From Cellulosilyticum lentocellum DSM 5427 (GTDB lineage: Bacteria; Bacillota; Clostridia; Lachnospirales; Cellulosilyticaceae), in NCBI RefSeq assembly GCF_000178835.2, contig NC_015275.1, positions 4,369,001 to 4,433,000 of the forward strand: 64,000 bases of DNA. The letters are read 5' to 3'. A program made the translations under genes and the position numbers. Each line of letters opens with the position of its first letter. Position 1 is the stretch's first letter. Below the pieces are notes generated by a model. That model worked only from the letters and a program-made list of their open reading frames with translations, was not told where the DNA came from and did not search any database. Below are positions 1 through 64,000 of this stretch, piece after piece.

Positions 1-823
1 ATGGCGTCATACCTTCTAGGTCTTTAAACACCCTATCAAAATGAGTTGTGCTTTCAAAGCCCACTTCATGTGAAATATCTATCACCATTTTATCTGTAGT
101 ATCTAATAAAATCTTTGCATTTTTTATTCTAATGTAGTTAAGATAATTAATAAGATTAAAACCTGTCCCCTCTTTAAAAGTCCTACTTAAATAGTATGGA
201 CTAATATAAAACGCTTTAGCCACGTCTTCTAATGTAATCTTCTTACTGTAATTTTCATTTAAGTACTGAGCTACCTCTGCCACTCTTTCATGCTTAGGAG
301 ATCTACTCATAGGCGTGATTTCCTCCTTTGATGCCTCATTCATATAACGTTGTTGTAAACTTAATAGTTCACAAAACAGTAGTTGATTATAAAAACCATA
401 GTTTTCTCTTTTATTTTCTATCATCAGCTTTTCTAATAATTGTTCCACTTCTCTTTTTTGAGTTGGTGCTAACTGCAATACACATCGATTTTCATTAAAG
501 GTTTCAAGTAAACGTTCTACTTGCAAATTACTAATTTCTGATAAAAATGATCTCTTGAAGTTAATAAGAATACGTTCTCCTACTGATTGATTGGCTGAGA
601 GGGTCTTATGAATATCTTCACTATTTAACCAAACTAAGGTACCTTCTTTAATATGATAGGTTCTATCTTTAATAAAATAATAGCGATCTCCAGATAATTG
701 ATAATATATTTCATAATGTGGATGATAGTGTGTCTCAACCATACTATCTTTATTTGTATACTTCTTATATTCAATATTAAATAGTCGTTTATTCCATAAT
801 AGATCCAGATTATACTTACTCAT
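1..823 (-). CDS. AraC-family transcriptional regulator (C-terminus cut by window edge)
   Basis: Translating the minus strand from the ATG at 823 gives an open frame that runs off the window start after 274 codons. The N-terminal part (MSKYNLDLLWNKRLF, then VETHYHPHYEIYYQLSG) is a cupin-like sugar-sensing domain. The C-terminal part carries the two AraC helix-turn-helix units (ITLEDVAKAFYISPYYLSRTFKE, shown in part; and VIDISHEVGFESTTHFDRVFK). The ribosome binding site AAGGGGAG lies just upstream. The gene diverges from the GH4 gene at 957, with a direct repeat between them that could be its operator. It probably activates the GH4 gene in response to a pectin-derived sugar; this role is inferred from position only. 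The last few residues lie outside the window. Confidence 0.9.
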   Translation of the reverse strand, partial: MSKYNLDLLWNKRLFNIEYKKYTNKDSMVETHYHPHYEIYYQLSGDRYYFIKDRTYHIKEGTLVWLNSEDIHKTLSANQSVGERILINFKRSFLSEISNLQVERLLETFNENRCVLQLAPTQKREVEQLLEKLMIENKRENYGFYNQLLFCELLSLQQRYMNEASKEEITPMSRSPKHERVAEVAQYLNENYSKKITLEDVAKAFYISPYYLSRTFKEGTGFNLINYLNYIRIKNAKILLDTTDKMVIDISHEVGFESTTHFDRVFKDLEGMTP

Positions 824-843
824 CCTCTTTGTCTCCCCTTATG

Positions 844-883
844 CGCAATATATGTTGTTAATTTATACTTTACCGCAATATAT
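844..883. promoter_or_regulatory. Direct repeat CGCAATATAT x2, candidate AraC operator
   Basis: CGCAATATAT occurs at 844-853 and again at 874-883, exactly 30 bp apart, about three helical turns. Direct repeats are the usual binding form for AraC-type regulators. A TATAAT at 910-915 is a likely -10 box for the GH4 gene but no good -35 box precedes it, which fits an activated promoter. Confidence 0.55.
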
Positions 884-956
884 CATAATCATATCATACT
901 ATTTTGTCTTATAATACTTCTAAGATTCTATAAATTCTTATTATGAGGTGAAGCTA

Positions 957-2348
957 ATGAACTATCTGGAAAATAAAGTGGAAGATGTACAAATTGCTTA
1001 TATTGGAGGGGGCTCTAGAGGATGGGCTTGGGGACTTATGAGCGACCTAGCTTCTGAACCTAGCTTAAGTGGAACTGTCAGGCTTTATGACATTGATATG
1101 CACGCTGCTCAAACAAATGAGATTATCGGCAATAAGCTCAATGAGCTTGAAAACATTCAATCACATTGGAACTATACAGCTATTTCTTCTTTAAAAGAGG
1201 CCTTAACTGGTGCTGATTTTGTAGTCATCTCCATCTTACCCGGTACCTTTAAAGAAATGTATTCTGATGTACATACCCCAGAAAAATACGGTATCTATCA
1301 AGCTGTTGGTGACACAGTAGGTCCAGGCGGATATATTAGAGCTTTACGAACAATTCCTATGTATGAAGAAATAGCCCTTGCTATTAAGGCTTATTCTCCA
1401 GATGCATGGGTTATTAACTATACTAATCCTATGTCTGTTTGTGTTAAAACACTTTATAAAGTATTCCCAGAAATCAAAGCCTTCGGCTGTTGCCACGAAG
1501 TATTTGGTACTCAAAAGCTTTTAGCTAGCATGGTTAAAGAAGTAACTGGAACAGAAAATGTATCTAGAACGGATATCAAAATTAATGTATTAGGCATTAA
1601 TCATTTTACTTGGATCACTGAGGCTAGTTATAAAGGTAAAGACCTATTTCCTATGTATGAAAGCTTCGTGAATCAGTTTTATGAAACGGGCTTTCAAGAA
1701 GATGAGAAAGACCACTGGATGAATAATTCTTTTGAATCTGCTCAGCGTGTCAAATTTGATTTATTTAAACGCTTTGGCGTTATCGCCGCAGCTGGAGATC
1801 GTCATCTAGCAGAAGCTGTAAATGGCAAATGGTATCTTAAAGATCCTGAAACTGTTGCTGAATGGAAATTTGGCCTGACTACTGTAGATTGGCGTATCAA
1901 TGACTTAAATAGCCGCTTAGAACGTGGCACACGTTTGGCAAATGGTGAGGAAACTTTCGAACTTAAAGAAACGGGAGAAGAAGGTGTTCTTCAAATCAAA
2001 GCACTCTTAGGCCTGACAGACTTAGTGACTAATGTTAATATTCCTAATACAGGCCAAATCCCTAACTTACCACTAGGAACTATCGTAGAAACTAATGCTT
2101 TATTTAGAAAAGATAGAGTAGAACCTATTATGGCTGGGAATATACCAAATCCTATCTATGGTATGGTAGCTACTCATGTCAGCAATCAAGAAACTATTGT
2201 GGAAGCTGGCCTATCAGGTAATAAAAAACTTGCTTTTTCTGCTTTTATAAATGACCCATTAGTTACACTTCCTTATGCTGAAGCTGAAGCACTATTTGAA
2301 GAAATGTTAAACAATACAAGAAAATACTTGCAAAAAAACTTTAAGTAA
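957..2348 (+). CDS. GH4 family glycosidase, probable alpha-galacturonidase
   Basis: A 463-residue NAD- and metal-dependent GH4 enzyme. It has the Rossmann glycine loop (YIGGGSRGW, residues 15-23) and the GH4 cysteine motif CCHEVFG near residues 178-184. GH4 subgroups are told apart by the residues after CH; CHEV is the signature reported for alpha-galacturonidases, whereas alpha-galactosidases have CHS. It would act in the cytoplasm on galacturonic acid-containing oligosaccharides from pectin. The start is placed at ATG 957 because GAGGTG lies 6-10 bases upstream; a GTG at 948 in the same frame sits inside that ribosome binding site. It stands alone, divergent from the AraC-type regulator, and ends at a strong terminator. 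Confidence 0.85.
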   Translation: MNYLENKVEDVQIAYIGGGSRGWAWGLMSDLASEPSLSGTVRLYDIDMHAAQTNEIIGNKLNELENIQSHWNYTAISSLKEALTGADFVVISILPGTFKEMYSDVHTPEKYGIYQAVGDTVGPGGYIRALRTIPMYEEIALAIKAYSPDAWVINYTNPMSVCVKTLYKVFPEIKAFGCCHEVFGTQKLLASMVKEVTGTENVSRTDIKINVLGINHFTWITEASYKGKDLFPMYESFVNQFYETGFQEDEKDHWMNNSFESAQRVKFDLFKRFGVIAAAGDRHLAEAVNGKWYLKDPETVAEWKFGLTTVDWRINDLNSRLERGTRLANGEETFELKETGEEGVLQIKALLGLTDLVTNVNIPNTGQIPNLPLGTIVETNALFRKDRVEPIMAGNIPNPIYGMVATHVSNQETIVEAGLSGNKKLAFSAFINDPLVTLPYAEAEALFEEMLNNTRKYLQKNFK

Positions 2349-2353
2349 TATGA

Positions 2354-2401
2354 AAAAGGAGTGCAATCAAACCTAGTAAATAGTTTGACTGCACTCCTTT
2401 T
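2354..2401. terminator. Bidirectional intrinsic terminator
   Basis: An inverted repeat of about 15 bp (GGAGTGCA core) with an A-run before and a T-run after lies between the convergent GH4 and MATE genes and can stop both. Confidence 0.9.
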
Positions 2402-2422
2402 AAACTCCATTCTATTTTACAT

Positions 2423-3775
2423 CTATTCTTCTAAATGTTCTATAACTAATAACTTCTCTTTTTTTACTACCCCATATAAAATACCTATTATATCTGCTAT
2501 AACCCACCCTATTGGAATGGCCCACCATATACCTAATAGGCCTACTTCTGGAATGGGAGCTAATAAGTATGCTAATATCACTCTTGTCCCTAATGAAAAA
2601 ACAGTTAATATGATGGACATTTGTGATTTACCTAAACCTCTATAAAAGCCATAGAGCAAGAATAAAATACCTATCCCTATATAGCACGCACCTTCAATAT
2701 GTAAATACTGCATGCCCAACCTAATAATCTCCATTTCTTTTGGTTCAACAAATAACAACATCAGCGGCTTAGCAAAATAGCATACTAGTAGTGATGCTAT
2801 AGCACAAAAGGCTATGGACAGTTTAGCTGCTGCCAAGGTTCCTTTATAAATACGCTTATGCTCTTTAGCTCCCGCATTTTGAGCTACAAAGGTAGCAAAG
2901 GCATTCCCAAAATCCTGTGCTGGCATATAAGCGAAGGCATCTATTTTCACTACAATAGCAAACGCTGCTGTTACTGTTACGCCAAAGCTATTTACAAGCC
3001 CTTGAATCATTAAAATACCAAAGTTCATAATAGATTGCTGAATGCTGGTTAAAATAGAGTTGTTAATTATTAATCCTAGTAGCTTTTTATCATATCTCAT
3101 ATGGTTTCTTCGAGGACAAATGCTTTCTGTCTTTTTGAAAAAGTATATGGCAATAAGGACGGCTGACACGCCCTGTGCTACCACTGTAGCAACAGCTGCG
3201 CCTTCAATTCCCATACCAAAATTAACAATAAGGACAATATCTAAAACAACATTAATGATTGCTGATATTCCTAAAAATAATAATGGAACCATAGTATTGC
3301 CAATACTTCTAAGTACCGCAGCAAAAAAATTATAAATAAAAACAAAGCCCATACCTAGAAAAATAATCCTCAAGTAATCTATCATGTAGGACATAGCTTC
3401 TACCGGCACATTTAACCATACTACCAATTGATCTAGTAATAAAAACGCTGCTAAATCTATTATCAAGGTTAATACACAAATTAATACAAAAGCATTAGCA
3501 ATACTTATTTTTAATTCTTCTATTCTTCCAGCACCAAATAACTGTGCAAAGACTACACCACTACCCATACATAATCCAAGAATAATAGAAGTTAATAGTA
3601 CCATCAACGCATAGGAGGCTCCAACCGCTGCCAGTGCATTAGGCCCTAAAGTTCTACCTACAATTAAAGTATCTACGACATTATAGAGCTGTTGCAAAAT
3701 ATTGCCTAAGATCATCGGTATGCTAAATAAAAGAAGCGCTTTAGTCTCATTTCCTTTAGTCAATGTATCTGTCAT
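2423..3775 (-). CDS. MATE family multidrug/metabolite exporter
   Basis: A 450-residue protein with about 12 hydrophobic segments and the MATE N-terminal pattern (PMILGNILQQLYNVVDTLIVG, residues 20-40 in part). It would export an organic compound using a sodium or proton gradient. It is the last gene of a co-directional group with the M50 protease (38 bp upstream), the AMP-forming ligase and the GNAT protein, so it could export the product of that group or give self-resistance. Many MATE genes are stand-alone drug pumps, so the link is only suggested by spacing. Length is normal for the family. Confidence 0.9.
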   Translation of the reverse strand: MTDTLTKGNETKALLLFSIPMILGNILQQLYNVVDTLIVGRTLGPNALAAVGASYALMVLLTSIILGLCMGSGVVFAQLFGAGRIEELKISIANAFVLICVLTLIIDLAAFLLLDQLVVWLNVPVEAMSYMIDYLRIIFLGMGFVFIYNFFAAVLRSIGNTMVPLLFLGISAIINVVLDIVLIVNFGMGIEGAAVATVVAQGVSAVLIAIYFFKKTESICPRRNHMRYDKKLLGLIINNSILTSIQQSIMNFGILMIQGLVNSFGVTVTAAFAIVVKIDAFAYMPAQDFGNAFATFVAQNAGAKEHKRIYKGTLAAAKLSIAFCAIASLLVCYFAKPLMLLFVEPKEMEIIRLGMQYLHIEGACYIGIGILFLLYGFYRGLGKSQMSIILTVFSLGTRVILAYLLAPIPEVGLLGIWWAIPIGWVIADIIGILYGVVKKEKLLVIEHLEE

Positions 3776-3813
3776 ATCTTTTGTCTCTCTTTTCTTATGT
3801 GTTATTATCAGAA

Positions 3814-4997
3814 TTATACCATAAATTCGTCCTTATCCATCTGATTAAGTATAAGTTCATCCCAATAAAAGCCATTAAATACCCCCAATATTTTATAGAA
3901 GCTATTAGGTTTAATATTCTTTACATCCAATAGATGCTGGGTATGATCTTTCTTTAAAATAATCTGTTCAGCCTGCATCTTCCAATAATCAAATACTTGG
4001 TTTTTAGGTAGCTTTGTAATAAACTCTTCATAAATTTGCTCTGCTTTGCTATGTTCACCTGTTTTTTCAAAATAATAAGCCATATATACCAAAAAGCTCT
4101 TATGTATTTCTAATGCCTTTTGATTGGTTAAGAGCGTCTGGTTTAAGTAGCAGTAATCTATATACTCGGCAATGGACTCAGGTAGCTTTTCCATCTCTCC
4201 TACAAGATATTCTATAAGAAAGGTGGCACTACAAGATATGGTCAACATATCTACTTCCTTTTCAGCTGCTCTATTTTTAAATCCTTCAATTAATACTTGC
4301 CTTAAATAAGTATTGCCTGCTCTTTCTTCCACAAAATCCTCAGCCAGCATAATATACTGATACATCATTAATGCTGCAAAAAAATTATCCTTTTTGAAGC
4401 AAGAGTAGGCCCTAAAATCTCCATATACATTTTCTGTTTTAATAAAGCATCCAATACACAACAATATATTAAATAGGCAAAGGAATATACCAGTTATCAT
4501 TAAATAAGGGGTATTCATTATTCCCATTACACTACTTATTACTATACTAATGCCTCCTAAAATAACAAGGCTAAGGGTAACCATAGGTGCTGCTATCATA
4601 GCTTTTGCATAAATTTTCTGCATCTCTTTAAACTTAGCTTCATCTGAAATAATTCCTATATGAGGTACAACAATTCCCCCTACGCCAAGTCCACTAGGAT
4701 TAATCTTTAGACTTGTCTTATTCTTATTAAATATAACTCCTACTATAGATACTTTAATCATCCTTATATTTACACCCATTGCTTTAAAAGCGCAAAAATG
4801 TCCTAATTCATGAAGTAAGATGGAACTATAGTAAATAGTTATAAAGATAATAAGAACAGCTACTAAATTTAATGATTTTATAAATTCTTTAGGAAAGAGT
4901 TTTACACTATCAAAACCTATTGTATAGCCAATAATGGCACCAATTAATATCGGTAGGATATCTACTAATTTTAGCTTTTTCTTTTTTGTTTTTCCAC
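3814..4997 (-). CDS. M50 (site-2-protease-like) membrane metallopeptidase with broken 5' frame
   Basis: The long open frame starts only at ATG 4779, but the same frame stays open upstream and there encodes HELGH (4812-4798), the zinc-binding motif of M50 proteases, in a hydrophobic segment (SSILLHELGHFCAFKAMG). That frame has no start codon before its stop at 5004-5002. A good start exists in another frame: GTG 4997 with AGGAG 8 bases upstream, followed by GAAAAACAAAAAAG. One extra A in these A-runs, or a -1 slip, joins GTG to the HELGH frame and gives about 394 residues. Later hydrophobic segments (around GGIVVPHIG and ILLCIGCF) and a possible third ligand (VYGDFRAY) follow, then a helical, TPR-like C-terminal part. 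Either a frameshift mutation, a sequence error or programmed slippage. Confidence 0.7.
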
Positions 4998-5108
4998 TAA
5001 ACTATCTCCTTCAATTGTATTTAACTTACTATTTCTTAATACTAATCAAGCTTACTTCATCATTAACACACCTATAAAATTGCTCTTCCTCTATCCTATT
5101 CTCTTCAG

Positions 5109-6650
5109 TTAGCCAATTTTTTCTATTAACTTAATAAGCTTTCCGTACTCTACTTTTGCTCGATGTCTCGTATCTAAGGGAATTTGCTTTAATGTTATTA
5201 CCTCACCTAATTGATATTTTTCTTTGATATATGCTTTATCTTCTACTTTCAATCCTACTCCTTCTTGTGGCTCTTCAATAATTAATAAATGTTTTCCCTT
5301 ATGAAACAAATAAGCTGCTCTTGGAACGTTATAGTGGACACAAACTTCGCATTCAATAGCAAAAGGATATAGCGTATGTGCTTCTCTCTTAGTAGTTGCC
5401 ATAGCTCTTCCAAGTAACCATAGATTGCCACTCTCATCTAAACACCCTAAGTCTCCTGTTCTATGCCATATTGCCCTAGAGGTTTTTATCTTATTCTCCT
5501 CATCCCCTATCCCTTGTAAATAAGTCTTTAAAACATGCTCACCGGTGACGATAATTTCCCCTGGTTCATTGATTTTACAAAAGGTAGCCGTTAGTTCTTC
5601 TTCTGTCATTTGCGACTTAAGCTTACTTCCCTTTACTAACTGACAAGTAACTGCATTTACTGGCTTTCCTACAAATAGACCCTTTCCTTGTTTCATTTGA
5701 TTAAGTATATCTTCTGTTAGCTGAGTGCTATCAAGTTCACTAATAGGTTCTGCTTCTGAAGAACCATAAACAATAGTAATAGCAGCTGCTTTAAAGCCCT
5801 GTTTTAGAACTGGTAACATATTGGGAAAAATGGGACCTCCCCCTATATTTAATCTTCTAATAGATGCTAAATCATCTGTTTCCTTCGCTGCTTCTGCTAG
5901 TAAAAGAGCTACTGTTGGTGAGGAAGATAATCTAGTAATATGCTGCTTCTTGATCTGTTGTATTAAGCGTCTGGCATTTAGCTTTGAAATGTCACTAAAG
6001 CTATCGTCTGGAATAACTGTTGTAATGCCCTTTGCTAGATTAGCTAAGGTAAATACCGGCATGGTAGCAAGGTCTATGTCGTCTTCTTGATAATCCATAG
6101 TTTGATCTAGAACTTCATACTGTTTTATTAAAAAGTAATGCGTTCTTACAATAGCTTTCGGAATATTGGTACTACCACTTGTAAAAGTAATCAGTGCTGG
6201 AGCCTCATCCTCCAAAGGTTCTACATAGCCTTCAGCTGCTACTTTCTCACTTTGCTTTAATAGACGGTCTACCGTTAAAGTTTTTGGGATTCTTCTTAGG
6301 CTAGGAAGGATGCATTTTAAAAGCATAGCTTTCCTCATACCAATAAAAGCTTTTAACTCTACTCTTGTTAAGCACTTTTCTATGTGAGCTCTACCTGCTG
6401 ATGGATCAAAAATAACTACTGTTGCTCCAAGGCTCCAAAGCGCCACTAGAAAAAGATACAGCCTCGTAGAAATTGGCTCTAGAAGTAAAATCTGATCACC
6501 TTTTTGAATACCCTCTGACTTTAAAACTGTGGCTACTTTTCCAGCTCGTTCTAAAAAGGTGCTGTAATCTAACGTTTCTTTCTTCTCAATAAAGGCAAGA
6601 TATGTACCTTTATCCAAAGCGGTTTTCTCAAGGATTTCAACTAAGTTCAT
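5109..6650 (-). CDS. AMP-forming acyl/aryl-acid ligase (ANL superfamily)
   Basis: A 513-residue adenylate-forming enzyme. The phosphate-binding loop reads TFTSGSTNIPKAIV (about residues 155-168), the adenine motif YGSSEAEP follows, then WHRTGDLGCLDESGNLWLLGR with the ribose-binding Asp, and the C-terminal catalytic Lys is probably in RHRAKVEYGKL. It activates a carboxylic acid as acyl-AMP and likely passes it to CoA or an amine. It resembles the OleC-like fatty-acid ligases more than acetyl-CoA synthetase, but substrate cannot be read from sequence. Its start overlaps the end of the GNAT-like gene by 14 bp, so the two are translationally coupled; the M50 gene follows about 110 bp downstream. 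Confidence 0.85.
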   Translation of the reverse strand: MNLVEILEKTALDKGTYLAFIEKKETLDYSTFLERAGKVATVLKSEGIQKGDQILLLEPISTRLYLFLVALWSLGATVVIFDPSAGRAHIEKCLTRVELKAFIGMRKAMLLKCILPSLRRIPKTLTVDRLLKQSEKVAAEGYVEPLEDEAPALITFTSGSTNIPKAIVRTHYFLIKQYEVLDQTMDYQEDDIDLATMPVFTLANLAKGITTVIPDDSFSDISKLNARRLIQQIKKQHITRLSSSPTVALLLAEAAKETDDLASIRRLNIGGGPIFPNMLPVLKQGFKAAAITIVYGSSEAEPISELDSTQLTEDILNQMKQGKGLFVGKPVNAVTCQLVKGSKLKSQMTEEELTATFCKINEPGEIIVTGEHVLKTYLQGIGDEENKIKTSRAIWHRTGDLGCLDESGNLWLLGRAMATTKREAHTLYPFAIECEVCVHYNVPRAAYLFHKGKHLLIIEEPQEGVGLKVEDKAYIKEKYQLGEVITLKQIPLDTRHRAKVEYGKLIKLIEKIG

Positions 6651-7692
6651 TATTTAGTTCCTTTCTAAACAAAGTATACTCTCTCATCATCTTTGCGCTT
6701 TCACAAAGCTTTTGTGAGTGATTCCCTTTATAAATGAGTGCTGTAATAAACTCTGTAAATCCTAAATTTAAAGCTTTATTAGTAATTTCCTGATAAAGCT
6801 TCTTCCCTATGCCTTCTTGTTGATATTCAGGAAGTACAGCAATGGTTTTAATGATGACAGACCTTCTTGTCTGATCAAAGTAGTTAGGTACTGCAAAAAT
6901 AAAGCCCACTGGTCTACCAGCCTTTTCTGCAATTAAAACCAGTTCCTCTACTAAAAATTGCTGATAGCCTCGATACATAGCTTTAAAAGCTTCTCTTTCT
7001 ATAGGCTTATAAAATAAGTTACTCTTAAAACTTTGGATGCTAATTTCATAGATTTTATCTAAAGCTTCTTCTAATTGCGTTAACTTAATAGTTTTAATTT
7101 CAAGAAGTCTTTGTTTTTCATTTATACTTTGGTCCAACTCATTTAGTTCTAATTCACTTTGCTCTAGCTTGCTTTGATTTATTTCGTTTTGATTAGCTTT
7201 TGTAGTTTCTTCAACTACTCTTTCTATGGTTTCTTTAGTAGAAAAATATTGGTAAGTAGGCTTAAACCCTATGTTTTCTAGCCACTGACTATATCCTCGT
7301 TTATATTTAGGCTCCATTAAAAAGGGCATTGAACCATCGCTATGTGTCACTAATCGATAACTATTCCATGTACTTCCATCAATAGGGCCAATTACATAGG
7401 CTTCTCCTACCTCCTTAAGCTTATTACAGGCTTCCATTAAAACTATTTTAGCCGAGTCTTCATTACACGCCTCAAAGTGACCAATAGCTCCTGCCCTTAC
7501 TCCTTTTTCATCTATCATGTTTGTATGTATCCAAATGGAACAGCAGGCCAGCACCTCATGATTTTCCTTTAAATAAAAGTGAAAATCTGGTGCTTCCCTC
7601 TGTATTCTTTCTAAGGTGTAACCCTCATAAATTCCTTTTCCTAATACCTCTGCTAATTCATCCAACGCATCCTTATTTATAATCTTGAGCAT
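6637..7692 (-). CDS. Tandem GNAT-like acyltransferase with hydrophilic insert
   Basis: A 351-residue protein built of two GNAT-like halves. The first half (to about residue 155) contains GPIDGSTWNSYRLV, seen in YghO-like proteins. The second half holds a canonical acetyl-CoA motif A, AVLPEYQQEGIGKKLYQE, near residues 289-306. Between them, about residues 165-205 are rich in Q, N, E, L and K (NQSKLEQSELELNELDQS), a linker or coiled coil. The start has AGGGGGG upstream. It is the first gene of the GNAT-ligase-M50-MATE group; an acyl group activated by the ligase could be transferred by this enzyme. Substrate unknown. Confidence 0.75.
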   Translation of the reverse strand: MLKIINKDALDELAEVLGKGIYEGYTLERIQREAPDFHFYLKENHEVLACCSIWIHTNMIDEKGVRAGAIGHFEACNEDSAKIVLMEACNKLKEVGEAYVIGPIDGSTWNSYRLVTHSDGSMPFLMEPKYKRGYSQWLENIGFKPTYQYFSTKETIERVVEETTKANQNEINQSKLEQSELELNELDQSINEKQRLLEIKTIKLTQLEEALDKIYEISIQSFKSNLFYKPIEREAFKAMYRGYQQFLVEELVLIAEKAGRPVGFIFAVPNYFDQTRRSVIIKTIAVLPEYQQEGIGKKLYQEITNKALNLGFTEFITALIYKGNHSQKLCESAKMMREYTLFRKELNNELS

Positions 7693-7786
7693 ACTATCCC
7701 CCCTAATGCTTTTAACTGAATTTTATTATATATATGATAAAATTACTATTTAAATATAAATAATTATCACATTTAATTAAATTTAC

Positions 7787-7804
7787 ACTAATTTTGCCAA
7801 AAAT
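7787..7804 (+). promoter_or_regulatory. Candidate regulatory site upstream of GH5 gene
   Basis: CTAATTTTGCCAA resembles the shared site upstream of the binding-protein, lichenase and chemoreceptor genes and lies 55-72 bp before the GH5 start. It is the weakest match of the set, and its TTGCCA could simply be a -35 box. Confidence 0.3.
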
Positions 7805-7858
7805 GTTATCATATAATTATAAATTTTAAATCATTTATAATAGAGGATGTGATTATTT

Positions 7859-9016
7859 ATGTTAAAGGATTTTAAAAAATATCTTTTTGTATTACTTATA
7901 CTTTGCCCATTTATGGTCAGCTGTTCAATGTCTACAAATAATGAAATGGCTTCTACGCCTTCTAGTTCAACTCCCTCAACTGTATTAGAGACAGTCGAAC
8001 CAACCACTAAAGATGCGTCCAATTCTCCTACCCCAGTATCCACTCCTAGCATCTCTCTTCCCGAACCCAAACCTGCTCCTACCTTTGACCCTAGTACCCC
8101 TGTAGGTATGCATGGAAGACTTAATGTGAAGGAAACTTACATAGTAGATGAAAATCAAGAACCTTTTCAGCTTCGTGGTGTCAGCACTCATGGCATACAA
8201 TGGTTTCCGGCTTTTGTAAATGAGGGTTGTTTTAATACGCTACGTGATGACTGGAAGGCAAATGTTATTCGTCTGGCAATGTATACGGACAATAATTCTG
8301 GCTACTTAGGAAATACTGAGGGCTTAGAAAACTTAATGCGAGAAGGCATTGATCTTGCTACTAAAGCTGGTCTCTATGTTATTGTAGACTGGCACTGCTT
8401 AAGCGATGGCAATCCTAATACACATAAAGATGAAGCTATTAGATTCTTTAGTGAGATATCAGCTGAATATCAAAACTATCCTAATATTATTTATGAACTG
8501 TGTAATGAGCCAAATGGTGCAGATGTAACCTGGGACAATGAAGTTAAACCTTACTGTGAGACACTTATTTCAACTATTCGTGCCATTGATAAGCAAGGTA
8601 TTATCATAGCTGGTACACCTACTTGGAGCCAAGATATCCATTTAGCTGCCCAAAATCCATTGGAGGGTGAAAATATTATGTATGCACTCCACTTCTATGC
8701 TGATACACACCGTGACTCATTACGTCAGCGCTTAGTGGATTGTATTAATAAATATAAGTTACCTGTATTCGTATCTGAATTTGGTACTTGTGATGCCTCT
8801 GGTAATACTGGCTTCAATGAAGAGCAATCTGATATCTGGATGGACCTACTCAATGAACATAATGTAAGCTGGGTAAACTGGAGTCTTTGTGATAAAAAAG
8901 AAACTGCCTCTCTTTTAAAACCACTTACGATTTCAAGAGGAAATTGGACTGATGACGATTTATCTGAATCTGGATTGTTTATTAAAAATAGACTTTTAGA
9001 AGCAGCTAGTCATTAG
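7859..9016 (+). CDS. GH5 endo-beta-glucanase, membrane lipoprotein
   Basis: A 385-residue secreted cellulase-type enzyme. The signal peptide ends in a lipobox (MVSC, Cys22), so the protein is lipid-anchored on the outer face of the membrane. A Ser/Thr/Pro-rich linker covers about residues 25-80. The GH5 catalytic barrel follows, with the acid/base in IIYELCNEPNG (Glu217) and the nucleophile in VFVSEFGT (Glu307), giving retaining hydrolysis of beta-1,4 (or mixed) glucans. AGAGG lies 12 bases before the ATG, a rather long spacing. It starts the glucan island and would trim oligosaccharides near the membrane before ABC import. Confidence 0.92.
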   Translation: MLKDFKKYLFVLLILCPFMVSCSMSTNNEMASTPSSSTPSTVLETVEPTTKDASNSPTPVSTPSISLPEPKPAPTFDPSTPVGMHGRLNVKETYIVDENQEPFQLRGVSTHGIQWFPAFVNEGCFNTLRDDWKANVIRLAMYTDNNSGYLGNTEGLENLMREGIDLATKAGLYVIVDWHCLSDGNPNTHKDEAIRFFSEISAEYQNYPNIIYELCNEPNGADVTWDNEVKPYCETLISTIRAIDKQGIIIAGTPTWSQDIHLAAQNPLEGENIMYALHFYADTHRDSLRQRLVDCINKYKLPVFVSEFGTCDASGNTGFNEEQSDIWMDLLNEHNVSWVNWSLCDKKETASLLKPLTISRGNWTDDDLSESGLFIKNRLLEAASH

Positions 9017-9139
9017 ATGATTACTATTTTTTCCTATCAATCTTGCCATTTATACAAAGTGTTTATAATAATGTACAGAATTTTTATAAAATAGTAATAT
9101 TTTTATATAAAACCATACTTTTTTCCACTATGTTTAGTC

Positions 9140-9187
9140 AAAATCACCTCTATAATAGATTGTATAATAAATTATAGAGGTGATTTT
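9140..9187 (+). promoter_or_regulatory. 17-bp perfect inverted repeat covering the RBS of the GH16 gene
   Basis: Bases 9140-9156 are the exact reverse complement of 9171-9187, with a 14-base loop. The right arm contains AGAGGTG, the ribosome binding site, and ends at the base before the ATG at 9188. If transcribed, the hairpin would hide the ribosome binding site; the left arm also contains a TATAAT (9151-9156), so it could instead be a DNA operator. Confidence 0.75.
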
Positions 9188-10357
9188 ATGCAAAAAACAT
9201 TTAGTAAGACTTTATTGTTTGTAGGAATTATTTTTTCTTTTCTTCTAGCCTTCTTAATACCTAAACCTCTTTTTGCAGCTTCCAGTTTCTTTGATGACTT
9301 TAATTCCCTTAATCAGTTTCAAGTATCCAATGGTTGGAGTAATGGTGGCATGTTTAATTGTACTTGGCGCTCCAATGCTGTACGTAGTCAAAATGGTTTT
9401 GCTCAATTATCTATTTTATCAGATTCTAATGGTGGTTATGCCGGTGGGGAAATATCTACATCTCAAAAGTATGGCTATGGACTCTATGAAGTGCGTATGA
9501 AACCAGCTAAAAATTCTGGTATTGTTTCATCTTTCTTTACATATACTGGGCCTTCATATGGCACACAGTGGGATGAAATTGATATAGAGTTTCTAGGAAA
9601 AAATACAAATATCGTTCAATTTAATTATTATACGAACGGCGTAGGTAATCATGAGTATGTATACTCTTTAGGTTTTGATGCTTCTACTAGTTTTCATACT
9701 TATGCTTTTGACTGGAAACCTAACTCCATTACCTGGTATGTAGATGGTAGAGCAGTGTATACTGCTACTACTAATATTCCTTCAACTCCAGGAAAAATCA
9801 TGATGAATATTTGGCCTGGTACTTCACAGGTTAATGACTGGTTAGGTGCTTATAACGGTGCAACTAATCTTAATGCTTATTATGACTGGGTTAAATTCAC
9901 TCCTAGTAACAGTACTCCTCCTACTTCAAACATCTTTTCTAATGGTACCTATACTATAGCAAATAAAAGAAGTCAAATGGCTTTAGATGGTGCTGGTACT
10001 TATCAAAATGCTAATGTCCAACAGTGGGGACTTGGGAATGGTACTAATCAACAGTGGCAATTAATTAGTACAGGTTCTAATACCTATAAAATCAAAAATG
10101 TTGCAAGTGGCAGGTTACTCTCTGTCCGCAGTTCTGCTACTTATGATGGTGCACTTGTTGAACAACGCTCAGATAATAATACACCTGATCAACTATGGGA
10201 AATTTATTATACTGAGGGAAGCTACTGCAAAATATTGAATAAAGCATCTGGTAAAGCCCTCTCTATTCAGTCTGGAAGTACTTCTGAAGGTGCTCTAGCA
10301 CATATTTGGCCTTTCCAAAATGGTGAAGATCAAAAATGGCTTTTTACTAAAAAATAA
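9188..10357 (+). CDS. Secreted GH16 beta-glucanase (lichenase type) with CBM13/ricin-like domain
   Basis: A 389-residue protein with a signal peptide (cleavage near residue 30, after LFA). The GH16 domain (about 31-240) has [10 protein letters not shown], whose Glu130, Asp132 and Glu134 are the catalytic trio of retaining GH16 enzymes. The sequence around it ([13 protein letters not shown]) is typical of bacterial beta-1,3-1,4-glucanases. The C-terminal 140 residues form a ricin-type beta-trefoil, CBM13-like, with QxW repeats (NQQWQL, DQLWEI, DQKWLF). The enzyme is closely similar to the lipoprotein lichenase at 19115-19888, so the two are probably paralogues, one freed and one tethered. No cell-wall anchor is seen. 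A terminator follows. Confidence 0.93.
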
Positions 10358-10383
10358 TGTTTATCTTTTAAGCATAAGCAAGT

Positions 10384-10445
10384 AAAAACTCCCCTTATAG
10401 TAAGCGTTTAAATACTCAATGCACTTATAACAAGGGGAGTTTTTT
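10384..10445. terminator. Intrinsic terminator, probably bidirectional
   Basis: AAAAACTCCCCTT (10384-10396) pairs with AAGGGGAGTTTTT (10433-10445), followed by more T. It lies between the GH16 gene and the convergent phosphorylase gene. Confidence 0.85.
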
Positions 10446-10530
10446 TATCATGTTTCGCCGTTTGTTTCAATAATTGATTGATACCTTTAATACGTCTATT
10501 AAAGCTATTACTTTATTGTATCTTTATTCT

Positions 10531-13500
10531 TTATACGCTTAATTCTATATGTATACTACTCACTTGATGATTTCTTACGTCTTCAGCCATTCTACCTATC
10601 ACCTTACTTTTGGCTACTTTCTTGCTACCATCTTTGTAAGTAAGAGTGATATGTATCACTTGAGCTTTACCTGGTATGACATCTTTCTTTTGTGTTAAAT
10701 GATAAACCACTTCTATATCACCTAAGAACTGACATTTAACTATTTTATCTTCTCCTATCAAATAAGCTGGCAGTGCTGGTGTAAAGTTTAATATTAACTC
10801 ACCCTTTTCCATTTTAAAGGGTTCTTCACCCAACATCATGACTTGCCACATATGAAGGAACTCTGCTGTAGACCCACTTAATCTAGCTACAAAACCTCTG
10901 CCATGAATTTTTTCATTAGGGTTGGCACTACTTGCAATGAAGGATGAATTTTCCAAAATGCTTCTACCATATACCTTTGGATCAAGAAATGGTACTAGCG
11001 TATGTTGAAGTGACTCAAAATAGGCTTCATATAAACCTGCTCTAAGCAATTCGAGTAAGTACTTATATTCCATGTGTAACCAGATAGATTCATTTTCTAA
11101 CCAGCCTGGTGTAAAGGCTTTGGCACGTCCCACTTCAAAAGAAGCTTCTTTTAATGGTGCATTCACCTTATACATCTTAAGCTTTGCATCATAAAGTTCA
11201 CTTGCTTTTACTTTTTCATGTAGGGCTTTAGCTACCTTTCTACCTTCTTCTACTTTCAGGTATCTTACAGGCCCTTCTAAAAAGTAAGGCATACAAATAA
11301 CTTGGAACTGACGTGGTATAATCACATCTCCTTCCTTTTCATACGCTTTTACTTCATAACTAAAGTATGTTGGACATAAGCCTTCTCCATAAGCTATTGC
11401 TTTTTGGGTGCCTTCTTGTAATTTTTCCAGCCATGATGATAGAATAGCTTCTATTTCAGTGGCACCTAGTGTTTGTTTTTCTCCTTCAATTCCCCATAAA
11501 ATAGCTGTTCTATAAGTTTCTTTCGCTTGGTTTACTTGATTCCAGTATTCAAGTTCTGTAATTTTTTTACCTTTATAGCTTACAAGTGCTTCTTCAATTC
11601 CTTTAATAAAAGCAGTCATTTCTACTGGTAAAGTCACCTTTTCAGGATAAGCTTTAATCGCTTTTCTCATGAATTCTATCATGCGATAGAGTTCATAGGT
11701 TTCTGCCATGGAGGAACCAAATATACCTGGGAGGCCATTTAAAGCATCATACCAACCTGGTTTGCCACCTTCCATCTCAATCCCCATGCCATAAGGATCT
11801 AGGGTGGCAAATTTATTAGTGGCTAGGATCATCATTTTCTCAAACAAGTTTGAAGTATAAATGTCACCTTTGCCGTTCTTTTCTCTGGCTGTCTGATGCG
11901 TAACACCTGCTTTCACATGATGATCTATAGCATTGTACTGTCTAACCCCATTTTCTGTTAGGACGTAGCGCTCACTTCTTGGCCTTACTGTTGCAGCACT
12001 TTCAAAGTATGTATAGGTGTGGTCTTCAAAAAGCAAGGCTTTTTCTGTTTCTGGATAAATGCCTAAATAGCTTTCAACTAAATCTAGATTATAAGTCCAG
12101 TGATCAGTCCAGTAACCCTCTCCGAATACTGCTTGGATATGAGGCTCTGATACCTTCATAAGTTCTGAGATAAATAGCTCTCTTGAAACTTGTAATGTCA
12201 TATTGTTATCTGTAAGGGCTTTAAGTACGCTACCTGGTGTAAAAGCTTTTGAAAGAAGTTCCTTAAGTAGCTCATTTTCTCCTAATACTTTTAAAATATT
12301 TATTTGATTTTCTTCAGTTAATGTATAGTTAACTCCTTGTACATTTAGCGGGTTATAACCATCTAATTGAATCAGGTTATAGAATGTCTTAATGTTATAG
12401 TCTTTTACAAAGCCTGCAAAATAAATGTCACAGCGTCTATTTTGATTCACATCTCTAAAGTTAGCATTGCCTTGTGAGTAGAACTCCGGACTCATGCTAA
12501 AGAAGTTGTAATCTCTTTCTGTATCGCCATGCTTACGAGAATAGACGTGATAAATATTTTCTTCGCCTAATTTTAAAGGCATACCACCACGAAGAACATT
12601 ATCCAGATAAGTTTGTTTACAATAAGCATCAAATACTTGTGAAGCTGTCTTAGTCTCTATCACCTTGCAAATCTCTTCTGTAAGGGCTTTAGCTTCTTGG
12701 TATTTGTTTTCAAAGTAACTGCTTCCGGTTACCTTACTTTGGAACTTTTTAAGCTGCATCTTATTTTCTACTTGCCCTATTAAACTATAGAAAGTATATG
12801 TTTCTCCTGGCTTCAACGTCATCCTGCCACTAAAGAAACCACATGGAAGTGCATTTTGACAAATTTGTTTTTCGCCAAGAAAAGCTGTTCTATCTTTTGT
12901 GATAAAGCCTAGTGGTCTAGTAAGAGAAGTGTTTTGCATAAAGACTACTTCACTATCCACTATTGCTGGTAATAACTCACCTTTTTCAGTCATTGTGAAG
13001 TAGAAATGTCCTCCTTTAACCTCTTTAACAACAGCAGAGTCTTCCAGACTTGCGCGTACTGAGTAAAATGGAACTTTTTCTTCTACATTTTGAACTTGCA
13101 TCCATGCTTTAACAGTTTGTCCCATCATCTTCATGGAGCTTAAATCTACACCATATGGAATTACTTGTGGCATACCATCTAAGAATTCTACTTGAAGGGT
13201 TTTTTTACTAATATTTTTAAGAGTTACTTGACGTACTAAGCCTCCAATGTCTTCATTTGGTAGAGTATAATACAGAGCATTAATTTGAATACCTTCCATA
13301 GGGTTCTTTTCATCTACTTCCATCTCATTAGAGCCAATATACATGACTCTCTCTACGCCTTCTTCTTTGGTATATTCATTATAAAATGGTTCATAGTATT
13401 TCCCATCTACCTTAAGAAAAGTTCTAAACCCGACTGTACTTACATTTTGATAAGCTTGTTGAGCAGCATGAAACTCCATAATAGAGTGATTTTTATCCCT

Positions 13501-13650
13501 CACCCCAAAGCTTGAGATTCCCTGACCTCTATTAACGTAAAAACACCAAATAGGTATTCCCATAATGCCGCTAATTCCTGGCAAAAAGCTAGCAAAAGTA
13601 GGGCTATTGGTGTAATCTTCTATGATAAATCTATTCATCTGATCAAACAT
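10531..13650 (-). CDS. GH161-like beta-1,3-glucan phosphorylase
   Basis: A 1039-residue, leaderless (cytoplasmic) protein of the GH94/GH149/GH161 phosphorylase clan. The N-terminus (SFLPGISGIMGIPIWCFYVN) and overall length fit beta-1,3-glucan phosphorylases, which use phosphate to release glucose 1-phosphate from beta-1,3-oligoglucans. A beta-sandwich occupies roughly the first 350 residues, and an alpha/alpha barrel follows with a conserved region KHGDTERDYNFFSMSPEFY. Family choice (GH161 rather than GH149) is from memory of the N-terminal pattern. It is separately transcribed from the two GH94 genes, between terminators. With laminarinase and a laminaribiose phosphorylase nearby, it completes an energy-saving route for laminarin. 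Confidence 0.75.
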   Translation of the reverse strand: MFDQMNRFIIEDYTNSPTFASFLPGISGIMGIPIWCFYVNRGQGISSFGVRDKNHSIMEFHAAQQAYQNVSTVGFRTFLKVDGKYYEPFYNEYTKEEGVERVMYIGSNEMEVDEKNPMEGIQINALYYTLPNEDIGGLVRQVTLKNISKKTLQVEFLDGMPQVIPYGVDLSSMKMMGQTVKAWMQVQNVEEKVPFYSVRASLEDSAVVKEVKGGHFYFTMTEKGELLPAIVDSEVVFMQNTSLTRPLGFITKDRTAFLGEKQICQNALPCGFFSGRMTLKPGETYTFYSLIGQVENKMQLKKFQSKVTGSSYFENKYQEAKALTEEICKVIETKTASQVFDAYCKQTYLDNVLRGGMPLKLGEENIYHVYSRKHGDTERDYNFFSMSPEFYSQGNANFRDVNQNRRCDIYFAGFVKDYNIKTFYNLIQLDGYNPLNVQGVNYTLTEENQINILKVLGENELLKELLSKAFTPGSVLKALTDNNMTLQVSRELFISELMKVSEPHIQAVFGEGYWTDHWTYNLDLVESYLGIYPETEKALLFEDHTYTYFESAATVRPRSERYVLTENGVRQYNAIDHHVKAGVTHQTAREKNGKGDIYTSNLFEKMMILATNKFATLDPYGMGIEMEGGKPGWYDALNGLPGIFGSSMAETYELYRMIEFMRKAIKAYPEKVTLPVEMTAFIKGIEEALVSYKGKKITELEYWNQVNQAKETYRTAILWGIEGEKQTLGATEIEAILSSWLEKLQEGTQKAIAYGEGLCPTYFSYEVKAYEKEGDVIIPRQFQVICMPYFLEGPVRYLKVEEGRKVAKALHEKVKASELYDAKLKMYKVNAPLKEASFEVGRAKAFTPGWLENESIWLHMEYKYLLELLRAGLYEAYFESLQHTLVPFLDPKVYGRSILENSSFIASSANPNEKIHGRGFVARLSGSTAEFLHMWQVMMLGEEPFKMEKGELILNFTPALPAYLIGEDKIVKCQFLGDIEVVYHLTQKKDVIPGKAQVIHITLTYKDGSKKVAKSKVIGRMAEDVRNHQVSSIHIELSV

Positions 13651-13739
13651 ATATTTAACTCCTTATATTTTATTCTAATTACTTTAAAGTACCAATCATC
13701 TTAGAAGTTTATACTCTCTAATTCTATATTACATGATAT

Positions 13740-13776
13740 AAAAGATGACTTCTAAACGATATAGAAGTCATCTTTT
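13740..13776 (-). terminator. Intrinsic terminator after the SLH-GH16 gene
   Basis: AAAGATGACTTCTA pairs with TAGAAGTCATCTTT around an 8-base loop, with T-run on the minus strand; it lies about 75 bp past the stop codon. Confidence 0.8.
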
Positions 13777-13850
13777 AAGTAGGAATAAACCTTTTCAATT
13801 CGTTCCATTTGAATTAACTATTGTCTTCTATTCTTTCTTCTGCCTAATTT

Positions 13851-16800
13851 CTAGCTAATACCTCCACCCATAAAAATCTTGAATTCTAACGCCGAGCTTG
13901 TATCTAATCCTACTACGAATTCATAAGTAAAATCTTTAAAATAGTTTGTTAATTCAAAAGTATTTAAAAAATACTCTGCATAACTAGCATTAGATGTTAA
14001 CATTCTAATCTTCTTATCTCGATTAGCCTTTCCTTTAAAAGAAAGGGAATAAGCCTTACCCTTTTCTAAAGCAATGTTAGGTTGGAAAATAATAACATCC
14101 CAAGGATTTGTCCCTTCATTGGTAATCGTTGCTTCAGCTGCACCTATAGCAAAATCAAATGTTACATTCGGTCCCCCTGTCACCCAATCACCTTGTGAAC
14201 TAAAGTCTCCATCTTGAAGGATATTAGTAGTAGTACCTTTTTCTACTAATATAAGGTCATCCAATGTCACTACTAACTCACCACTTTCTTCTGCTGGTTT
14301 TTCGTAAAGTATAACATTATCAAGTGTGATTTGATTTTTGCCATTATGATATGCTGCAGTCCACTGGTCATAGCCCATTTGGAATTTAAAGCTTAGATTA
14401 GATGCATCTTCTTTTGTTACAGTAAATTCATATTCATAGGTGTTATTACCTTCTTGTAAATTAATAGTTGGAGCATATTCTCCTATATATTCACTACTTG
14501 ATGCATCTTGAAGAGCAATACGTAAACTAGATGCTGTAGTAACATTAGCATCAAATTTTACACCATAGGTCTTTCCTTTTTTAACTGAAATACCTGATTG
14601 TTCTAAAGTAATCTGCCATGTATCTGCACCACTATTATCAATATCTACTTGGACACCTCCGTTATGAATAAACGTAGCTTCAGCAGTTCCTGCTTTCCAG
14701 TTATTCCATTTGAAATCTTCTTGGTTCTCAAAATCCCCATTTTGTAAAAGGTTAATGATTGATGTTGGTGTATCTTCCCCACCTTCTTCATTTTCCTCTC
14801 CTGGAACTTCTGTTAAGTAAATATCATCTAGGTTAATAGTAGTAGGGACTGCTCCCTCTTGTTTTCCTGCATCTAATGATATTTTTGCATTTGCATCTGT
14901 CTCATTAGTCATTGTAAATTTAAAGGCATATTGATTCTCTATTTCTGTCATATCAAAGAACTGATCACTTGATAAATAATTCGTATATGAATAATCTTCT
15001 GCTTCATGTCCTACACTTACTTTTAACTTTGTTGCAGCTTCACTTTTAGCTTTAAAACCTATTTGATAAGTCTTTCCTTTCTCAAGCTTAATGCCTTTTT
15101 GAGAAATTTGTATTTCCCAGGGATTTTGACCTAAGTCACTAATATCCACTTGTAAAGCTTTATCTACTACTGTTATATCAGCCTTCGCACCTGCATCACT
15201 AGCAATATAAGTACTCCAGTTGTTTAATTCATTGTTGAATTGCCCATTTTTTATCTCTGATTTTAGCTGCAAACCATCTTTTACTTCACATACGATATTA
15301 TCAATAGTAACTACATGTGCTCCTTCTGGTGCACCTGGTGTAGTTCCTATTAAAAATTTAAGACCTAGGTCCTTATCTCCATCTGCCGGCATAGTATATT
15401 CAAAGCTATATTTCTGCTTTTCTGGAGTTAAAGTTACATTCTTTTCAAAGAATGCTCTCCAAGTACCTTCTTCTTCTGTTTTAACTACCATATCTCTTGG
15501 AAGTTCTGATGATGCTTCAAAGGAAATTACATATTTAACACCAGCTGAAAATGGTACATTGTTTTGTGCAAGCATAACGCTCCATGGATTAGCTCCTAAA
15601 TCAGTAATTGAGAATTTTGCCTCACCATCAAAAGTAACTTCTCCTTTTCCACCTTCTATGAAAAGTCCATTCCAGTTTGCTAACCCATTTGAAAAGTCAC
15701 CATTTTTTAATGGGAATATATTAACATTTGAAAAATCTTGTCTAGTTTCTACGACACTAATCTCATCTAATACAATATTCGTCTGATCCACACCACCCAT
15801 TTCAAATACTAACCTACCTGTATTAGTACTAGCACCTTGTCCTTGTAATACAAATTCATATTTCTGCTTTTCAGCTGTTAAGTTCACTATCTTCTCTGCG
15901 TAGATCGTTTGCCCATCTTCTCCTAGAAGTTTTACTTTTAAGGATTGTGGTGTTTGTGCCTTTCCTTTAAAAACCACCGTATAGCTAGCATTTTCACCTA
16001 GTTTTAACCCTCTTTGATTAAGGGTGATATTACTCAAATCAGAGCCTCCCTGGTTAATTTTGATATGTAAATCACGTGTAGATTCTGGAACACTCATGGT
16101 TGCAGCTCCACCATTTTTAACTTCTAAATTCCAGTAGGTAAGCCTATCTAGTTTACCTTTATCGAATGTACCATTATAAATAAGACTACCATTTTTAAGC
16201 GGCACTTTAGGTTGATTAAAGTCTTCTACAGCTGGTTCACTTTCAACTTCTTCTAGCTTAACATTACCAATCCATACATCATTCGCATCAAGTCCAAGAT
16301 TAAATTCAAAACGTGCTGCAATATCAGTATTATTTTTCATAGTAAACGTTTTTTCTATGTGTTTTACCTCAGTACTTAAAGTTTCAGAATAACTGTCAGA
16401 GTATACAGCATAGCCTCTTGCTTCTCCACCACCGACTTTAAAATGAATACCTCTATTACTTTCCGCCTTTGCATCAAAAGATAATTTATAAGTTCTACCT
16501 CTGCCCAGTGTTGTATGTTGAATCATTTGAATAGAATAATCTTGATTACCTGGATCTCTAACTGTAATTTTTGCAAATGGCATACCATTTACTGGTTCAA
16601 CTGCTGCTACTGCATCTCCTCCAAAACTATCCTTATAAAGCAGGTTCCAACCTTCCCCAAAATCCAAATTTCCTTCTTGATTATCTTGTATACCATACGC
16701 TGTGTAAGTATTGTCATAAATCAAATTACCATCTGCAAGTGGCTTTCTTGCATCTCCTGGAAGATCAGGTATTTTAGAGTCAGGGTCTACGGCTTCTGGA

Positions 16801-18902
16801 TATTTTCCATCTATACTTTCATAGAAACGTACATAATCTACTTCCATAGCATATTCTTTACCACCATCAAAAATAGAGTCGTCTACTTCTAGATTAGTGC
16901 CTACACCATCATACCAGCCACCTAATGCTAAGTTTAGAATCATATGGAATTCTTTATCAAATGGTGCTGGGAAAGCATATCTTTCTCCTGTTTCTGGATC
17001 TGTTGTAAACCAGTTATCTTGGGTTTGATAAAGTTTACCATCTACATACCATCTTATTTCACCTGGTTGCCATTCTATGCCATAGGTATGGAAACCATTA
17101 ATGCTTTCTCCTTCTGGGAAGGTATAACTACTCCCTGATTGAGAGTTATCTGGTCTCTTTTCTCCATAATGTAAGGTTCCCCAAACTTGATTAGGAACAC
17201 TACCTCTACTTTCCATAATGTCAATTTCACCTGAGCTAGGCCATCCTGTGTATTCATCATTTTCAGGGAGCATCCAAATAGCTGGCCATAATGATTTTCC
17301 TAGTGGCAACTTTGCCCTCACTTCTACTTTCCCATACTTTTGAGCATATCGTCCTTTTGAAACCATACGAGCTGATGTATACTTATGAGTCACACCATCA
17401 ATTATTGTATCTTCTTTTTTAGCTGTTATAGTAAGCTTGCCATTGCCTACAGTTGCATTCTCTGATTGATAAACTTGCTTCTCTTCATTTAAATTTAAAA
17501 AACCATTGTTATAAGTCCATTTAGTAGTGTCTACTTGATTGCCATTAAATTCATCACTCCAAGCTAACTTCCATTTTGTTTGATCTACAGTATCTCCTGT
17601 ACCTGGCTCATTTTCTCCTGATGAACTATCACCTGAAGAACTACTTCCACTAGAAGTATTTGTATGAATACTGGATTGAACTCCTGACGCTGTCACTACT
17701 TTGATAGGCGTTACTTCTGTTTTTACACCTGTTACATTTTCATTTAATTGTTTGATTTCACCTTGTCCTAATATTCTCACAGCACCATCAGCTACTAGTA
17801 ACTGAATTACAGAGCCTTTTACCATTTCAATAGTAGCCATATCGGCATTTTTGTCTTGTGTCGTATTAGGTAAGGTTATTAGCTTATCTGCTATTAGTGA
17901 ACTATTTAATTTTAATATTACATTATATGGTACCGCAATCTCTGAAAAGTCTCCTTCTAAAATCACTTTTGAGTGATTTCTTAACTTAACAGATATCTTT
18001 TTACCCTTATTAACTATTCTAACTGGTTTTATAACTTCTATATCCATAGCATGAGCTAAACTTACATTGTTAAGCTTAACAGAGTTTTCTCCTCCTCCTT
18101 CAACAAATATAGTCCCTTTTACTGTAATATTGTCTAGAGTTATATCTCCTGTGCCTATACCTTCTGCTAAATATAAGTTCCCTGATATGGTCATGTCTTT
18201 AAGGATAACATCCTTTGTATTTACAACTAAGTTGCCATCTATGCTTTCTTTATAAGTACCCGCTTCTTTTATAATAGTAGATGTTAAGCGGTCAATGACT
18301 ACTATCATTTCTGCTCTAGTTAAATGCGCCTTTGGTGCAAAGTTGCCATCAGGCATACCTACCATATATCCGTTTCCTATCAAAGCATTTACTGCTTCTG
18401 TTGCCCAGTCAGATATAGCTTCTTGGTCTTTAAATTCTTTGTTATTAGTGCCTGATAATTTATAAGCTTTAGAAAAAGCATAGGCTAACTCTTCACGAGT
18501 AGCAGGTTCATTAGGATTAAAGTTTTCACCAGCATCATTCATTATGCCTGCGGAGCTGATATGGTCAATAGCTGCTTGATACCATTTAGCTTGGTCCACA
18601 TCTTTATAACTTTTAGAATTTGTAGTGTCTTCTAATGCAAATATACGGTCAATCACAGACGCAAGCTCTGCTCTTGTCACTTCTTTCTGAGGTCTAAAGC
18701 TACCATCCTCATAGCCTGCTATAATACTACTTTGTCCCCATTTACTAATGGCATCACTATACCAGACATTTTCTTTAATATCATTAAAGCGTTTTTCTGT
18801 TGTAATTGGTGCTGCTATGCCATTAACTTGTATCTGTGATAGAACCATTGCCGTCACTAATAAGCTGCTTAATCTTTTTTTACTAACACTCATTTTTCTC
18901 AT
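13851..18902 (-). CDS. SLH-anchored GH16 glucanase with six CBM4/9-type modules (Lic16A-like)
   Basis: A 1683-residue surface enzyme. Order: signal peptide (1-30); three SLH repeats (about 37-90, 97-150, 155-210) that bind secondary cell-wall polymer; a beta-rich region (about 220-400, LVVNTKDVILKDMTISG) in the place of CBM54 in the Clostridium thermocellum Lic16A; a Ser/Gly linker (405-435); GH16 domain (440-697) with GEIDIMES (Glu559, Asp561, Glu564); then six CBM4/9-like modules to the end. Each module opens with a NGDF-type motif and should close with a strand such as ITLDNVILYE. The last module stops at IFMGGGIS before that strand, so the C-terminus appears short. RBS AAGGGGG precedes ATG 18902. 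Role: cell-bound breakdown of laminarin or lichenan. Terminator at 13740. Confidence 0.92.
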   Translation of the reverse strand: MRKMSVSKKRLSSLLVTAMVLSQIQVNGIAAPITTEKRFNDIKENVWYSDAISKWGQSSIIAGYEDGSFRPQKEVTRAELASVIDRIFALEDTTNSKSYKDVDQAKWYQAAIDHISSAGIMNDAGENFNPNEPATREELAYAFSKAYKLSGTNNKEFKDQEAISDWATEAVNALIGNGYMVGMPDGNFAPKAHLTRAEMIVVIDRLTSTIIKEAGTYKESIDGNLVVNTKDVILKDMTISGNLYLAEGIGTGDITLDNITVKGTIFVEGGGENSVKLNNVSLAHAMDIEVIKPVRIVNKGKKISVKLRNHSKVILEGDFSEIAVPYNVILKLNSSLIADKLITLPNTTQDKNADMATIEMVKGSVIQLLVADGAVRILGQGEIKQLNENVTGVKTEVTPIKVVTASGVQSSIHTNTSSGSSSSGDSSSGENEPGTGDTVDQTKWKLAWSDEFNGNQVDTTKWTYNNGFLNLNEEKQVYQSENATVGNGKLTITAKKEDTIIDGVTHKYTSARMVSKGRYAQKYGKVEVRAKLPLGKSLWPAIWMLPENDEYTGWPSSGEIDIMESRGSVPNQVWGTLHYGEKRPDNSQSGSSYTFPEGESINGFHTYGIEWQPGEIRWYVDGKLYQTQDNWFTTDPETGERYAFPAPFDKEFHMILNLALGGWYDGVGTNLEVDDSIFDGGKEYAMEVDYVRFYESIDGKYPEAVDPDSKIPDLPGDARKPLADGNLIYDNTYTAYGIQDNQEGNLDFGEGWNLLYKDSFGGDAVAAVEPVNGMPFAKITVRDPGNQDYSIQMIQHTTLGRGRTYKLSFDAKAESNRGIHFKVGGGEARGYAVYSDSYSETLSTEVKHIEKTFTMKNNTDIAARFEFNLGLDANDVWIGNVKLEEVESEPAVEDFNQPKVPLKNGSLIYNGTFDKGKLDRLTYWNLEVKNGGAATMSVPESTRDLHIKINQGGSDLSNITLNQRGLKLGENASYTVVFKGKAQTPQSLKVKLLGEDGQTIYAEKIVNLTAEKQKYEFVLQGQGASTNTGRLVFEMGGVDQTNIVLDEISVVETRQDFSNVNIFPLKNGDFSNGLANWNGLFIEGGKGEVTFDGEAKFSITDLGANPWSVMLAQNNVPFSAGVKYVISFEASSELPRDMVVKTEEEGTWRAFFEKNVTLTPEKQKYSFEYTMPADGDKDLGLKFLIGTTPGAPEGAHVVTIDNIVCEVKDGLQLKSEIKNGQFNNELNNWSTYIASDAGAKADITVVDKALQVDISDLGQNPWEIQISQKGIKLEKGKTYQIGFKAKSEAATKLKVSVGHEAEDYSYTNYLSSDQFFDMTEIENQYAFKFTMTNETDANAKISLDAGKQEGAVPTTINLDDIYLTEVPGEENEEGGEDTPTSIINLLQNGDFENQEDFKWNNWKAGTAEATFIHNGGVQVDIDNSGADTWQITLEQSGISVKKGKTYGVKFDANVTTASSLRIALQDASSSEYIGEYAPTINLQEGNNTYEYEFTVTKEDASNLSFKFQMGYDQWTAAYHNGKNQITLDNVILYEKPAEESGELVVTLDDLILVEKGTTTNILQDGDFSSQGDWVTGGPNVTFDFAIGAAEATITNEGTNPWDVIIFQPNIALEKGKAYSLSFKGKANRDKKIRMLTSNASYAEYFLNTFELTNYFKDFTYEFVVGLDTSSALEFKIFMGGGIS

Positions 18903-18981
18903 AACTTCCCCCTTATTGGTTATATTTAAAGTAGCAGTTGTATGACAAAAATTTACTAGGTACTAAAAGTGTGCTTTTCAT

Positions 18982-19101
18982 TTACCCACACATTAAAATA
19001 CCTATACATATAAAAATGGCAATCATTAAAACAACAGCTACTAAGATACCTATCTTCTGCATATTACTAAAGGCTATTTTAGTATCTCGGTATTTTTTCA
19101 T
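18982..19101 (-). CDS. Small single-span membrane protein, 39 residues
   Basis: ATG 19101 opens a 39-codon frame: a basic N-terminus (MKKYRDTKIAFSNMQK) followed by one hydrophobic segment of about 20 residues (IGILVAVVLMIAIFICIGIL) and MCG. AAGGAG lies 11 bases upstream. It begins 14 bases after the stop of the lipoprotein lichenase and precedes the SLH-GH16 gene, so it is probably co-transcribed with the lichenase. No family recognised; could be a small membrane partner of the surface glucanases or a regulator of membrane proteins. Evidence is the ribosome binding site, spacing and clean hydrophobic profile. Confidence 0.65.
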   Translation of the reverse strand: MKKYRDTKIAFSNMQKIGILVAVVLMIAIFICIGILMCG

Positions 19102-19114
19102 TCATTCTTTCTCC

Positions 19115-19888
19115 TTATTCCTCATCGTAGGCTGTAACTCGCATCCAATCATACTCCGCTGTCAATGGTACTGTGCCATCAAAGGCATTTAACCAATCAT
19201 CTACACCTGTCCCTGGCCATACATTCATCATTACTTTTGCTGGTGTTTGAGGAATATTATCTACTGCTTTATATACCTCTACGCCATCTACATACCAGGT
19301 AATAGAATCCTCTAGCCATTCAAAAGCATATTCATGAAAATCTTCAGATGCATCAAATCCTAGGTCATAAATATATTCATGTCCCCCTACACCATTTGTA
19401 TAATAGTTAAATTGTACTTTTGTTGTATCCTTGCCTAAAAATTCAATATCTACTTCATCCCAAGGATTATTATCACTAGGGCCCGTGTAAGTAAAGAACG
19501 AGGATACCACACCATCATTTTTAATAGGTTTCATACGTACCTCATACATACCATATTGATACATCTCTCTTGTTCTATATTCTGCTCCTGACCACTTTGG
19601 CGATGCTCCTTCTGCGTCCTGATCGATTTTCATTCGCATTATATCGTTATCAAAGGTTATATTGGCACCTCTCCAAGTACAATCAAATACACTACCATTT
19701 GAATAACCATCTGCTTTTTGCATCAGTTCATCTTCTGGTTGATTGAACTCTAATTCTAATACGACTGCTCCCTTTAATTCCTGCATTCCTTTTTGTGTGA
19801 TATTCTTACCTACATCATTTTGATTACTAGCACTACATCCACAAAATAGTAAGCTCATACTTAATAATATTGCAAAGCCTTTTTTCAT
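19115..19888 (-). CDS. GH16 lichenase, lipoprotein
   Basis: A 257-residue enzyme with a lipoprotein signal ending at FCGC (Cys18), so it is tethered to the membrane exterior. The GH16 active site is WDEVDIEFLG (Glu145, Asp147, Glu149) and the surrounding [13 protein letters not shown] matches beta-1,3-1,4-glucanases. It lacks the CBM13 domain of its close paralogue at 9188. Upstream on the minus strand lies a candidate operator (19953-19971) shared with the sugar-binding-protein gene, 65-83 bp before the start. Together with the ABC importer and cytoplasmic phosphorylases it should make short mixed-linkage oligosaccharides at the membrane. Confidence 0.93.
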   Translation of the reverse strand: MKKGFAILLSMSLLFCGCSASNQNDVGKNITQKGMQELKGAVVLELEFNQPEDELMQKADGYSNGSVFDCTWRGANITFDNDIMRMKIDQDAEGASPKWSGAEYRTREMYQYGMYEVRMKPIKNDGVVSSFFTYTGPSDNNPWDEVDIEFLGKDTTKVQFNYYTNGVGGHEYIYDLGFDASEDFHEYAFEWLEDSITWYVDGVEVYKAVDNIPQTPAKVMMNVWPGTGVDDWLNAFDGTVPLTAEYDWMRVTAYDEE

Positions 19889-19952
19889 CTCTCTACACTC
19901 CCTTCAATAGACTATCTTACTATTTAGTATAGAGAGTTTAACTATTATCAAA

Positions 19953-19971
19953 AAGTTGATAAAGTTACGAT
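19953..19971 (-). promoter_or_regulatory. Candidate shared operator, lichenase gene
   Basis: On the minus strand the bases read ATCGTAACTTTATCAACTT. They match CGTAA-n-TTT-n-TYAA-n-TT, also found upstream of the binding-protein gene and the chemoreceptor operon. Confidence 0.5.
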
Positions 19972-20006
19972 TAACCTAGGTAAAATTATCAAAGATATTT
20001 GCAATC

Positions 20007-20050
20007 AAAAAAGCTCTTATTTACTATTGATTTCTAGTAAACAAGAGCTC
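20007..20050 (-). terminator. Intrinsic terminator after the tethered binding-protein gene
   Basis: AGCTCTTGTTTACTA pairs with TAGTAAATAAGAGCT on the minus strand and is followed by TTTTTT, just past the stop at 20054. Confidence 0.88.
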
Positions 20051-20053
20051 CTT

Positions 20054-21340
20054 TTATTGGGATAATCCTTCGATAAACTCATCTGCATTTATTTTTCTAT
20101 TCATCAGTTGTTCTAATAAGTCGTAATATACATCACTTAAGTCTTCATCAAAAATCTGATCATATGCTGGATGTATAGCTTTAGTTGGAGCCACTTGTGC
20201 GCATTTATACAAAGTTGGGAACTTTTCTTGATTAATAATCTGATTTTCATAGGCTGGTAATCCTATCCCATCTGTTTCTATAGCTTTTCTAGAAACTTCC
20301 TTGATTATATCAAAGTATAGTTTTTGTAGCTCTTCATCCACTGCAATTTGACTTTGTTTGCTTACCACTAAAGCATCTGCATAGCCGCCCACTCCTACTG
20401 AATCTGGTAATCCAGGGAAAGTAATCACATCTACTTTATCTTTCACCTTAGACTCTTCTCCTTCAATAATAGAGGCTGACCAACTTCCAGATAATAACAT
20501 GGCTGACTTTCCTTGTGTAAATAAATAAGCTGCATCATATGCATCATTTTCTAAATAATTATCTTCCCAAGGCTGAGTTGCTATAAGTCTTTCCATGTTC
20601 TTTGCAGCTTTATGAAATTGCTCTGTCTTAAATAAGCTACGATCTTTACTAGCAGCATATACGCCCTGAACACTACCTTCTTTTAATACTAAATCCATAT
20701 AGTATAACGAATTCATCCACATTTCTTTTGCACTACTACTAATAGGCACTACACCTTTTTCCTTAAACTTTTCTATAATCTCTATAAACTCATTATAGGT
20801 AGTAGGATACGCCAGATTATACTTTTTAAACAATTCACTATTACAGAACAAGGTAGAAGACCACCCATTGATGGGCATACCATATATTTCACCATCATAT
20901 GTTACGCCATCCATTGCTCCAGGCAAAGGGGGTTCCCCATCATAGTACTTTCTCATTGCCTCACTGATATTCCAAACCAAATCTAAATCTACATACTTTT
21001 TAAGTTTTTCATATCCCCAGAAGAAATAAATATCTGGAAGTTCATTAGTAATAGCAGCATTTTGAATGGTTGACTGATAAACCTCGTTTTTAAAAGTAGT
21101 GATTTCAATTTTGATACCTTCATGTTTACTTTCATATTCTCTAGCTACTTCGTTAAGAATGGTTTCAATGCCTCCATGGATAGTCCATATTTTTATTGTT
21201 TTTACCAGTAAACCTTTAGCATTTATGTTTTCTGTCTTTTTCACATCCGAATACATCACGTATAGTAATATACCTAATATAGCTGTTAATGCTCCAATAA
21301 TACCAATAATAACCCTACTTACGAACTTATCATCCCCCAT
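20054..21340 (-). CDS. Family 1 sugar-binding protein with uncleaved N-terminal membrane anchor
   Basis: A 428-residue extracellular solute-binding protein (bacterial family 1 fold, KIWTIHGGIETILNEVAREY, PDIYFFWGYEKLKKYV, MLLSGSWSASI). Unlike the binding protein at 23358 it has no lipobox Cys. Instead residues about 9-29 (VIIGIIGALTAILGILLYVMY) form a membrane span without a clear cleavage site. The start is ATG 21340, 8 bases after AAAGGAG; GTG 21349 overlaps that site. It lies downstream of the permease pair but behind a hairpin at 21400-21432. It may feed the same permeases or act as a sugar receptor for the nearby sensor kinase; the latter is inference. Confidence 0.8.
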   Translation of the reverse strand: MGDDKFVSRVIIGIIGALTAILGILLYVMYSDVKKTENINAKGLLVKTIKIWTIHGGIETILNEVAREYESKHEGIKIEITTFKNEVYQSTIQNAAITNELPDIYFFWGYEKLKKYVDLDLVWNISEAMRKYYDGEPPLPGAMDGVTYDGEIYGMPINGWSSTLFCNSELFKKYNLAYPTTYNEFIEIIEKFKEKGVVPISSSAKEMWMNSLYYMDLVLKEGSVQGVYAASKDRSLFKTEQFHKAAKNMERLIATQPWEDNYLENDAYDAAYLFTQGKSAMLLSGSWSASIIEGEESKVKDKVDVITFPGLPDSVGVGGYADALVVSKQSQIAVDEELQKLYFDIIKEVSRKAIETDGIGLPAYENQIINQEKFPTLYKCAQVAPTKAIHPAYDQIFDEDLSDVYYDLLEQLMNRKINADEFIEGLSQ

Positions 21341-21399
21341 ATTTGTCACTCCTTTAGCATAAAAATCAGATAATTATATATTATGTAAATTATAACATC

Positions 21400-21432
21400 A
21401 AAAGCAACCTTATACTATATAAGGCTGCTTTT
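21400..21432. terminator. Terminator-like hairpin after the permease gene
   Basis: AAAGCAGCCTTATA pairs with TATAAGGTTGCTTT around a 3-base loop on the minus strand, then TTTTGATG. It likely stops or attenuates transcription between the importer operon and the second binding-protein gene. Confidence 0.7.
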
Positions 21433-21443
21433 TTCTGAGAGTC

Positions 21444-22310
21444 TTATGCTTTAACTGAACCAGCAGTCATACCTCTTATAAATTGTTTTTGTAAACCAAA
21501 GAATATAATAAGTGGTGGTAGGGTTGTTACACAACCAGCCGCCATAAGTAAGTCATATCTATTTTGATAGTTACCTACGTATAACCTTATTCCTACTGGA
21601 ATAGTTGCTACGTCTGAAGAAGTGGTAAGTACCCATGCAAATAATAGTTCATCCCATGCCATAAGGAAAATATAAATTCCTGTAGCAATTAAACCAATTC
21701 TAGCAATAGGTAATATAATCTTTATAAAGGCTCCAAATTTACTACAACCATCTATAATTGCAGCTTCCTCTAGCTCTGTAGGAATGCTTGCAAAAAAGCC
21801 TCTTAAAATCCAAATACTAAAAGGAATATAGAAAGCCGAATACACTAAGATAAGGCCTCCATAAGTATTGATAATCCTAATACCTGTAGCATCTTGGATC
21901 TTGATGAATACAAGATACAGTGGTAATAGGAACATAATTCCAGGCACCATCTGAGTAGCTAATACTGCTGCACCAAATATATTGGAGCCTGGAAACTTAA
22001 ATCTTGCTGTTGCATAGCCTGCAAAGGTAGCTATTGCTAAAGCAATTGCAGTTGTAATACCACACACGATAACACTATTTTTAAAGTAATTGAAAAAGTC
22101 TACGCTCTCCCACATTTCTTTATAGTTTCCAAAATTATTAGGAATACCAAATTTACCTGTAGCAATATCCCCTTGTGTCATTAAAGAAGTAATTGCCATC
22201 CATACTATTGGGAATAAAGCAAGTATAACAAATATCCATACAACAATGGTCCCTATAGTATCCATTATGTCTTTTCTTCGTTTTTTCTGAGATAGTCTTT
22301 GTGTTTTCAT
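21444..22310 (-). CDS. Sugar ABC importer permease (MalG-type)
   Basis: A 288-residue inner-membrane protein with six expected spans. The EAA loop that docks the ATPase reads EEAAIIDGCSKFGAFIKIILPI. It pairs with the MalF-type permease directly upstream; their genes overlap by one base (TAATG), so translation is coupled. No ATPase gene is present in the window; carbohydrate importers of this class often share a genome-wide MsmK/UgpC-type ATPase. Substrate is probably beta-gluco-oligosaccharides, judged from the adjacent glucanases and phosphorylases. Confidence 0.92.
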   Translation of the reverse strand: MKTQRLSQKKRRKDIMDTIGTIVVWIFVILALFPIVWMAITSLMTQGDIATGKFGIPNNFGNYKEMWESVDFFNYFKNSVIVCGITTAIALAIATFAGYATARFKFPGSNIFGAAVLATQMVPGIMFLLPLYLVFIKIQDATGIRIINTYGGLILVYSAFYIPFSIWILRGFFASIPTELEEAAIIDGCSKFGAFIKIILPIARIGLIATGIYIFLMAWDELLFAWVLTTSSDVATIPVGIRLYVGNYQNRYDLLMAAGCVTTLPPLIIFFGLQKQFIRGMTAGSVKA

Positions 22311-23284
22311 TAGTCATTCACCACCAAATCATTTTGGAATACTTTGTACCATACACCTACTAATGATAGTACACAAATCATGACAATAACTGTTGCTGCA
22401 GCACCAGGACCGAATTGCCAAATTTGGAAAGAGTTACGATTAATATTGGTCATTAATAAATCTCCATATTTTCCTGGGAAGCCTGCACCATGACCAAACA
22501 TCATTGCTACAATATTGAATGAATATACATAGTTGATAATACCATTAAGAATCTGAACAGATAAAACAGACCTTAAAAGTGGTAGTGTAATATGTCTAAA
22601 TTTTTGCCATGTATTAGCACCATCAATTTCAGCTGCTTCATAATAGTCGTCTGGTATCTGCTGAAGTCCTGCTAAAAGCATTAACATAACAAACGGAACT
22701 GTTCGCCATATAGTTGGAATCATAATGGCTACTAATACCTTAGGGCCTGTCAGCCAATAAGTCCCCTCTGGGAATATGTGCAAAATATCTACTATGATTT
22801 TATTAATAACGCCATCTTGTTGCCACATGAAGCCCCATAATAGACCTACTACGAAGGAAGGTACTACCCAAGGTGTCATTAATAGTGTTCTAGCCAGTCC
22901 TTGAAATCTAAATTTCCTATTTAATAATACTGCAAGTAATAGCCCTATACTAATTACAAGGATACTACATATAATTGCAAAAATTGCTGTATTCCTAAAC
23001 GCATCAAAGAAACCTGAGCGTAATGTACTATTAGGATCTAACAACACTGTTTTATAGTTACCTAGTCCAATAAATGGCGCTTTTAAGAATTTTTTAAGTG
23101 TAAACTGATTTAAATTGAGAAATGACATCATAATTCCTGATACAATGGGAATTACATGAATAATAATCATGGCAATTAATGCTGGTGTAATCAGCCCATA
23201 GGCTAATTTATTTCTCTTGATTTGATATATTAATCCCTTTTTAGGGACTTTATTGTTATTAGAAGCCTTTTGAATCTTAGCCAT
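22310..23284 (-). CDS. Sugar ABC importer permease (MalF-type)
   Basis: A 324-residue membrane protein with the EAA loop YYEAAEIDGANTWQKFRHITLPLL (in part). A longer reading starting at 23302 would place AGGAGGAGA inside the coding region, so the start is set at ATG 23284, 6-7 bases after that site. The gene lies between the lipoprotein binding protein and the MalG-type permease, the standard order of carbohydrate uptake type 1 operons. A 13-bp hairpin in the gap to the binding-protein gene probably sets unequal expression of the two. Confidence 0.92.
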   Translation of the reverse strand: MAKIQKASNNNKVPKKGLIYQIKRNKLAYGLITPALIAMIIIHVIPIVSGIMMSFLNLNQFTLKKFLKAPFIGLGNYKTVLLDPNSTLRSGFFDAFRNTAIFAIICSILVISIGLLLAVLLNRKFRFQGLARTLLMTPWVVPSFVVGLLWGFMWQQDGVINKIIVDILHIFPEGTYWLTGPKVLVAIMIPTIWRTVPFVMLMLLAGLQQIPDDYYEAAEIDGANTWQKFRHITLPLLRSVLSVQILNGIINYVYSFNIVAMMFGHGAGFPGKYGDLLMTNINRNSFQIWQFGPGAAATVIVMICVLSLVGVWYKVFQNDLVVND

Positions 23285-23307
23285 ATCGTCTCCTCCTGTC
23301 ATAATAT

Positions 23308-23336
23308 ATCTGCTCTATGATATTCATAGAGCAGAT
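23308..23336 (-). repeat. Intercistronic hairpin between binding protein and permease genes
   Basis: ATCTGCTCTATGA (23308-23320) is exactly complementary to 23324-23336, with a 3-base loop and no T-run. Such hairpins protect the 3' end of binding-protein mRNA. Confidence 0.75.
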
Positions 23337-23357
23337 AATACAATCCTATACTGTTAT

Positions 23358-24755
23358 TTATTGCTGACTATAGATTGTTGTACATTCATTTGCTGTTTGA
23401 TCTAAGAATTCTTTTGTTTTAGCTGGATCATATGTTCCAAATACACCCATAATATTATCCCATACATTGCTTAATCCTTTTTGAAGAAGTGTTTCTGATG
23501 GACCCCATCCTGCAACTGAAGGGTAAGCCTTACCATATTGTAATTGTTCTTTAAATGCTGCACGCATTTCTTCATTTGCTACGAAATCTGTTTCATAAGC
23601 CGCATTAACTGTTGGTAAGTTTCCACATTTTTCTTGGTAAGCAACTTGTGCATCTGTTGTCATTAAGAATTCAATTACTTTATAAGCTGCTTCTTTATTT
23701 TTTGAAGTTTTAAATACAGATAATGCACTACCACCAAAGAAAGCATATTTTCCTTCTGGACCTGCTGGGAATGAAGCTGTACCAATTTTTTCAGCAAGTT
23801 CTGGTTGTTCTCTTCTTAAAGTAGCAATTTCATATGCACCTGAGAATATTGTAGCAAATTCACCTGCATTGAATAATGCTTCAATCTCTGCTGAGTTTTT
23901 CTCTAAAGCTGGCATACTCATAAGTCCCTCTGATGCGAGCTCTGAGTAGAATTTAACACCAGCAAACGCTTGGTCTGAATTGATAATACTTGTCTTATTG
24001 TCTTCAGCGATGAAGTCTCCGCCTGCACCCCAAATCCATGGTGCATAGTTATGAATAACGTTCCAGTCATTCTTACCTGGCATACCAAGAGCTGGTACTT
24101 TAAAACCATCAATCTCTACATCTTTCATTTTAACAAGTGCTGCTTTAAAGCTATCCCATGTTTCAAAATCTTTTGTAGGGTCAACGCCTGCTGCTTCACA
24201 AATATCTTTTCTATAGAATAATGCTCTTGTATCAATAAACCATGGTGCCGCATATCTTTCTGCACCAGCTCCAAGAATTTGTGTTGTTGGAAGTGTCGCT
24301 TCTACGAAGGCACCTTCTCCACCAAATCTATCATATACTGGTGTCAAATCTTCTAATGCATCCATTGCTGCAATAGCTGCAATTTGTGTTGTTCCAAGTT
24401 GAGTAATATCTGGACCTTCACCACTTGTTGCTGCTGTTGTTAATTTTGTCCAAGCTGAACCCCAGTCTAGTACTGTTGGTTGTACTTCAATATTAGGATT
24501 AGCTTCATGGAATGGTTTTAAGATTTCCATTAAGTCTTTTTCTGGCTCACCACTATTTGGCATAATCCACATTGTAACTACTGTTTTTTCTCCTGATGCT
24601 GGGTCTGCAGCTTTATCTCCCTCTGCTTCAGCTGATGCAGTTGCTTCTGGTTTGTCTCCTGATCCTGAATTCGCTACTTTATCTCCTCCACAACCTACTA
24701 AAGAAGTTGCTGCCAATGTTGTTGCTAAAAGACTAAGTATTAGTTTTTTCTTCAT
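23358..24755 (-). CDS. Sugar ABC importer substrate-binding lipoprotein
   Basis: A 465-residue family 1 solute-binding protein. The lipobox LVGC places the lipidated Cys at residue 22, followed by an acidic, Ala/Glu/Asp-rich linker (to about residue 58). The mature domain begins VVTMWIMPNSGEPEKDLMEI. It captures oligosaccharides outside and delivers them to the two permeases encoded downstream. The promoter region carries TATAAT with a poor -35 box and a candidate operator at 24819-24837, consistent with activation by the adjacent two-component system. Confidence 0.93.
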   Translation of the reverse strand: MKKKLILSLLATTLAATSLVGCGGDKVANSGSGDKPEATASAEAEGDKAADPASGEKTVVTMWIMPNSGEPEKDLMEILKPFHEANPNIEVQPTVLDWGSAWTKLTTAATSGEGPDITQLGTTQIAAIAAMDALEDLTPVYDRFGGEGAFVEATLPTTQILGAGAERYAAPWFIDTRALFYRKDICEAAGVDPTKDFETWDSFKAALVKMKDVEIDGFKVPALGMPGKNDWNVIHNYAPWIWGAGGDFIAEDNKTSIINSDQAFAGVKFYSELASEGLMSMPALEKNSAEIEALFNAGEFATIFSGAYEIATLRREQPELAEKIGTASFPAGPEGKYAFFGGSALSVFKTSKNKEAAYKVIEFLMTTDAQVAYQEKCGNLPTVNAAYETDFVANEEMRAAFKEQLQYGKAYPSVAGWGPSETLLQKGLSNVWDNIMGVFGTYDPAKTKEFLDQTANECTTIYSQQ

Positions 24756-24818
24756 TTATCTCACCCTTTTGTTTTATATTTGATAATCAAATTATAAACC
24801 TAGGGTAATATATTTTTA

Positions 24819-24837
24819 ACTTAACAAAATTACGATA
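24819..24837 (-). promoter_or_regulatory. Candidate shared operator, ABC importer operon
   Basis: On the minus strand the bases read ATCGTAATTTTGTTAAGTT, 64-82 bp before the start. The match to the lichenase site is ATCGTAA-n-TTT-n-TYAA-n-TT. Confidence 0.5.
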
Positions 24838-24886
24838 ATACATAAAAAAATTAACTTTCGGTATTTATTTTTATTATATTTACCTT

Positions 24887-26644
24887 TTAGTAAGGTATTT
24901 TTAATAATATTTTTGTATATTCTCCACATTTAGAGGTAATTTCTATTACCTCATTTGTATCTTTTAAATCATAACAAAGTAAAATTCTAGCTATTATTGC
25001 CTTAAGGCCAAACCCCGATTTGACTTCTAGTTTCTCACCCTTCATAATTTTACCTATCATTTCTTCACTTATGCCTACACCATCATCTTCTACACTAATA
25101 TTCATTATATTTTGGGACTTATCTAGTTTGATATCGATATGTATATTTACAGGTTCTCCCAGCTTCCTTATACCATACTTGATACTATTTTCTACTAATG
25201 ATTGTAGTGTAATCTTAGGTATCTTATTCTTTAATGCTTCTTCGTCAACATCATATGTTATATGTACAATGTTAGGATTTCTAATAACAGCAATCTTTGC
25301 ATACTCTTTTACAATTTGCAACTCTTCTTCAATAGTAATTGTATCTTCCCCAGTGCTTAAACAAGCCCTATAATACTTAGCCAGAGTTTTAATTAGTTCA
25401 TTAGCCGACTCCTTCTCCTCTATGGCAATGAGTATACTTACTGTATTTAGTGTATTATATAAAAAGTGTGGTTTAACTTGATGATTAATAATGGAGAGCT
25501 CTAATCGCTTCTGTAACTTTTCTCTTTCTTTAACCTCACTTACAAGCCCTTTTATCTCTTCCATCATCTCATCTAATGCGCATGTAATATCATACACTTC
25601 TACGTAGCCTGTATCTATTGTAAACCTTGTATCTAGTTTACCTTGTTTTCCTATAACTCTTGCTTTATCTGCAATATTCTTAAGTGGTGAAACAACCTTG
25701 CTCCTTATGATTAAAGAAGCTCCACTAAGGAAGATAATATTCATGATTACTGCAAATAAAAGTATCGTGCTCATATTATCATTGTCCCTAGCTTGAGTAT
25801 TAAGGCCTACAATCATGCCATTTAATATAGGCATCTCATGTACTGTATAATAGTATTTTTTACGGTCTTCTTTGACGTAATCATATTTATCGTTTTCCCA
25901 TTTAACAATCTCTTCCAGATGATCTATTGCTAAATTATCTGGCATTTTAAAGATTGCTCCTGAGCTGTCTTTAATCATGATCTGCATACTAATGTTCTTT
26001 AAAACGTCCTCACAATCCTTATTAAACTGTACAGGGTCTAGATACACAATCAAGTAACCTAATGGCTCTAGCTTAGCTTTTGATCGTATAACTCTTGCTA
26101 GATATAAGGTATTTCCTACTTTTGGTTCTAATATATTGGTGTTTATTCCCCAGTAGGCACTTCCTTTTTCTTTATCTATGGCTTGTAAATTAAACTGTTT
26201 TAAAAATTTTTTATCATCCTTTAAGTAACTAGGTTCCCTAAATTCTGAAATAATCTTTCCATCCTTAGTAATAATGTGAATAGATCTTATATTATTTCTA
26301 CCAACAAAGCTATCTCTTAATAATTTATTCACTAGCCCAGTACTGCTTTCATCCTCCTTAGATAATGCATACTGAAATGATAGATTCGTAGCCAAATCCG
26401 AGGATACTCTTTCGTTTTCTTGCATTTGTCTAGTAATAAAATAGGAGACTGTATTTAAAGCTTCACTCTCTCCTCGTTGAAGCTTATAGTTCACTTCTCT
26501 TTGCAAGATTGTTTGAAATAAAAACATCCCGAAAAAAAGGGAAAATCCCATGGTAATAAGATAGCTTTTGACTAGTACCCAGCTTACACTTTTAATACGC
26601 TTTTGTTCTGTCACATTTTTATAGGAACTACTCATATTGCTCAT
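24887..26644 (-). CDS. Sensor histidine kinase (YesM-like) of a two-component system
   Basis: A 585-residue membrane kinase: span 1 at about 27-46, an extracellular sensing domain (about 47-290, Cache-like), span 2 at about 293-313, a HAMP linker, then the kinase core. The phosphorylated His is in PHFLYNTLN (His393). ATP-site boxes are SLVENSIKYGI, EDDGVGISEEM and GFGLKAI. It pairs with the YesN-like regulator immediately upstream, whose reading frame overlaps its start. Family members sense extracellular sugars, sometimes through a binding protein. Position between regulator and ABC importer suggests it senses beta-glucan oligosaccharides. Confidence 0.92.
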   Translation of the reverse strand: MSNMSSSYKNVTEQKRIKSVSWVLVKSYLITMGFSLFFGMFLFQTILQREVNYKLQRGESEALNTVSYFITRQMQENERVSSDLATNLSFQYALSKEDESSTGLVNKLLRDSFVGRNNIRSIHIITKDGKIISEFREPSYLKDDKKFLKQFNLQAIDKEKGSAYWGINTNILEPKVGNTLYLARVIRSKAKLEPLGYLIVYLDPVQFNKDCEDVLKNISMQIMIKDSSGAIFKMPDNLAIDHLEEIVKWENDKYDYVKEDRKKYYYTVHEMPILNGMIVGLNTQARDNDNMSTILLFAVIMNIIFLSGASLIIRSKVVSPLKNIADKARVIGKQGKLDTRFTIDTGYVEVYDITCALDEMMEEIKGLVSEVKEREKLQKRLELSIINHQVKPHFLYNTLNTVSILIAIEEKESANELIKTLAKYYRACLSTGEDTITIEEELQIVKEYAKIAVIRNPNIVHITYDVDEEALKNKIPKITLQSLVENSIKYGIRKLGEPVNIHIDIKLDKSQNIMNISVEDDGVGISEEMIGKIMKGEKLEVKSGFGLKAIIARILLCYDLKDTNEVIEITSKCGEYTKILLKIPY

Positions 26645-27722
26645 TCACCACCTTTTTATATTCATTAGGTGTCATATTAGTATATTTTTTAAACAGCCTT
26701 GTAAAATAGGTAGTATCTGTATAACCTAATAAATCACAGACTTCATATACCCTAAGATTCTCTTCTCTTAACAAGAATTGGGCCCGTCTCATCTTCATAC
26801 GTGTAACAAAACTAAGGAAATTCTCTCCCGTTTCCTTTTTAAAAAGGCTACAAAAATAATTTTTACTTATTGATAAAGTTTCACTGATCGTTACCAAACT
26901 AATTTCTTCATCTATATGTTCTATTACATATTGGCAGGCCTGCATGACTACGTTATCTTTATAAATAACCCTACTCTCTTCAAAAATCCCAATAATCTCT
27001 CCTACATTTTTAGAAAACTGATTCATGAGATCATCTTTTGTGTTCTCCTCTTGCTCTCCATAATGAAGATATTCATCTATGTTTTTGAGTTTACCTAGAT
27101 AAGCAAACTTTTCTTTCACTTTGGTAACTAGCTCTTCTAATATGTATGAAAACCTCACGCACATACTAGCAACATCTCCCTCACCAAAACCTTTTTCTTC
27201 TTTGATAATCTCTTCTAGCACCTCTAACGCCTTTGGATTGGTGGTCATAGCATATTTAATGAGTAACTTATCATTTTCTCTTGAAAAAGTTCTTTCTTTA
27301 CCCATGTTTGCTTTATATAACTTATATCTATTTTCATTATCTAACTTTTCTTGGAGCTTCTTCTTAATATCCTTTAAGATTACTATAATCTGCTCTTCTT
27401 CTATAGGTTTTAAAATATAATCTGTCACCCCATATTTAATAGCACTTTTAGCATATTCAAATTCTCCATATGCTGTTAAAACTACTATTTCTCCTGTATA
27501 CTCTTGTTTTCTTGCTTGTGCCATAAACTCTATGCCATTCATAATGGGCATTCCTATATCTGTAATAATTAAATCTATATGCTGATTAGTAAGCTGTTCT
27601 AATGCTTCCTCACCATTTTCTGCTTCACATACTATTTTAAAGCCTAGTTCTTCCCATTTTATAAGTTTGTTTAATCCTCTTTTTACAATAGGTTCGTCAT
27701 CTACTAGTTGTACAGCAAACAT
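26628..27722 (-). CDS. Response regulator, REC-AraC type (YesN-like)
   Basis: A 364-residue cytoplasmic regulator. The receiver domain (1-120) has the acidic pocket Asp8/Asp9 and phospho-acceptor Asp55 (LIITDIGMP). The C-terminal 100 residues are an AraC-type DNA-binding domain (SLVTISETLSISKNYFCSLF; YEVCDLLGYTDTTYFTRLFK). The start is ATG 27722, six bases after AGGAGG; in-frame upstream starts lie on or before that site. It probably activates the importer, lichenase and chemoreceptor-phosphorylase units through the shared site described separately. Confidence 0.93.
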   Translation of the reverse strand: MFAVQLVDDEPIVKRGLNKLIKWEELGFKIVCEAENGEEALEQLTNQHIDLIITDIGMPIMNGIEFMAQARKQEYTGEIVVLTAYGEFEYAKSAIKYGVTDYILKPIEEEQIIVILKDIKKKLQEKLDNENRYKLYKANMGKERTFSRENDKLLIKYAMTTNPKALEVLEEIIKEEKGFGEGDVASMCVRFSYILEELVTKVKEKFAYLGKLKNIDEYLHYGEQEENTKDDLMNQFSKNVGEIIGIFEESRVIYKDNVVMQACQYVIEHIDEEISLVTISETLSISKNYFCSLFKKETGENFLSFVTRMKMRRAQFLLREENLRVYEVCDLLGYTDTTYFTRLFKKYTNMTPNEYKKVVNEQYE

Positions 27723-27820
27723 AAGCATCCTCCTTGTCAGCAATGATTATTCTATATTTTACATTATTTTATATATAATTATTATACTATTAAAATTAGC
27801 AAAATTTACATTATCTTTTA

Positions 27821-27856
27821 AAAAAAGAGTCGAATTTTATCATTCAACTCTTTTTT
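27821..27856 (-). terminator. Intrinsic terminator after the laminaribiose phosphorylase gene
   Basis: AAAAAAGAGTTGAAT pairs with ATTCGACTCTTTTTT on the minus strand and a T-run follows. It closes the chemoreceptor-phosphorylase operon. Confidence 0.88.
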
Positions 27857-27919
27857 ATAGATTGCTTTTTATCTCTATTAATATCACTAATCCCTTTAAT
27901 AAATAACTATTCTCTCTTT

Positions 27920-30619
27920 TTATTCTAAAACAATATCGATTATATGCTGTGTAGACGCATCAAGAGCCTCGATATCCTCTCTCTTAATAGTAGCATGCTT
28001 CTTATCATATGGTTTGTTATCAATAGATATATTGGCTACTACATATTCACTAGCTTGCTTCTTATTTTGATTATGATAAATCACCTGAAGCTTTCTATCT
28101 GCAAAGGTTAATTGAATAGAAGCTTGATCTTCCTTATCAAATTGCTCTAATAATAATTGAGGTTCAAAGTGTAAGTCTCCTAGTCTTCCTTTTACCCCAA
28201 ACATCTCCGTAATAACAGTCAGCATTAACCAACTAGCTGTTCCTGTTAAATAGTGATACATCCCGCGTCCTTTATCATTGATATACTCTGGAACACCTGG
28301 ATAAATCCTGCTTTTTTCAAAAGAGCTACAATGCTTATAAAGCGTATCAACTACTTTAAAGCCTTCTTTAACAAAACCTCTTTGATAAAGTGCATTAGCA
28401 TACATAGTCGCCATATGACAAAATACTGCGCCATTTTCCTTATGTCCATAAGCAAAACCAAACATTCTACCTAAGTCTGTTTTTACCTCATTAAAATTCG
28501 TATTAAGCTTATAGCCTCCTACTGCTTCATCATATAAATAGCGATCAGCCGCCTTAATAATCTCAGCTACTTGCTCATTAGTCGCTATCTGATTCATAAT
28601 AGTAAACACCTGACCTGTTAACATCATACGTGTTCCTTTTTCATGATCGCCTTCTACTCTTTGACCGTGATTATCATAATAGCCATTATACCAACTATAC
28701 CCTGCTTTATTGGTAATCCATTCTTGACTTCTTATATGTTTAATCATCCAATTTGCTTTTGCTTCTAGATCTGTTATTAATGTGTCAATTGCTACTTCAA
28801 CTTGTTTACCCGTTACAGTATGTCTCACCTTTTTACAATAGATATCTAAAATAGTACGCTTCTTATCTACAGCTTCATAAAGTACGGCATCACCTTTTAT
28901 TAATAGCTGTAATTCTTCAGCTAACATGATTTTATCTTGGTGTTCTTTTTCTTTTAGTACACGTAATAATTGAGCAATTTCTAGCATATTACCCGCGTAA
29001 AGAGCTGAAAATGCCACACTTTCACCTCTTTCATCTGCCATATCTAGCCCATCATTCCAATCCGCTCCGTGTAGCTTTAAGTTGTTGTGTTCTCCTACGT
29101 CATAGAAAGCTGTAAGGTGTTGTACTAAAAGATGTTCTATTATTGTGCCTTGGTAAGCTACCTTATTTTTTTCTTGTAAATAGTTACCCTCACTAAGTGA
29201 CCATAACTCATCTTTAGCTGCTCCTCTTTCTACCTGTAAATCCTTAAAATAACTTTGTTTTTCCAATAAGAATTTAATATCTCCGCTTTGCTGAATATAA
29301 AGGTTAGTTGTTAAGAAAGGCCATGCTCCATGATCCATCCACACACGTGTAATATTATTTCTATCTGCTATAAACTCACCTTGTTTGGTCCCAATAATTG
29401 TAGCATTTGTTCCATCAAAACGTACGCCTCCAAAATTATCTAATAACATGCTTCTTACACCACTTGGGTCCATGGCTAAAAGTGCTAGACAATCTTGCCA
29501 CAGATCTCTCCAGCCTCGCCCACCTTTTCCATAGTCATGGTGTGGTAAAAAGGAACATCCATAAATCCGTCTAAGCATTGGTTGAAAATTCACCCAGTAC
29601 ATCCAGTTATCAAATTGCTTATCACTAGTTGTATAAGAAATATTAATTTTCTTATTCCAATAAAGCTTGGTTTCCTCTAGTTTTTGGTTAAAAGCACTTT
29701 CACTTAAGTACTTTTTAGCCATTTCCTCAAACTTAGCTTCATTATCACTAAAGCCCATAACGACTAGATAACTTTTTGCTTCCATTGCCCCTAAGGTTGC
29801 ATTTTCAAATACAATACCTCCTAAGGCTTCATATCCTTCTAAACTCGCTCCTGCCAGAACTTGAGGTTGTTTTTGACACATAATTGCCTCTGGGGCTTCA
29901 AAAGAACCTCCTTCTCCAATATACTCTTCTACAATAGGGAAGTAGCCTATTGGCTTTTCTCCATTAGCTTCTGCCCCTCCCACGCCATAAATCATTGTAT
30001 TTTTCTTATGCCCTCTCTCATCAAAGGTCAAAGTAGGATTGATCAGGACGCTATAATCTGTTGTTTTTATTCTATGTAATAAGGAAGTTACATGCCTATG
30101 ATCTCTTAAATTATCAGCAGAACGTGCATATAAAGGTATTGCCGCTGTTGGGGAAATCACCATTTGTTTGTCACTTATATTAGTAATGGTGATTTTCATT
30201 AATTCCACGGTATCTTGACAAGCTGGTACAAAAGAAATAATTTCTGACTTAATCCCTAAGGCATTAGAAACCCTTGTCATTTTATGCCACATCGTACCCG
30301 CCTCTAGTTCTGTAGCCTCTTTTTCTTCAGTAAAAAGTTGCGCTGCAGACATAGCCGAAGCGCCAGTAGCTGACCAAGCTCCTTTTCCTTCAATATAAGC
30401 CCAAAAATTTCTTGATGACTTATTATTGTGAAGGTCTTCACTGCTTACTGGTGTTAATAAAAATGTATTCTGTCCCATTTTGCAGTCTCCGTTTAAAAGA
30501 GGCGTAATGCTGGACATCACACCAGCTTCATTAGCCAGTGGGAAATAGCTATAGCTATTTCTCTCTGGATTTGTGAGTTTAAACGTGCCTTTGTTGTCTA
30601 TATATGTATATTTCTTCAT
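27920..30619 (-). CDS. GH94 phosphorylase, probable laminaribiose phosphorylase
   Basis: An 899-residue cytoplasmic protein without signal peptide. The N-terminus (YFPLANEAGVMSSITPLLNG; NTFLLTPVSSEDLHN) closely resembles characterised laminaribiose phosphorylases as I recall them. The catalytic acid is the Asp of HGADWNDGLDMA. The reaction is beta-1,3-diglucose plus phosphate to glucose plus glucose 1-phosphate, saving one ATP. It follows the cellodextrin phosphorylase gene by 30 bp and ends at a terminator. Cellobiose phosphorylase is the main alternative, but that subgroup is nearer 810 residues. Confidence 0.8.
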   Translation of the reverse strand: MKKYTYIDNKGTFKLTNPERNSYSYFPLANEAGVMSSITPLLNGDCKMGQNTFLLTPVSSEDLHNNKSSRNFWAYIEGKGAWSATGASAMSAAQLFTEEKEATELEAGTMWHKMTRVSNALGIKSEIISFVPACQDTVELMKITITNISDKQMVISPTAAIPLYARSADNLRDHRHVTSLLHRIKTTDYSVLINPTLTFDERGHKKNTMIYGVGGAEANGEKPIGYFPIVEEYIGEGGSFEAPEAIMCQKQPQVLAGASLEGYEALGGIVFENATLGAMEAKSYLVVMGFSDNEAKFEEMAKKYLSESAFNQKLEETKLYWNKKINISYTTSDKQFDNWMYWVNFQPMLRRIYGCSFLPHHDYGKGGRGWRDLWQDCLALLAMDPSGVRSMLLDNFGGVRFDGTNATIIGTKQGEFIADRNNITRVWMDHGAWPFLTTNLYIQQSGDIKFLLEKQSYFKDLQVERGAAKDELWSLSEGNYLQEKNKVAYQGTIIEHLLVQHLTAFYDVGEHNNLKLHGADWNDGLDMADERGESVAFSALYAGNMLEIAQLLRVLKEKEHQDKIMLAEELQLLIKGDAVLYEAVDKKRTILDIYCKKVRHTVTGKQVEVAIDTLITDLEAKANWMIKHIRSQEWITNKAGYSWYNGYYDNHGQRVEGDHEKGTRMMLTGQVFTIMNQIATNEQVAEIIKAADRYLYDEAVGGYKLNTNFNEVKTDLGRMFGFAYGHKENGAVFCHMATMYANALYQRGFVKEGFKVVDTLYKHCSSFEKSRIYPGVPEYINDKGRGMYHYLTGTASWLMLTVITEMFGVKGRLGDLHFEPQLLLEQFDKEDQASIQLTFADRKLQVIYHNQNKKQASEYVVANISIDNKPYDKKHATIKREDIEALDASTQHIIDIVLE

Positions 30620-30649
30620 ACTTTTAAACCACCTTTTCTCTGACTACTT

Positions 30650-33580
30650 TTATACGCTAAAGATGAGTTCTACTTTATGTTTACAACCATCATCCACTAA
30701 TGTAATCTTATTATCTTCAAGTACCTTGCCATCTAAAATAATACTGTAACTATTATCCACTATTCTCACTAAACCTTCTGGCTTCTTAATCTCAATGATA
30801 TACTCTGAAGTTAGATGTCTTAATGTATAACTCATTTGTGTCATTTCCTCACTTAATAATGGTTCAATGACAAGTGAGTTCTTTTCATATTTAATTCCTA
30901 ACATCTCAAATAATGTAATAGCAAGCCAGGTAGATGTACCACTTAATGTAGGCCCTATATTTTCCCCTGTTTGGCTATTATTATACTGCGTACACCAACG
31001 AGGATTACCACATACTTCAAATGGATTCTCTAGGGCTTTATATGGTAATACAAGTCCCACCATCCAATAAGCTAACTGACTTAATCTACTTGCAAGCTCT
31101 CTATTTACTACTTTCTTAGCTGCTTGAAGCATAGCCGTAGTTGCCATCATTGTTGCATGTTTAAAGATTCCTCCATTTTCTCTATCCCCTGGAAAATACT
31201 CACCAGTCGCTGTACTAGTAGCTACTTTTGATAAATCAGTTGGACTCATTAGTTTTAAACCATATGGTGTTTTTAAGTATGCTTCAATTTGATCTAACAT
31301 GATTGCAATCTGGTTTTCATTAGCACTTGAAGAAAGAATTGACCAACTGAATGAATTTAGGAAATAGGTACCATCAATGTTTGCATCTGAAGAAAAGCCA
31401 TCATTCTTTGCCCCTAAGAAAGTGATCTCATCCCCAAATCTATTAAAAAGTACTCTAGCAAAGAAGTTTTCCTTCCAAGCATCCTTTTGAATATGTTCAT
31501 CGAGCTTTTTAGTTAACTCTCTTACATGCTCTTCATACTCAGTATCTTTATTAATAACTGCAAATTCCTCTATGTGTTGTAGGGCTAATTTTAATAAGAA
31601 AGCATTCATAACACTTTCTGAGTAGCCTTTAAATGGTTTCTCTCGTTTTTCTTTTTCTGGTCCTGATAAGTAGCTATCATCTACCTTCAAGCAATCATTC
31701 CAATCGGCAAAATCAATGAGTGGCAAACCATGCTCTCCCACAGATATTTCTGCCGAATATGTAATAATAGCTTTCAATGTTTCATAAACACTTCTTTTCT
31801 TACCACCAGCTTCCGCAATAATATATTCTTCATTTAAGAAACCTGTATCACCGCTATAGTTGACATAACGATAAACTGCTTGAAGTAGCCATAGGCCATC
31901 ATCAGACCACTTACCTGCTTCTTTGCCTTTCCAGAAGAAATTATGATAGCAATAGCCGTATTCAAATACTTTTTCAATCCATTCCCTAAGCAAGGATTTT
32001 GTATAAGCTATTTCACCCATAGAAATAAGATAATATTGTGATACAAAAATATCTTGGATCTCTCTAAAGCCAATTTCTCTATAGCCTTTTTGAGTTAAAT
32101 CAAAAGAACGAGAAACAAAGGTTTGATAAAGCACTTGAAAAGGTAAATTCTTATTGATATAACTATCAAAGGCTTGATCACCAGTGTTGACTTGTAAATA
32201 GGTACTATACTTTCTGTAGCTTTCTTTCTGCTCATTTAAGCTATTGATGATACTGCCCTTTGTAGCAAATTGATGATGTAGATTGGTAAGCTGTGTATGA
32301 ACCACTTCATCTGGTACTCTTGTCTCTCCTAGTTCAGAAATTAATCCTACAAAATGATCTACTGTAACATTTTCATTAGGCTCTATGCTTATAGGGCAAC
32401 CTAATGCAAAGAAGCCTGGTCCTTTAGTATTTAATCTATTAGAAAGCTTACGTACACCTTGTGGTTTATATAAGCTACCACTGCCTATAAACTCACCGTA
32501 ATGTGTACATATCTCTGTTGGATATTTTCTAGCATCCTTTTCATAAGCTACCATTGTGGTATAACGAATATCTCTGCTTGCTGATTCTGGATAATAGTAA
32601 GGTACATAACCTATGAGATGATTTTCCTCATCTTTAATAAGCTGTGACTGCATGATAACAGTAGAATAAACCACATCTTCCATAAGTGCTCCTGGGGCTG
32701 CAGTAGCTAACATCCCTGTAGTCACTATCTTTAAATCTCTAGTCACTGAAGTTTTATTCGTAACTGTAATTCTTTGAACTTCTGTAGCAATTGGCAAACC
32801 TTCATACTGTGGTACTAAAAAGATGGTTCTTAAAATATGAAGTCCACACTTTGTTTCGTATTCAATCTCTGTATAATTTTGCCCATGTCTACATTCTGCT
32901 GTTTTAATATTAGAATCTAATGCATCTGCTGAGTAAAAAATTTGTTTTCCTTCTTCTACAAGATAAAACTGTCTATTAGCAGGGAAGCCATTTTCTTCTG
33001 GAAGCATATCCCACCTAGTAGCTAATACTTGAGTAGCTGCATGTGCTCTAAAACTTCCTCCCCCAAAGCGGTCTACTACACTTTTAGGTGTAGACTGAAG
33101 TGCTAGCTCAAAATTCATACGATCTCCTAAAAGCATATTGGTATAAAAATGTGGGCCTGGCACTGGTTTTTTTAAGTCTATAACATGTTCACCTTTCATA
33201 TTGATATAACCTGCCCATTTTTTGTAGTCTTCACAAACGGCTAGCATATGACTTTCGATGACTGAATCTATGGGTGTCTCTACAATACTTCCATTCATAT
33301 AGCAAAAATACTTCACTTTACCAGAGTCTTCTATACAAAACAAATGAGATCTTGAATGAGTTAAACTATCAAAATAGGTACTTAATTGTTCATCCTTGCA
33401 TAGCTCTTTTAGAGCTGGAACCTTAAAGGTGAATCCACCAATAGCAATAATATGCGTATTACTAATATCCATAAACTGACTATCATATACTAAGCTCTCA
33501 TCAATATACTCTTTAAAGTAGCTTTTAAGCGCTTTTGTTGATTCACTTAGTGTTTCTCTAGCTAATACATTCTTTAACAT
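30650..33580 (-). CDS. GH94 cellodextrin phosphorylase
   Basis: A 976-residue cytoplasmic enzyme. Segments GEHVIDLKKPVPGPHFYTN, STPKSVVDRFGGGSFRAHAA and EENGFPANRQFYLVEEGKQI match the Clostridium thermocellum cellodextrin phosphorylase as remembered, as does the length. The catalytic Asp is in DFADWNDCLKVDD. It splits beta-1,4-oligoglucans (three or more units) with phosphate into glucose 1-phosphate and a shorter chain. It lies 16 bp after the chemoreceptor gene and 30 bp before the laminaribiose phosphorylase gene, so one mRNA would serve both linkages of mixed-linkage glucan. Confidence 0.88.
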   Translation of the reverse strand: MLKNVLARETLSESTKALKSYFKEYIDESLVYDSQFMDISNTHIIAIGGFTFKVPALKELCKDEQLSTYFDSLTHSRSHLFCIEDSGKVKYFCYMNGSIVETPIDSVIESHMLAVCEDYKKWAGYINMKGEHVIDLKKPVPGPHFYTNMLLGDRMNFELALQSTPKSVVDRFGGGSFRAHAATQVLATRWDMLPEENGFPANRQFYLVEEGKQIFYSADALDSNIKTAECRHGQNYTEIEYETKCGLHILRTIFLVPQYEGLPIATEVQRITVTNKTSVTRDLKIVTTGMLATAAPGALMEDVVYSTVIMQSQLIKDEENHLIGYVPYYYPESASRDIRYTTMVAYEKDARKYPTEICTHYGEFIGSGSLYKPQGVRKLSNRLNTKGPGFFALGCPISIEPNENVTVDHFVGLISELGETRVPDEVVHTQLTNLHHQFATKGSIINSLNEQKESYRKYSTYLQVNTGDQAFDSYINKNLPFQVLYQTFVSRSFDLTQKGYREIGFREIQDIFVSQYYLISMGEIAYTKSLLREWIEKVFEYGYCYHNFFWKGKEAGKWSDDGLWLLQAVYRYVNYSGDTGFLNEEYIIAEAGGKKRSVYETLKAIITYSAEISVGEHGLPLIDFADWNDCLKVDDSYLSGPEKEKREKPFKGYSESVMNAFLLKLALQHIEEFAVINKDTEYEEHVRELTKKLDEHIQKDAWKENFFARVLFNRFGDEITFLGAKNDGFSSDANIDGTYFLNSFSWSILSSSANENQIAIMLDQIEAYLKTPYGLKLMSPTDLSKVATSTATGEYFPGDRENGGIFKHATMMATTAMLQAAKKVVNRELASRLSQLAYWMVGLVLPYKALENPFEVCGNPRWCTQYNNSQTGENIGPTLSGTSTWLAITLFEMLGIKYEKNSLVIEPLLSEEMTQMSYTLRHLTSEYIIEIKKPEGLVRIVDNSYSIILDGKVLEDNKITLVDDGCKHKVELIFSV

Positions 33581-33596
33581 ACATTTTCCCTCACTT

Positions 33597-35384
33597 TTAA
33601 TCTATAATAAATTTATTAATCATATGGTCTAAGGTATTAACTATAGTCGATAACTTATTAGCAGCATCCCCTAAGTCATTAATAAGTTCTACCTGCTCAT
33701 TCATTTCCTCTGTAATACCGTTTGTCTTTTCACTCACACTATTTCCTAATGTATTAATTGCATTTATACTTGTTAAAATACTTTCTATGCCTTTGCCAGA
33801 TTCAATTACTGCAACATTCATTCCTTCAAGCCTAGCAATGGTACTTTTTAGATTCTCATCTATTACATTAAATTTACCAAGGGTATGCTCAGCAAATTGT
33901 TCACCTTGACCTGCTACTTCATTAGCCTCCCCCACCAACTGACTTGTATGTTTAATTAAGTGGCCCATTTTATCTATACAATTTTTAATTTCCACAGTAG
34001 AACTTCTACTTACATCTGCTAAATTCTTAATTTCCTGTGCTACAACCGCAAAACCTTTGCCACTTTCACCTGCTCTTGCAGCTTCAATCGATGCATTTAA
34101 AGCTAATAAATTAGTTTGTTCACTAATTTGATTAATAATATCAGTAGACTTATTGACTATATCTGATTCCTTCTTTAAGGCTTCTATAACCCCTACTACC
34201 TCTTCAATAAATTCCCTAATATGCTTCATCTGCTCCATTATTTTATGTAACATATCAATACCGTTAACCGCTTCTTCTATAACCCCTACTGTAGTATTGG
34301 TAATATTCTCTGAGGTCGCACTCGTCTCTTCACTATTGCCAGTAAGTTCTTCTGTTACATTCGCAACAATTCCTACTTCTTCCTTCCAAACATTCATTTC
34401 TTTTACTACACCGTCTAGGTTGTGATTGATAACGTCAAAGGCACTTCTAGTATTGACTGCCTTATTATCTAGATGTGAGTCTACATTTTGCAATTCTTTA
34501 ATAGAATCCTTCAGTACTTGTATCATATCAAGTAATTCATAGCTCATCTTTTGTATACTATCATCAATCTCTGAAACTTCATCTGCAAACCATCTTTTCT
34601 CAAGTTTGCTGTTTCCTTGTTCTTTATTATTAATTTCAAGCTTTGATATCTTATTTACTCTACTAGTAATGCCTTTTAGGGATTTCTTTAAGTTCCTAAT
34701 ATAAACAATAAATATAATAGATGCCATCATACTAAATACAATAATAATAGCTATACTCATGCGACTAATTGTAGTTAATGATTGAACCGTAGCTTGGATC
34801 TGCTTATTGGCTTTCTCTGTGTTGTGGGTATCTACCTCTTTAAATATATCTTGGATTTGTGCCATATTCTCTTGCCCGGTTTCTATCATAAATACATATG
34901 CCTTATTAAAACGTTTAGCATTTAAGGCTTCTTTACTAGATGCATCGTTGGCTTCAAGTACTTCTCTTAATTTTTCCACTTTCTCTACCAGTACAGTATC
35001 TATTTTTATTAATGTTTCTTTCATACCTTCTAGTTTCTCTAACTCTGCTTGTATGATTTCATTATCTTTATTATATTCATCCTCATAATAAGTAAATTCT
35101 TCTCCATAAAATAAAAGAGCCGATTGCAAATTATTAAATCCACGCATGGCTTGGGTATAGATGTTTTTAGTTATTGTTACAATTTCCTGTGAACTTGCAA
35201 ATTCTTTATATGCCTGTACCATTTTGTTCATCTGCCTATTATTAAAAATGAATACACCTATAAAAATAACAAATATAGAGACCATAAAAATTGAAAGTTG
35301 TTTTGATAAGGATAAAGAGATCACCTTTCTTCTTTGTACCTTTTGCTTATTAAGCCTCGATTTCTCTGTTTTACCTCTTCTCAT
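33597..35384 (-). CDS. Methyl-accepting chemotaxis protein
   Basis: A chemoreceptor of 595 residues from ATG 35384, chosen because AGGGGAAG lies 8 bases upstream; the same frame is open to 35492 but has no well-spaced site there. It has a basic N-terminus, span 1 at about residues 30-50, an extracellular helical bundle of about 150 residues, span 2, a HAMP-like region and a long coiled coil whose tip reads [20 protein letters not shown] and [19 protein letters not shown], the invariant kinase-control hairpin. It leads an operon with two GH94 phosphorylases, so it may guide cells toward glucan oligosaccharides. The ligand domain is not a family I can name. Confidence 0.9.
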
Positions 35385-35602
35385 AATGCCACTTCCCCTC
35401 TGCTGATATGCTTCATTATATTTAAACCCTCTCTCCTTTATCATAAGGTATTCAATTGTACAAGGTAACCTTACAATATTATGCTTTTTCATGAAATTAT
35501 TACTATGTTTTTCCCCCCTGTAAGCTTATCCTTAAACCTTAGTTGTTACTTTGGCTACATATGATGTTTGTTAGCGTTCCATTTCAAATTTCACCTACTA
35601 GA

Positions 35603-35622
35603 AAAGTTAAAAAACTTACGTA
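35603..35622 (-). promoter_or_regulatory. Candidate shared operator, chemoreceptor-phosphorylase operon
   Basis: On the minus strand CGTAAGTTTTTTAACTTT matches CGTAA-n-TTT-n-TTAA-n-TT. It lies about 220 bp before the chosen start (111 bp before the longer one). Confidence 0.4.
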
Positions 35623-35653
35623 TATCTTGTATTCCATTTTTAAAAAACGGCAT

Positions 35654-35700
35654 AGCAAAAGAGTGCCTCAAAACTATTTTATAGATTGATGACACTCTTT
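35654..35700 (-). terminator. Possible terminator between kinase-like and chemoreceptor regions
   Basis: AAAGAGTG pairs with CACTCTTT, with further inner pairing (CTAT/ATAG). It may end the lipid-like operon. The T-run is short. Confidence 0.5.
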
Positions 35701-35779
35701 CATTTTTATCTTGCAATTCCAATTTTAACAATCCTCTTGGTTACCTTGACTTCACCAACCCTTAATCTAAGTTTTGGCA

Positions 35780-37132
35780 TCATAAAATAATCAAGTTCAC
35801 CACCACACTTATTACAGTTCCTCCAGCTACCAATCCTGCTTGTTTCCATGCCATTGCCAACGATAGCCTATTATATTCGCTAGGTTTATCTAGGTATTTA
35901 GCTGCTATACCTAGTATAGCCATTAGTAACACCATGCATATCCCCATTTGCCATAAATTTGTACCTTTACCAAACTCCAGATAATTAGCTACTGCCCCCA
36001 TGACAATTAAAAAACTTCCTTTTACAAATCCCACTAAATAGGCTTTCTTTTTACCGGCACTGTGATACCCCCTAAGGCTACCATAATTATTAAGCGCAAT
36101 ATGTAGGCCAAATACTAAGTAAAACACCATAAATAGCTCAGCTCTTTGTTCCCAAATGGTAGCATAAAAGAGCAGAATAATCCCTACCACTAAGTTAGAT
36201 TCTATAACATGCTTATTAAAAACTAATTTTCTCTGCTCAGGTGTTCTCCTTGGAAACATTGGATAAATGACTAAAACTGTAATAGGCGCCAGTCCCCATC
36301 TAATACCACCAATCAAAAAAGTAATATATACTGCTAACACGCTCTCCATAATAGCTAGCTTACTTAAATCTACAACATGCCTATACTTGTAGACCACTAC
36401 AAAAAAGCCAATAATAAGTATTAAATTTAAAATTAAATAAATCTCTGGTAATGGCAATTGATTAAAAAGAAAAGCATAGCACAAGAGAGGAATGAGTAAA
36501 TTATCTAGCCCAAAGGATGCAGTTGCCTCTACTAAAGCAGTCAGTCCACCAATAATAAGGGCTAGGCATAGTATTCGTGGCAAAGCCATATCACTATAAC
36601 TAGCTAAAATTCCAAAGGTGCAAATAAAAGCTGTTATAGCAAAAGCTATACTTCCTACTAACGACTTTTCATCTTCTCTTTCTGCTGATAATTTACCTTT
36701 TTTATAGCGCGTTCCCACTATAGCTGCTACTGTATCTGCATAAGTCAAAATCAAAATTGGAATAAAGTATAAAACAGGGTCTCTCTTAGCCATCCAAAAG
36801 GTTGAACCAATGGCGATAGGAAATACTAACTCGCCTAAAGACCTTGCTGAACGCTCTACGCTATAGAGATAACTCCCTACTTCCTTTTTCTTATAATGCC
36901 TAAGTCTTAAGGTAAACACCACTGCAAACATCACAAAGGATAAAATAAGTACTGTTAGCCTTTCATGAAATAAATAAGGGAAAAACAAGGATACTGTCCC
37001 AATAAAAATATGGACTAATTTTCTAGCAATCTCAGGGGGGGGATTAAATCGTTTTTGAATCACCTTAGCTAGAGCCAAACAACCACTTAGTACCACAACG
37101 CTTATCCAAAAATGGATTATTTCTTGTATCAT
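35780..37132 (-). CDS. VTE5/dolichol-kinase-like membrane protein
   Basis: A 450-residue protein with about 12 hydrophobic segments. The first 210 residues resemble CTP-dependent prenol kinases of the phytol/dolichol kinase and CDP-diglyceride synthase clan: RKLVHIFIG (37-45), TYADTVAAIVGTRYKKGK and DEKSLVGSIAF. The remaining 240 residues are extra membrane segments with no recognised family. It would phosphorylate a prenol or lipid alcohol with CTP at the membrane. It is the last gene of a co-directional run that also has a UbiA prenyltransferase and a BtaA-like enzyme. Its ATG overlaps the stop of a 14-codon mini-frame with a strong ribosome binding site. Confidence 0.65.
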   Translation of the reverse strand: MIQEIIHFWISVVVLSGCLALAKVIQKRFNPPPEIARKLVHIFIGTVSLFFPYLFHERLTVLILSFVMFAVVFTLRLRHYKKKEVGSYLYSVERSARSLGELVFPIAIGSTFWMAKRDPVLYFIPILILTYADTVAAIVGTRYKKGKLSAEREDEKSLVGSIAFAITAFICTFGILASYSDMALPRILCLALIIGGLTALVEATASFGLDNLLIPLLCYAFLFNQLPLPEIYLILNLILIIGFFVVVYKYRHVVDLSKLAIMESVLAVYITFLIGGIRWGLAPITVLVIYPMFPRRTPEQRKLVFNKHVIESNLVVGIILLFYATIWEQRAELFMVFYLVFGLHIALNNYGSLRGYHSAGKKKAYLVGFVKGSFLIVMGAVANYLEFGKGTNLWQMGICMVLLMAILGIAAKYLDKPSEYNRLSLAMAWKQAGLVAGGTVISVVVNLIIL

Positions 37133-37173
37133 TTTCTTGTCTTAGTGATCTCTTGATGCAATTCATATATCAC
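37129..37173 (-). CDS. Possible 14-residue leader mini-cistron
   Basis: GTG 37173 follows AAAGGAGG by 5 bases and opens 14 codons (VIYELHQEITKTRK). Its TGA overlaps the ATG of the kinase-like gene, which has no good site of its own. It probably serves translational coupling rather than making a functional peptide. Confidence 0.4.
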   Translation of the reverse strand: MIYELHQEITKTRK

Positions 37174-37209
37174 TAAATCCTCCTTTCCTCCATACTCCTT
37201 ATGTCCATT

Positions 37210-38307
37210 TTACTTGATTTGTTCCACTAAAAATCTATTATAAAAAAAAGCTTCATCCTCTAAAAACAACTGTTCTGAAAGCTTTTCTAAAGTCTCCACC
37301 TGTTCTTTTAATGCCTCTGGACACTTTCTTGGAACAAGCATATTCCAGTACACCACTCTAGCACCTTTTTTAGCATACTTTATCAAAGACTTATATATCT
37401 TCAGCATTTCTCCCTCTTCCATATACTCAAAAATATCGCTAAGGTTATAGCCATCTATCCCCTCTCCCTCATAAGTTTCCAGAAAACCTTCTATACTATT
37501 TTGATGAATCTCTAGCCTATCGATGTTGGCTTTAATCGCTTCAAAATGCTCTGGTCTTAAATAATACGGTAGATTCTTTTCATAGTGCCCAAACAAAATA
37601 TACTCTAAATAAGAGTTCTTAGAGCAATCTATCTCTGTTAGTGCATAGCGTACACGTTTTAAAATATTTTCAGCTACGTGACCTTCTACATATTTAAAAA
37701 AGGCTGCATCTCTCCCTAATTTCCCCATCATCCTTCTAGAAAAAAAGAATCTAAAAAGTAATTGCCACCTTCTGTTAGCCCACTTTTCATCATAAAAACG
37801 CAGACGTTCGGCTTTTGTTTTGGGTCTTATTAACTCTTTTATTGTTTTTTTGCTATGTACTAAAGATAATACCTTTGTTCTAAATAGTTTAAAGTAATTT
37901 TCAAACTTACCTACATGAATGATACCTGCTTCTAAAAGTTCTTGGTGGCTTTCCCAATAAAGCTGTGTTTCCTCTGGCAATTCCTTCTTTAGCTCCTCAT
38001 ATAAAACTAATCGTTTGTCACATGCTGTAACACCTAGAAAAGCTAATACAGCCTCGTAATCTAATTTCTTAAAAGCGGCTTTTTTAAGGTAGACGCAGTG
38101 GAGCTGCACTGGATTAAGATCAAGGGCAACTACCTTATTTACTGGTTTCGTTAACATAGCTAAGCTATTATCCCCACCTGAAGCAATAGATATATAAGTA
38201 CCTCCTTCAGTAAGTTCTAGTCCCTTTAACAAAATGCTCGTATCTTCCCAACACTGCGCATAACGTATGATGGAAAAATCAGCATAGTTTTCAATTTCAC
38301 TTTTCAT
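37210..38307 (-). CDS. DUF3419/BtaA-like SAM-dependent aminocarboxypropyl transferase
   Basis: A 365-residue protein. RYAQCWEDTSILLKGL, then ISIASGGDNSLAML and VVALDLNPVQLHCVYLKKAA match the DUF3419 family, whose best known member BtaA moves the 3-amino-3-carboxypropyl group of SAM to diacylglycerol to start betaine lipids. The SAM-binding site is formed by the SGGDN and DLNP motifs. RBS AAGGGGAG precedes ATG 38307. Its neighbours include a VTE5-like kinase, UbiA prenyltransferase and an acyltransferase, all lipid-type. No BtaB-like N-methyltransferase is seen nearby, so full betaine lipid is not proven; the acceptor may differ. Confidence 0.75.
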   Translation of the reverse strand: MKSEIENYADFSIIRYAQCWEDTSILLKGLELTEGGTYISIASGGDNSLAMLTKPVNKVVALDLNPVQLHCVYLKKAAFKKLDYEAVLAFLGVTACDKRLVLYEELKKELPEETQLYWESHQELLEAGIIHVGKFENYFKLFRTKVLSLVHSKKTIKELIRPKTKAERLRFYDEKWANRRWQLLFRFFFSRRMMGKLGRDAAFFKYVEGHVAENILKRVRYALTEIDCSKNSYLEYILFGHYEKNLPYYLRPEHFEAIKANIDRLEIHQNSIEGFLETYEGEGIDGYNLSDIFEYMEEGEMLKIYKSLIKYAKKGARVVYWNMLVPRKCPEALKEQVETLEKLSEQLFLEDEAFFYNRFLVEQIK

Positions 38308-38328
38308 CTCTTTTTCTCCCCTTACTCG

Positions 38329-38697
38329 TTATCTAACTACTTCATATCCCCTAGCTTCTAAAGCTTTTAGTGCCTTTTCAAAGTTTTCTTCTTTAGTAAG
38401 AAGGTAATCTGTATTAAAAGTAGATATAGCAAATATGCCTATCTGCTCCTCAGCTAAAATAGTAGAAAGCTTTGATAAAATGCCTATAAGAGAGAAATCT
38501 AAAACGCCTTCAATACGAAAACCTCTCCAACCATCTTCTCTTTCTATGGTTTCACTTGGCGCAAATTTTGTAGCACATACTAAAGATAACTCCTCATCTG
38601 TCTTACCTACAAAACAAAAGGAATCCTCAAAATTGACCTTATTAATATCTTCAATTTTGCATACTGAAAATGCTTCATTAATGACCTTAAGTTTCAT
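38329..38697 (-). CDS. ACT-domain protein
   Basis: A 122-residue protein of two small ferredoxin-like halves. The second (FSLIGILSKLSTILAEEQIGIFAISTFNTDYLLTK, in part) is a clear ACT-type fold, as in CASTOR/ACT_7 proteins that bind amino acids. It has no catalytic domain. AAAGGA lies 10 bases before the ATG. It ends 22 bp before the BtaA-like gene; since that enzyme uses SAM, an amino-acid sensor might tune it, but such proteins are also common alone. Confidence 0.75.
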   Translation of the reverse strand: MKLKVINEAFSVCKIEDINKVNFEDSFCFVGKTDEELSLVCATKFAPSETIEREDGWRGFRIEGVLDFSLIGILSKLSTILAEEQIGIFAISTFNTDYLLTKEENFEKALKALEARGYEVVR

Positions 38698-38758
38698 TAT
38701 ATTCGTCCTTTCTTATACCATAAAATTGTTGTAACTGTTCAACCCAATAAGTTAGTAT

Positions 38759-39151
38759 TTAGTTATTTTGTTTGTAGACAAAGATATCACCATCTACTAT
38801 CGAATCTTCTTTTTCAAATTTAGGAATACTGGCAGATTTGTCTGCTTGGAAAACTAGATCTCCATTATCAATCTTAAAAACATACGTGATCTTTTCTTCA
38901 TCATCGATAGTTAACAATAATTCATCCTTCACTATTCTATATGTACCAATAGGTAACTGACTGCTTAATGCAGAAAATACAAAAATAAACTCATTGCCAT
39001 CCTTTAAATTAATATAGGGAGGAAATATTTGTGAGGTATCTTTCATTTCATAAGTTCCAATAGGAAGTTCTAGTGCTTCTTCCTCTGAGCATCCCCCTAG
39101 TGAAACTGCCAACACCGTTATTACTAATAATGCAATTAAACTTTTTTTCAT
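38759..39151 (-). CDS. Hypothetical lipoprotein
   Basis: A 130-residue protein with lipobox SLGGC (Cys21) after a hydrophobic signal. The mature part is small, beta-rich and acidic (ELPIGTYEMKDTSQIFPPY; LPIGTYRIVKDELLLTI), with a repeated LPIGTY motif suggesting a lipocalin-like or beta-sandwich fold. Anchored outside the membrane. No family recognised. It lies inside the lipid-like run, between the nucleotidyltransferase and the ACT protein. Confidence 0.7.
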   Translation of the reverse strand: MKKSLIALLVITVLAVSLGGCSEEEALELPIGTYEMKDTSQIFPPYINLKDGNEFIFVFSALSSQLPIGTYRIVKDELLLTIDDEEKITYVFKIDNGDLVFQADKSASIPKFEKEDSIVDGDIFVYKQNN

Positions 39152-39200
39152 AACTTGCTCCTCCCATCTACTACTTCAAATTTATCTTTAAAAAGCTATT

Positions 39201-39959
39201 TTAATTATCAACGAATATCTGTTTAACCATATAGTGTGAAAACTCTTTTGCTAGTTTAAAATCCATTGAAAAACATTCATTAGATTGATAACATTTTACC
39301 GCTTCTTTTATAACAGGCACATATACGGAAGGCAATTTTTTGATCCCCCATAACCCACCTTGTTCTTTGGAAATAACAAGATTCTCTCTCATATATGCAA
39401 GTACGCGGCAAAGATTTAAAACGCTATAAATAGGATTCTCTATAATTTCATCTTCTGCACATTCAACATCACATTTTATACTATCGATGTAATTAGCTTT
39501 TGGTATTTCTCCAAATAGTGTTGCAATATCCTTGCCGCAAAGAACAATACCAACAGACCTAATTACTGTAAAATGTGCCGCTAGATCCTTATCTACACCA
39601 TTCATTGCTTTAACATACTCTTCTATATTGTCCTTACACTTTTCTTTGTGCGCATTTGAAAAATGAAGTTCAAAGGGTGTAGGATAAATAAATTCTGAAC
39701 AGACTTTTTCAAGAACTAGGCTCATTTCCAAGCCTTTGGGTGGACACGCCTTGTCTAATTCCATCAAAACTTTGATAAGTTCTTTCTTTTCCTCTAATGA
39801 GGGTATTTCTTTAGTTACAACTAAAAAATCAATATCACTTTTGTCCCAATTAAAGCAACCAAATGCGATAGAACCGTGAACATATATCCCCACAAGATTA
39901 TCTGAAAGTACTCTATTGTACTCACAGGATATTTGATCTAATATTTCATTATAATTCAC
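39201..39959 (-). CDS. Nucleotidyltransferase, aminoglycoside adenylyltransferase-like
   Basis: A 252-residue protein. The Pol-beta motif YVHGSIAFGCFNWDKSDIDF (residues 26-45) has the GS and two Asp (42, 44) metal ligands. The C-terminal part (SVLNLCRVLAYMRENLVISK; GGLWGIKKL) fits the ANT(3'')/ANT(9)-type domain. It could modify an aminoglycoside, or a small molecule made in the cluster. GTG is the start, with AAGAGGTG upstream. Substrate cannot be read from sequence. Confidence 0.75.
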   Translation of the reverse strand: MNYNEILDQISCEYNRVLSDNLVGIYVHGSIAFGCFNWDKSDIDFLVVTKEIPSLEEKKELIKVLMELDKACPPKGLEMSLVLEKVCSEFIYPTPFELHFSNAHKEKCKDNIEEYVKAMNGVDKDLAAHFTVIRSVGIVLCGKDIATLFGEIPKANYIDSIKCDVECAEDEIIENPIYSVLNLCRVLAYMRENLVISKEQGGLWGIKKLPSVYVPVIKEAVKCYQSNECFSMDFKLAKEFSHYMVKQIFVDN

Positions 39960-40054
39960 CTAATCACACCTCTTCCAATATACAAACCATCTTCTATAGA
40001 ATGTCTCAACAATTCCTTATGTAAAGTGCTATTTTATTTAATACCTCTCAATAA

Positions 40055-42694
40055 TTAGCTATTAATTATCACTTCTTCATTTCTCTTTAAAATTTCCACT
40101 ATTCCTTTAGCTCCATCTAGCTTAATATAGTCACCATCTTGTATTCTTGTTGTCACTTGTTCTACTGATACTACCGCTGGAAGCCCTAACTCTCTTGATA
40201 CAATAGCTGCATGTGAAAGTAAACTGCCTCTTTCCACTACAACTCCTGCTGCCATATTAAAAAGTAGAATCCAACCTGGGTCAGTTTGCTTAGCTATTAA
40301 AATCTCTCCAAACTGTAACCTTGCTTCTTTAGGATTAAGGACTACTCTTGCATATCCTTCTACTATACCTGCAGAACAGCCTAGGCCAGTTAAGATACTC
40401 GAATGCTCTGTGCTATCTTGCTTACTTTCTTGGCTTTCTCCACTTTCTATCTCTCCACCTTTCATCATTTTGCCAAGCTCATTTTGCATAGCTTCATTAA
40501 AATTATCTATGCGCTTACTGCTTCCAAAACAGCCTTTCACCATAAAACGTCTTGGTGGGTCTTCCTTTAAGGTGTCTCTTTCATAATCTAGTTTTCTAAC
40601 AGCAACTAGTTCTTTTAAGTTATAGCTTGTCGCTGTATGGTCAATGACACCTAGTATTTCTGAGACCTCTAGATAAAAAATATCTTCTTGATTATCAATG
40701 AGTCCTGTAGAGGCCCATCTCATTCCTATTTCCAAAAAGATTTGTCTCACCCTACCAAAAAGTCTGGTCCTTTCAAACCTTAGATTCTCTCTATTACGTA
40801 CTAATCTTCTCGCCGCTTTGAGCACCTTGATATATCTTCTTCGTTTTAACCCTTTGAGTTTACTATTGACCTTTTCTTCTATCATTTGATTAAGGTCATA
40901 ACTTTCTACCCTTCGCACATTCATACTATTCGCACCAATAGCGCGGTATAAAACAAGCGGATCATCTGCCACTGTTCTAGATTCTAGTTTCAGTTCATCT
41001 AAACACCTATCGCTAAAAGTTGTTAAATACTCATTGATTTGCTTCCTTAACTCAGGCAACCTTTCAATCTCTATTTCAATGGTTTGAAGGCCTCCTTCTA
41101 AAAATAGTTTTCCTAGAGCCTTTTCTCTTACATATGTCCCCATCTGTCCTATCATCTCGGCTGGCTTGGCGCTAATAATATCTCCTTGGCCAATCAGAAA
41201 CTGATTAGCAAGGCTTTCATCCTCTAGCCATTTCTTTGACAAACTGCGAAGTAAACCATGACCAATCATACAGAAGAAGTCATTAGCTAAAGGTGCATCC
41301 CACTTTGTCATAAGCTTCTTTTCTAGCAGCTTATAATAACTATATAGCTCATCAAGCCTCATATTTTGTACATCTACTTTTTCCAGGCTTTCGTCTAACC
41401 TTATGTAAAACTTCCTAATGCTTTTTTCTAATCTTCTATACTCCCCTAACATCTTAAAACCTGTTTTGATAAGTCTCAATAAGTCTTTCGTTCTATCTAA
41501 GCCTTTGGCTTCAGGCGTTTCAATACTTTTTAAGAAAGCCTCAGGTAGCTCCCCTTTAACTCCCATCATTTGCTCCATAAACTTCTTATTAAACTGATAG
41601 CCTGGTAAGATAGCAAGTAGCTTATACCAAGAAACCAAATTGTAGTAAACTCTATGATCTACAAAGCCCAGCATATTATCAAAAATCTGAGTTTCTTTTT
41701 GAATAATCGTTTCACTTACACCAAAATTTCTACAGAACTGACGATAAACCTCTGCATAAGCCTTTCTAATAAAGGAAAAGGTAAGAGGCATGGTGGTGCC
41801 AATGTAACTTTCTGCAATATTGCTATTATCAAATACACCCACAGTCCCTTGCTCTTCTAGCGTTAAGCCCAAAGTCGTAATTGGACGTGACTGTAATAAA
41901 TACAGCTGCCCATCTTCGAAAGCCCACTCAATATCCTGATATTTATTAAAATGTCGGCTTGCTTTTCTTGCTAACGAAGCTACTGCTTGGATTTCACTAT
42001 CTTGAAGGACCACCTTATCTTTTTGATTTGGGGTTTCAATAGTCTTAAGTTCTCCTTCTTCTATGCCATGCTTCATTTCTTTTTCTCCAAGTACCTTGCT
42101 TAAGACCTGTCCCTTCTGGTCTACTTCATAAACATCTGCATCACATGCGCCATCTACCAAGGCCGAACCTAATCCAAAAACAGCCGAAACAATAGCTGTC
42201 TTAATATCCCCATTAGTAGGATTGACAGCAAAAGCTACACCTGCAGCACTAGAACATACCATTCTTTGAATGATAACGGCAGGAACTTCCACCTCCCCAC
42301 CTAACATTCTTTGCTCCTTATAGGCTTTTACACGTTCACTAAAGCCTGATTCCCACACCTTATAAACAGCAGCTACTACGTCTTTTGCGTCCACCCACAA
42401 ATAAGTTTCAAACTGACCTGCAAATGATGTAGCTATGCCATCTTCACTCAAAGCAGAGGATCTTACTGCATACCTATCATCTCCCCCTAATGCACTGATA
42501 GTTTCTCTTACCTCTTGCTCAAATAGCTCTCTTTGCTCTAGATCCTTCGTTGCCTCAAATGCAGAAGGTAATACTACTACCCATTCAGGAATATGAAAAC
42601 TCCCTTGAGCCAAACCTAAAAGTGCCGAGGCCTTACCACCTATTTGTTTTCGTTCTTCTTTAGTTAACTCTGACCCATGCTTTATGTACTTCAT
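40055..42694 (-). CDS. PEP synthase/rifampin phosphotransferase-like enzyme
   Basis: An 879-residue protein. The N-terminal ATP-grasp-like domain (IGGKASALLGLAQGSFHIPEW, to about residue 300; AVRSSALSEDG) is followed by a large helical middle and a swivelling phosphohistidine domain at the end: GSLLSHAAIVSRELGLPAVV with His828. This order is that of rifampin phosphotransferases and PEP synthases, which turn ATP into AMP and phosphate while loading the His, then phosphorylate an acceptor. PEP synthase has a further C-terminal PEP-binding barrel that is absent, so the middle part sets the acceptor, unknown here. In a lipid-like cluster the acceptor could be a lipid or sugar rather than an antibiotic. 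Confidence 0.8.
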   Translation of the reverse strand: MKYIKHGSELTKEERKQIGGKASALLGLAQGSFHIPEWVVVLPSAFEATKDLEQRELFEQEVRETISALGGDDRYAVRSSALSEDGIATSFAGQFETYLWVDAKDVVAAVYKVWESGFSERVKAYKEQRMLGGEVEVPAVIIQRMVCSSAAGVAFAVNPTNGDIKTAIVSAVFGLGSALVDGACDADVYEVDQKGQVLSKVLGEKEMKHGIEEGELKTIETPNQKDKVVLQDSEIQAVASLARKASRHFNKYQDIEWAFEDGQLYLLQSRPITTLGLTLEEQGTVGVFDNSNIAESYIGTTMPLTFSFIRKAYAEVYRQFCRNFGVSETIIQKETQIFDNMLGFVDHRVYYNLVSWYKLLAILPGYQFNKKFMEQMMGVKGELPEAFLKSIETPEAKGLDRTKDLLRLIKTGFKMLGEYRRLEKSIRKFYIRLDESLEKVDVQNMRLDELYSYYKLLEKKLMTKWDAPLANDFFCMIGHGLLRSLSKKWLEDESLANQFLIGQGDIISAKPAEMIGQMGTYVREKALGKLFLEGGLQTIEIEIERLPELRKQINEYLTTFSDRCLDELKLESRTVADDPLVLYRAIGANSMNVRRVESYDLNQMIEEKVNSKLKGLKRRRYIKVLKAARRLVRNRENLRFERTRLFGRVRQIFLEIGMRWASTGLIDNQEDIFYLEVSEILGVIDHTATSYNLKELVAVRKLDYERDTLKEDPPRRFMVKGCFGSSKRIDNFNEAMQNELGKMMKGGEIESGESQESKQDSTEHSSILTGLGCSAGIVEGYARVVLNPKEARLQFGEILIAKQTDPGWILLFNMAAGVVVERGSLLSHAAIVSRELGLPAVVSVEQVTTRIQDGDYIKLDGAKGIVEILKRNEEVIINS

Positions 42695-42757
42695 CTTATC
42701 CCCCCTATTTCACCTAAAGACCTATGCCACATAGTACTCAATTTAGTACATACTTTC

Positions 42758-43228
42758 TCATATATGATTAATTTTAATTTTATTGATTTCATTCCATATA
42801 TTTGTTATCCAAGCAAAATCATCACTTTTTAGCAGATACACTTTAAAGCCATATAACTTTCCATTCTGTGCAACTGATGCATCATCATCTACATGCAAAT
42901 CAATTCTATATTTAGAGGGATATTTTGATGGCACAGGTTCAGTTTTATTTCTTTGCACCTCTTTTTGATGTCGTTCGCCATTGACCACCTCGTCTATTAT
43001 TATTCCATAGTGTTTAAATAGTGACTTAATATATCTTTCAGATCGAAAAGAGGTGGTATATACCCATAGTTTTATCCCATTTTCACGTATTTTTAATAGA
43101 AGTTCTATGGTCCCTAACCGTAATCTTTCTTTATATATAAGACTATAAGGAAACCTTAATGGTTTTTCTATTGCAACTTTAGTGGGATCAACTAATAACG
43201 TATCATCTAAATCAAATGAGACTATCAT
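42758..43228 (-). CDS. HAD-like hydrolase
   Basis: A 156-residue protein starting with the HAD nucleophile motif FDLDDTLL (Asp6, Asp8). Motif II is probably VYTTSF (Thr), and the final acidic motif is DLHVDDDASV. No cap domain is visible at this length. It would dephosphorylate a small phosphate ester. RBS AAGGGGG precedes the ATG. It sits between the acyltransferase and the PEP-synthase-like gene with gaps of about 50-60 bp. Confidence 0.75.
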   Translation of the reverse strand: MIVSFDLDDTLLVDPTKVAIEKPLRFPYSLIYKERLRLGTIELLLKIRENGIKLWVYTTSFRSERYIKSLFKHYGIIIDEVVNGERHQKEVQRNKTEPVPSKYPSKYRIDLHVDDDASVAQNGKLYGFKVYLLKSDDFAWITNIWNEINKIKINHI

Positions 43229-43275
43229 ACCATTCCCCCTTATGAAAGAGTCTACTTATCCTATTAGCTTCAAAA

Positions 43276-44487
43276 TTACATGCCCTCATAGGCACTACTA
43301 CATAATTGCATTTTTTCATTAACAGTCAGTACACCTACAGTCATTTTTGCTGCAGGAGAGGCTGGTGGAATAAACATTGCTTCCTTTATATTAACATTAT
43401 TGATTTTCCCCAAATTAGTAATACTATAGCTACTAGGCTTTCTAAACCCAAACATACTGCCTCCAACAAATTCTCCTGCCTTACTCTTAAAACCACCAAG
43501 TGCAGATATTGCTGCTGAATCTAAAAGTGTTGGTTCTATCTCTAAGTAGCACGCAAGTACTAGCATTAATTTACGATTATCTTGCATATGAGCTTTTACG
43601 CACTTATGAACCTCTTTGGCCTTCTCTATTACATCAGTTGTTTTAGTCTTACATACTATGCCAATTGCTGTAGCATAATTTCCAAGTGCTCCCGTTTGAT
43701 AACACTTAATCTTCTCCCGAATATCTACAGCTATAATAATCTTATTCGTACCCGTTTTTAAATACATGTGTGCCATTAGTAAATCATTCATAGAAATTCC
43801 ATTTTCTTTACAAGAGGTTTTCATTTCTTCTAACTTGTCTCCGTAAAGTTGGTAAGACTTATAGCTAACCGTATGATTTTTAACATACTCCTTAGTAAAT
43901 TCTTGGTATTGTTTATAAGTTACCTGGTGTTGTTCCTTTTTCCATTGTTTATTGGTACGTTTAATGAGTAGCTTACTAATACCAGATAATTCACTCTTAG
44001 ATGGTAGGTCTTGTATACTCTTAATCAGTTTTTCTTCTATATATTTAGGACTCATCCCGGATACATAATGATTAGCAAATTCCTGGGATAGTTCTAGCAG
44101 ACTACGTCCATCTGCTAATAAATGATGGGCAACAAAGAGAACCTTCATTCCCTCCTTTAATGGATACACATATACTTTAAGTAACCCTTCTTCAAATAGA
44201 TCCCATTTCTCCGCTGCAATACGCTTATAGTCTTCCCACATATGGTGAATGCTATTTTTCTCTTCAAAGTAAATCATTGATTGTTCTTTTGCTACATAAT
44301 AAAGCTTCTCTGTTCCTTCTTCATACTGGACTGTACATCTTAGAAAAGGATGTGCCTGCGCCAAGGCATCTAATGAAGCTTCTACTCTTTTTTCTTCATA
44401 GTGTGCATCTAATTCTAGTAGAATGCCAAAATGCATATTAGGACACATGAAATGAGCCCGCTCTGTTACTATATATTGCTTTTCCAT
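43276..44487 (-). CDS. Condensation-domain/WS-DGAT-like acyltransferase
   Basis: A 403-residue protein of the chloramphenicol acetyltransferase-like fold. The catalytic motif is VAHHLLADGRSL (His121, His122, Asp126, Gly127), the HHxxxDG motif of NRPS condensation domains, wax ester synthases and alcohol acetyltransferases. A second-half structural motif may be GNYATAIGIV. It joins an activated acyl group to an alcohol or amine. The start is ATG 44487, three bases after GGAGGAAG; an in-frame TTG at 44607 has no site. It follows the UbiA gene, suggesting an acylated prenyl or lipid product. Confidence 0.75.
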   Translation of the reverse strand: MEKQYIVTERAHFMCPNMHFGILLELDAHYEEKRVEASLDALAQAHPFLRCTVQYEEGTEKLYYVAKEQSMIYFEEKNSIHHMWEDYKRIAAEKWDLFEEGLLKVYVYPLKEGMKVLFVAHHLLADGRSLLELSQEFANHYVSGMSPKYIEEKLIKSIQDLPSKSELSGISKLLIKRTNKQWKKEQHQVTYKQYQEFTKEYVKNHTVSYKSYQLYGDKLEEMKTSCKENGISMNDLLMAHMYLKTGTNKIIIAVDIREKIKCYQTGALGNYATAIGIVCKTKTTDVIEKAKEVHKCVKAHMQDNRKLMLVLACYLEIEPTLLDSAAISALGGFKSKAGEFVGGSMFGFRKPSSYSITNLGKINNVNIKEAMFIPPASPAAKMTVGVLTVNEKMQLCSSAYEGM

Positions 44488-44610
44488 ACACTTCCTCCAA
44501 TCATATGTATACTTTCTATTTTTAAACCCTGCATGTTGTTCTATGTCAATTTTATCTAAGTCTCCTTCATTCAAACATTCCTTCGTTGAACTGCATCTAT
44601 CAATCAAAAA

Positions 44611-45510
44611 TTATAACAGTAGTGGTATAATACCTAGCGACAAATAATCTACTAAAGTCCATATGCCAGATAGTACCTCTAATCTAGAACCGTTTTTACC
44701 ATGAGGATTCTTTAGATAACGTATGCCTCCTACTATGCAGATGATAATGGCAATTCCCAAGGTAATGCTAGCCGGGAATGCTCCTCCTAATTGATATAGT
44801 GCAAGGAAAGTAGAAGCAAAGGAAATAACCATCGCCCCTAGCCATATACCAACACTGGTCTTTCTCCCCCATAATTTTGAGTAGGTCTCCACTCCTTCTT
44901 CCTCATCTTCTTCTGCTCTCATTTTACGTCCCACCTCTATAACCATACCATCAAAGAAACTAGAAATAATGAACCATGCTAAAGCACTTCCTATTTGTAC
45001 CCCTGGCCTAGGGAAGAACTCACAGGCAGTAGCAAAGAAATCTAGCTGAGGCATAATGAGCATATGACTAAACATATACCATCCCATGTGCTTTCTTAGC
45101 CAATTACTTATAAAAAACTCCTTGCACATACAACCATAATAAATCCATAGTACAACTAACAAAATCAGTAATTTGGGCTCATACAAACCACAAATAACAA
45201 ACTGTCCTACTCCTAATACAAAGCCTATTTTCCCTAACTCTTCTCGCTTTACAAGTCCTCTAGGGACAGGTCTGTAAGGTCTATATTTTGAGTCTTCTTC
45301 AAAATCCTTATATTCATCTGCAATACGAAGTAGCATAAAAAAGGAAATCGACACATAAAAGGAAACGGCTAAAGCTTTAATTGTAATCCTTCCATCAAGT
45401 GTTGCTGCTGAATAACTAATAGCACTGAAGCTAAATGCCAAAATCATAGGTATGTACATAGCTAACGGGAATCTTTCCTTTTGATAGATATACCATCTAT
45501 TTTCTTTCAT
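44611..45510 (-). CDS. UbiA-family prenyltransferase
   Basis: A 299-residue membrane protein with about eight spans. The first metal/pyrophosphate motif is RIADEYKDFEEDSKYRPYRP (Asp65, Asp69) followed by VPRGLV, typical of UbiA enzymes; the second Asp motif is FFDGMVIEVGRKMRAEEDE. It transfers a prenyl chain from its diphosphate to an acceptor at the membrane. The XRE gene overlaps its start by 14 bp. An anaerobe without obvious quinone genes here, plus a prenol-kinase-like protein in the same run, makes a special lipid a likely product. Confidence 0.85.
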   Translation of the reverse strand: MKENRWYIYQKERFPLAMYIPMILAFSFSAISYSAATLDGRITIKALAVSFYVSISFFMLLRIADEYKDFEEDSKYRPYRPVPRGLVKREELGKIGFVLGVGQFVICGLYEPKLLILLVVLWIYYGCMCKEFFISNWLRKHMGWYMFSHMLIMPQLDFFATACEFFPRPGVQIGSALAWFIISSFFDGMVIEVGRKMRAEEDEEEGVETYSKLWGRKTSVGIWLGAMVISFASTFLALYQLGGAFPASITLGIAIIICIVGGIRYLKNPHGKNGSRLEVLSGIWTLVDYLSLGIIPLLL

Positions 45511-46015
45511 TCTGATTTTCCTCTCTATTATGGATTAGTTCAATATGCTTATCTGCCCAAAGCTGTAGCGCTTGTGCATTCATGGATATTCTCTGAAGCT
45601 CCTCTAATATATGATTAAAATCCTCATGTTCATCTTCAGAAATCACACCATCTGCTGCAATTTGAATTAATTTTTCTCTCAGTTCATCAGCATTTTGTAA
45701 TGAGCCTAATGCCTTTAGGGCAATACGATCAAACTCCTCTATCTCTATTGTCCTAACAGTCTTTTCTCCAATAGGACATTGTTTGGAACAATACACATTA
45801 CAAAGTTCTGGTGAGCCATAAGCTTTAGCTAATTGTAATACTTCTTCTGGATAAGGATTCACTGTGCCAAGTTCAATCCTCGCTAATCTTGTGCGATCCA
45901 TTCCTATTAACTCTGCCGTACTTTCTCTACTGTTAAACCTACTGTCTTCCTCTGCAGCTTTGTAACGTGCAATACAATACACGTTATCTGCTGCTTTCGT
46001 AGCTTTTTTACCCAT
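45497..46015 (-). CDS. XRE-family transcriptional regulator
   Basis: A 172-residue protein with a Cro/CI helix-turn-helix near residues 28-75 (STAELIGMDRTRLARIELGT). A cysteine-rich stretch follows (CNVYCSKQCPIGEK), seen in some clostridial XRE proteins, and then an acidic helical C-terminus. It overlaps the UbiA gene by 14 bp, so it heads the lipid-like run and may control it. A small divergent unit at 46096-46312 starts about 80 bp upstream. Confidence 0.88.
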   Translation of the reverse strand: MGKKATKAADNVYCIARYKAAEEDSRFNSRESTAELIGMDRTRLARIELGTVNPYPEEVLQLAKAYGSPELCNVYCSKQCPIGEKTVRTIEIEEFDRIALKALGSLQNADELREKLIQIAADGVISEDEHEDFNHILEELQRISMNAQALQLWADKHIELIHNREENQNERK

Positions 46016-46095
46016 TTTTACTTTCCCCCATATCCCATATAATCATCTTATAAATATTCATCTACTTTAGATTATTTTAAATAATAAAACAACTA

Positions 46096-46124
46096 TTGTA
46101 AATGAATATTCAAAAGGTTAAAAA
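46096..46124 (+). promoter_or_regulatory. Weak candidate promoter of the small orphan unit
   Basis: TTGTAA (46096-46101), 17-bp spacer, TAAAAA (46119-46124). The -10 box is poor. Confidence 0.35.
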
Positions 46125-46154
46125 ACCAATCACAACTAAAGAAGGAGGAAAAGA

Positions 46155-46220
46155 ATGAATGTAAGAAAAATCCACTTCAAGGCACCCTTACAAGGCGTAT
46201 TTTACCAAAGGCACCAATGA
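46155..46220 (+). CDS. Short ORF, 21 residues, in an orphan transcription unit
   Basis: ATG 46155 follows a very strong site (GAAGGAGGAAAAGA) and opens 21 codons beginning MNVRKIHFKAPLQG, ending QRHQ. The rest of the unit has short hairpins (GGCAC/GTGCC; GCGTA/TACGC) and ends at the terminator 46277-46312. No other gene follows on this strand. It diverges from the XRE regulator. It might be a signalling or leader peptide, or the unit may act as RNA; other frames here are also partly open, so the peptide is uncertain. Confidence 0.45.
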   Translation: MNVRKIHFKAPLQGVFYQRHQ

Positions 46221-46276
46221 CAGTGCCTCAGCAGTAACCGCGTAGTTCATACGCACTTCACTTCCTATAATATAAA

Positions 46277-46312
46277 AGCAGTAAATGTACGATACATTTA
46301 CTGCTCTTTTTT
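46277..46312 (+). terminator. Intrinsic terminator of the small orphan unit
   Basis: AGCAGTAAATGTA pairs with TACATTTACTGCT around CGA, followed by CTTTTTT. Confidence 0.9.
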
Positions 46313-46374
46313 ATTTATGCTAATAGTCATGTTACAATAACACCTATAGATATTACAGAAAATAAATAGTACTG

Positions 46375-46842
46375 CTATAAAATATAAAGTTCATTTTCCT
46401 CATCATAGGTAAATCCTGCTGATAGCAACGTATTACAGGAGGCCTTATTATCCTCATCAGGCTGTACAATAATTCTCTTGGCGCTTGTTGTTTCAAATAA
46501 ATGTTTCACTAATAAGTTAATAATTTTTGTCCCTATTCCCTTTTTCAAGTAGTCCCTCTCGCCAATCATATAATCTATGCTATATGTCCCTTCTAGCTCA
46601 ATATCGCCATGCCAGTCTTCTCCACTTAATTTATACTCATAGCACTGGCAAAAACCAATATCCTTTCCATCACAAACTACTATAAAATGTTCCACCCAAG
46701 AGAACTCATCTTGATCATGCTCTAGTTCATAAATCCAATCTAGTGGTTGTTCATACCATTTAGCAACATAGTCCTCATACACCCATTTTTTAAATAACCC
46801 AATATCACAACTTTTAAACTTTCTCAGCTCTAAACTATACAT
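46375..46842 (-). CDS. GNAT acetyltransferase, AAC(6')-like
   Basis: A 155-residue acetyltransferase. LRKFKSCDIGLFKKW opens the fold; SIDYMIGERDYLKKGIGTKI carries the acetyl-CoA loop; IVQPDEDNKASCNTLLSAGF is the conserved end motif. This layout matches aminoglycoside 6'-N-acetyltransferase-like and Acetyltransf_8 proteins, but many act on other amines. The start is ATG 46842 because GGGGGGA lies 6-7 bases upstream; the frame extends five codons further over that site. Confidence 0.85.
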   Translation of the reverse strand: MYSLELRKFKSCDIGLFKKWVYEDYVAKWYEQPLDWIYELEHDQDEFSWVEHFIVVCDGKDIGFCQCYEYKLSGEDWHGDIELEGTYSIDYMIGERDYLKKGIGTKIINLLVKHLFETTSAKRIIVQPDEDNKASCNTLLSAGFTYDEENELYIL

Positions 46843-46882
46843 TGCCAATCCCCCCAAGGTTGAGTCTCTTTCACCTTATTTT

Positions 46883-47182
46883 TTAAATTTCATAATCTAT
46901 GCACTTTCTATTCCTTAAAACAGAGCCCACAAAGCTACTTACTCTTAAATGTTCTTCGTGAATTTGATAAGCTTGTAGTGTTTCTACAGAATCAAATTCG
47001 CTCACTAAAACAACATCAAAACTCCCACTTTTTAATGGTTCTATGATTACTTCTATAGTCCTTATTTCTTTAATTTTAGCCTTTAATCCCTCTAACTCTT
47101 CTTTAACTTTTTTAGCATTATTACAGTTTTCTTCCTGTGATATTTCTTCTTTAAAATTCCATGCGACAATATGCTTAATCAC
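46883..47182 (-). CDS. Dabb-family stress-responsive alpha/beta barrel protein
   Basis: A 99-residue protein: MIKHIVAWNFKEE at the start, then DVVLVSEFDSVETLQAYQIH and the HLRV segment, all standard for the Dabb fold (dimeric alpha+beta barrel). Function of most bacterial members is unknown; some bind small metabolites or cyclise polyketides. It lies 40 bp from the GNAT gene and follows the VOC gene, so the three probably share the promoter at 47747-47774. Confidence 0.85.
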   Translation of the reverse strand: MIKHIVAWNFKEEISQEENCNNAKKVKEELEGLKAKIKEIRTIEVIIEPLKSGSFDVVLVSEFDSVETLQAYQIHEEHLRVSSFVGSVLRNRKCIDYEI

Positions 47183-47218
47183 TGTACTCCCCTACCCTTA
47201 ATTCCAATATATCTCATT

Positions 47219-47611
47219 TTACTTAACCCCTGTAACATTTCCATTTACATCAACTGTATACTGTCCTTTACTCATATCAAGCATGCAAAACCTATTTCCC
47301 CACTTATCAACCACAACAGCACATTTCCCAATATCGATATCAAAAGGGCCATACTCAAGTTTTCCACCTGCATCTAGAAAAACCTCTAACGCACTTTTTA
47401 CTGATTCGACTTTAAAATTAACTTGCGGATTGTGTTCATTAACAAGTACAACTTCAGTTATGGCATCGCACATGCCAAGTCCGCATGAATAATCTGCTCT
47501 CCATAACAATCTAAGCCCAAGGGCATTTGAATAAAATGAAATACCATTATCAAGGTCATCAACATAAAAAGATACACAATCTACATTTTGAAATATGGAA
47601 CTATCCATCAT
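47219..47611 (-). CDS. VOC/glyoxalase-like protein
   Basis: A 130-residue protein with the paired beta-alpha-beta-beta-beta units of the vicinal oxygen chelate fold: VSFYVDDLDNGISFYSNALG and VKSALEVFLDAGGKLEYGPF, ending with GNRFCMLDMS. It may bind a small molecule or metal; residues typical of glyoxalase I are not all obvious. First gene of a small three-gene run (VOC, Dabb, GNAT). Confidence 0.85.
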   Translation of the reverse strand: MMDSSIFQNVDCVSFYVDDLDNGISFYSNALGLRLLWRADYSCGLGMCDAITEVVLVNEHNPQVNFKVESVKSALEVFLDAGGKLEYGPFDIDIGKCAVVVDKWGNRFCMLDMSKGQYTVDVNGNVTGVK

Positions 47612-47746
47612 GTTCCTCCTCTCTATTATTATATTGAGCCCAAGCTAATTTTTAGCTTCCCCATATGTAATCTTCTCCACAACTTCTAATTTACTTCATT
47701 CACTCGCTATAAATACCTTCGTATGCTGTATTACAAATTAAGTATT

Positions 47747-47774
47747 ATTATATCACAATAATCTTTATATTCAA
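47747..47774 (-). promoter_or_regulatory. Sigma-A-type promoter of the VOC-Dabb-GNAT run
   Basis: On the minus strand TTGAAT, 16-bp spacer, TATAAT, about 140 bp before the VOC start. Apart from this and the terminator at 47864, I see nothing else in the 47612-47965 gap. Confidence 0.6.
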
Positions 47775-47863
47775 ACATTACAGCCAGCTAAGAACTCTAG
47801 CTGCCACTCATACGATTTACCTTTAATTTATAAGTAATCACTTCCAACTCTACATGATAGATA

Positions 47864-47895
47864 TAAAAAAACAGGCTATCTAAGCCTGCTTTTTC
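47864..47895 (-). terminator. Intrinsic terminator of the ABC exporter operon
   Basis: CAGGC pairs with GCCTG, flanked by A and T runs (GCAGGCttagataGCCTG, then TTTTTT on the minus strand). Confidence 0.85.
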
Positions 47896-47965
47896 CTCTT
47901 TGTTAGGATTTTATACCCTAAAGTTCTTAGGTAAAATAGAATGCTTATCATTCTAGCTTCCATCA

Positions 47966-49759
47966 TTAACTATTAGATGTTACTGGAGAAGATTCTGCAA
48001 ATTGACTATTGTAAAGTGATTCATAGAAACCACCTTGTGCCATCAGTTCTTCATGGGTTCCTTTTTCTATAATATTTCCGTCTTTCATAACTAGAATTAA
48101 GTCCGCACTCCTAATGGTTGAAAGTCTATGCGCAATGACAAAGCTTGTTCTACCTTTCATGATGTTTCTCATTGCCTTTTGAAGGATCAGTTCAATTCTT
48201 GTATCTACTGAGCTTGTTGCTTCATCTAAAATTAAAATAGCTGGATCTGCTAATATAGCTCTAGCAATGGTTAACAGCTGTTTCTCCCCTTGTGAAATAT
48301 TAGATGCTTCCTCATTTAGCACCATATCATATCCATCTGGTAAGGTTTTAATAAAGTGATGGACATTAGCAACCTTGGCAGCCTCTATAATCTCTTCCCT
48401 CGTAGCGCCAAATCTTCCATACTCGATATTTTCAGCAATGGTACCTCTATACAACCAAGTGTCTTGTAGTACCATTCCAAAAAGACTTCTGAGGTCTTCT
48501 CTCTTCATGTCACGAATATCCACACCATCTATCTTAATAGAACCACCACTTACATCATAAAAACGCATAAGCAAATTAATGAGTGTTGTTTTTCCTGCAC
48601 CTGTTGGCCCTACAATAGCTACCATCTGACCACTTTTCACTTCTACATTTAAATCTTCAATTAGGGTAGCCCCTTCTTTATAACTAAACTTCACATGTTC
48701 AAAAGTTACATTTCCCTTAACATCTGTTAATTTAACAGTATTCTGTGCATCACTTACTTCTTCCTCTTCTTCTAAAAACTCAAAAACACGCTCTGCTGCT
48801 GCAAAAGCCGATTGAATCGCTGAAGAAAGCTGTGTAACTTGTGTAAGTGGTTGGTTAATCTGCCAAATATAACGGATAAAAGCTTGTAAATTCCCTACAG
48901 TTAGAGCCCCTCTGATGGTTAATATACCACCCATAACCCCTATAACAGCAATTCCTAAATAACTTACAAGCGATACTAAAGGTGACATGATACTTGAAAT
49001 AAACTGTGCCTTAAACCCTTCCTGACAAAGTTCTTCATTAATGCCTACAAATTCTTCTATGGCATCTTCTTGCTTACCATATAATTTAAGTTCATTAAAT
49101 CCCGTATACATCTCCTGTACAGCACCATTTAATTTCCCTAGTGCTTGTTGTTGATTATAAAATAATTGCTGAGATTTACCTACAATAAATTTAGATACTA
49201 GGTAGCTTAATGGTACAATAAGCGTAGCTACCAGGGCCATTTGAATATTAACAACATACATCATGCCAAGGGCAAGTGTAAGGGATAGCACTGAATTGAT
49301 AATTTGACTAAAGCTTTGTTGCATTGCATTAGAGATTGTATCAATATCATTAGTAATACGACTAAGTACCTCTCCAAAACTATTTTGATCAAAATAATTA
49401 ATAGGTAATTTTCTTATCTTGTTCTGCACGGCATTTCTTAAATCTCTCACCGTATTTTGAATCGCATTGGTTAATAAGAAACTTGCTACATACGTAAATA
49501 ACGTACTTAATACGTAAAGTACCCCTAATAGAATGAGGACTTTAATAATATAATCAAAATGAATACCTGCATTCTCTAGCCCTTTACTAATAGCTAATAC
49601 ATCCTCTGTGAGCTGCGTGATAATGAGCCCCTCTGTTCTTGGCGTAATGGCATTAATGACTGCAGCACCGATAATAAATAAAATGGCTCCTAAAAAAGGA
49701 ATCAAATAAGGTTTTAGAAAAGGAATGAGTTTTTTGATTGTTTCTTTAAAGTTTTTCAT
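47966..49759 (-). CDS. ABC exporter half, catalytic NBD (heterodimer partner B)
   Basis: A 597-residue type IV ABC half-transporter: six membrane spans (about 20-310), then a nucleotide-binding domain with Walker A GPTGAGKTTLINLL, signature ISQGEKQLL, and Walker B ILILDEATSSVDT with the catalytic Glu present. It forms a heterodimer with the product of the upstream gene, whose stop overlaps this start (ATGA). Such pairs (BmrCD, TM287/288) pump drugs or lipids outward. Controlled probably by the divergent MerR regulator. Confidence 0.92.
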   Translation of the reverse strand: MKNFKETIKKLIPFLKPYLIPFLGAILFIIGAAVINAITPRTEGLIITQLTEDVLAISKGLENAGIHFDYIIKVLILLGVLYVLSTLFTYVASFLLTNAIQNTVRDLRNAVQNKIRKLPINYFDQNSFGEVLSRITNDIDTISNAMQQSFSQIINSVLSLTLALGMMYVVNIQMALVATLIVPLSYLVSKFIVGKSQQLFYNQQQALGKLNGAVQEMYTGFNELKLYGKQEDAIEEFVGINEELCQEGFKAQFISSIMSPLVSLVSYLGIAVIGVMGGILTIRGALTVGNLQAFIRYIWQINQPLTQVTQLSSAIQSAFAAAERVFEFLEEEEEVSDAQNTVKLTDVKGNVTFEHVKFSYKEGATLIEDLNVEVKSGQMVAIVGPTGAGKTTLINLLMRFYDVSGGSIKIDGVDIRDMKREDLRSLFGMVLQDTWLYRGTIAENIEYGRFGATREEIIEAAKVANVHHFIKTLPDGYDMVLNEEASNISQGEKQLLTIARAILADPAILILDEATSSVDTRIELILQKAMRNIMKGRTSFVIAHRLSTIRSADLILVMKDGNIIEKGTHEELMAQGGFYESLYNSQFAESSPVTSNS

Positions 49760-51486
49760 AGCATTAACTCCTCCTTTGATAGCTGTGATAAAGCAATTTC
49801 TTTATAAATTTCACAATTTCTTAGTAGATCCTCATGTTTACCACTACCTACTACTTCTCCCTCATTGAGTACAATAATTTGGTCTGCTTCTATAATAGAA
49901 CCGATTCTTTGTGCCACTACTAATACAACAGCATGTGTTGTCTCTTCTTTAAGTTTTGCACGTAGGGTGGCATCTGTTTTAAAATCTAACGCAGAGAAAC
50001 TATCATCAAAAATATATATTTCTGGTTTCCTTACAATGGCCCTAGCAATAGATAATCTCTGCTTTTGCCCCCCTGACATATTCGCGCCACCTTCACTAAT
50101 AGGCTCCTCGAACTGCTTTGCTTTACGCTTAATAAAAGAATAAGCTTGTGCAACCTTTGTAGAGTGCTCTACCTCTTTGCTTGTTGCATCCTTCTTACCA
50201 AATCGAATGTTATTTGCAATGGTACCTGTAAATAATCTTGTCTTCTGTGGTATAAAACCTATTTTATTTCGTAGCGCTTTAAGATCATATTCCCTTACAT
50301 CTACACCATTTACCTTTACAGATCCTTCCGTTACATCATAAAATCTCGGAATTAAATTAATCAGTGTACTTTTACCACTTCCTGTACTTCCAATAAAGGC
50401 AACCATTTCTCCTTTTTTAGCAGTAAAACTAATATTACGTAGTACAGGTTCTTCTCCATCTGGATAAGTAAAGGTAACATGCTCAAACTCTACTAAACCT
50501 TGCTCTTTCGTTTCGGTTACACCATTTTCTGGGCTTACAATGATAGGCTTACATTCTAATAGTTCCTGAATACGATTTGCAGACACTTGCGCTTTAGGAT
50601 ACATAATAAATACCATTGAGAAAAGCATAATAGAGAACATAGCATGGAATAAATAGTCAATAAAAGCTACTAATTCACCTACTTGAAGTGCCCCTAAGCT
50701 GATCATCTGACTGGATATTCCAAAAATTGCAATAATAGCTATATTAAGCATTAAGAAGAAAGTAGGCTGTGAAATAGCCATGAGCTTAAATAATTTTTTA
50801 GATACCCTTGCATAGTCTTCATTGGTATCTGAAAAGCGTTCATTTTCATGGTCATCATTTCCAAAGGCACGAATCACCCTGATACCTGTTAAATTTTCTC
50901 TTGAAATACGGTTAAGTCTATCTAGTCTATTTTGTTGGTTCTCTGAAAGTGGGCCTGATAGCTTCGCAATAATCACTACTCCTAATATGATAAAGGGAAT
51001 AGTAGCGGCTAAAACCCCTGATAAAGCTAAATTTGTCCGTACAATCATCACAACACTTACTAGGAACATAATGGGCGTTAAAAGTGCCATTCTGAGTAAA
51101 GTATTTGTAAATTGTAAAATTTGAAATGCATCATTGGTGGTTCTCGTAATCATTGAAGAAACACCGAAAGCATCATACTCGCTATGAGAAAATTCTTGTG
51201 CTTTTTTAAAAATATCATTTCGTATATCACGAGTAATATTGGTTGATATTTTAGATGAACAGTAGCCAAGCAGTATAGTGCCTAGTACACCAATAACTGA
51301 GATAATAGCCATAACAGTGCCCATTTGATAAATATAGGGTATGTTACCCACAGCAATCCCATTATCAATAATCTTAGCCATAATGGTTGGTATGCCAAGC
51401 TCTACAAGTGCGAAACCAAAAACTGAAATAATATTTAAGCACACAAGAAGCTTATAATTTTTTAAATAGCTTAAAATGAGTCTCAT
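49756..51486 (-). CDS. ABC exporter half with degenerate Walker B (heterodimer partner A)
   Basis: A 576-residue half-transporter: six spans, then an NBD with Walker A GSTGSGKSTLINLI, signature MSGGQKQRLSIA, and Walker B IYIFDDSFSALD. The second acidic residue is Asp instead of the catalytic Glu, as in the inactive site of asymmetric heterodimers. RBS AAAGGAGG precedes ATG 51486. Its promoter (51545-51575) has the 19-bp spacer typical of MerR-activated genes. Confidence 0.92.
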   Translation of the reverse strand: MRLILSYLKNYKLLVCLNIISVFGFALVELGIPTIMAKIIDNGIAVGNIPYIYQMGTVMAIISVIGVLGTILLGYCSSKISTNITRDIRNDIFKKAQEFSHSEYDAFGVSSMITRTTNDAFQILQFTNTLLRMALLTPIMFLVSVVMIVRTNLALSGVLAATIPFIILGVVIIAKLSGPLSENQQNRLDRLNRISRENLTGIRVIRAFGNDDHENERFSDTNEDYARVSKKLFKLMAISQPTFFLMLNIAIIAIFGISSQMISLGALQVGELVAFIDYLFHAMFSIMLFSMVFIMYPKAQVSANRIQELLECKPIIVSPENGVTETKEQGLVEFEHVTFTYPDGEEPVLRNISFTAKKGEMVAFIGSTGSGKSTLINLIPRFYDVTEGSVKVNGVDVREYDLKALRNKIGFIPQKTRLFTGTIANNIRFGKKDATSKEVEHSTKVAQAYSFIKRKAKQFEEPISEGGANMSGGQKQRLSIARAIVRKPEIYIFDDSFSALDFKTDATLRAKLKEETTHAVVLVVAQRIGSIIEADQIIVLNEGEVVGSGKHEDLLRNCEIYKEIALSQLSKEELML

Positions 51487-51544
51487 ATTGTTATACCTCC
51501 TTTTATATTTGACTTGCTTTTTAAATAGTTTTCATCATTATTGT

Positions 51545-51575
51545 ATGTTAAACTATACAGTAACCATACAGTCAA
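51545..51575 (-). promoter_or_regulatory. MerR-type promoter/operator with 19-bp spacer
   Basis: On the minus strand TTGACT (51575-51570), 19-bp spacer (51569-51551), TAACAT (51550-51545). The spacer holds an imperfect dyad ACTGTATGG...CTGTATAGT. An over-long spacer with a dyad is the hallmark of MerR-activated promoters; it faces the exporter genes and lies just upstream of the MerR gene. Confidence 0.85.
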
Positions 51576-51590
51576 GAGGAGATTATTTAT

Positions 51591-52433
51591 ATGGACAAAA
51601 AATTAGAAATTTACTTCACAACAGGTGAATTTGCTAAGCTTTGTGGCGTAAAAAAACAAACCTTATTTCATTATGATGAAATCGGCTTATTCTCTCCTAC
51701 TCTTGTTAAAGAAAATGGCTATCGCTACTATTCGTATCGTCAACTTTACACTTTTACAATGATTCTTACACTCAAGAACCTTCACATGCCTTTAAAGGAT
51801 ATTAAGACCTATCTTGATACACGTACGCCCGAAAACTATATACAGCTTCTAGAAGAAAAGCTATCTGAAGTAGATTCTGCTATAGCTGACCTCACTGAAA
51901 TAAAAAACCGTCTTACTACTGCTACCCACCATACGGTGTTAGCACTTAACACAAGGCACGCTCAAACAGTCTTGGTAGAACAAGATGAAGAATATCTTAT
52001 TGTTAGTTCTAATTTAAGCTCTGCTACACACAAGGAATTCTCAACTTATATGCTAGAATACATTCAATTTTGTAAAAAGTATGCTTTAACGACTCATGAT
52101 TCACTCGGGACACTTATTAAATTTGAAGATATAGCAAGTGGCCTTCAGGATTGTTTTACAAGCCTCTATGCCAAAACTCACGATACCACTATTCCATCCA
52201 TTATCATTAAACCTAGAGGCTTATATGCTGTTACTTATCATCATGGAAGCTATGAAACGACACATGAAACATATAAGAAAATTCTAGAATTTATTCAAAG
52301 GCACCATCTTGAAGTCGGTGAATTCTTTTATGAGGATTATTTAATAGATGATATTGCCTCTTGTAAACCCGATGATTTTGTAACGCGTATTATGATTCAA
52401 ATAAAAGAGATGCCTTTACAAACTAGCGTATAA
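51591..52433 (+). CDS. MerR-family multidrug-type regulator
   Basis: A 280-residue regulator. The N-terminal winged helix reads [28 protein letters not shown], then a dimer coiled coil (about 80-120), and a C-terminal GyrI-like/BmrR-type ligand-binding domain ([21 protein letters not shown]). It likely binds a hydrophobic compound and activates the divergent ABC exporter genes by twisting the 19-bp-spacer promoter. RBS AGAGGAG lies 9 bases before the ATG. Confidence 0.92.
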
Positions 52434-52477
52434 AAAGCCTTATATTTCCCCTCCAAGTCTGGGAAAATATAAGGCTT
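52434..52477. terminator. Bidirectional intrinsic terminator
   Basis: AAGCCTTATATTTCCC pairs with GGGAAAATATAAGGCTT around a 10-base loop, between the convergent MerR and TrpZ-like genes. Confidence 0.9.
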
Positions 52478-52482
52478 CTATC

Positions 52483-53277
52483 TTATGCTAATAAAATTCT
52501 ATCATTATCTAATTCTTTATGACTTTCCTTTTTAAATAAAGCTAATACATCTGGTACTGTCATATTAGCTCTTTGTTCTCCTTTAATATCTAGTACAATA
52601 CTGCCACTATCCATCATAATGGTTCTATTTCCCAAATCTAAAGCAGATTGAATGTTATGGGTAATCATCATCGTTGTAATCTGATGCTCCTTAACGATTT
52701 CCTTTGTAATCTTAAGTACCTTATCAGCTGTACCAGGGTCTAGGGCTGCTGTATGTTCATCTAAAAGTAAAAGTTTTGGTGTTACTAGGGTACTCATCAG
52801 CAAGGTCACTGCTTGTCTTTGCCCACCAGAGAGAAGTCCCATTTTAGTCTTCATCCTGTCTTCAAGTCCTAGATCTAATTCTGCTAACCTTTCTCTAAAA
52901 AGTGCTTTTTCTTTACTACTCATTCCAAAGCTAACTCTCTTACTCGTGCTACGTGAGTATGATAAAAGCAGATTTTCTTCAATAGTCATAGAAGGAGCTG
53001 TTCCTTTAAGTGGGTCTTGAAAAAGCCTTCCTATATTTCTAGCTCTTTTGTATTCCTTTTCAAAGGTAATATACTTCCCATCTAAAATGATTTCTCCTTC
53101 ATCAGAAAGAAAGTCTCCCGCAATCAAATTGAATAAAGTAGATTTACCAGCACCATTGGAACCAATCATCGTTACGAAATCGCCTGGTTCTAGGTGTAAA
53201 CTTACATCATTCATTGCTACCTTCTCATTGACAGTTCCTTTATTGAAGGTCTTACTTAAGTTATTAATTTTTAGCAT
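52483..53277 (-). CDS. trpZ: ABC transporter ATPase, TrpZ-like
   Basis: A 264-residue ATPase with Walker A GSNGAGKSTLFNLIAG, signature LLSGGQRQAVTLL and Walker B LLLLDEHTAALDP. It powers the permease encoded upstream, with which it overlaps by 7 bp. Together with the binding lipoprotein at 54342 it forms the TrpXYZ-type system, known in Firmicutes to be under tryptophan T-box control. Symbol given by analogy to that system. Confidence 0.85.
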   Translation of the reverse strand: MLKINNLSKTFNKGTVNEKVAMNDVSLHLEPGDFVTMIGSNGAGKSTLFNLIAGDFLSDEGEIILDGKYITFEKEYKRARNIGRLFQDPLKGTAPSMTIEENLLLSYSRSTSKRVSFGMSSKEKALFRERLAELDLGLEDRMKTKMGLLSGGQRQAVTLLMSTLVTPKLLLLDEHTAALDPGTADKVLKITKEIVKEHQITTMMITHNIQSALDLGNRTIMMDSGSIVLDIKGEQRANMTVPDVLALFKKESHKELDNDRILLA

Positions 53278-54197
53278 TCGGTGTCCTTCCTCCCTCTGAT
53301 TCTCTTGGATTTACTTACACTTACTTGTATGTACTTTTGTATAACAGGATAAGAAATAGCAATACCTACTATAATAGCAGAAATAAGTTTCATACTAGAT
53401 GCTGTAATATTAACTGCTAATGCTGCAGCAATAATAATTCTATAAATAATAGAGCCTAAAACAGCAGCAAATATATTAACTGGAATAGATCTTCTCTTTA
53501 CAAAGATATCTACAATCACCTCTCCTATAATTAAGGATGCTATCCCTATAACAACCATACCTGTTCCCATCCCTGCATCCGCAAAGGATTGCTTTTGAGC
53601 AATAAGTGCTCCTGAAGTTGCTACTAGTGCATTAGCAAGAGCAAGTCCAATAATCTTCATTAAGTCTACATTAATAGATGAAGCTCTTACCATTGCCTCA
53701 TTATCGCCTGTGGCCCTAATGGAAAGGCCTAGCTTAGTAAATAAAAATAGTCCTAAAATAATACAAACCACTACTACTACCACAAGTCCTACAATCATAA
53801 CACCTTGATTACCAAATAGGGCTTTGGCATAGGTGAAAATAGTATCTGAACCTAGAAGAGGAACATTAGACTTTTCCTTCATAACCATAATATTAATGGA
53901 GTATAAACCTGTCATGGTTAAAATACCTGCAAGTATTGGTTGTACCTTCAATTTAGTTTGCAGCGTAGCTGTTACCATTCCAGCTAAAACACCTGCTCCC
54001 ATGGCAAGTAAAATCCCTAAAACAGGATGTCCCGCTACAACACAAATAGCAGATACAGCAGCCCCTAAAGTAAAACTACCATCTACTGTTAGATCTGGAA
54101 TATCCAATATTCTATAGGAAATAAATAGTCCCAAAGTCATCAGCGTATACAGTAACCCCAGCTCCACTGCTGAAGTAATAGCTATCATATTCATCAT
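53271..54197 (-). CDS. trpY: ABC transporter permease, TrpY-like
   Basis: A 308-residue membrane protein with about nine spans, of the branched-chain amino acid/ABC_sub_bind permease type (LGLFISYRILDIPDLTVDGS; LSIRATGDNEAMVRASSIN). It moves the ligand captured by the TrpX-like lipoprotein across the membrane. A strong hairpin (54247-54292) lies between it and the binding-protein gene and probably lowers its expression relative to that gene. Confidence 0.85.
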   Translation of the reverse strand: MMNMIAITSAVELGLLYTLMTLGLFISYRILDIPDLTVDGSFTLGAAVSAICVVAGHPVLGILLAMGAGVLAGMVTATLQTKLKVQPILAGILTMTGLYSINIMVMKEKSNVPLLGSDTIFTYAKALFGNQGVMIVGLVVVVVVCIILGLFLFTKLGLSIRATGDNEAMVRASSINVDLMKIIGLALANALVATSGALIAQKQSFADAGMGTGMVVIGIASLIIGEVIVDIFVKRRSIPVNIFAAVLGSIIYRIIIAAALAVNITASSMKLISAIIVGIAISYPVIQKYIQVSVSKSKRIRGRKDTEC

Positions 54198-54246
54198 CTA
54201 GTCTCCTTTTATAATATTGTTATTCATCCTTTTATATTTTATATAC

Positions 54247-54292
54247 CAAAAGATGAATTAAGCTTATAACTCAAGTTTAATTCATCTTTTGA
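54247..54292 (-). terminator. Intercistronic terminator-like hairpin (trpX-trpY gap)
   Basis: CAAAAGATGAATTAA pairs with TTAATTCATCTTTTG, with inner AAG/CTT pairing. The T-run is short, so partial read-through is likely. Confidence 0.7.
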
Positions 54293-54341
54293 TGATAATC
54301 AATTTTTATTATACTAACTATTCTAATTCTTAGTTAACAAG

Positions 54342-55349
54342 TTATTCTACGATAGTTGCACCTTCTGAATCTGCTGGTGCACCGATTGCAGTAGCTGTTG
54401 TTTTATTAATTACTTTATAGAAATTATCAAGAGTAGCTACTGGGATTTCTGAAATAGATGTACCATTTAATACTTGTGCTGCCATTTCACCTGTTTTCTT
54501 TCCAAGATCTTCATAGTTGATACCTACTGTTGCATATCCACCATCAGCTACCATTGAATCTGCTCCTACATAAACTGGAATGCCTGCTGTTTTACCTACT
54601 TCTGCTAAAACCGGCATAGCTGAAGCAATACCGTTATCGATAGGTGTATAAATAGCATCTACTTTACCTGCTAAGATTTCTGCTGCTTGTTGAAGCTCTG
54701 ATGTGTTAGTAATAGTACTTTCTTCATATGTAAAACCGTACTTGTCAGCAAGTGCTTTTGCCTCTTCAATAACAGATTGTGAATTTGTTTCGCTTGCTGT
54801 GTAAAGGAAACCAATTGTTTTAACATCTGGTGTAAGTTCTTTGCAAAGTTCAAATACTTGATCTACTGGGATAGCATCTGAAGTCCCTGTTACATTGCTT
54901 GTTGGTGCTTCCATATTCTCTACTAATTTTGCTCCAAGTGGGTCTGTTACTGCTGAGAAAATAATAGGTATATCTGTAGTTGCTGAAGCTACTGATTGAG
55001 CCGCTGGTGTAGCAATTGCTATAATAATATCTGCTTTATCTCCAACGAATTTACTAGCGATAGAGTTTAAGTTAGATTGATCTGCTTGTGCATTTTGGTA
55101 ATCGATTGTAATATTTTGCCCCTCTACAAAACCTTGCTCTGCAAGAGCCCTTATCGTACTTTCTCTAATAGTATCAAGACTTGGATGCTCTACGTATTGA
55201 ACGATGGCTACCTTTTTCATTCCTTCTTTAGCTTCAGTACTTGGTGCTGCTGCTACTTCACCACTGCTAGCCGTACTATTATTCCCACAACCTGCTGTAA
55301 GCCCCAGTAATAAACCTAATGCTACTATTTTTGCTACACTCTTTTTCAT
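54342..55349 (-). CDS. trpX: ABC substrate-binding lipoprotein, TrpX-like
   Basis: A 335-residue lipoprotein of the ABC_sub_bind family. Lipobox TAGC puts the lipidated Cys at residue 21. Typical segments are KKVAIVQYVEHPSLDTIRES, IIFSAVTDPLGAKLV and YTASETNSQSVIEEAK. It binds the transported amino acid outside. The start is ATG 55349, after GGGAGGA; an in-frame ATG at 55364 lies before that site. The T-box leader directly upstream ties the operon to tRNA charging, probably tRNA-Trp. Confidence 0.85.
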   Translation of the reverse strand: MKKSVAKIVALGLLLGLTAGCGNNSTASSGEVAAAPSTEAKEGMKKVAIVQYVEHPSLDTIRESTIRALAEQGFVEGQNITIDYQNAQADQSNLNSIASKFVGDKADIIIAIATPAAQSVASATTDIPIIFSAVTDPLGAKLVENMEAPTSNVTGTSDAIPVDQVFELCKELTPDVKTIGFLYTASETNSQSVIEEAKALADKYGFTYEESTITNTSELQQAAEILAGKVDAIYTPIDNGIASAMPVLAEVGKTAGIPVYVGADSMVADGGYATVGINYEDLGKKTGEMAAQVLNGTSISEIPVATLDNFYKVINKTTATAIGAPADSEGATIVE

Positions 55350-55382
55350 ATTAATTCCTCCCATTTTTTCACTATTTTTGAC

Positions 55383-55668
55383 AACTAAAAAAGCACCTAT
55401 CCTTATAACAAAGGACAGATGCGTTCATCTGCGGTACCACCTTAATTGACATACAAAATATGCCCACCTCACTAGAATGCTAATACATTCTTGACCTGTG
55501 ATAACGCTGGTCTTGCGTCTAGGATACTAAGGCTAATCACCTTTTCACCTCACCCTCTAGGGTCCATTTGTCTGATTCGCTTTCTATCAGGCTCTCACCT
55601 TCCCTGACTCTCTTTAAGTGCGCTATACAGTTTTATCTCCCTATCAACGGTTTACTTTTATTAATTTG
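55383..55668 (-). promoter_or_regulatory. T-box riboswitch, probable tryptophan specificity
   Basis: The minus-strand leader has all main T-box parts: stem I apex AGAGAG...GGTGAGAGCC (55600-55590), a specifier region CAAATGGACCCT in which TGG (55566-55564) is followed by A and then CCCT that can pair with the 5' AGGG, the T-box AAGGTGGTACCGCA (55444-55431), and a terminator (arms 55422-55411 and 55404-55393, then TTTTTT). Uncharged tRNA pairing with TGG and the bulge would block the terminator and turn on the ABC genes. ATG (Met), shifted by one base, is the alternative specifier. Confidence 0.92.
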
Positions 55669-55739
55669 TTGTTAGTATACTCCTGCATTTTAAATTTGTC
55701 AAAATATTTTTTAATAGTTTTTAATTTTATGTTGTCACC

Positions 55740-55768
55740 TTGCTTTATTTTCCAATCTATGGTATGAT
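55740..55768 (+). promoter_or_regulatory. Sigma-A-type promoter
   Basis: TTGCTT, 17-bp spacer, TATGAT; transcription would start near 55775 and give a leader of about 136 bases before the gene at 55911. Confidence 0.65.
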
Positions 55769-55830
55769 AAATGAAATAATCAAAATAAACTAAATTTAAT
55801 AGAATAATAAACTAAAGAACCGTCTTGTAT

Positions 55831-55890
55831 AAGAAGGGCTTTTCGTATTGTGCTAAGTGCATGGATATAAAAAGTCCTTCTTATTTTTTT
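55831..55890 (+). promoter_or_regulatory. Leader hairpin followed by T-run, candidate attenuator
   Basis: AAGAAGGGCTTTT (55831-55843) pairs with AAAAGTCCTTCTT (55870-55882) with one G-T pair, followed by ATTTTTTT. It is an intrinsic-terminator shape placed before the ribosome binding site, with a 26-base loop. Confidence 0.65.
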
Positions 55891-55910
55891 ATCGAAAGGA
55901 GCGATCAGAG

Positions 55911-56687
55911 ATGGAATTGGTAGGAAAAGCAATCAAACATGTTACATTTGGAAGAGGAGTTATAACAAATAGGACTGACAATATTCTTACGGTTGATTTT
56001 GCAGGTAATCATAAGAAATTTCTATTTCCAGATGCCTTCTCTCGTTTTATTTCTATAACGGACGAAGAAGGACAAGCCTATGTAGGCAAGATTTTAGATG
56101 ATATATCAAAGATTAAAAATGCAGAGCAACTTGAGCAAGAACGTTTACAAAGAATGCTCTTCTTGAAAGTAGCCCCTGAATCACAAGCAGCATTTGGTTT
56201 TATGGAAAATAGCCGTAACACCGTTTTAAAGTCATGGTCAGTTTTTGCAGGTAATTATTTAAGTGGATACTCTAAAGGAACCCCTAAGGTACCAACCAGA
56301 CTCAAATTAAATTCTGCTTGCTTACTCACGGAATGTCCAGCTGGATGCCTCGAAGAAGAACGCCGTATTATCGGTGCATTTATGGTCAAGGATGATTTCG
56401 AAGGTAAGTACTGTGAAGACGGAATTATCCCAAGCCATGAGACTTATAGGATTTTACTTAATGATAAAGATGGTGAACTTCTTTTTTGGGATTATTTTTC
56501 ATCAACTACACGTTCTCCAAGATGGGGCAGAATGGAAATGAAATATTTTTCTAACCTTCAAATGAAATGTATCTTAAATGATATGCAAAAAATTATCACA
56601 GATCCATTGCAGCGAGAAACTGCTTCTAATTTTTATCGATACTTCTGTAAAGTTAACCGCCTAAGTACCACAGAAGAAGAATCATAA
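55911..56687 (+). CDS. Conserved-looking protein of unknown function
   Basis: A 258-residue soluble protein. The N-terminus LVGKAIKHVTFGRGVITNRT resembles small SH3-like beta folds found at the front of some nucleic-acid-related proteins. The middle holds a cysteine cluster (SACLLTECPAGCLEEE) and the end FSSTTRSPRWGRMEMKYFSN. I do not recognise the family. The start is ATG 55911, 10 bases after AAAGGAG; the frame is open back to a GTG at 55857, inside the leader hairpin. Expression seems to depend on read-through of the leader terminator. Confidence 0.75.
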   Translation: MELVGKAIKHVTFGRGVITNRTDNILTVDFAGNHKKFLFPDAFSRFISITDEEGQAYVGKILDDISKIKNAEQLEQERLQRMLFLKVAPESQAAFGFMENSRNTVLKSWSVFAGNYLSGYSKGTPKVPTRLKLNSACLLTECPAGCLEEERRIIGAFMVKDDFEGKYCEDGIIPSHETYRILLNDKDGELLFWDYFSSTTRSPRWGRMEMKYFSNLQMKCILNDMQKIITDPLQRETASNFYRYFCKVNRLSTTEEES

Positions 56688-56887
56688 AAATGCTCTATTG
56701 ATTATAGGAATCTACTTTCAATAAATCCCAAGCCATCAATAATGAAGTCAATTAATATCTGCTGCATCTTTTTGATAAGCACCAATTTCTTGAGATAAGT
56801 AAGATCAGTTATCCAGGAGGCTTAACAGTAAAAAGACTGCTACACAAGTGTTCAACTACTCTTTAAAGATACAAAAAGCACAGGAAA
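56688..56887. other. Gap between unknown gene and insertion sequence
   Basis: No convincing gene. It ends with the left half of the terminator split by the IS element (56869-56885). A minus-strand open stretch (LTYLKKLVLIKKMQQILIDF) could be a decayed gene end but has no start or recognised relative. Confidence 0.4.
56869..56885. terminator. Left half of an intrinsic terminator interrupted by the IS element
   Basis: ATACAAAAAGCACAGGA is the exact reverse complement of 58680-58696. With the IS and one AAA copy removed, the two meet as a 17-bp stem with loop AATC and T-run, a bidirectional terminator. Confidence 0.85.
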
Positions 56888-56948
56888 TGATATGATACCT
56901 CCTAAGTAGACAAGGTAAATAACCAAAATCCACTTAGGAGGTATTTTT

Positions 56949-57626
56949 ATGGCAAAATCACCCCATACATCTGAGTTTCGGGCTCGGGTTTCACAAGAAT
57001 ATCTTGATGGATATGGTTCGTATGATTTTTTAGCTACAAAATATCATATTGGAAGTAAAACATTAAGGCAGTGGATTGATAAATATAGAATTTATGGTGT
57101 TGAAGCCTTTACTATCAAACAAGGTAATTCTACCTACACAGCAGAATATAAAACCATGTGTGTTAAGGCTGTTTTATCTGGTGAAGGAAGTGTTGATGAT
57201 ATCGTTGCAAAATACAACATCTCTTCAAGACAGGTACTCAGACGCTGGATTATAAGGTATAATGCCAATAGAGAACTTAAGGATTATGATCCTAAAAGGG
57301 AGGTCTATATGGCAACTACAAGAAGAAAAACAACTATTGAAGAACGTAAAGAAATCGTTAAATACTGTATAAATCATAAACGTAATTATAAAGATACCGC
57401 CGCATTATTTGATGTATCCTATAGTCAGATTTACTCATGGGTTAAGAAATATGATACAAATGGTGAGGAGGCATTGTCCGATAAACGGGGTCGTCATAAA
57501 ACAGATGATGAAGTCGATGAATTGGAACGCCTCAGACGAGAGAATCTTAGACTTAAACGTCAGCTTGAAGAAAAGGATATGCTAACTGAATTATTAAAAA
57601 AAGTGAAAGAGTTCGAAGGGATGTGA
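56949..57626 (+). CDS. IS3-family transposase OrfA (helix-turn-helix)
   Basis: A 225-residue DNA-binding protein with repeated helix-turn-helix units (DFLATKYHIGSKTLRQWIDK; DIVAKYNISSRQVLRRWI; TAALFDVSYSQIYSWVKKY) and a C-terminal leucine-zipper-like coil (LRRENLRLKRQLEEKDMLTE). This is long for OrfA but fits IS150-type members with several helix-turn-helix units. RBS AGGAGG precedes the ATG. A run of seven A at 57596-57602 (A AAA AAA in frame) is a likely -1 slippage site for an OrfAB fusion. Confidence 0.92.
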   Translation: MAKSPHTSEFRARVSQEYLDGYGSYDFLATKYHIGSKTLRQWIDKYRIYGVEAFTIKQGNSTYTAEYKTMCVKAVLSGEGSVDDIVAKYNISSRQVLRRWIIRYNANRELKDYDPKREVYMATTRRKTTIEERKEIVKYCINHKRNYKDTAALFDVSYSQIYSWVKKYDTNGEEALSDKRGRHKTDDEVDELERLRRENLRLKRQLEEKDMLTELLKKVKEFEGM

Positions 57627-58588
57627 GACTTGGAAAACTGCGTTATGATTCAAAATTTATGGTAGTAAAGTTTTTTTATGAAAGTAAAAGCTGGAGCATC
57701 AGTTGGATGTGTGGGCAGCTTGAAATATCTAGATCAGCTTATTATAAATGGTCGCATCGTGAGGTCCCACTACAGGAAGAAGAGAACCTTAAGCTTACTC
57801 AATTAATTAAAGAATATGATGAACGTTTCAATCATATCTTGGGATATCGCAGAATGACTTCGTGGATTAATCATTTTAATCAAACCAACTATAGTAAAAA
57901 ACGTGTGCATAGAATCATGAAAAAGCTTGGTATCCATTCAGTAATCAGAAAGAAAAAGAAGAAATATAAATCTTCTAATCTTGAGACAAGTGCTGAAAAC
58001 AAGCTTGGTAGAAATTTTAATGCAACGAAGCCAAACGAGAAATGGGCTACTGATGTTACTGAATTTAAAGTACCGGGTGAGAAGAAAAAGCTTTATCTGA
58101 GTGCCATCATTGATTTATATGACAGATATCCAATTTCACACGTAATCAGTTGCAGAAATGATAATAAGCTAGTATTTAAAACATTTGATAAAGCAATAAA
58201 TTCTAACCCTGATGCAAAACCGATTTTTCATAGCGATAGAGGCTTTCAGTACACAAGTACAGTATTCCAAAGAAAGCTTAAAGAACAGGAAATGGAACAG
58301 TCAATGTCTAGAGTAGGTCACTGCATTGATAACGGTCCGACAGAAGGATTCTGGGGAATAATAAAATCTGAAATGTATCAGATGTATGAAATCACAGATG
58401 AAGCCTCATTAAGATATGCAATAAATGATTATATAAGATTTTACACAAAGGAACGGCCACAAGACAGATATGATTGCAAGACACCACATGAAGTAAGAAA
58501 TGAAGCATTAGTATCTGAAAAACCAACGGAATATCCTATTCCTGAAAATAAACGATTAGTGAAATACAAAGAAAAATGGTGTGCATAG
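57623..58588 (+). CDS. IS3-family transposase OrfB (DDE integrase core)
   Basis: A 321-residue catalytic part. An IS3-type helical region (YYKWSHREV; GYRRMTSWINHF) leads to the rve integrase core with Asp in WATDVTEF, Asp in FHSDRGFQYTS and Glu in PTEGFWGIIKSEMY, the complete DDE triad. The frame is -1 relative to OrfA and overlaps it at ATGTGA; internal GTG 57623 may not be used if the fusion is made by slippage. Confidence 0.93.
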   Translation: MRLGKLRYDSKFMVVKFFYESKSWSISWMCGQLEISRSAYYKWSHREVPLQEEENLKLTQLIKEYDERFNHILGYRRMTSWINHFNQTNYSKKRVHRIMKKLGIHSVIRKKKKKYKSSNLETSAENKLGRNFNATKPNEKWATDVTEFKVPGEKKKLYLSAIIDLYDRYPISHVISCRNDNKLVFKTFDKAINSNPDAKPIFHSDRGFQYTSTVFQRKLKEQEMEQSMSRVGHCIDNGPTEGFWGIIKSEMYQMYEITDEASLRYAINDYIRFYTKERPQDRYDCKTPHEVRNEALVSEKPTEYPIPENKRLVKYKEKWCA

Positions 58589-58679
58589 AAAAAACGACCA
58601 CCCAAAAATGTGTGATCGCTTATTTGCACCTTGTTTTAGATATTTAACCTGTCTACTTGACAGGGGGCATATCAAAATC

Positions 58680-58696
58680 TCCTGTGCTTTTTGTAT
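58680..58696. terminator. Right half of the terminator interrupted by the IS element
   Basis: TCCTGTGCTTTTTGTAT, exact partner of 56869-56885. It lies 49 bp past the stop of the convergent yjdF gene, which has probably lost its terminator. Confidence 0.85.
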
Positions 58697-58744
58697 TTCA
58701 TTATGGCTTTAAACTAACTCATAATTCTCTCTATCACTTCCGAG

Positions 58745-59167
58745 CTAGTGACCTCTGTGCTTTTCTTTGCGTTTTTCTTGTTTTAAGTCAAATTTATACT
58801 GCTTTTCTGCTTCTTTTTGCAATCTTGAGCGTGATTTTCGCTCTATTTTGTTTTGTTCTTGTTGCTCTTTTAATGCTTGTTGTGCTTTTGTACCCATGCC
58901 TGTATTTTGCAGTTCTCTTTTTATAGCCCTTTGCATTTTTTTAGGATTCATAGGTTTTACAAGTTTTGATGGAACTTCCTCATAATGGCGCCTTTCTAAC
59001 TGGCTCCACTTCTTTAAAATCAGTTCATATACTTCACAATCCTTAGGTTCTGGTCCAAAGGTTATCTTACAAATCTCATAATGACCACCTTCTTGTACCT
59101 CATAAACACCTATCCAAAAAGGTCCCTCAAAAAGTATAGTGAAGCTTGACCTCATACTCTCCATCAT
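58745..59167 (-). CDS. yjdF: YjdF-family protein (DUF2992)
   Basis: A protein of about 140 residues: FTILFEGPFWIGVYEVQEGG, ITFGPEPKDCEVYELILKKW, then the highly charged C-terminus (KKMQRAIKRELQ; KRKEKHRGH) typical of YjdF. The exact start is one of three ATG codons in a row (59170, 59167, 59164) after AAAGGAGG. YjdF proteins are often encoded behind the yjdF RNA, which binds azaaromatic compounds; such a leader is present here. Biochemical function unknown; a role in coping with toxic aromatic compounds has been suggested. Confidence 0.9.
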   Translation of the reverse strand: MMESMRSSFTILFEGPFWIGVYEVQEGGHYEICKITFGPEPKDCEVYELILKKWSQLERRHYEEVPSKLVKPMNPKKMQRAIKRELQNTGMGTKAQQALKEQQEQNKIERKSRSRLQKEAEKQYKFDLKQEKRKEKHRGH

Positions 59168-59170
59168 CAT

Positions 59171-59290
59171 TCCTCCTTTTAATTTACTTAGTAAAGAAGG
59201 GACAACCAAAGGAGGCAGGTTACTGATAGCATTTGCTACGTCCGGACTACCAACCGGAACTGTGTTTTTATCTTTACACTTTTATTCTAC
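59171..59290 (-). promoter_or_regulatory. yjdF-type riboswitch leader
   Basis: The leader upstream of yjdF on the minus strand contains ACAGTTCCGGTTGGTAGTCC with a CCGG/CCGG pairing and GTAGCAAATGCTA. Near its end CCTCCTTT can pair with AAAGGAGG of the ribosome binding site, giving translational control. Identity rests on the gene it precedes and on these features; I could not run a covariance search. Confidence 0.7.
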
Positions 59291-59315
59291 TCTCATTATT
59301 TGAGAAGTGGTATAA

Positions 59316-59957
59316 CTAATTTTTAACCCACTGCTTATTGGCTACAGATTTTCCATGACCAAAATGAATAGTGGCTTCTCCCTGCTCAGTAATTTTAGTG
59401 GCACTTGCTAGCATAATCTGCTTATCTCCATAAAGCATGGATACTGTTGGATAAAACAGATTCATTAAAGCATCCCCTACTATTAAATCTGCTTCCCATA
59501 CCTTTAACCCTATAGAACCTCTAGTATGTCCTGGTAATGCTATTACACTTGCTTCTATACCGTAGTTTTCTAGAGAATCCCCTTCATTTAAAAATAGGGT
59601 TGGTTCAAAAGCTTCCACAATATCATGCTTAAAACTTTCTAAAGAAAGTGCCAAAACGAGTTTTCCCATCACTTTATCTGCAAACATAGGCTCTAGCATG
59701 TTATTTTTAATGAGTTCACAATCTGCTTTATGCATAGCAATAGGAGCTCCTAACGCTTTAGAAAGATAAGCAGCATTTTGTATATGATCTACATGCCCAT
59801 GCGTTAATACAATAAGTTTAACATCTACTTGCCTACAGCTTTCTAGTATTTTATCTCTATATTTTGTTCTACTGGTATCTACTAGGATTGCCCTATTATT
59901 TTGCTTTATTAAAAAACAGTTACTATTCCCACACCGAATTCTTTCTATTTCCTTCAC
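59316..59957 (-). CDS. Metallo-beta-lactamase fold hydrolase
   Basis: A 213-residue enzyme with the zinc motif LTHGHVDHIQNA (His53, His55, Asp57, His58), a further ligand in LPGHTRGSIGL, and IVGDALMNL with the bridging Asp. GTG start with GAGGGAAG upstream. Likely hydrolyses a thioester or phosphoester such as glyoxalase II-type substrates. It follows the CDP-alcohol phosphatidyltransferase gene by 15 bp, so the two are probably co-transcribed. Confidence 0.9.
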   Translation of the reverse strand: MKEIERIRCGNSNCFLIKQNNRAILVDTSRTKYRDKILESCRQVDVKLIVLTHGHVDHIQNAAYLSKALGAPIAMHKADCELIKNNMLEPMFADKVMGKLVLALSLESFKHDIVEAFEPTLFLNEGDSLENYGIEASVIALPGHTRGSIGLKVWEADLIVGDALMNLFYPTVSMLYGDKQIMLASATKITEQGEATIHFGHGKSVANKQWVKN

Positions 59958-59972
59958 TTAAACTTCCCTCGC

Positions 59973-60533
59973 TTAATTTAGATTTTCTATCTGCCCTTCA
60001 TTGTTTGGTACATAAATACTTTTTCTATTTAAATCTAAGTTTTTCGACCTTACTTGTATCACAAATTCCTCTAAAGCTGATATGGTTGCTACTAAGCAAA
60101 CTATACCCATAATAATATTTGCTGGTAAGATAGTCATTCCAAAAGGAAATATAAATAATAAAAGTCCCGTTAACTTATTAGCATAAGTGTGGAGCATAGC
60201 AAAGGTACTAAATTTAATGTACGCAATTAATACTGCTAGTAGCCTAACAGCTGCAATTCCTAGAATCCAAAATAATATGAGATAATTAGGCTTTACTAAA
60301 GGATAAAATATAATGACGGCCACAACAATCATAACAAAGTCTGCAATAGAATCAAGTTTAGCTCCTAATTCGCTGGTATTACTGGTTTTTCTAGCAATAT
60401 AACCATCTGCCATATCGCTTAACCCACAACCTATATATAAAATCCAAAACACACCACTTAGTGGTTCCACTTTAAGTAAAGCAATGCTCAGAACAATTCT
60501 TCCTACTGAGATGATATTTGGTATTGCTTTCAC
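59973..60533 (-). CDS. CDP-alcohol phosphatidyltransferase
   Basis: A 186-residue membrane enzyme with the complete family motif: Asp40, Asp43-Gly44, Ala47-Arg48, Gly57, Asp61 and Asp65 (SDMADGYIARKTSNTSELGA, then KLDSIAD). It makes a phospholipid from a CDP-alcohol; phosphatidylglycerophosphate or cardiolipin-type synthases are the closest, but the acceptor is not certain. GTG start with GGGGGA upstream. Confidence 0.88.
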   Translation of the reverse strand: MKAIPNIISVGRIVLSIALLKVEPLSGVFWILYIGCGLSDMADGYIARKTSNTSELGAKLDSIADFVMIVVAVIIFYPLVKPNYLILFWILGIAAVRLLAVLIAYIKFSTFAMLHTYANKLTGLLLFIFPFGMTILPANIIMGIVCLVATISALEEFVIQVRSKNLDLNRKSIYVPNNEGQIENLN

Positions 60534-60626
60534 TTTTATCCCCCTCTACCTCTTTTTTCTAAAATTTAATTCTTATACTATAAATACCCTTGCTTATTCA
60601 TCTTCTTATGTTTATCTGTTTTGCTA

Positions 60627-61097
60627 CTAGTTACTTCTTCCTAGGTATCTCATTTTTACACTATCCTTTTTAATCTCCTCCCAAAAGATATTTTCCTTTA
60701 TTATTTCTGGAAAAACATTTAAAGCTATTAGTTCTTTCTGACTCAGCCACTGTGCTTCTTTAATATACTTATCATCTTCTCCTTTGCCATAAATATTTTC
60801 TACAGTAAGATATCCACCTACTACATGCCCTCTCATAAATAATTCTAGATTTAAAACATCTTGTTCATCATCTTTAAATTCTCTTATATATAAAATATCT
60901 TCTACTTTGATCTGATAACCTGTTTCCTCCCATGCTTCCCTGATCACACATTCATAAATACTGGCATCGGTAGATTCTAGTCCACCTCCTGGTGGCACCC
61001 ACCATTGATACTTTGTCTTTGGATGTACATGTTTTACTAATAAGACTTTACCTTCTTTCACTAATATGGCTGCAACTCTTATTCTTTGTTTCATCAT
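60627..61097 (-). CDS. Nudix hydrolase
   Basis: A 156-residue enzyme. The Nudix box reads GGGLESTDASIYECVIREAW then EETGY. The metal-binding REAWEE core (Arg53, Glu54, Glu57, Glu58) is kept, but the first Glu is replaced by Asp with one extra residue before the Arg, so the box is slightly unusual. It likely hydrolyses a nucleoside diphosphate derivative. Separate from its neighbours by about 90 bp on each side. Confidence 0.88.
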   Translation of the reverse strand: MMKQRIRVAAILVKEGKVLLVKHVHPKTKYQWWVPPGGGLESTDASIYECVIREAWEETGYQIKVEDILYIREFKDDEQDVLNLELFMRGHVVGGYLTVENIYGKGEDDKYIKEAQWLSQKELIALNVFPEIIKENIFWEEIKKDSVKMRYLGRSN

Positions 61098-61191
61098 ATG
61101 CTCTCCCCAACTATTTTAAAATGACTAAAAAGGCTCTCATACTGACTTATCATCATTACGGGAACCTTTCATTTTTAGCTTCACAACTAGC

Positions 61192-62187
61192 TTAGTGCTC
61201 AGTTTCTACTGTATTATATATAGCACTTCCAGCTAATTTAATACTCCTTTCTAATCTTTCACTACTAATATGCTCTATTTGATCTTTAGCTGTATGGTAA
61301 TAGGGTTCGAGAGAACCATAGATACTTGTCCTTTTATTAGGATCTATATTAATAAATACTGCAGCTGGTATACCTACCCTAGTAAAAGAATCGTGGTCAG
61401 AAGCACTGCTAGTTATTAATTTACCTGTCTTATCCCTCTCTGCTTCAGCCTCATAACTTGTAGTCTTACTCGAAAGGCTTGTAAGTTCTTTTCCCACTCT
61501 TGAAGCCACTTCTGTTACTAAATTCTCTTTCCCATCAGCTGTATAAATACCTAGTTCTGTCACAGTTTCATAATCTGTTGCCACCATATCCAGGTTAAAA
61601 CAAGCTATACTTCTTGCTTTTTCATCTTGTGATAAAAATTTTGTATAAACCTTTGAACCTAGAAGCCCCTCCTCTTCTCCACCAAAAGCAACAAATCTTA
61701 TTTCTTTATCAATATCTAAATCCTTCATGGCATTTGCAATCTCTAGTATAGCGCCTGTTCCAGATGCATTGTCATTAGCTCCTGGTCCTGCACTCACACT
61801 ATCAAAATGTGCGGTTACATAAACAATATCATCCGTATCTTGAGGATCTTCACCACTAGGTTTTCTAATTGCTTCTACATTCCAAGAAGTACATTTTTTA
61901 AAAAACTTACTATATTGAAACTTCTGCACTTCTACTGTCATACCTAACTTTTCTAATTCATCAGCAATATAACAAGCTGCTTCGTATTCTTTATCAGTAG
62001 CTGCTGGTCTAGAACCTATAGTTCCTGATAAATGATTAATAAAGCCTAAAGACCTTTCTACATTGACTTGTTCTATAAAAGTAGCTGTCCTTTTATCCAT
62101 AGTATCACTAGCAAAACAGGTCCCTACACTACCCAAAGCTACTATTACTGACAATAGCCAAGCCTTTTTTCTATTTATTAAAAACAC
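61192..62187 (-). CDS. M28-family zinc aminopeptidase, secreted
   Basis: A 331-residue protein with an N-terminal signal (cleavage near residue 26, CFA-SD). Zinc ligands and catalytic residues are in VTAHFDSVSAGPGANDNASG (His127, Asp129, Asp139), FGGEEEGLLGSKVY (Glu171/172) and NLDMVA (Asp), with the final His in YYHTAKDQIEH. It removes residues from peptides outside the cell. It diverges from the orphan RNA at 62343. Confidence 0.92.
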   Translation of the reverse strand: MFLINRKKAWLLSVIVALGSVGTCFASDTMDKRTATFIEQVNVERSLGFINHLSGTIGSRPAATDKEYEAACYIADELEKLGMTVEVQKFQYSKFFKKCTSWNVEAIRKPSGEDPQDTDDIVYVTAHFDSVSAGPGANDNASGTGAILEIANAMKDLDIDKEIRFVAFGGEEEGLLGSKVYTKFLSQDEKARSIACFNLDMVATDYETVTELGIYTADGKENLVTEVASRVGKELTSLSSKTTSYEAEAERDKTGKLITSSASDHDSFTRVGIPAAVFINIDPNKRTSIYGSLEPYYHTAKDQIEHISSERLERSIKLAGSAIYNTVETEH

Positions 62188-62307
62188 TTAAATCCCTCCT
62201 AATTCGCTTTAACTCATTACATTGTATCACTCTTAGGACGAATTAAATAATCTTAATATTTTTATAATATTATTTTTTCTTATTGAGTGATTATAGTAAA
62301 TAGAGAT

Positions 62308-62336
62308 TTGTAGTTACTTATTTTATTCTTTATTAG
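62308..62336 (+). promoter_or_regulatory. Promoter of the orphan structured RNA
   Basis: TTGTAG (62308-62313), 17-bp spacer, TATTAG (62331-62336). Start of transcription is expected near 62343, exactly where the first paired element (ACTTGGCT at 62347) begins. Confidence 0.6.
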
Positions 62337-62342
62337 GGATTC

Positions 62343-62818
62343 GGTTACTTGGCTACATATATATAAGTATAAGAACAAATAAATAGCTTCCCACGGCATA
62401 ATTACCACAGCTTCAATCTGAGGAACTGACCGGGTCAGCCAAGTCTCAATCTATTGTTATAGGTACCTCTGGACTTAAGGAAGATGTTCACTGATGCGCT
62501 GCAAGGAAGACGCCATATATAAGTTGTTTTAAATGTTTTTATACGTCACATTATCAAATAAAGTTTTAAACCAGAGTCTTAAGGTCTTAGCTTCCTAGCA
62601 TAGGGTGCACCGGCTAAGACTTTTAGGAGCTCCTCACTCATTGGTTTGACTTTCATAACTAGTTCTAGTAGGCACTAAGCTATAACGCATACGTGCTGAG
62701 GAGTCATTTTGCGCCTTGTTTAAGGTCTACTTAGCTAGCTGTGAAAGTTCATTTCAAGAGTCTGGAACAAAAAATAGCTCTTCAAGTAGTGATACTACTT
62801 GAAGAGCTATTTTTTGTT
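62343..62818 (+). ncRNA. Orphan structured RNA, about 476 nt, class not recognised
   Basis: No open frame of note and no downstream gene on this strand. Perfect complementary pairs: ACTTGGCT 62347-62354 with 62437-62444; CTCTGG 62467-62472 with 62571-62576; GTCTTAGC 62584-62591 with 62613-62620; CTCCTCA 62630-62636 with 62697-62703; ACTTTCA 62649-62655 with 62732-62738. The last two cross each other, as in a pseudoknot. A promoter lies directly upstream and a 25-bp terminator at the end. It is not tmRNA, RNase P, 6S or SRP RNA by the motifs I know. Strand is inferred from promoter and terminator. Confidence 0.65.
62766..62818. terminator. Very strong bidirectional terminator, 25-bp perfect stem
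   Basis: Bases 62766-62790 are the exact reverse complement of 62794-62818, with loop GAT and A/T runs on the outside. It serves the orphan RNA and, on the minus strand, overlaps the stop codon of the DUF4173-like gene. Confidence 0.95.
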
Positions 62819-64000
62819 ATCTTAGAAATACTAAAGGCCTCACAGCACCTTCAATACTTTCATAGCCCGCTTCTTTAATTTTTTCTAGATAGTCTCTTCC
62901 TCTATAATCTGCTAGGTTGAAGGCTTGCCACTTTTCATTTTGAAGATTATATTCCAACCTTGAAAGAATATAAGTTGCAGTGTCGTAATACATATCTTCT
63001 TGATATTCAAGTACTTCTGGATGTGAAGCTACCAACTCCTTAATAGGTCCTAATGCACTACTACTTAAATTATAACAGCCACTTAAATCACTTGTTTTGC
63101 CTTGCTTATACAAATTTACATTTTGGCGAGCTACTAGGTAATCTACATTACTATAATTTAATCCTAAGTACATGACTGTAAACACAATAAATACTATTTT
63201 AATAAGCTTCAACTTCTGCCAAAACACTTTAGCAAATACTAATATAACCACCATCAAGCTTAATACTAAAAACCAAGCTACATAAACTCTCCATAAGCTT
63301 AGGCCATATCTCTCCATATACATGAACATCTTAGAAAGAGCACAAGTCACCATAAAAGCTGTAAATCCTGTAATAAAACTAATCATCACTTTGATGTATG
63401 TATTTTTCTTTCCTTTTTCCCTTTTAGTAATATAGCTCAAAAACATAATAGTGAGCAAATTAAACCCTACTATTGGTAATGTCTCAAAAAAGCCTCTTCT
63501 CGCATATTCAGAAGATGAAAAATCTGCAGGTAATACACCCTTAAAAGCTGATACAAAATAGGCTAGCTGAGAACAGCAAAAGATCAAATAAACTACGCAG
63601 AGCAATGTTCCTATGGTACTCACTACTACAAAATCTAGATAGATCCCTGGCTGATTAACCACACTATCTTCTTGATTAATGAGGTCATGTTCCTCATTTA
63701 AAATCCTCTCTGATTCATCCTCCATTAGCAAAGAATCTCTTACCCTCTGAGGATCAATATAATTTTCTCTTACTTCTCTAACTTCCTTATGTGATAAGCC
63801 ATAAAAATAACTAAAGAACATAAAGAATAGAATAACCACAAAGAATGACTTAGCACCCAGTTTGTCAAAATTAAAGGTAAGGTTTTGGAATGCAAAATTG
63901 ATTATTCCCTCAAAAGCAGCATCCGCACTGGCTAACAAGCCAACAACCACTAGCAGTATAGGTGTTGCAATAACTACTCCTAAAAGCACCTTACCTATTA
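62817..64000 (-). CDS. DUF4173-like membrane protein (N-terminus outside window)
   Basis: The frame is open to the window end; a GTG at 63989 is internal and not a likely start. About 394 residues are visible: several membrane spans (VIATPILLVVVGLLASADAA; VVSTIGTLLCVVYLIFCCSQ; FITGFTAFMVTCALSKMFMY), an acidic loop, and a soluble C-terminus with VDYLVARQNVNLYKQGK and DLSGCYNLSSSALGPIKELV, the pattern of DUF4173 proteins. Function unknown; such proteins are often near sensor or envelope genes. Confidence 0.85.
   Translation of the reverse strand, partial: IGKVLLGVVIATPILLVVVGLLASADAAFEGIINFAFQNLTFNFDKLGAKSFFVVILFFMFFSYFYGLSHKEVREVRENYIDPQRVRDSLLMEDESERILNEEHDLINQEDSVVNQPGIYLDFVVVSTIGTLLCVVYLIFCCSQLAYFVSAFKGVLPADFSSSEYARRGFFETLPIVGFNLLTIMFLSYITKREKGKKNTYIKVMISFITGFTAFMVTCALSKMFMYMERYGLSLWRVYVAWFLVLSLMVVILVFAKVFWQKLKLIKIVFIVFTVMYLGLNYSNVDYLVARQNVNLYKQGKTSDLSGCYNLSSSALGPIKELVASHPEVLEYQEDMYYDTATYILSRLEYNLQNEKWQAFNLADYRGRDYLEKIKEAGYESIEGAVRPLVFLR

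Follow-up and report, generated by a model that had tools for sequence, protein, structure and literature searches.

A multicopy family of pseudoknotted RNA genes in Cellulosilyticum lentocellum, apparently within the regulon of an atypical sigma factor

The RNA described here, from a stretch of 64,000 nucleotides of the Cellulosilyticum lentocellum DSM 5427 genome (the window), is one of at least 38, and about 40, dispersed copies in a single Lachnospirales genome. Judged from sequence, these copies probably represent a new, lineage-restricted family of large non-coding RNA genes, which seems to form part of a regulon governed by a dedicated alternative sigma factor. That the copies are genes, and that their RNA folds as set out below, is well supported: two features of a structured non-coding RNA gene were found, namely a promoter and a terminator of its own (at the level of sequence) and covarying base pairs. 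Large structured RNAs are few in bacteria and most of them have no known job. That so large an RNA has this many gene copies, seemingly under a dedicated sigma factor, points to an RNA-based cell programme.

The RNA locus

The RNA copy in the window lies between two genes on the opposite strand, for an M28 peptidase and a DUF4153 protein (Table 1). The earlier note had seen no protein in positions 62343-62818, and indeed no credible protein gene was found there. Nor is any reading frame conserved across the RNA copies; even the longest stretches without a stop codon are short and vary between copies, which rules out a protein-coding reading. Two details of the 5' end had to be revised. The start that had been proposed, 62343, falls inside the spacer of the promoter-like element, and the good promoter that had been read there was not recovered, as a sigma-70 promoter scan gave no sigma-A-type match at the 5' end of the window copy. 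From the position of the -10 box, the predicted RNA would begin near 62367. The general picture of a structured RNA of about 450 nt that looks independently transcribed was retained, as was the perfect terminator at its 3' end.

Table 1. Position of the RNA gene, its parts and its neighbours in the window
Feature	Coordinates	Strand	Remarks
Window copy with promoter	62333-62818	+	Between two (-) genes
M28 peptidase gene, upstream neighbour	61192-62187	-	
DUF4153 protein gene, downstream neighbour	62817-63989	-	Convergent
Promoter-like element	62333-62361	+	TTAGGG (-35), 17-bp fast-evolving spacer, CATATA (-10)
Predicted RNA transcript, about 450 nt	62367-62818	+	Homologous copies, covarying structure, strand-biased folding
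Domain 1	62367-62544	+	Highly conserved, multi-helix, closed by P1; matched by model R1; absent from short form
P1, 5' strand GUAUAAGAAC	62367-62376	+	Pairs with 62535-62544; double changes at 4 of 10 pairs
P1, 3' strand GUUUUUAUAC	62535-62544	+	Covariation over 29 copies
Domain 2	62571-62765	+	Closed by CCAG/CUGG; holds pseudoknot; in long and short forms; matched by model R2
Pseudoknot stem A, 5' strand GCUCCUCA	62629-62636	+	Near-invariant in family
Pseudoknot stem A, 3' strand UGAGGAGU	62697-62704	+	Pairs with 62629-62636
Pseudoknot stem B, 5' strand	62648-62663	+	Top 16x16 window; double changes at 7 of 16 pairs
Pseudoknot stem B, 3' strand	62734-62749	+	Partner of 62648-62663
Perfect intrinsic terminator hairpin	62766-62818	+	3' end abuts stop codon of DUF4153 gene

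Copies in the genome and in relatives

Is the window RNA a single-copy gene? It had been taken for an orphan, a description that the copies in its own genome overturn. By BLASTN, the genome as a whole (G000; 4,714,237 bases, one contig) gave 43 matches; 12 cover the full length with at least 90% identity, and others go down to 75%. Two covariance models made from the copies, R1 for the 5' domain (domain 1) and R2 for the 3' domain (domain 2), matched 30 and 38 times, respectively. There are two architectures: long copies have both domains, while short copies consist of the 3' domain only. The loci include truncated remnants (L143 and L146), which together with L053 and L055 are the broken copies; a few broken copies are expected if many of the genes are dispensable. 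The promoter scan of the genome also revealed two very divergent RNAs (L076 and L090) and a divergent short copy (L091).

Outside this genome, R2 has one match in another genome of the genus (G005, E 7e-5) and R1 has one in Sporanaerobium hydrogeniformans (G007), also of the Lachnospirales, which was the sole match in a pattern scan of 84,980 species. The earlier note had proposed collecting homologues by BLASTN; of the short BLAST matches in relatives, all but that of S. hydrogeniformans look like chance similarity of AT-rich DNA. A pattern search of viral contigs, and phage and plasmid records, yielded no copy. The RNA is almost restricted to one species, an unexpected distribution if it were a structural RNA of importance, and this counts against the main reading. 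In G001, an RNA-like unit of about 330 nt (L107:1501-1860) has the same promoter, a GCUCCU/AGGAGC pairing and a terminator. It shows little sequence similarity to the window RNA family and may be a sister RNA class.

Fold and pseudoknot

The earlier note had proposed that the stems be examined for covariation; computed over the 29 long copies of the same genome, the fold does covary. RNAalifold gave a consensus of 74 pairs for this alignment, to which helix B was added afterwards. With helix B included, 95.5% of the cells are paired across the 29 copies, as against 35-47% when the partners are slid by 1-3 columns, and 20 pairs have changes on both sides. The alignment holds 93 doubly changed cells, compared with 33.7 +/- 6.4 after shuffling, although the shuffles ignore kinship among the copies; sliding the partners and comparing divergent homologues test the fold more strictly. 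Folding of the window RNA without its terminator is biased to the predicted strand (z -2.5 for the + strand, with 0 of 100 shuffles as good, and z -0.8 for the - strand). The covariation over 29 copies is the decisive evidence for structure beyond chance.

Two helices of domain 2 cross to form a pseudoknot. This had been suspected from two short complementary pairs, of which the first is stem A as originally placed; the second was displaced by 10 nt, since 62649-62655 pairs with 62742-62748 and not with 62732-62738. The crossing itself is real. Stem B is the best-paired of all 107,880 16x16 column windows, and its double changes are compensatory. Within the family, stem A hardly varies, which leaves covariation silent there, and it is the divergent relatives that are informative, where compensated sequences take its place. 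In the G005 homologue (L152), stem A is AGCCCCUC/GAGGGGCU; stem B, 15 bp long and made of other letters, again crosses it. Within the own genome, stem A is ACUCCUCA/UGAGGAGU in the paralogue L090 and GUUCCCUA/UAGGGAAC in L076, and in the short copy L091 stem B has been wholly replaced (UUAAUAAUUGC/GCAAUUAUUAA). Because a second species of the genus has the crossing helices in a different sequence, the predicted pseudoknot is well supported.

Termination and gene context

An intrinsic terminator ends 26 of the 29 long copies, and its stem sequence is specific to each copy. Terminators directly behind a structured domain, as in most copies, are what a riboswitch-like leader or attenuator ending in a regulated terminator would show. 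Such a cis-regulatory role is nevertheless very improbable: the terminators are strong, no conserved anti-terminator pairing was seen, and in 19 of the 29 long copies, the window copy included, the gene that follows is encoded on the other strand. It is on this last ground that the window RNA is not considered a leader, as the earlier note had also concluded.

Have the copies spread as a mobile element?

The main rival to an RNA gene family with a cellular role is a selfish one: a non-autonomous, MITE-like element equipped with promoter, hairpins and terminator, whose RNA would serve only the element's spread and have no role for the cell. The dispersal of the copies and the high identity of twelve of them would fit this explanation, as would the position of several young copies between two inverted units of a palindromic repeat of about 310 bp. 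We regard it as possible but unlikely. The older copies (75-85% identity) have kept promoter, fold and terminator through compensatory change, which implies selection on the RNA. Moreover, many copies, including that of the window, lack the palindromic repeat, the homologues in another species have not been amplified there, and the promoter is common to ordinary protein operons. The RNA family resembles MITEs and dispersed intergenic repeats in that many similar copies of a few hundred base pairs lie between genes, some of them inside inverted repeats. It differs from MITEs in the signs of selection on its promoter, fold and terminator, and terminal inverted repeats of its own were not seen.

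The repeat is an imperfect palindrome found at L041:3490-3810 and in about 40 or more further places. Often two of its units, inverted to each other, enclose a payload of 90-900 bp, which in several cases is an RNA gene. The repeat may explain the recent spread of RNA copies, but not the promoter, fold and terminator kept by old ones. The repeat was rejected as a part of the RNA element, as it flanks only some young copies and many of its own copies lie elsewhere. Retro-copying through an RNA intermediate was likewise discarded, since what has been copied extends upstream of the inferred start.

The promoter-like element

Nearly every RNA copy is preceded by the motif TTAGGGA-N15-ACATATA, that is, TTAGGG and CATATA separated by 17 bp, which measures 29 nt in all 36 tabulated promoters of RNA copies. 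In these, the -35 and -10 boxes are near-invariant, while most positions of the spacer carry little information. With 14-21 nt allowed between the boxes, the pattern has 36 matches in the own genome, against one for the reversed pattern; 34 sites have exactly N15. One site (L081) precedes a DUF1659-DUF2922 operon. Another (L077:1501-1529) stands directly before a tRNA-Gln(CTG) gene, just upstream of a short RNA copy.

What is the variable stretch of 15-17 nt between TTAGGGA and ACATATA? It is the most variable part and differs in nearly every copy, as would the guide of an omega-RNA-like RNA in an RNA-guided system. We find this idea barely credible. The stretch has the spacing of a promoter, and because the same motif with a variable spacer precedes protein operons, the guide reading was rejected in favour of a spacer upstream of the transcript. 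Furthermore, Rfam gave no match to HEARO or a related family, and guides acquired by transposition would not keep conserved sequence outside them.

An atypical sigma factor and its putative regulon

Which sigma factor might read this element? In relatives, other genera included, the motif (with at most one mismatch) precedes the DUF1659-DUF2922 operon without an RNA (G001-G005, G014, G017, G019 and G023); it is also found before an amidase and before a family of proteins of about 300 aa that begin with a YYPEL motif. In G001-G004 it lies about 105-115 nt downstream of the end of a small sigma-70 gene, between this gene and DUF1659, and in G019 about 660 nt behind the sigma gene. The gene order in S. 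hydrogeniformans is sigma, DUF1659, DUF2922, YvrJ, and a gene for a 155-aa protein without a Pfam family diverges from sigma there. The sigma gene was found in G000-G008, G014, G019, G021 and G023, including all seven genomes of the genus. The genera g5, g6, g7 and g8 are without it, and there the motif is no commoner than its reversed control. Given this co-location and co-occurrence, it is a good inference that the atypical sigma factor reads the TTAGGG-17 bp-CATATA motif, and a promoter consensus can be offered for an uncharacterised regulon around DUF1659, DUF2922 and YvrJ proteins.

Alternatively, the housekeeping sigma factor or some other one could recognise the element, the neighbouring atypical gene being there by coincidence. 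In G017, whose assembly is incomplete, DUF1659 is preceded by the motif but a sigma match is lacking, and the sigma gene of the own genome (G000:C1:4133187-4133723; L147:3176-3793, - strand) carries an in-frame TAG in region 2, where its homologues in relatives read through. This alternative seems rather improbable, since sigma and DUF1659 directly flank the motif in G001-G004, since sigma is near it in G019, and since motif and sigma gene occur together across genera. Either the sigma gene of the own genome was recently inactivated or its sequence has an error at the TAG; on account of this codon, the regulon of the strain may be silent or misread, or may depend on a different factor.

A comparable arrangement is known from Bacillus subtilis, where the atypical SigO-RsoA pair transcribes yvrJ (PMC8103513). 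Its regulon (oxdC-yvrL, yvrJ, yvrI-yvrHa) likewise links an atypical sigma factor to a yvrJ gene (PMC8103513). By contrast, the factor described here has regions 2 and 4 in one protein, and its apparent targets are DUF1659-DUF2922 and RNA genes, with a promoter consensus derived in the present analysis. No literature was found on the window RNA family, nor on DUF1659 or DUF2922 together with sigma factors. In several genera a conserved protein of about 155 aa is encoded divergently from the sigma gene (L127:13436-13903, L148:4265-4729 and L131:856-1323). Neither Pfam nor NCBIfam has a name for this protein or for the YYPEL protein.

A possible role for the RNA

How might such a family work? 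Each RNA copy would be transcribed alone, by RNA polymerase with the atypical sigma factor encoded beside DUF1659-DUF2922-YvrJ, and the regulon would also hold the DUF1659-DUF2922 operon and, in relatives, the amidase and the conserved 300-aa protein. Less certainly, the folded RNA might be trans-acting, as a scaffold or a structural RNA that binds proteins or assembles with itself; this is a guess from its anatomy, made from the fold. The number of genes may raise the dose of RNA when the sigma factor is active, and the RNA might need domain 2 with its pseudoknot as its essential module but be able to do without domain 1, both with the same lesser certainty. A bolder version, put forward tentatively, is that the sigma factor belongs to a developmental or stress programme common to related Lachnospirales and floods the cell with pseudoknotted RNA from about 40 chromosomal genes, so that RNA rather than protein would be the main product of the regulon, this RNA being a structural or assembly-forming one of the OLE, ROOL and GOLLD style. 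About 40 diverged copies of two domain architectures in one genome amount to an internal natural experiment. Together with a promoter that can be recognised and a candidate sigma factor whose partner genes are conserved, this makes the conditions of expression and the partners of the RNA directly findable.

Comparison with known RNA classes

The earlier note had recognised no known class, and cmscan searches against Rfam release 15 (both strands, at the gathering cut-off and with E up to 10) agree: the window RNA, its locus and five relatives have no family match, only chance microRNA matches on the terminator. OLE, ROOL and GOLLD are RNAs of several hundred nucleotides with an intricate, covarying, pseudoknotted fold and a poorly understood function (PMC12286853). 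The likeness to OLE and ROOL noted earlier holds for size and intricacy, and the family shares with all three a large, covarying fold with a pseudoknot; at the level of models it fails, as those of OLE, ROOL and GOLLD match neither the window RNA nor its relatives. Unlike these RNAs, the family has about 40 chromosomal copies that are not, as a rule, tied to phages or tRNA islands, and its promoter is common to a protein operon. ROOL occurs in phages and prophages, often near tRNA islands; the window RNA has no match in viral contigs or phage records, the window has no tRNA gene, and few lie near other RNA copies. As to HEARO and omega-RNA, no model matched and no IscB/IsrB-type gene is adjacent, the neighbours being the peptidase and DUF4153 genes. 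The Rfam scan also found an unrelated T-box near one RNA copy. An azaaromatic (yjdF) riboswitch is present elsewhere in the window (59182-59281, - strand, 91.5 bits), upstream of an ORF of 154 aa (58745-59209).
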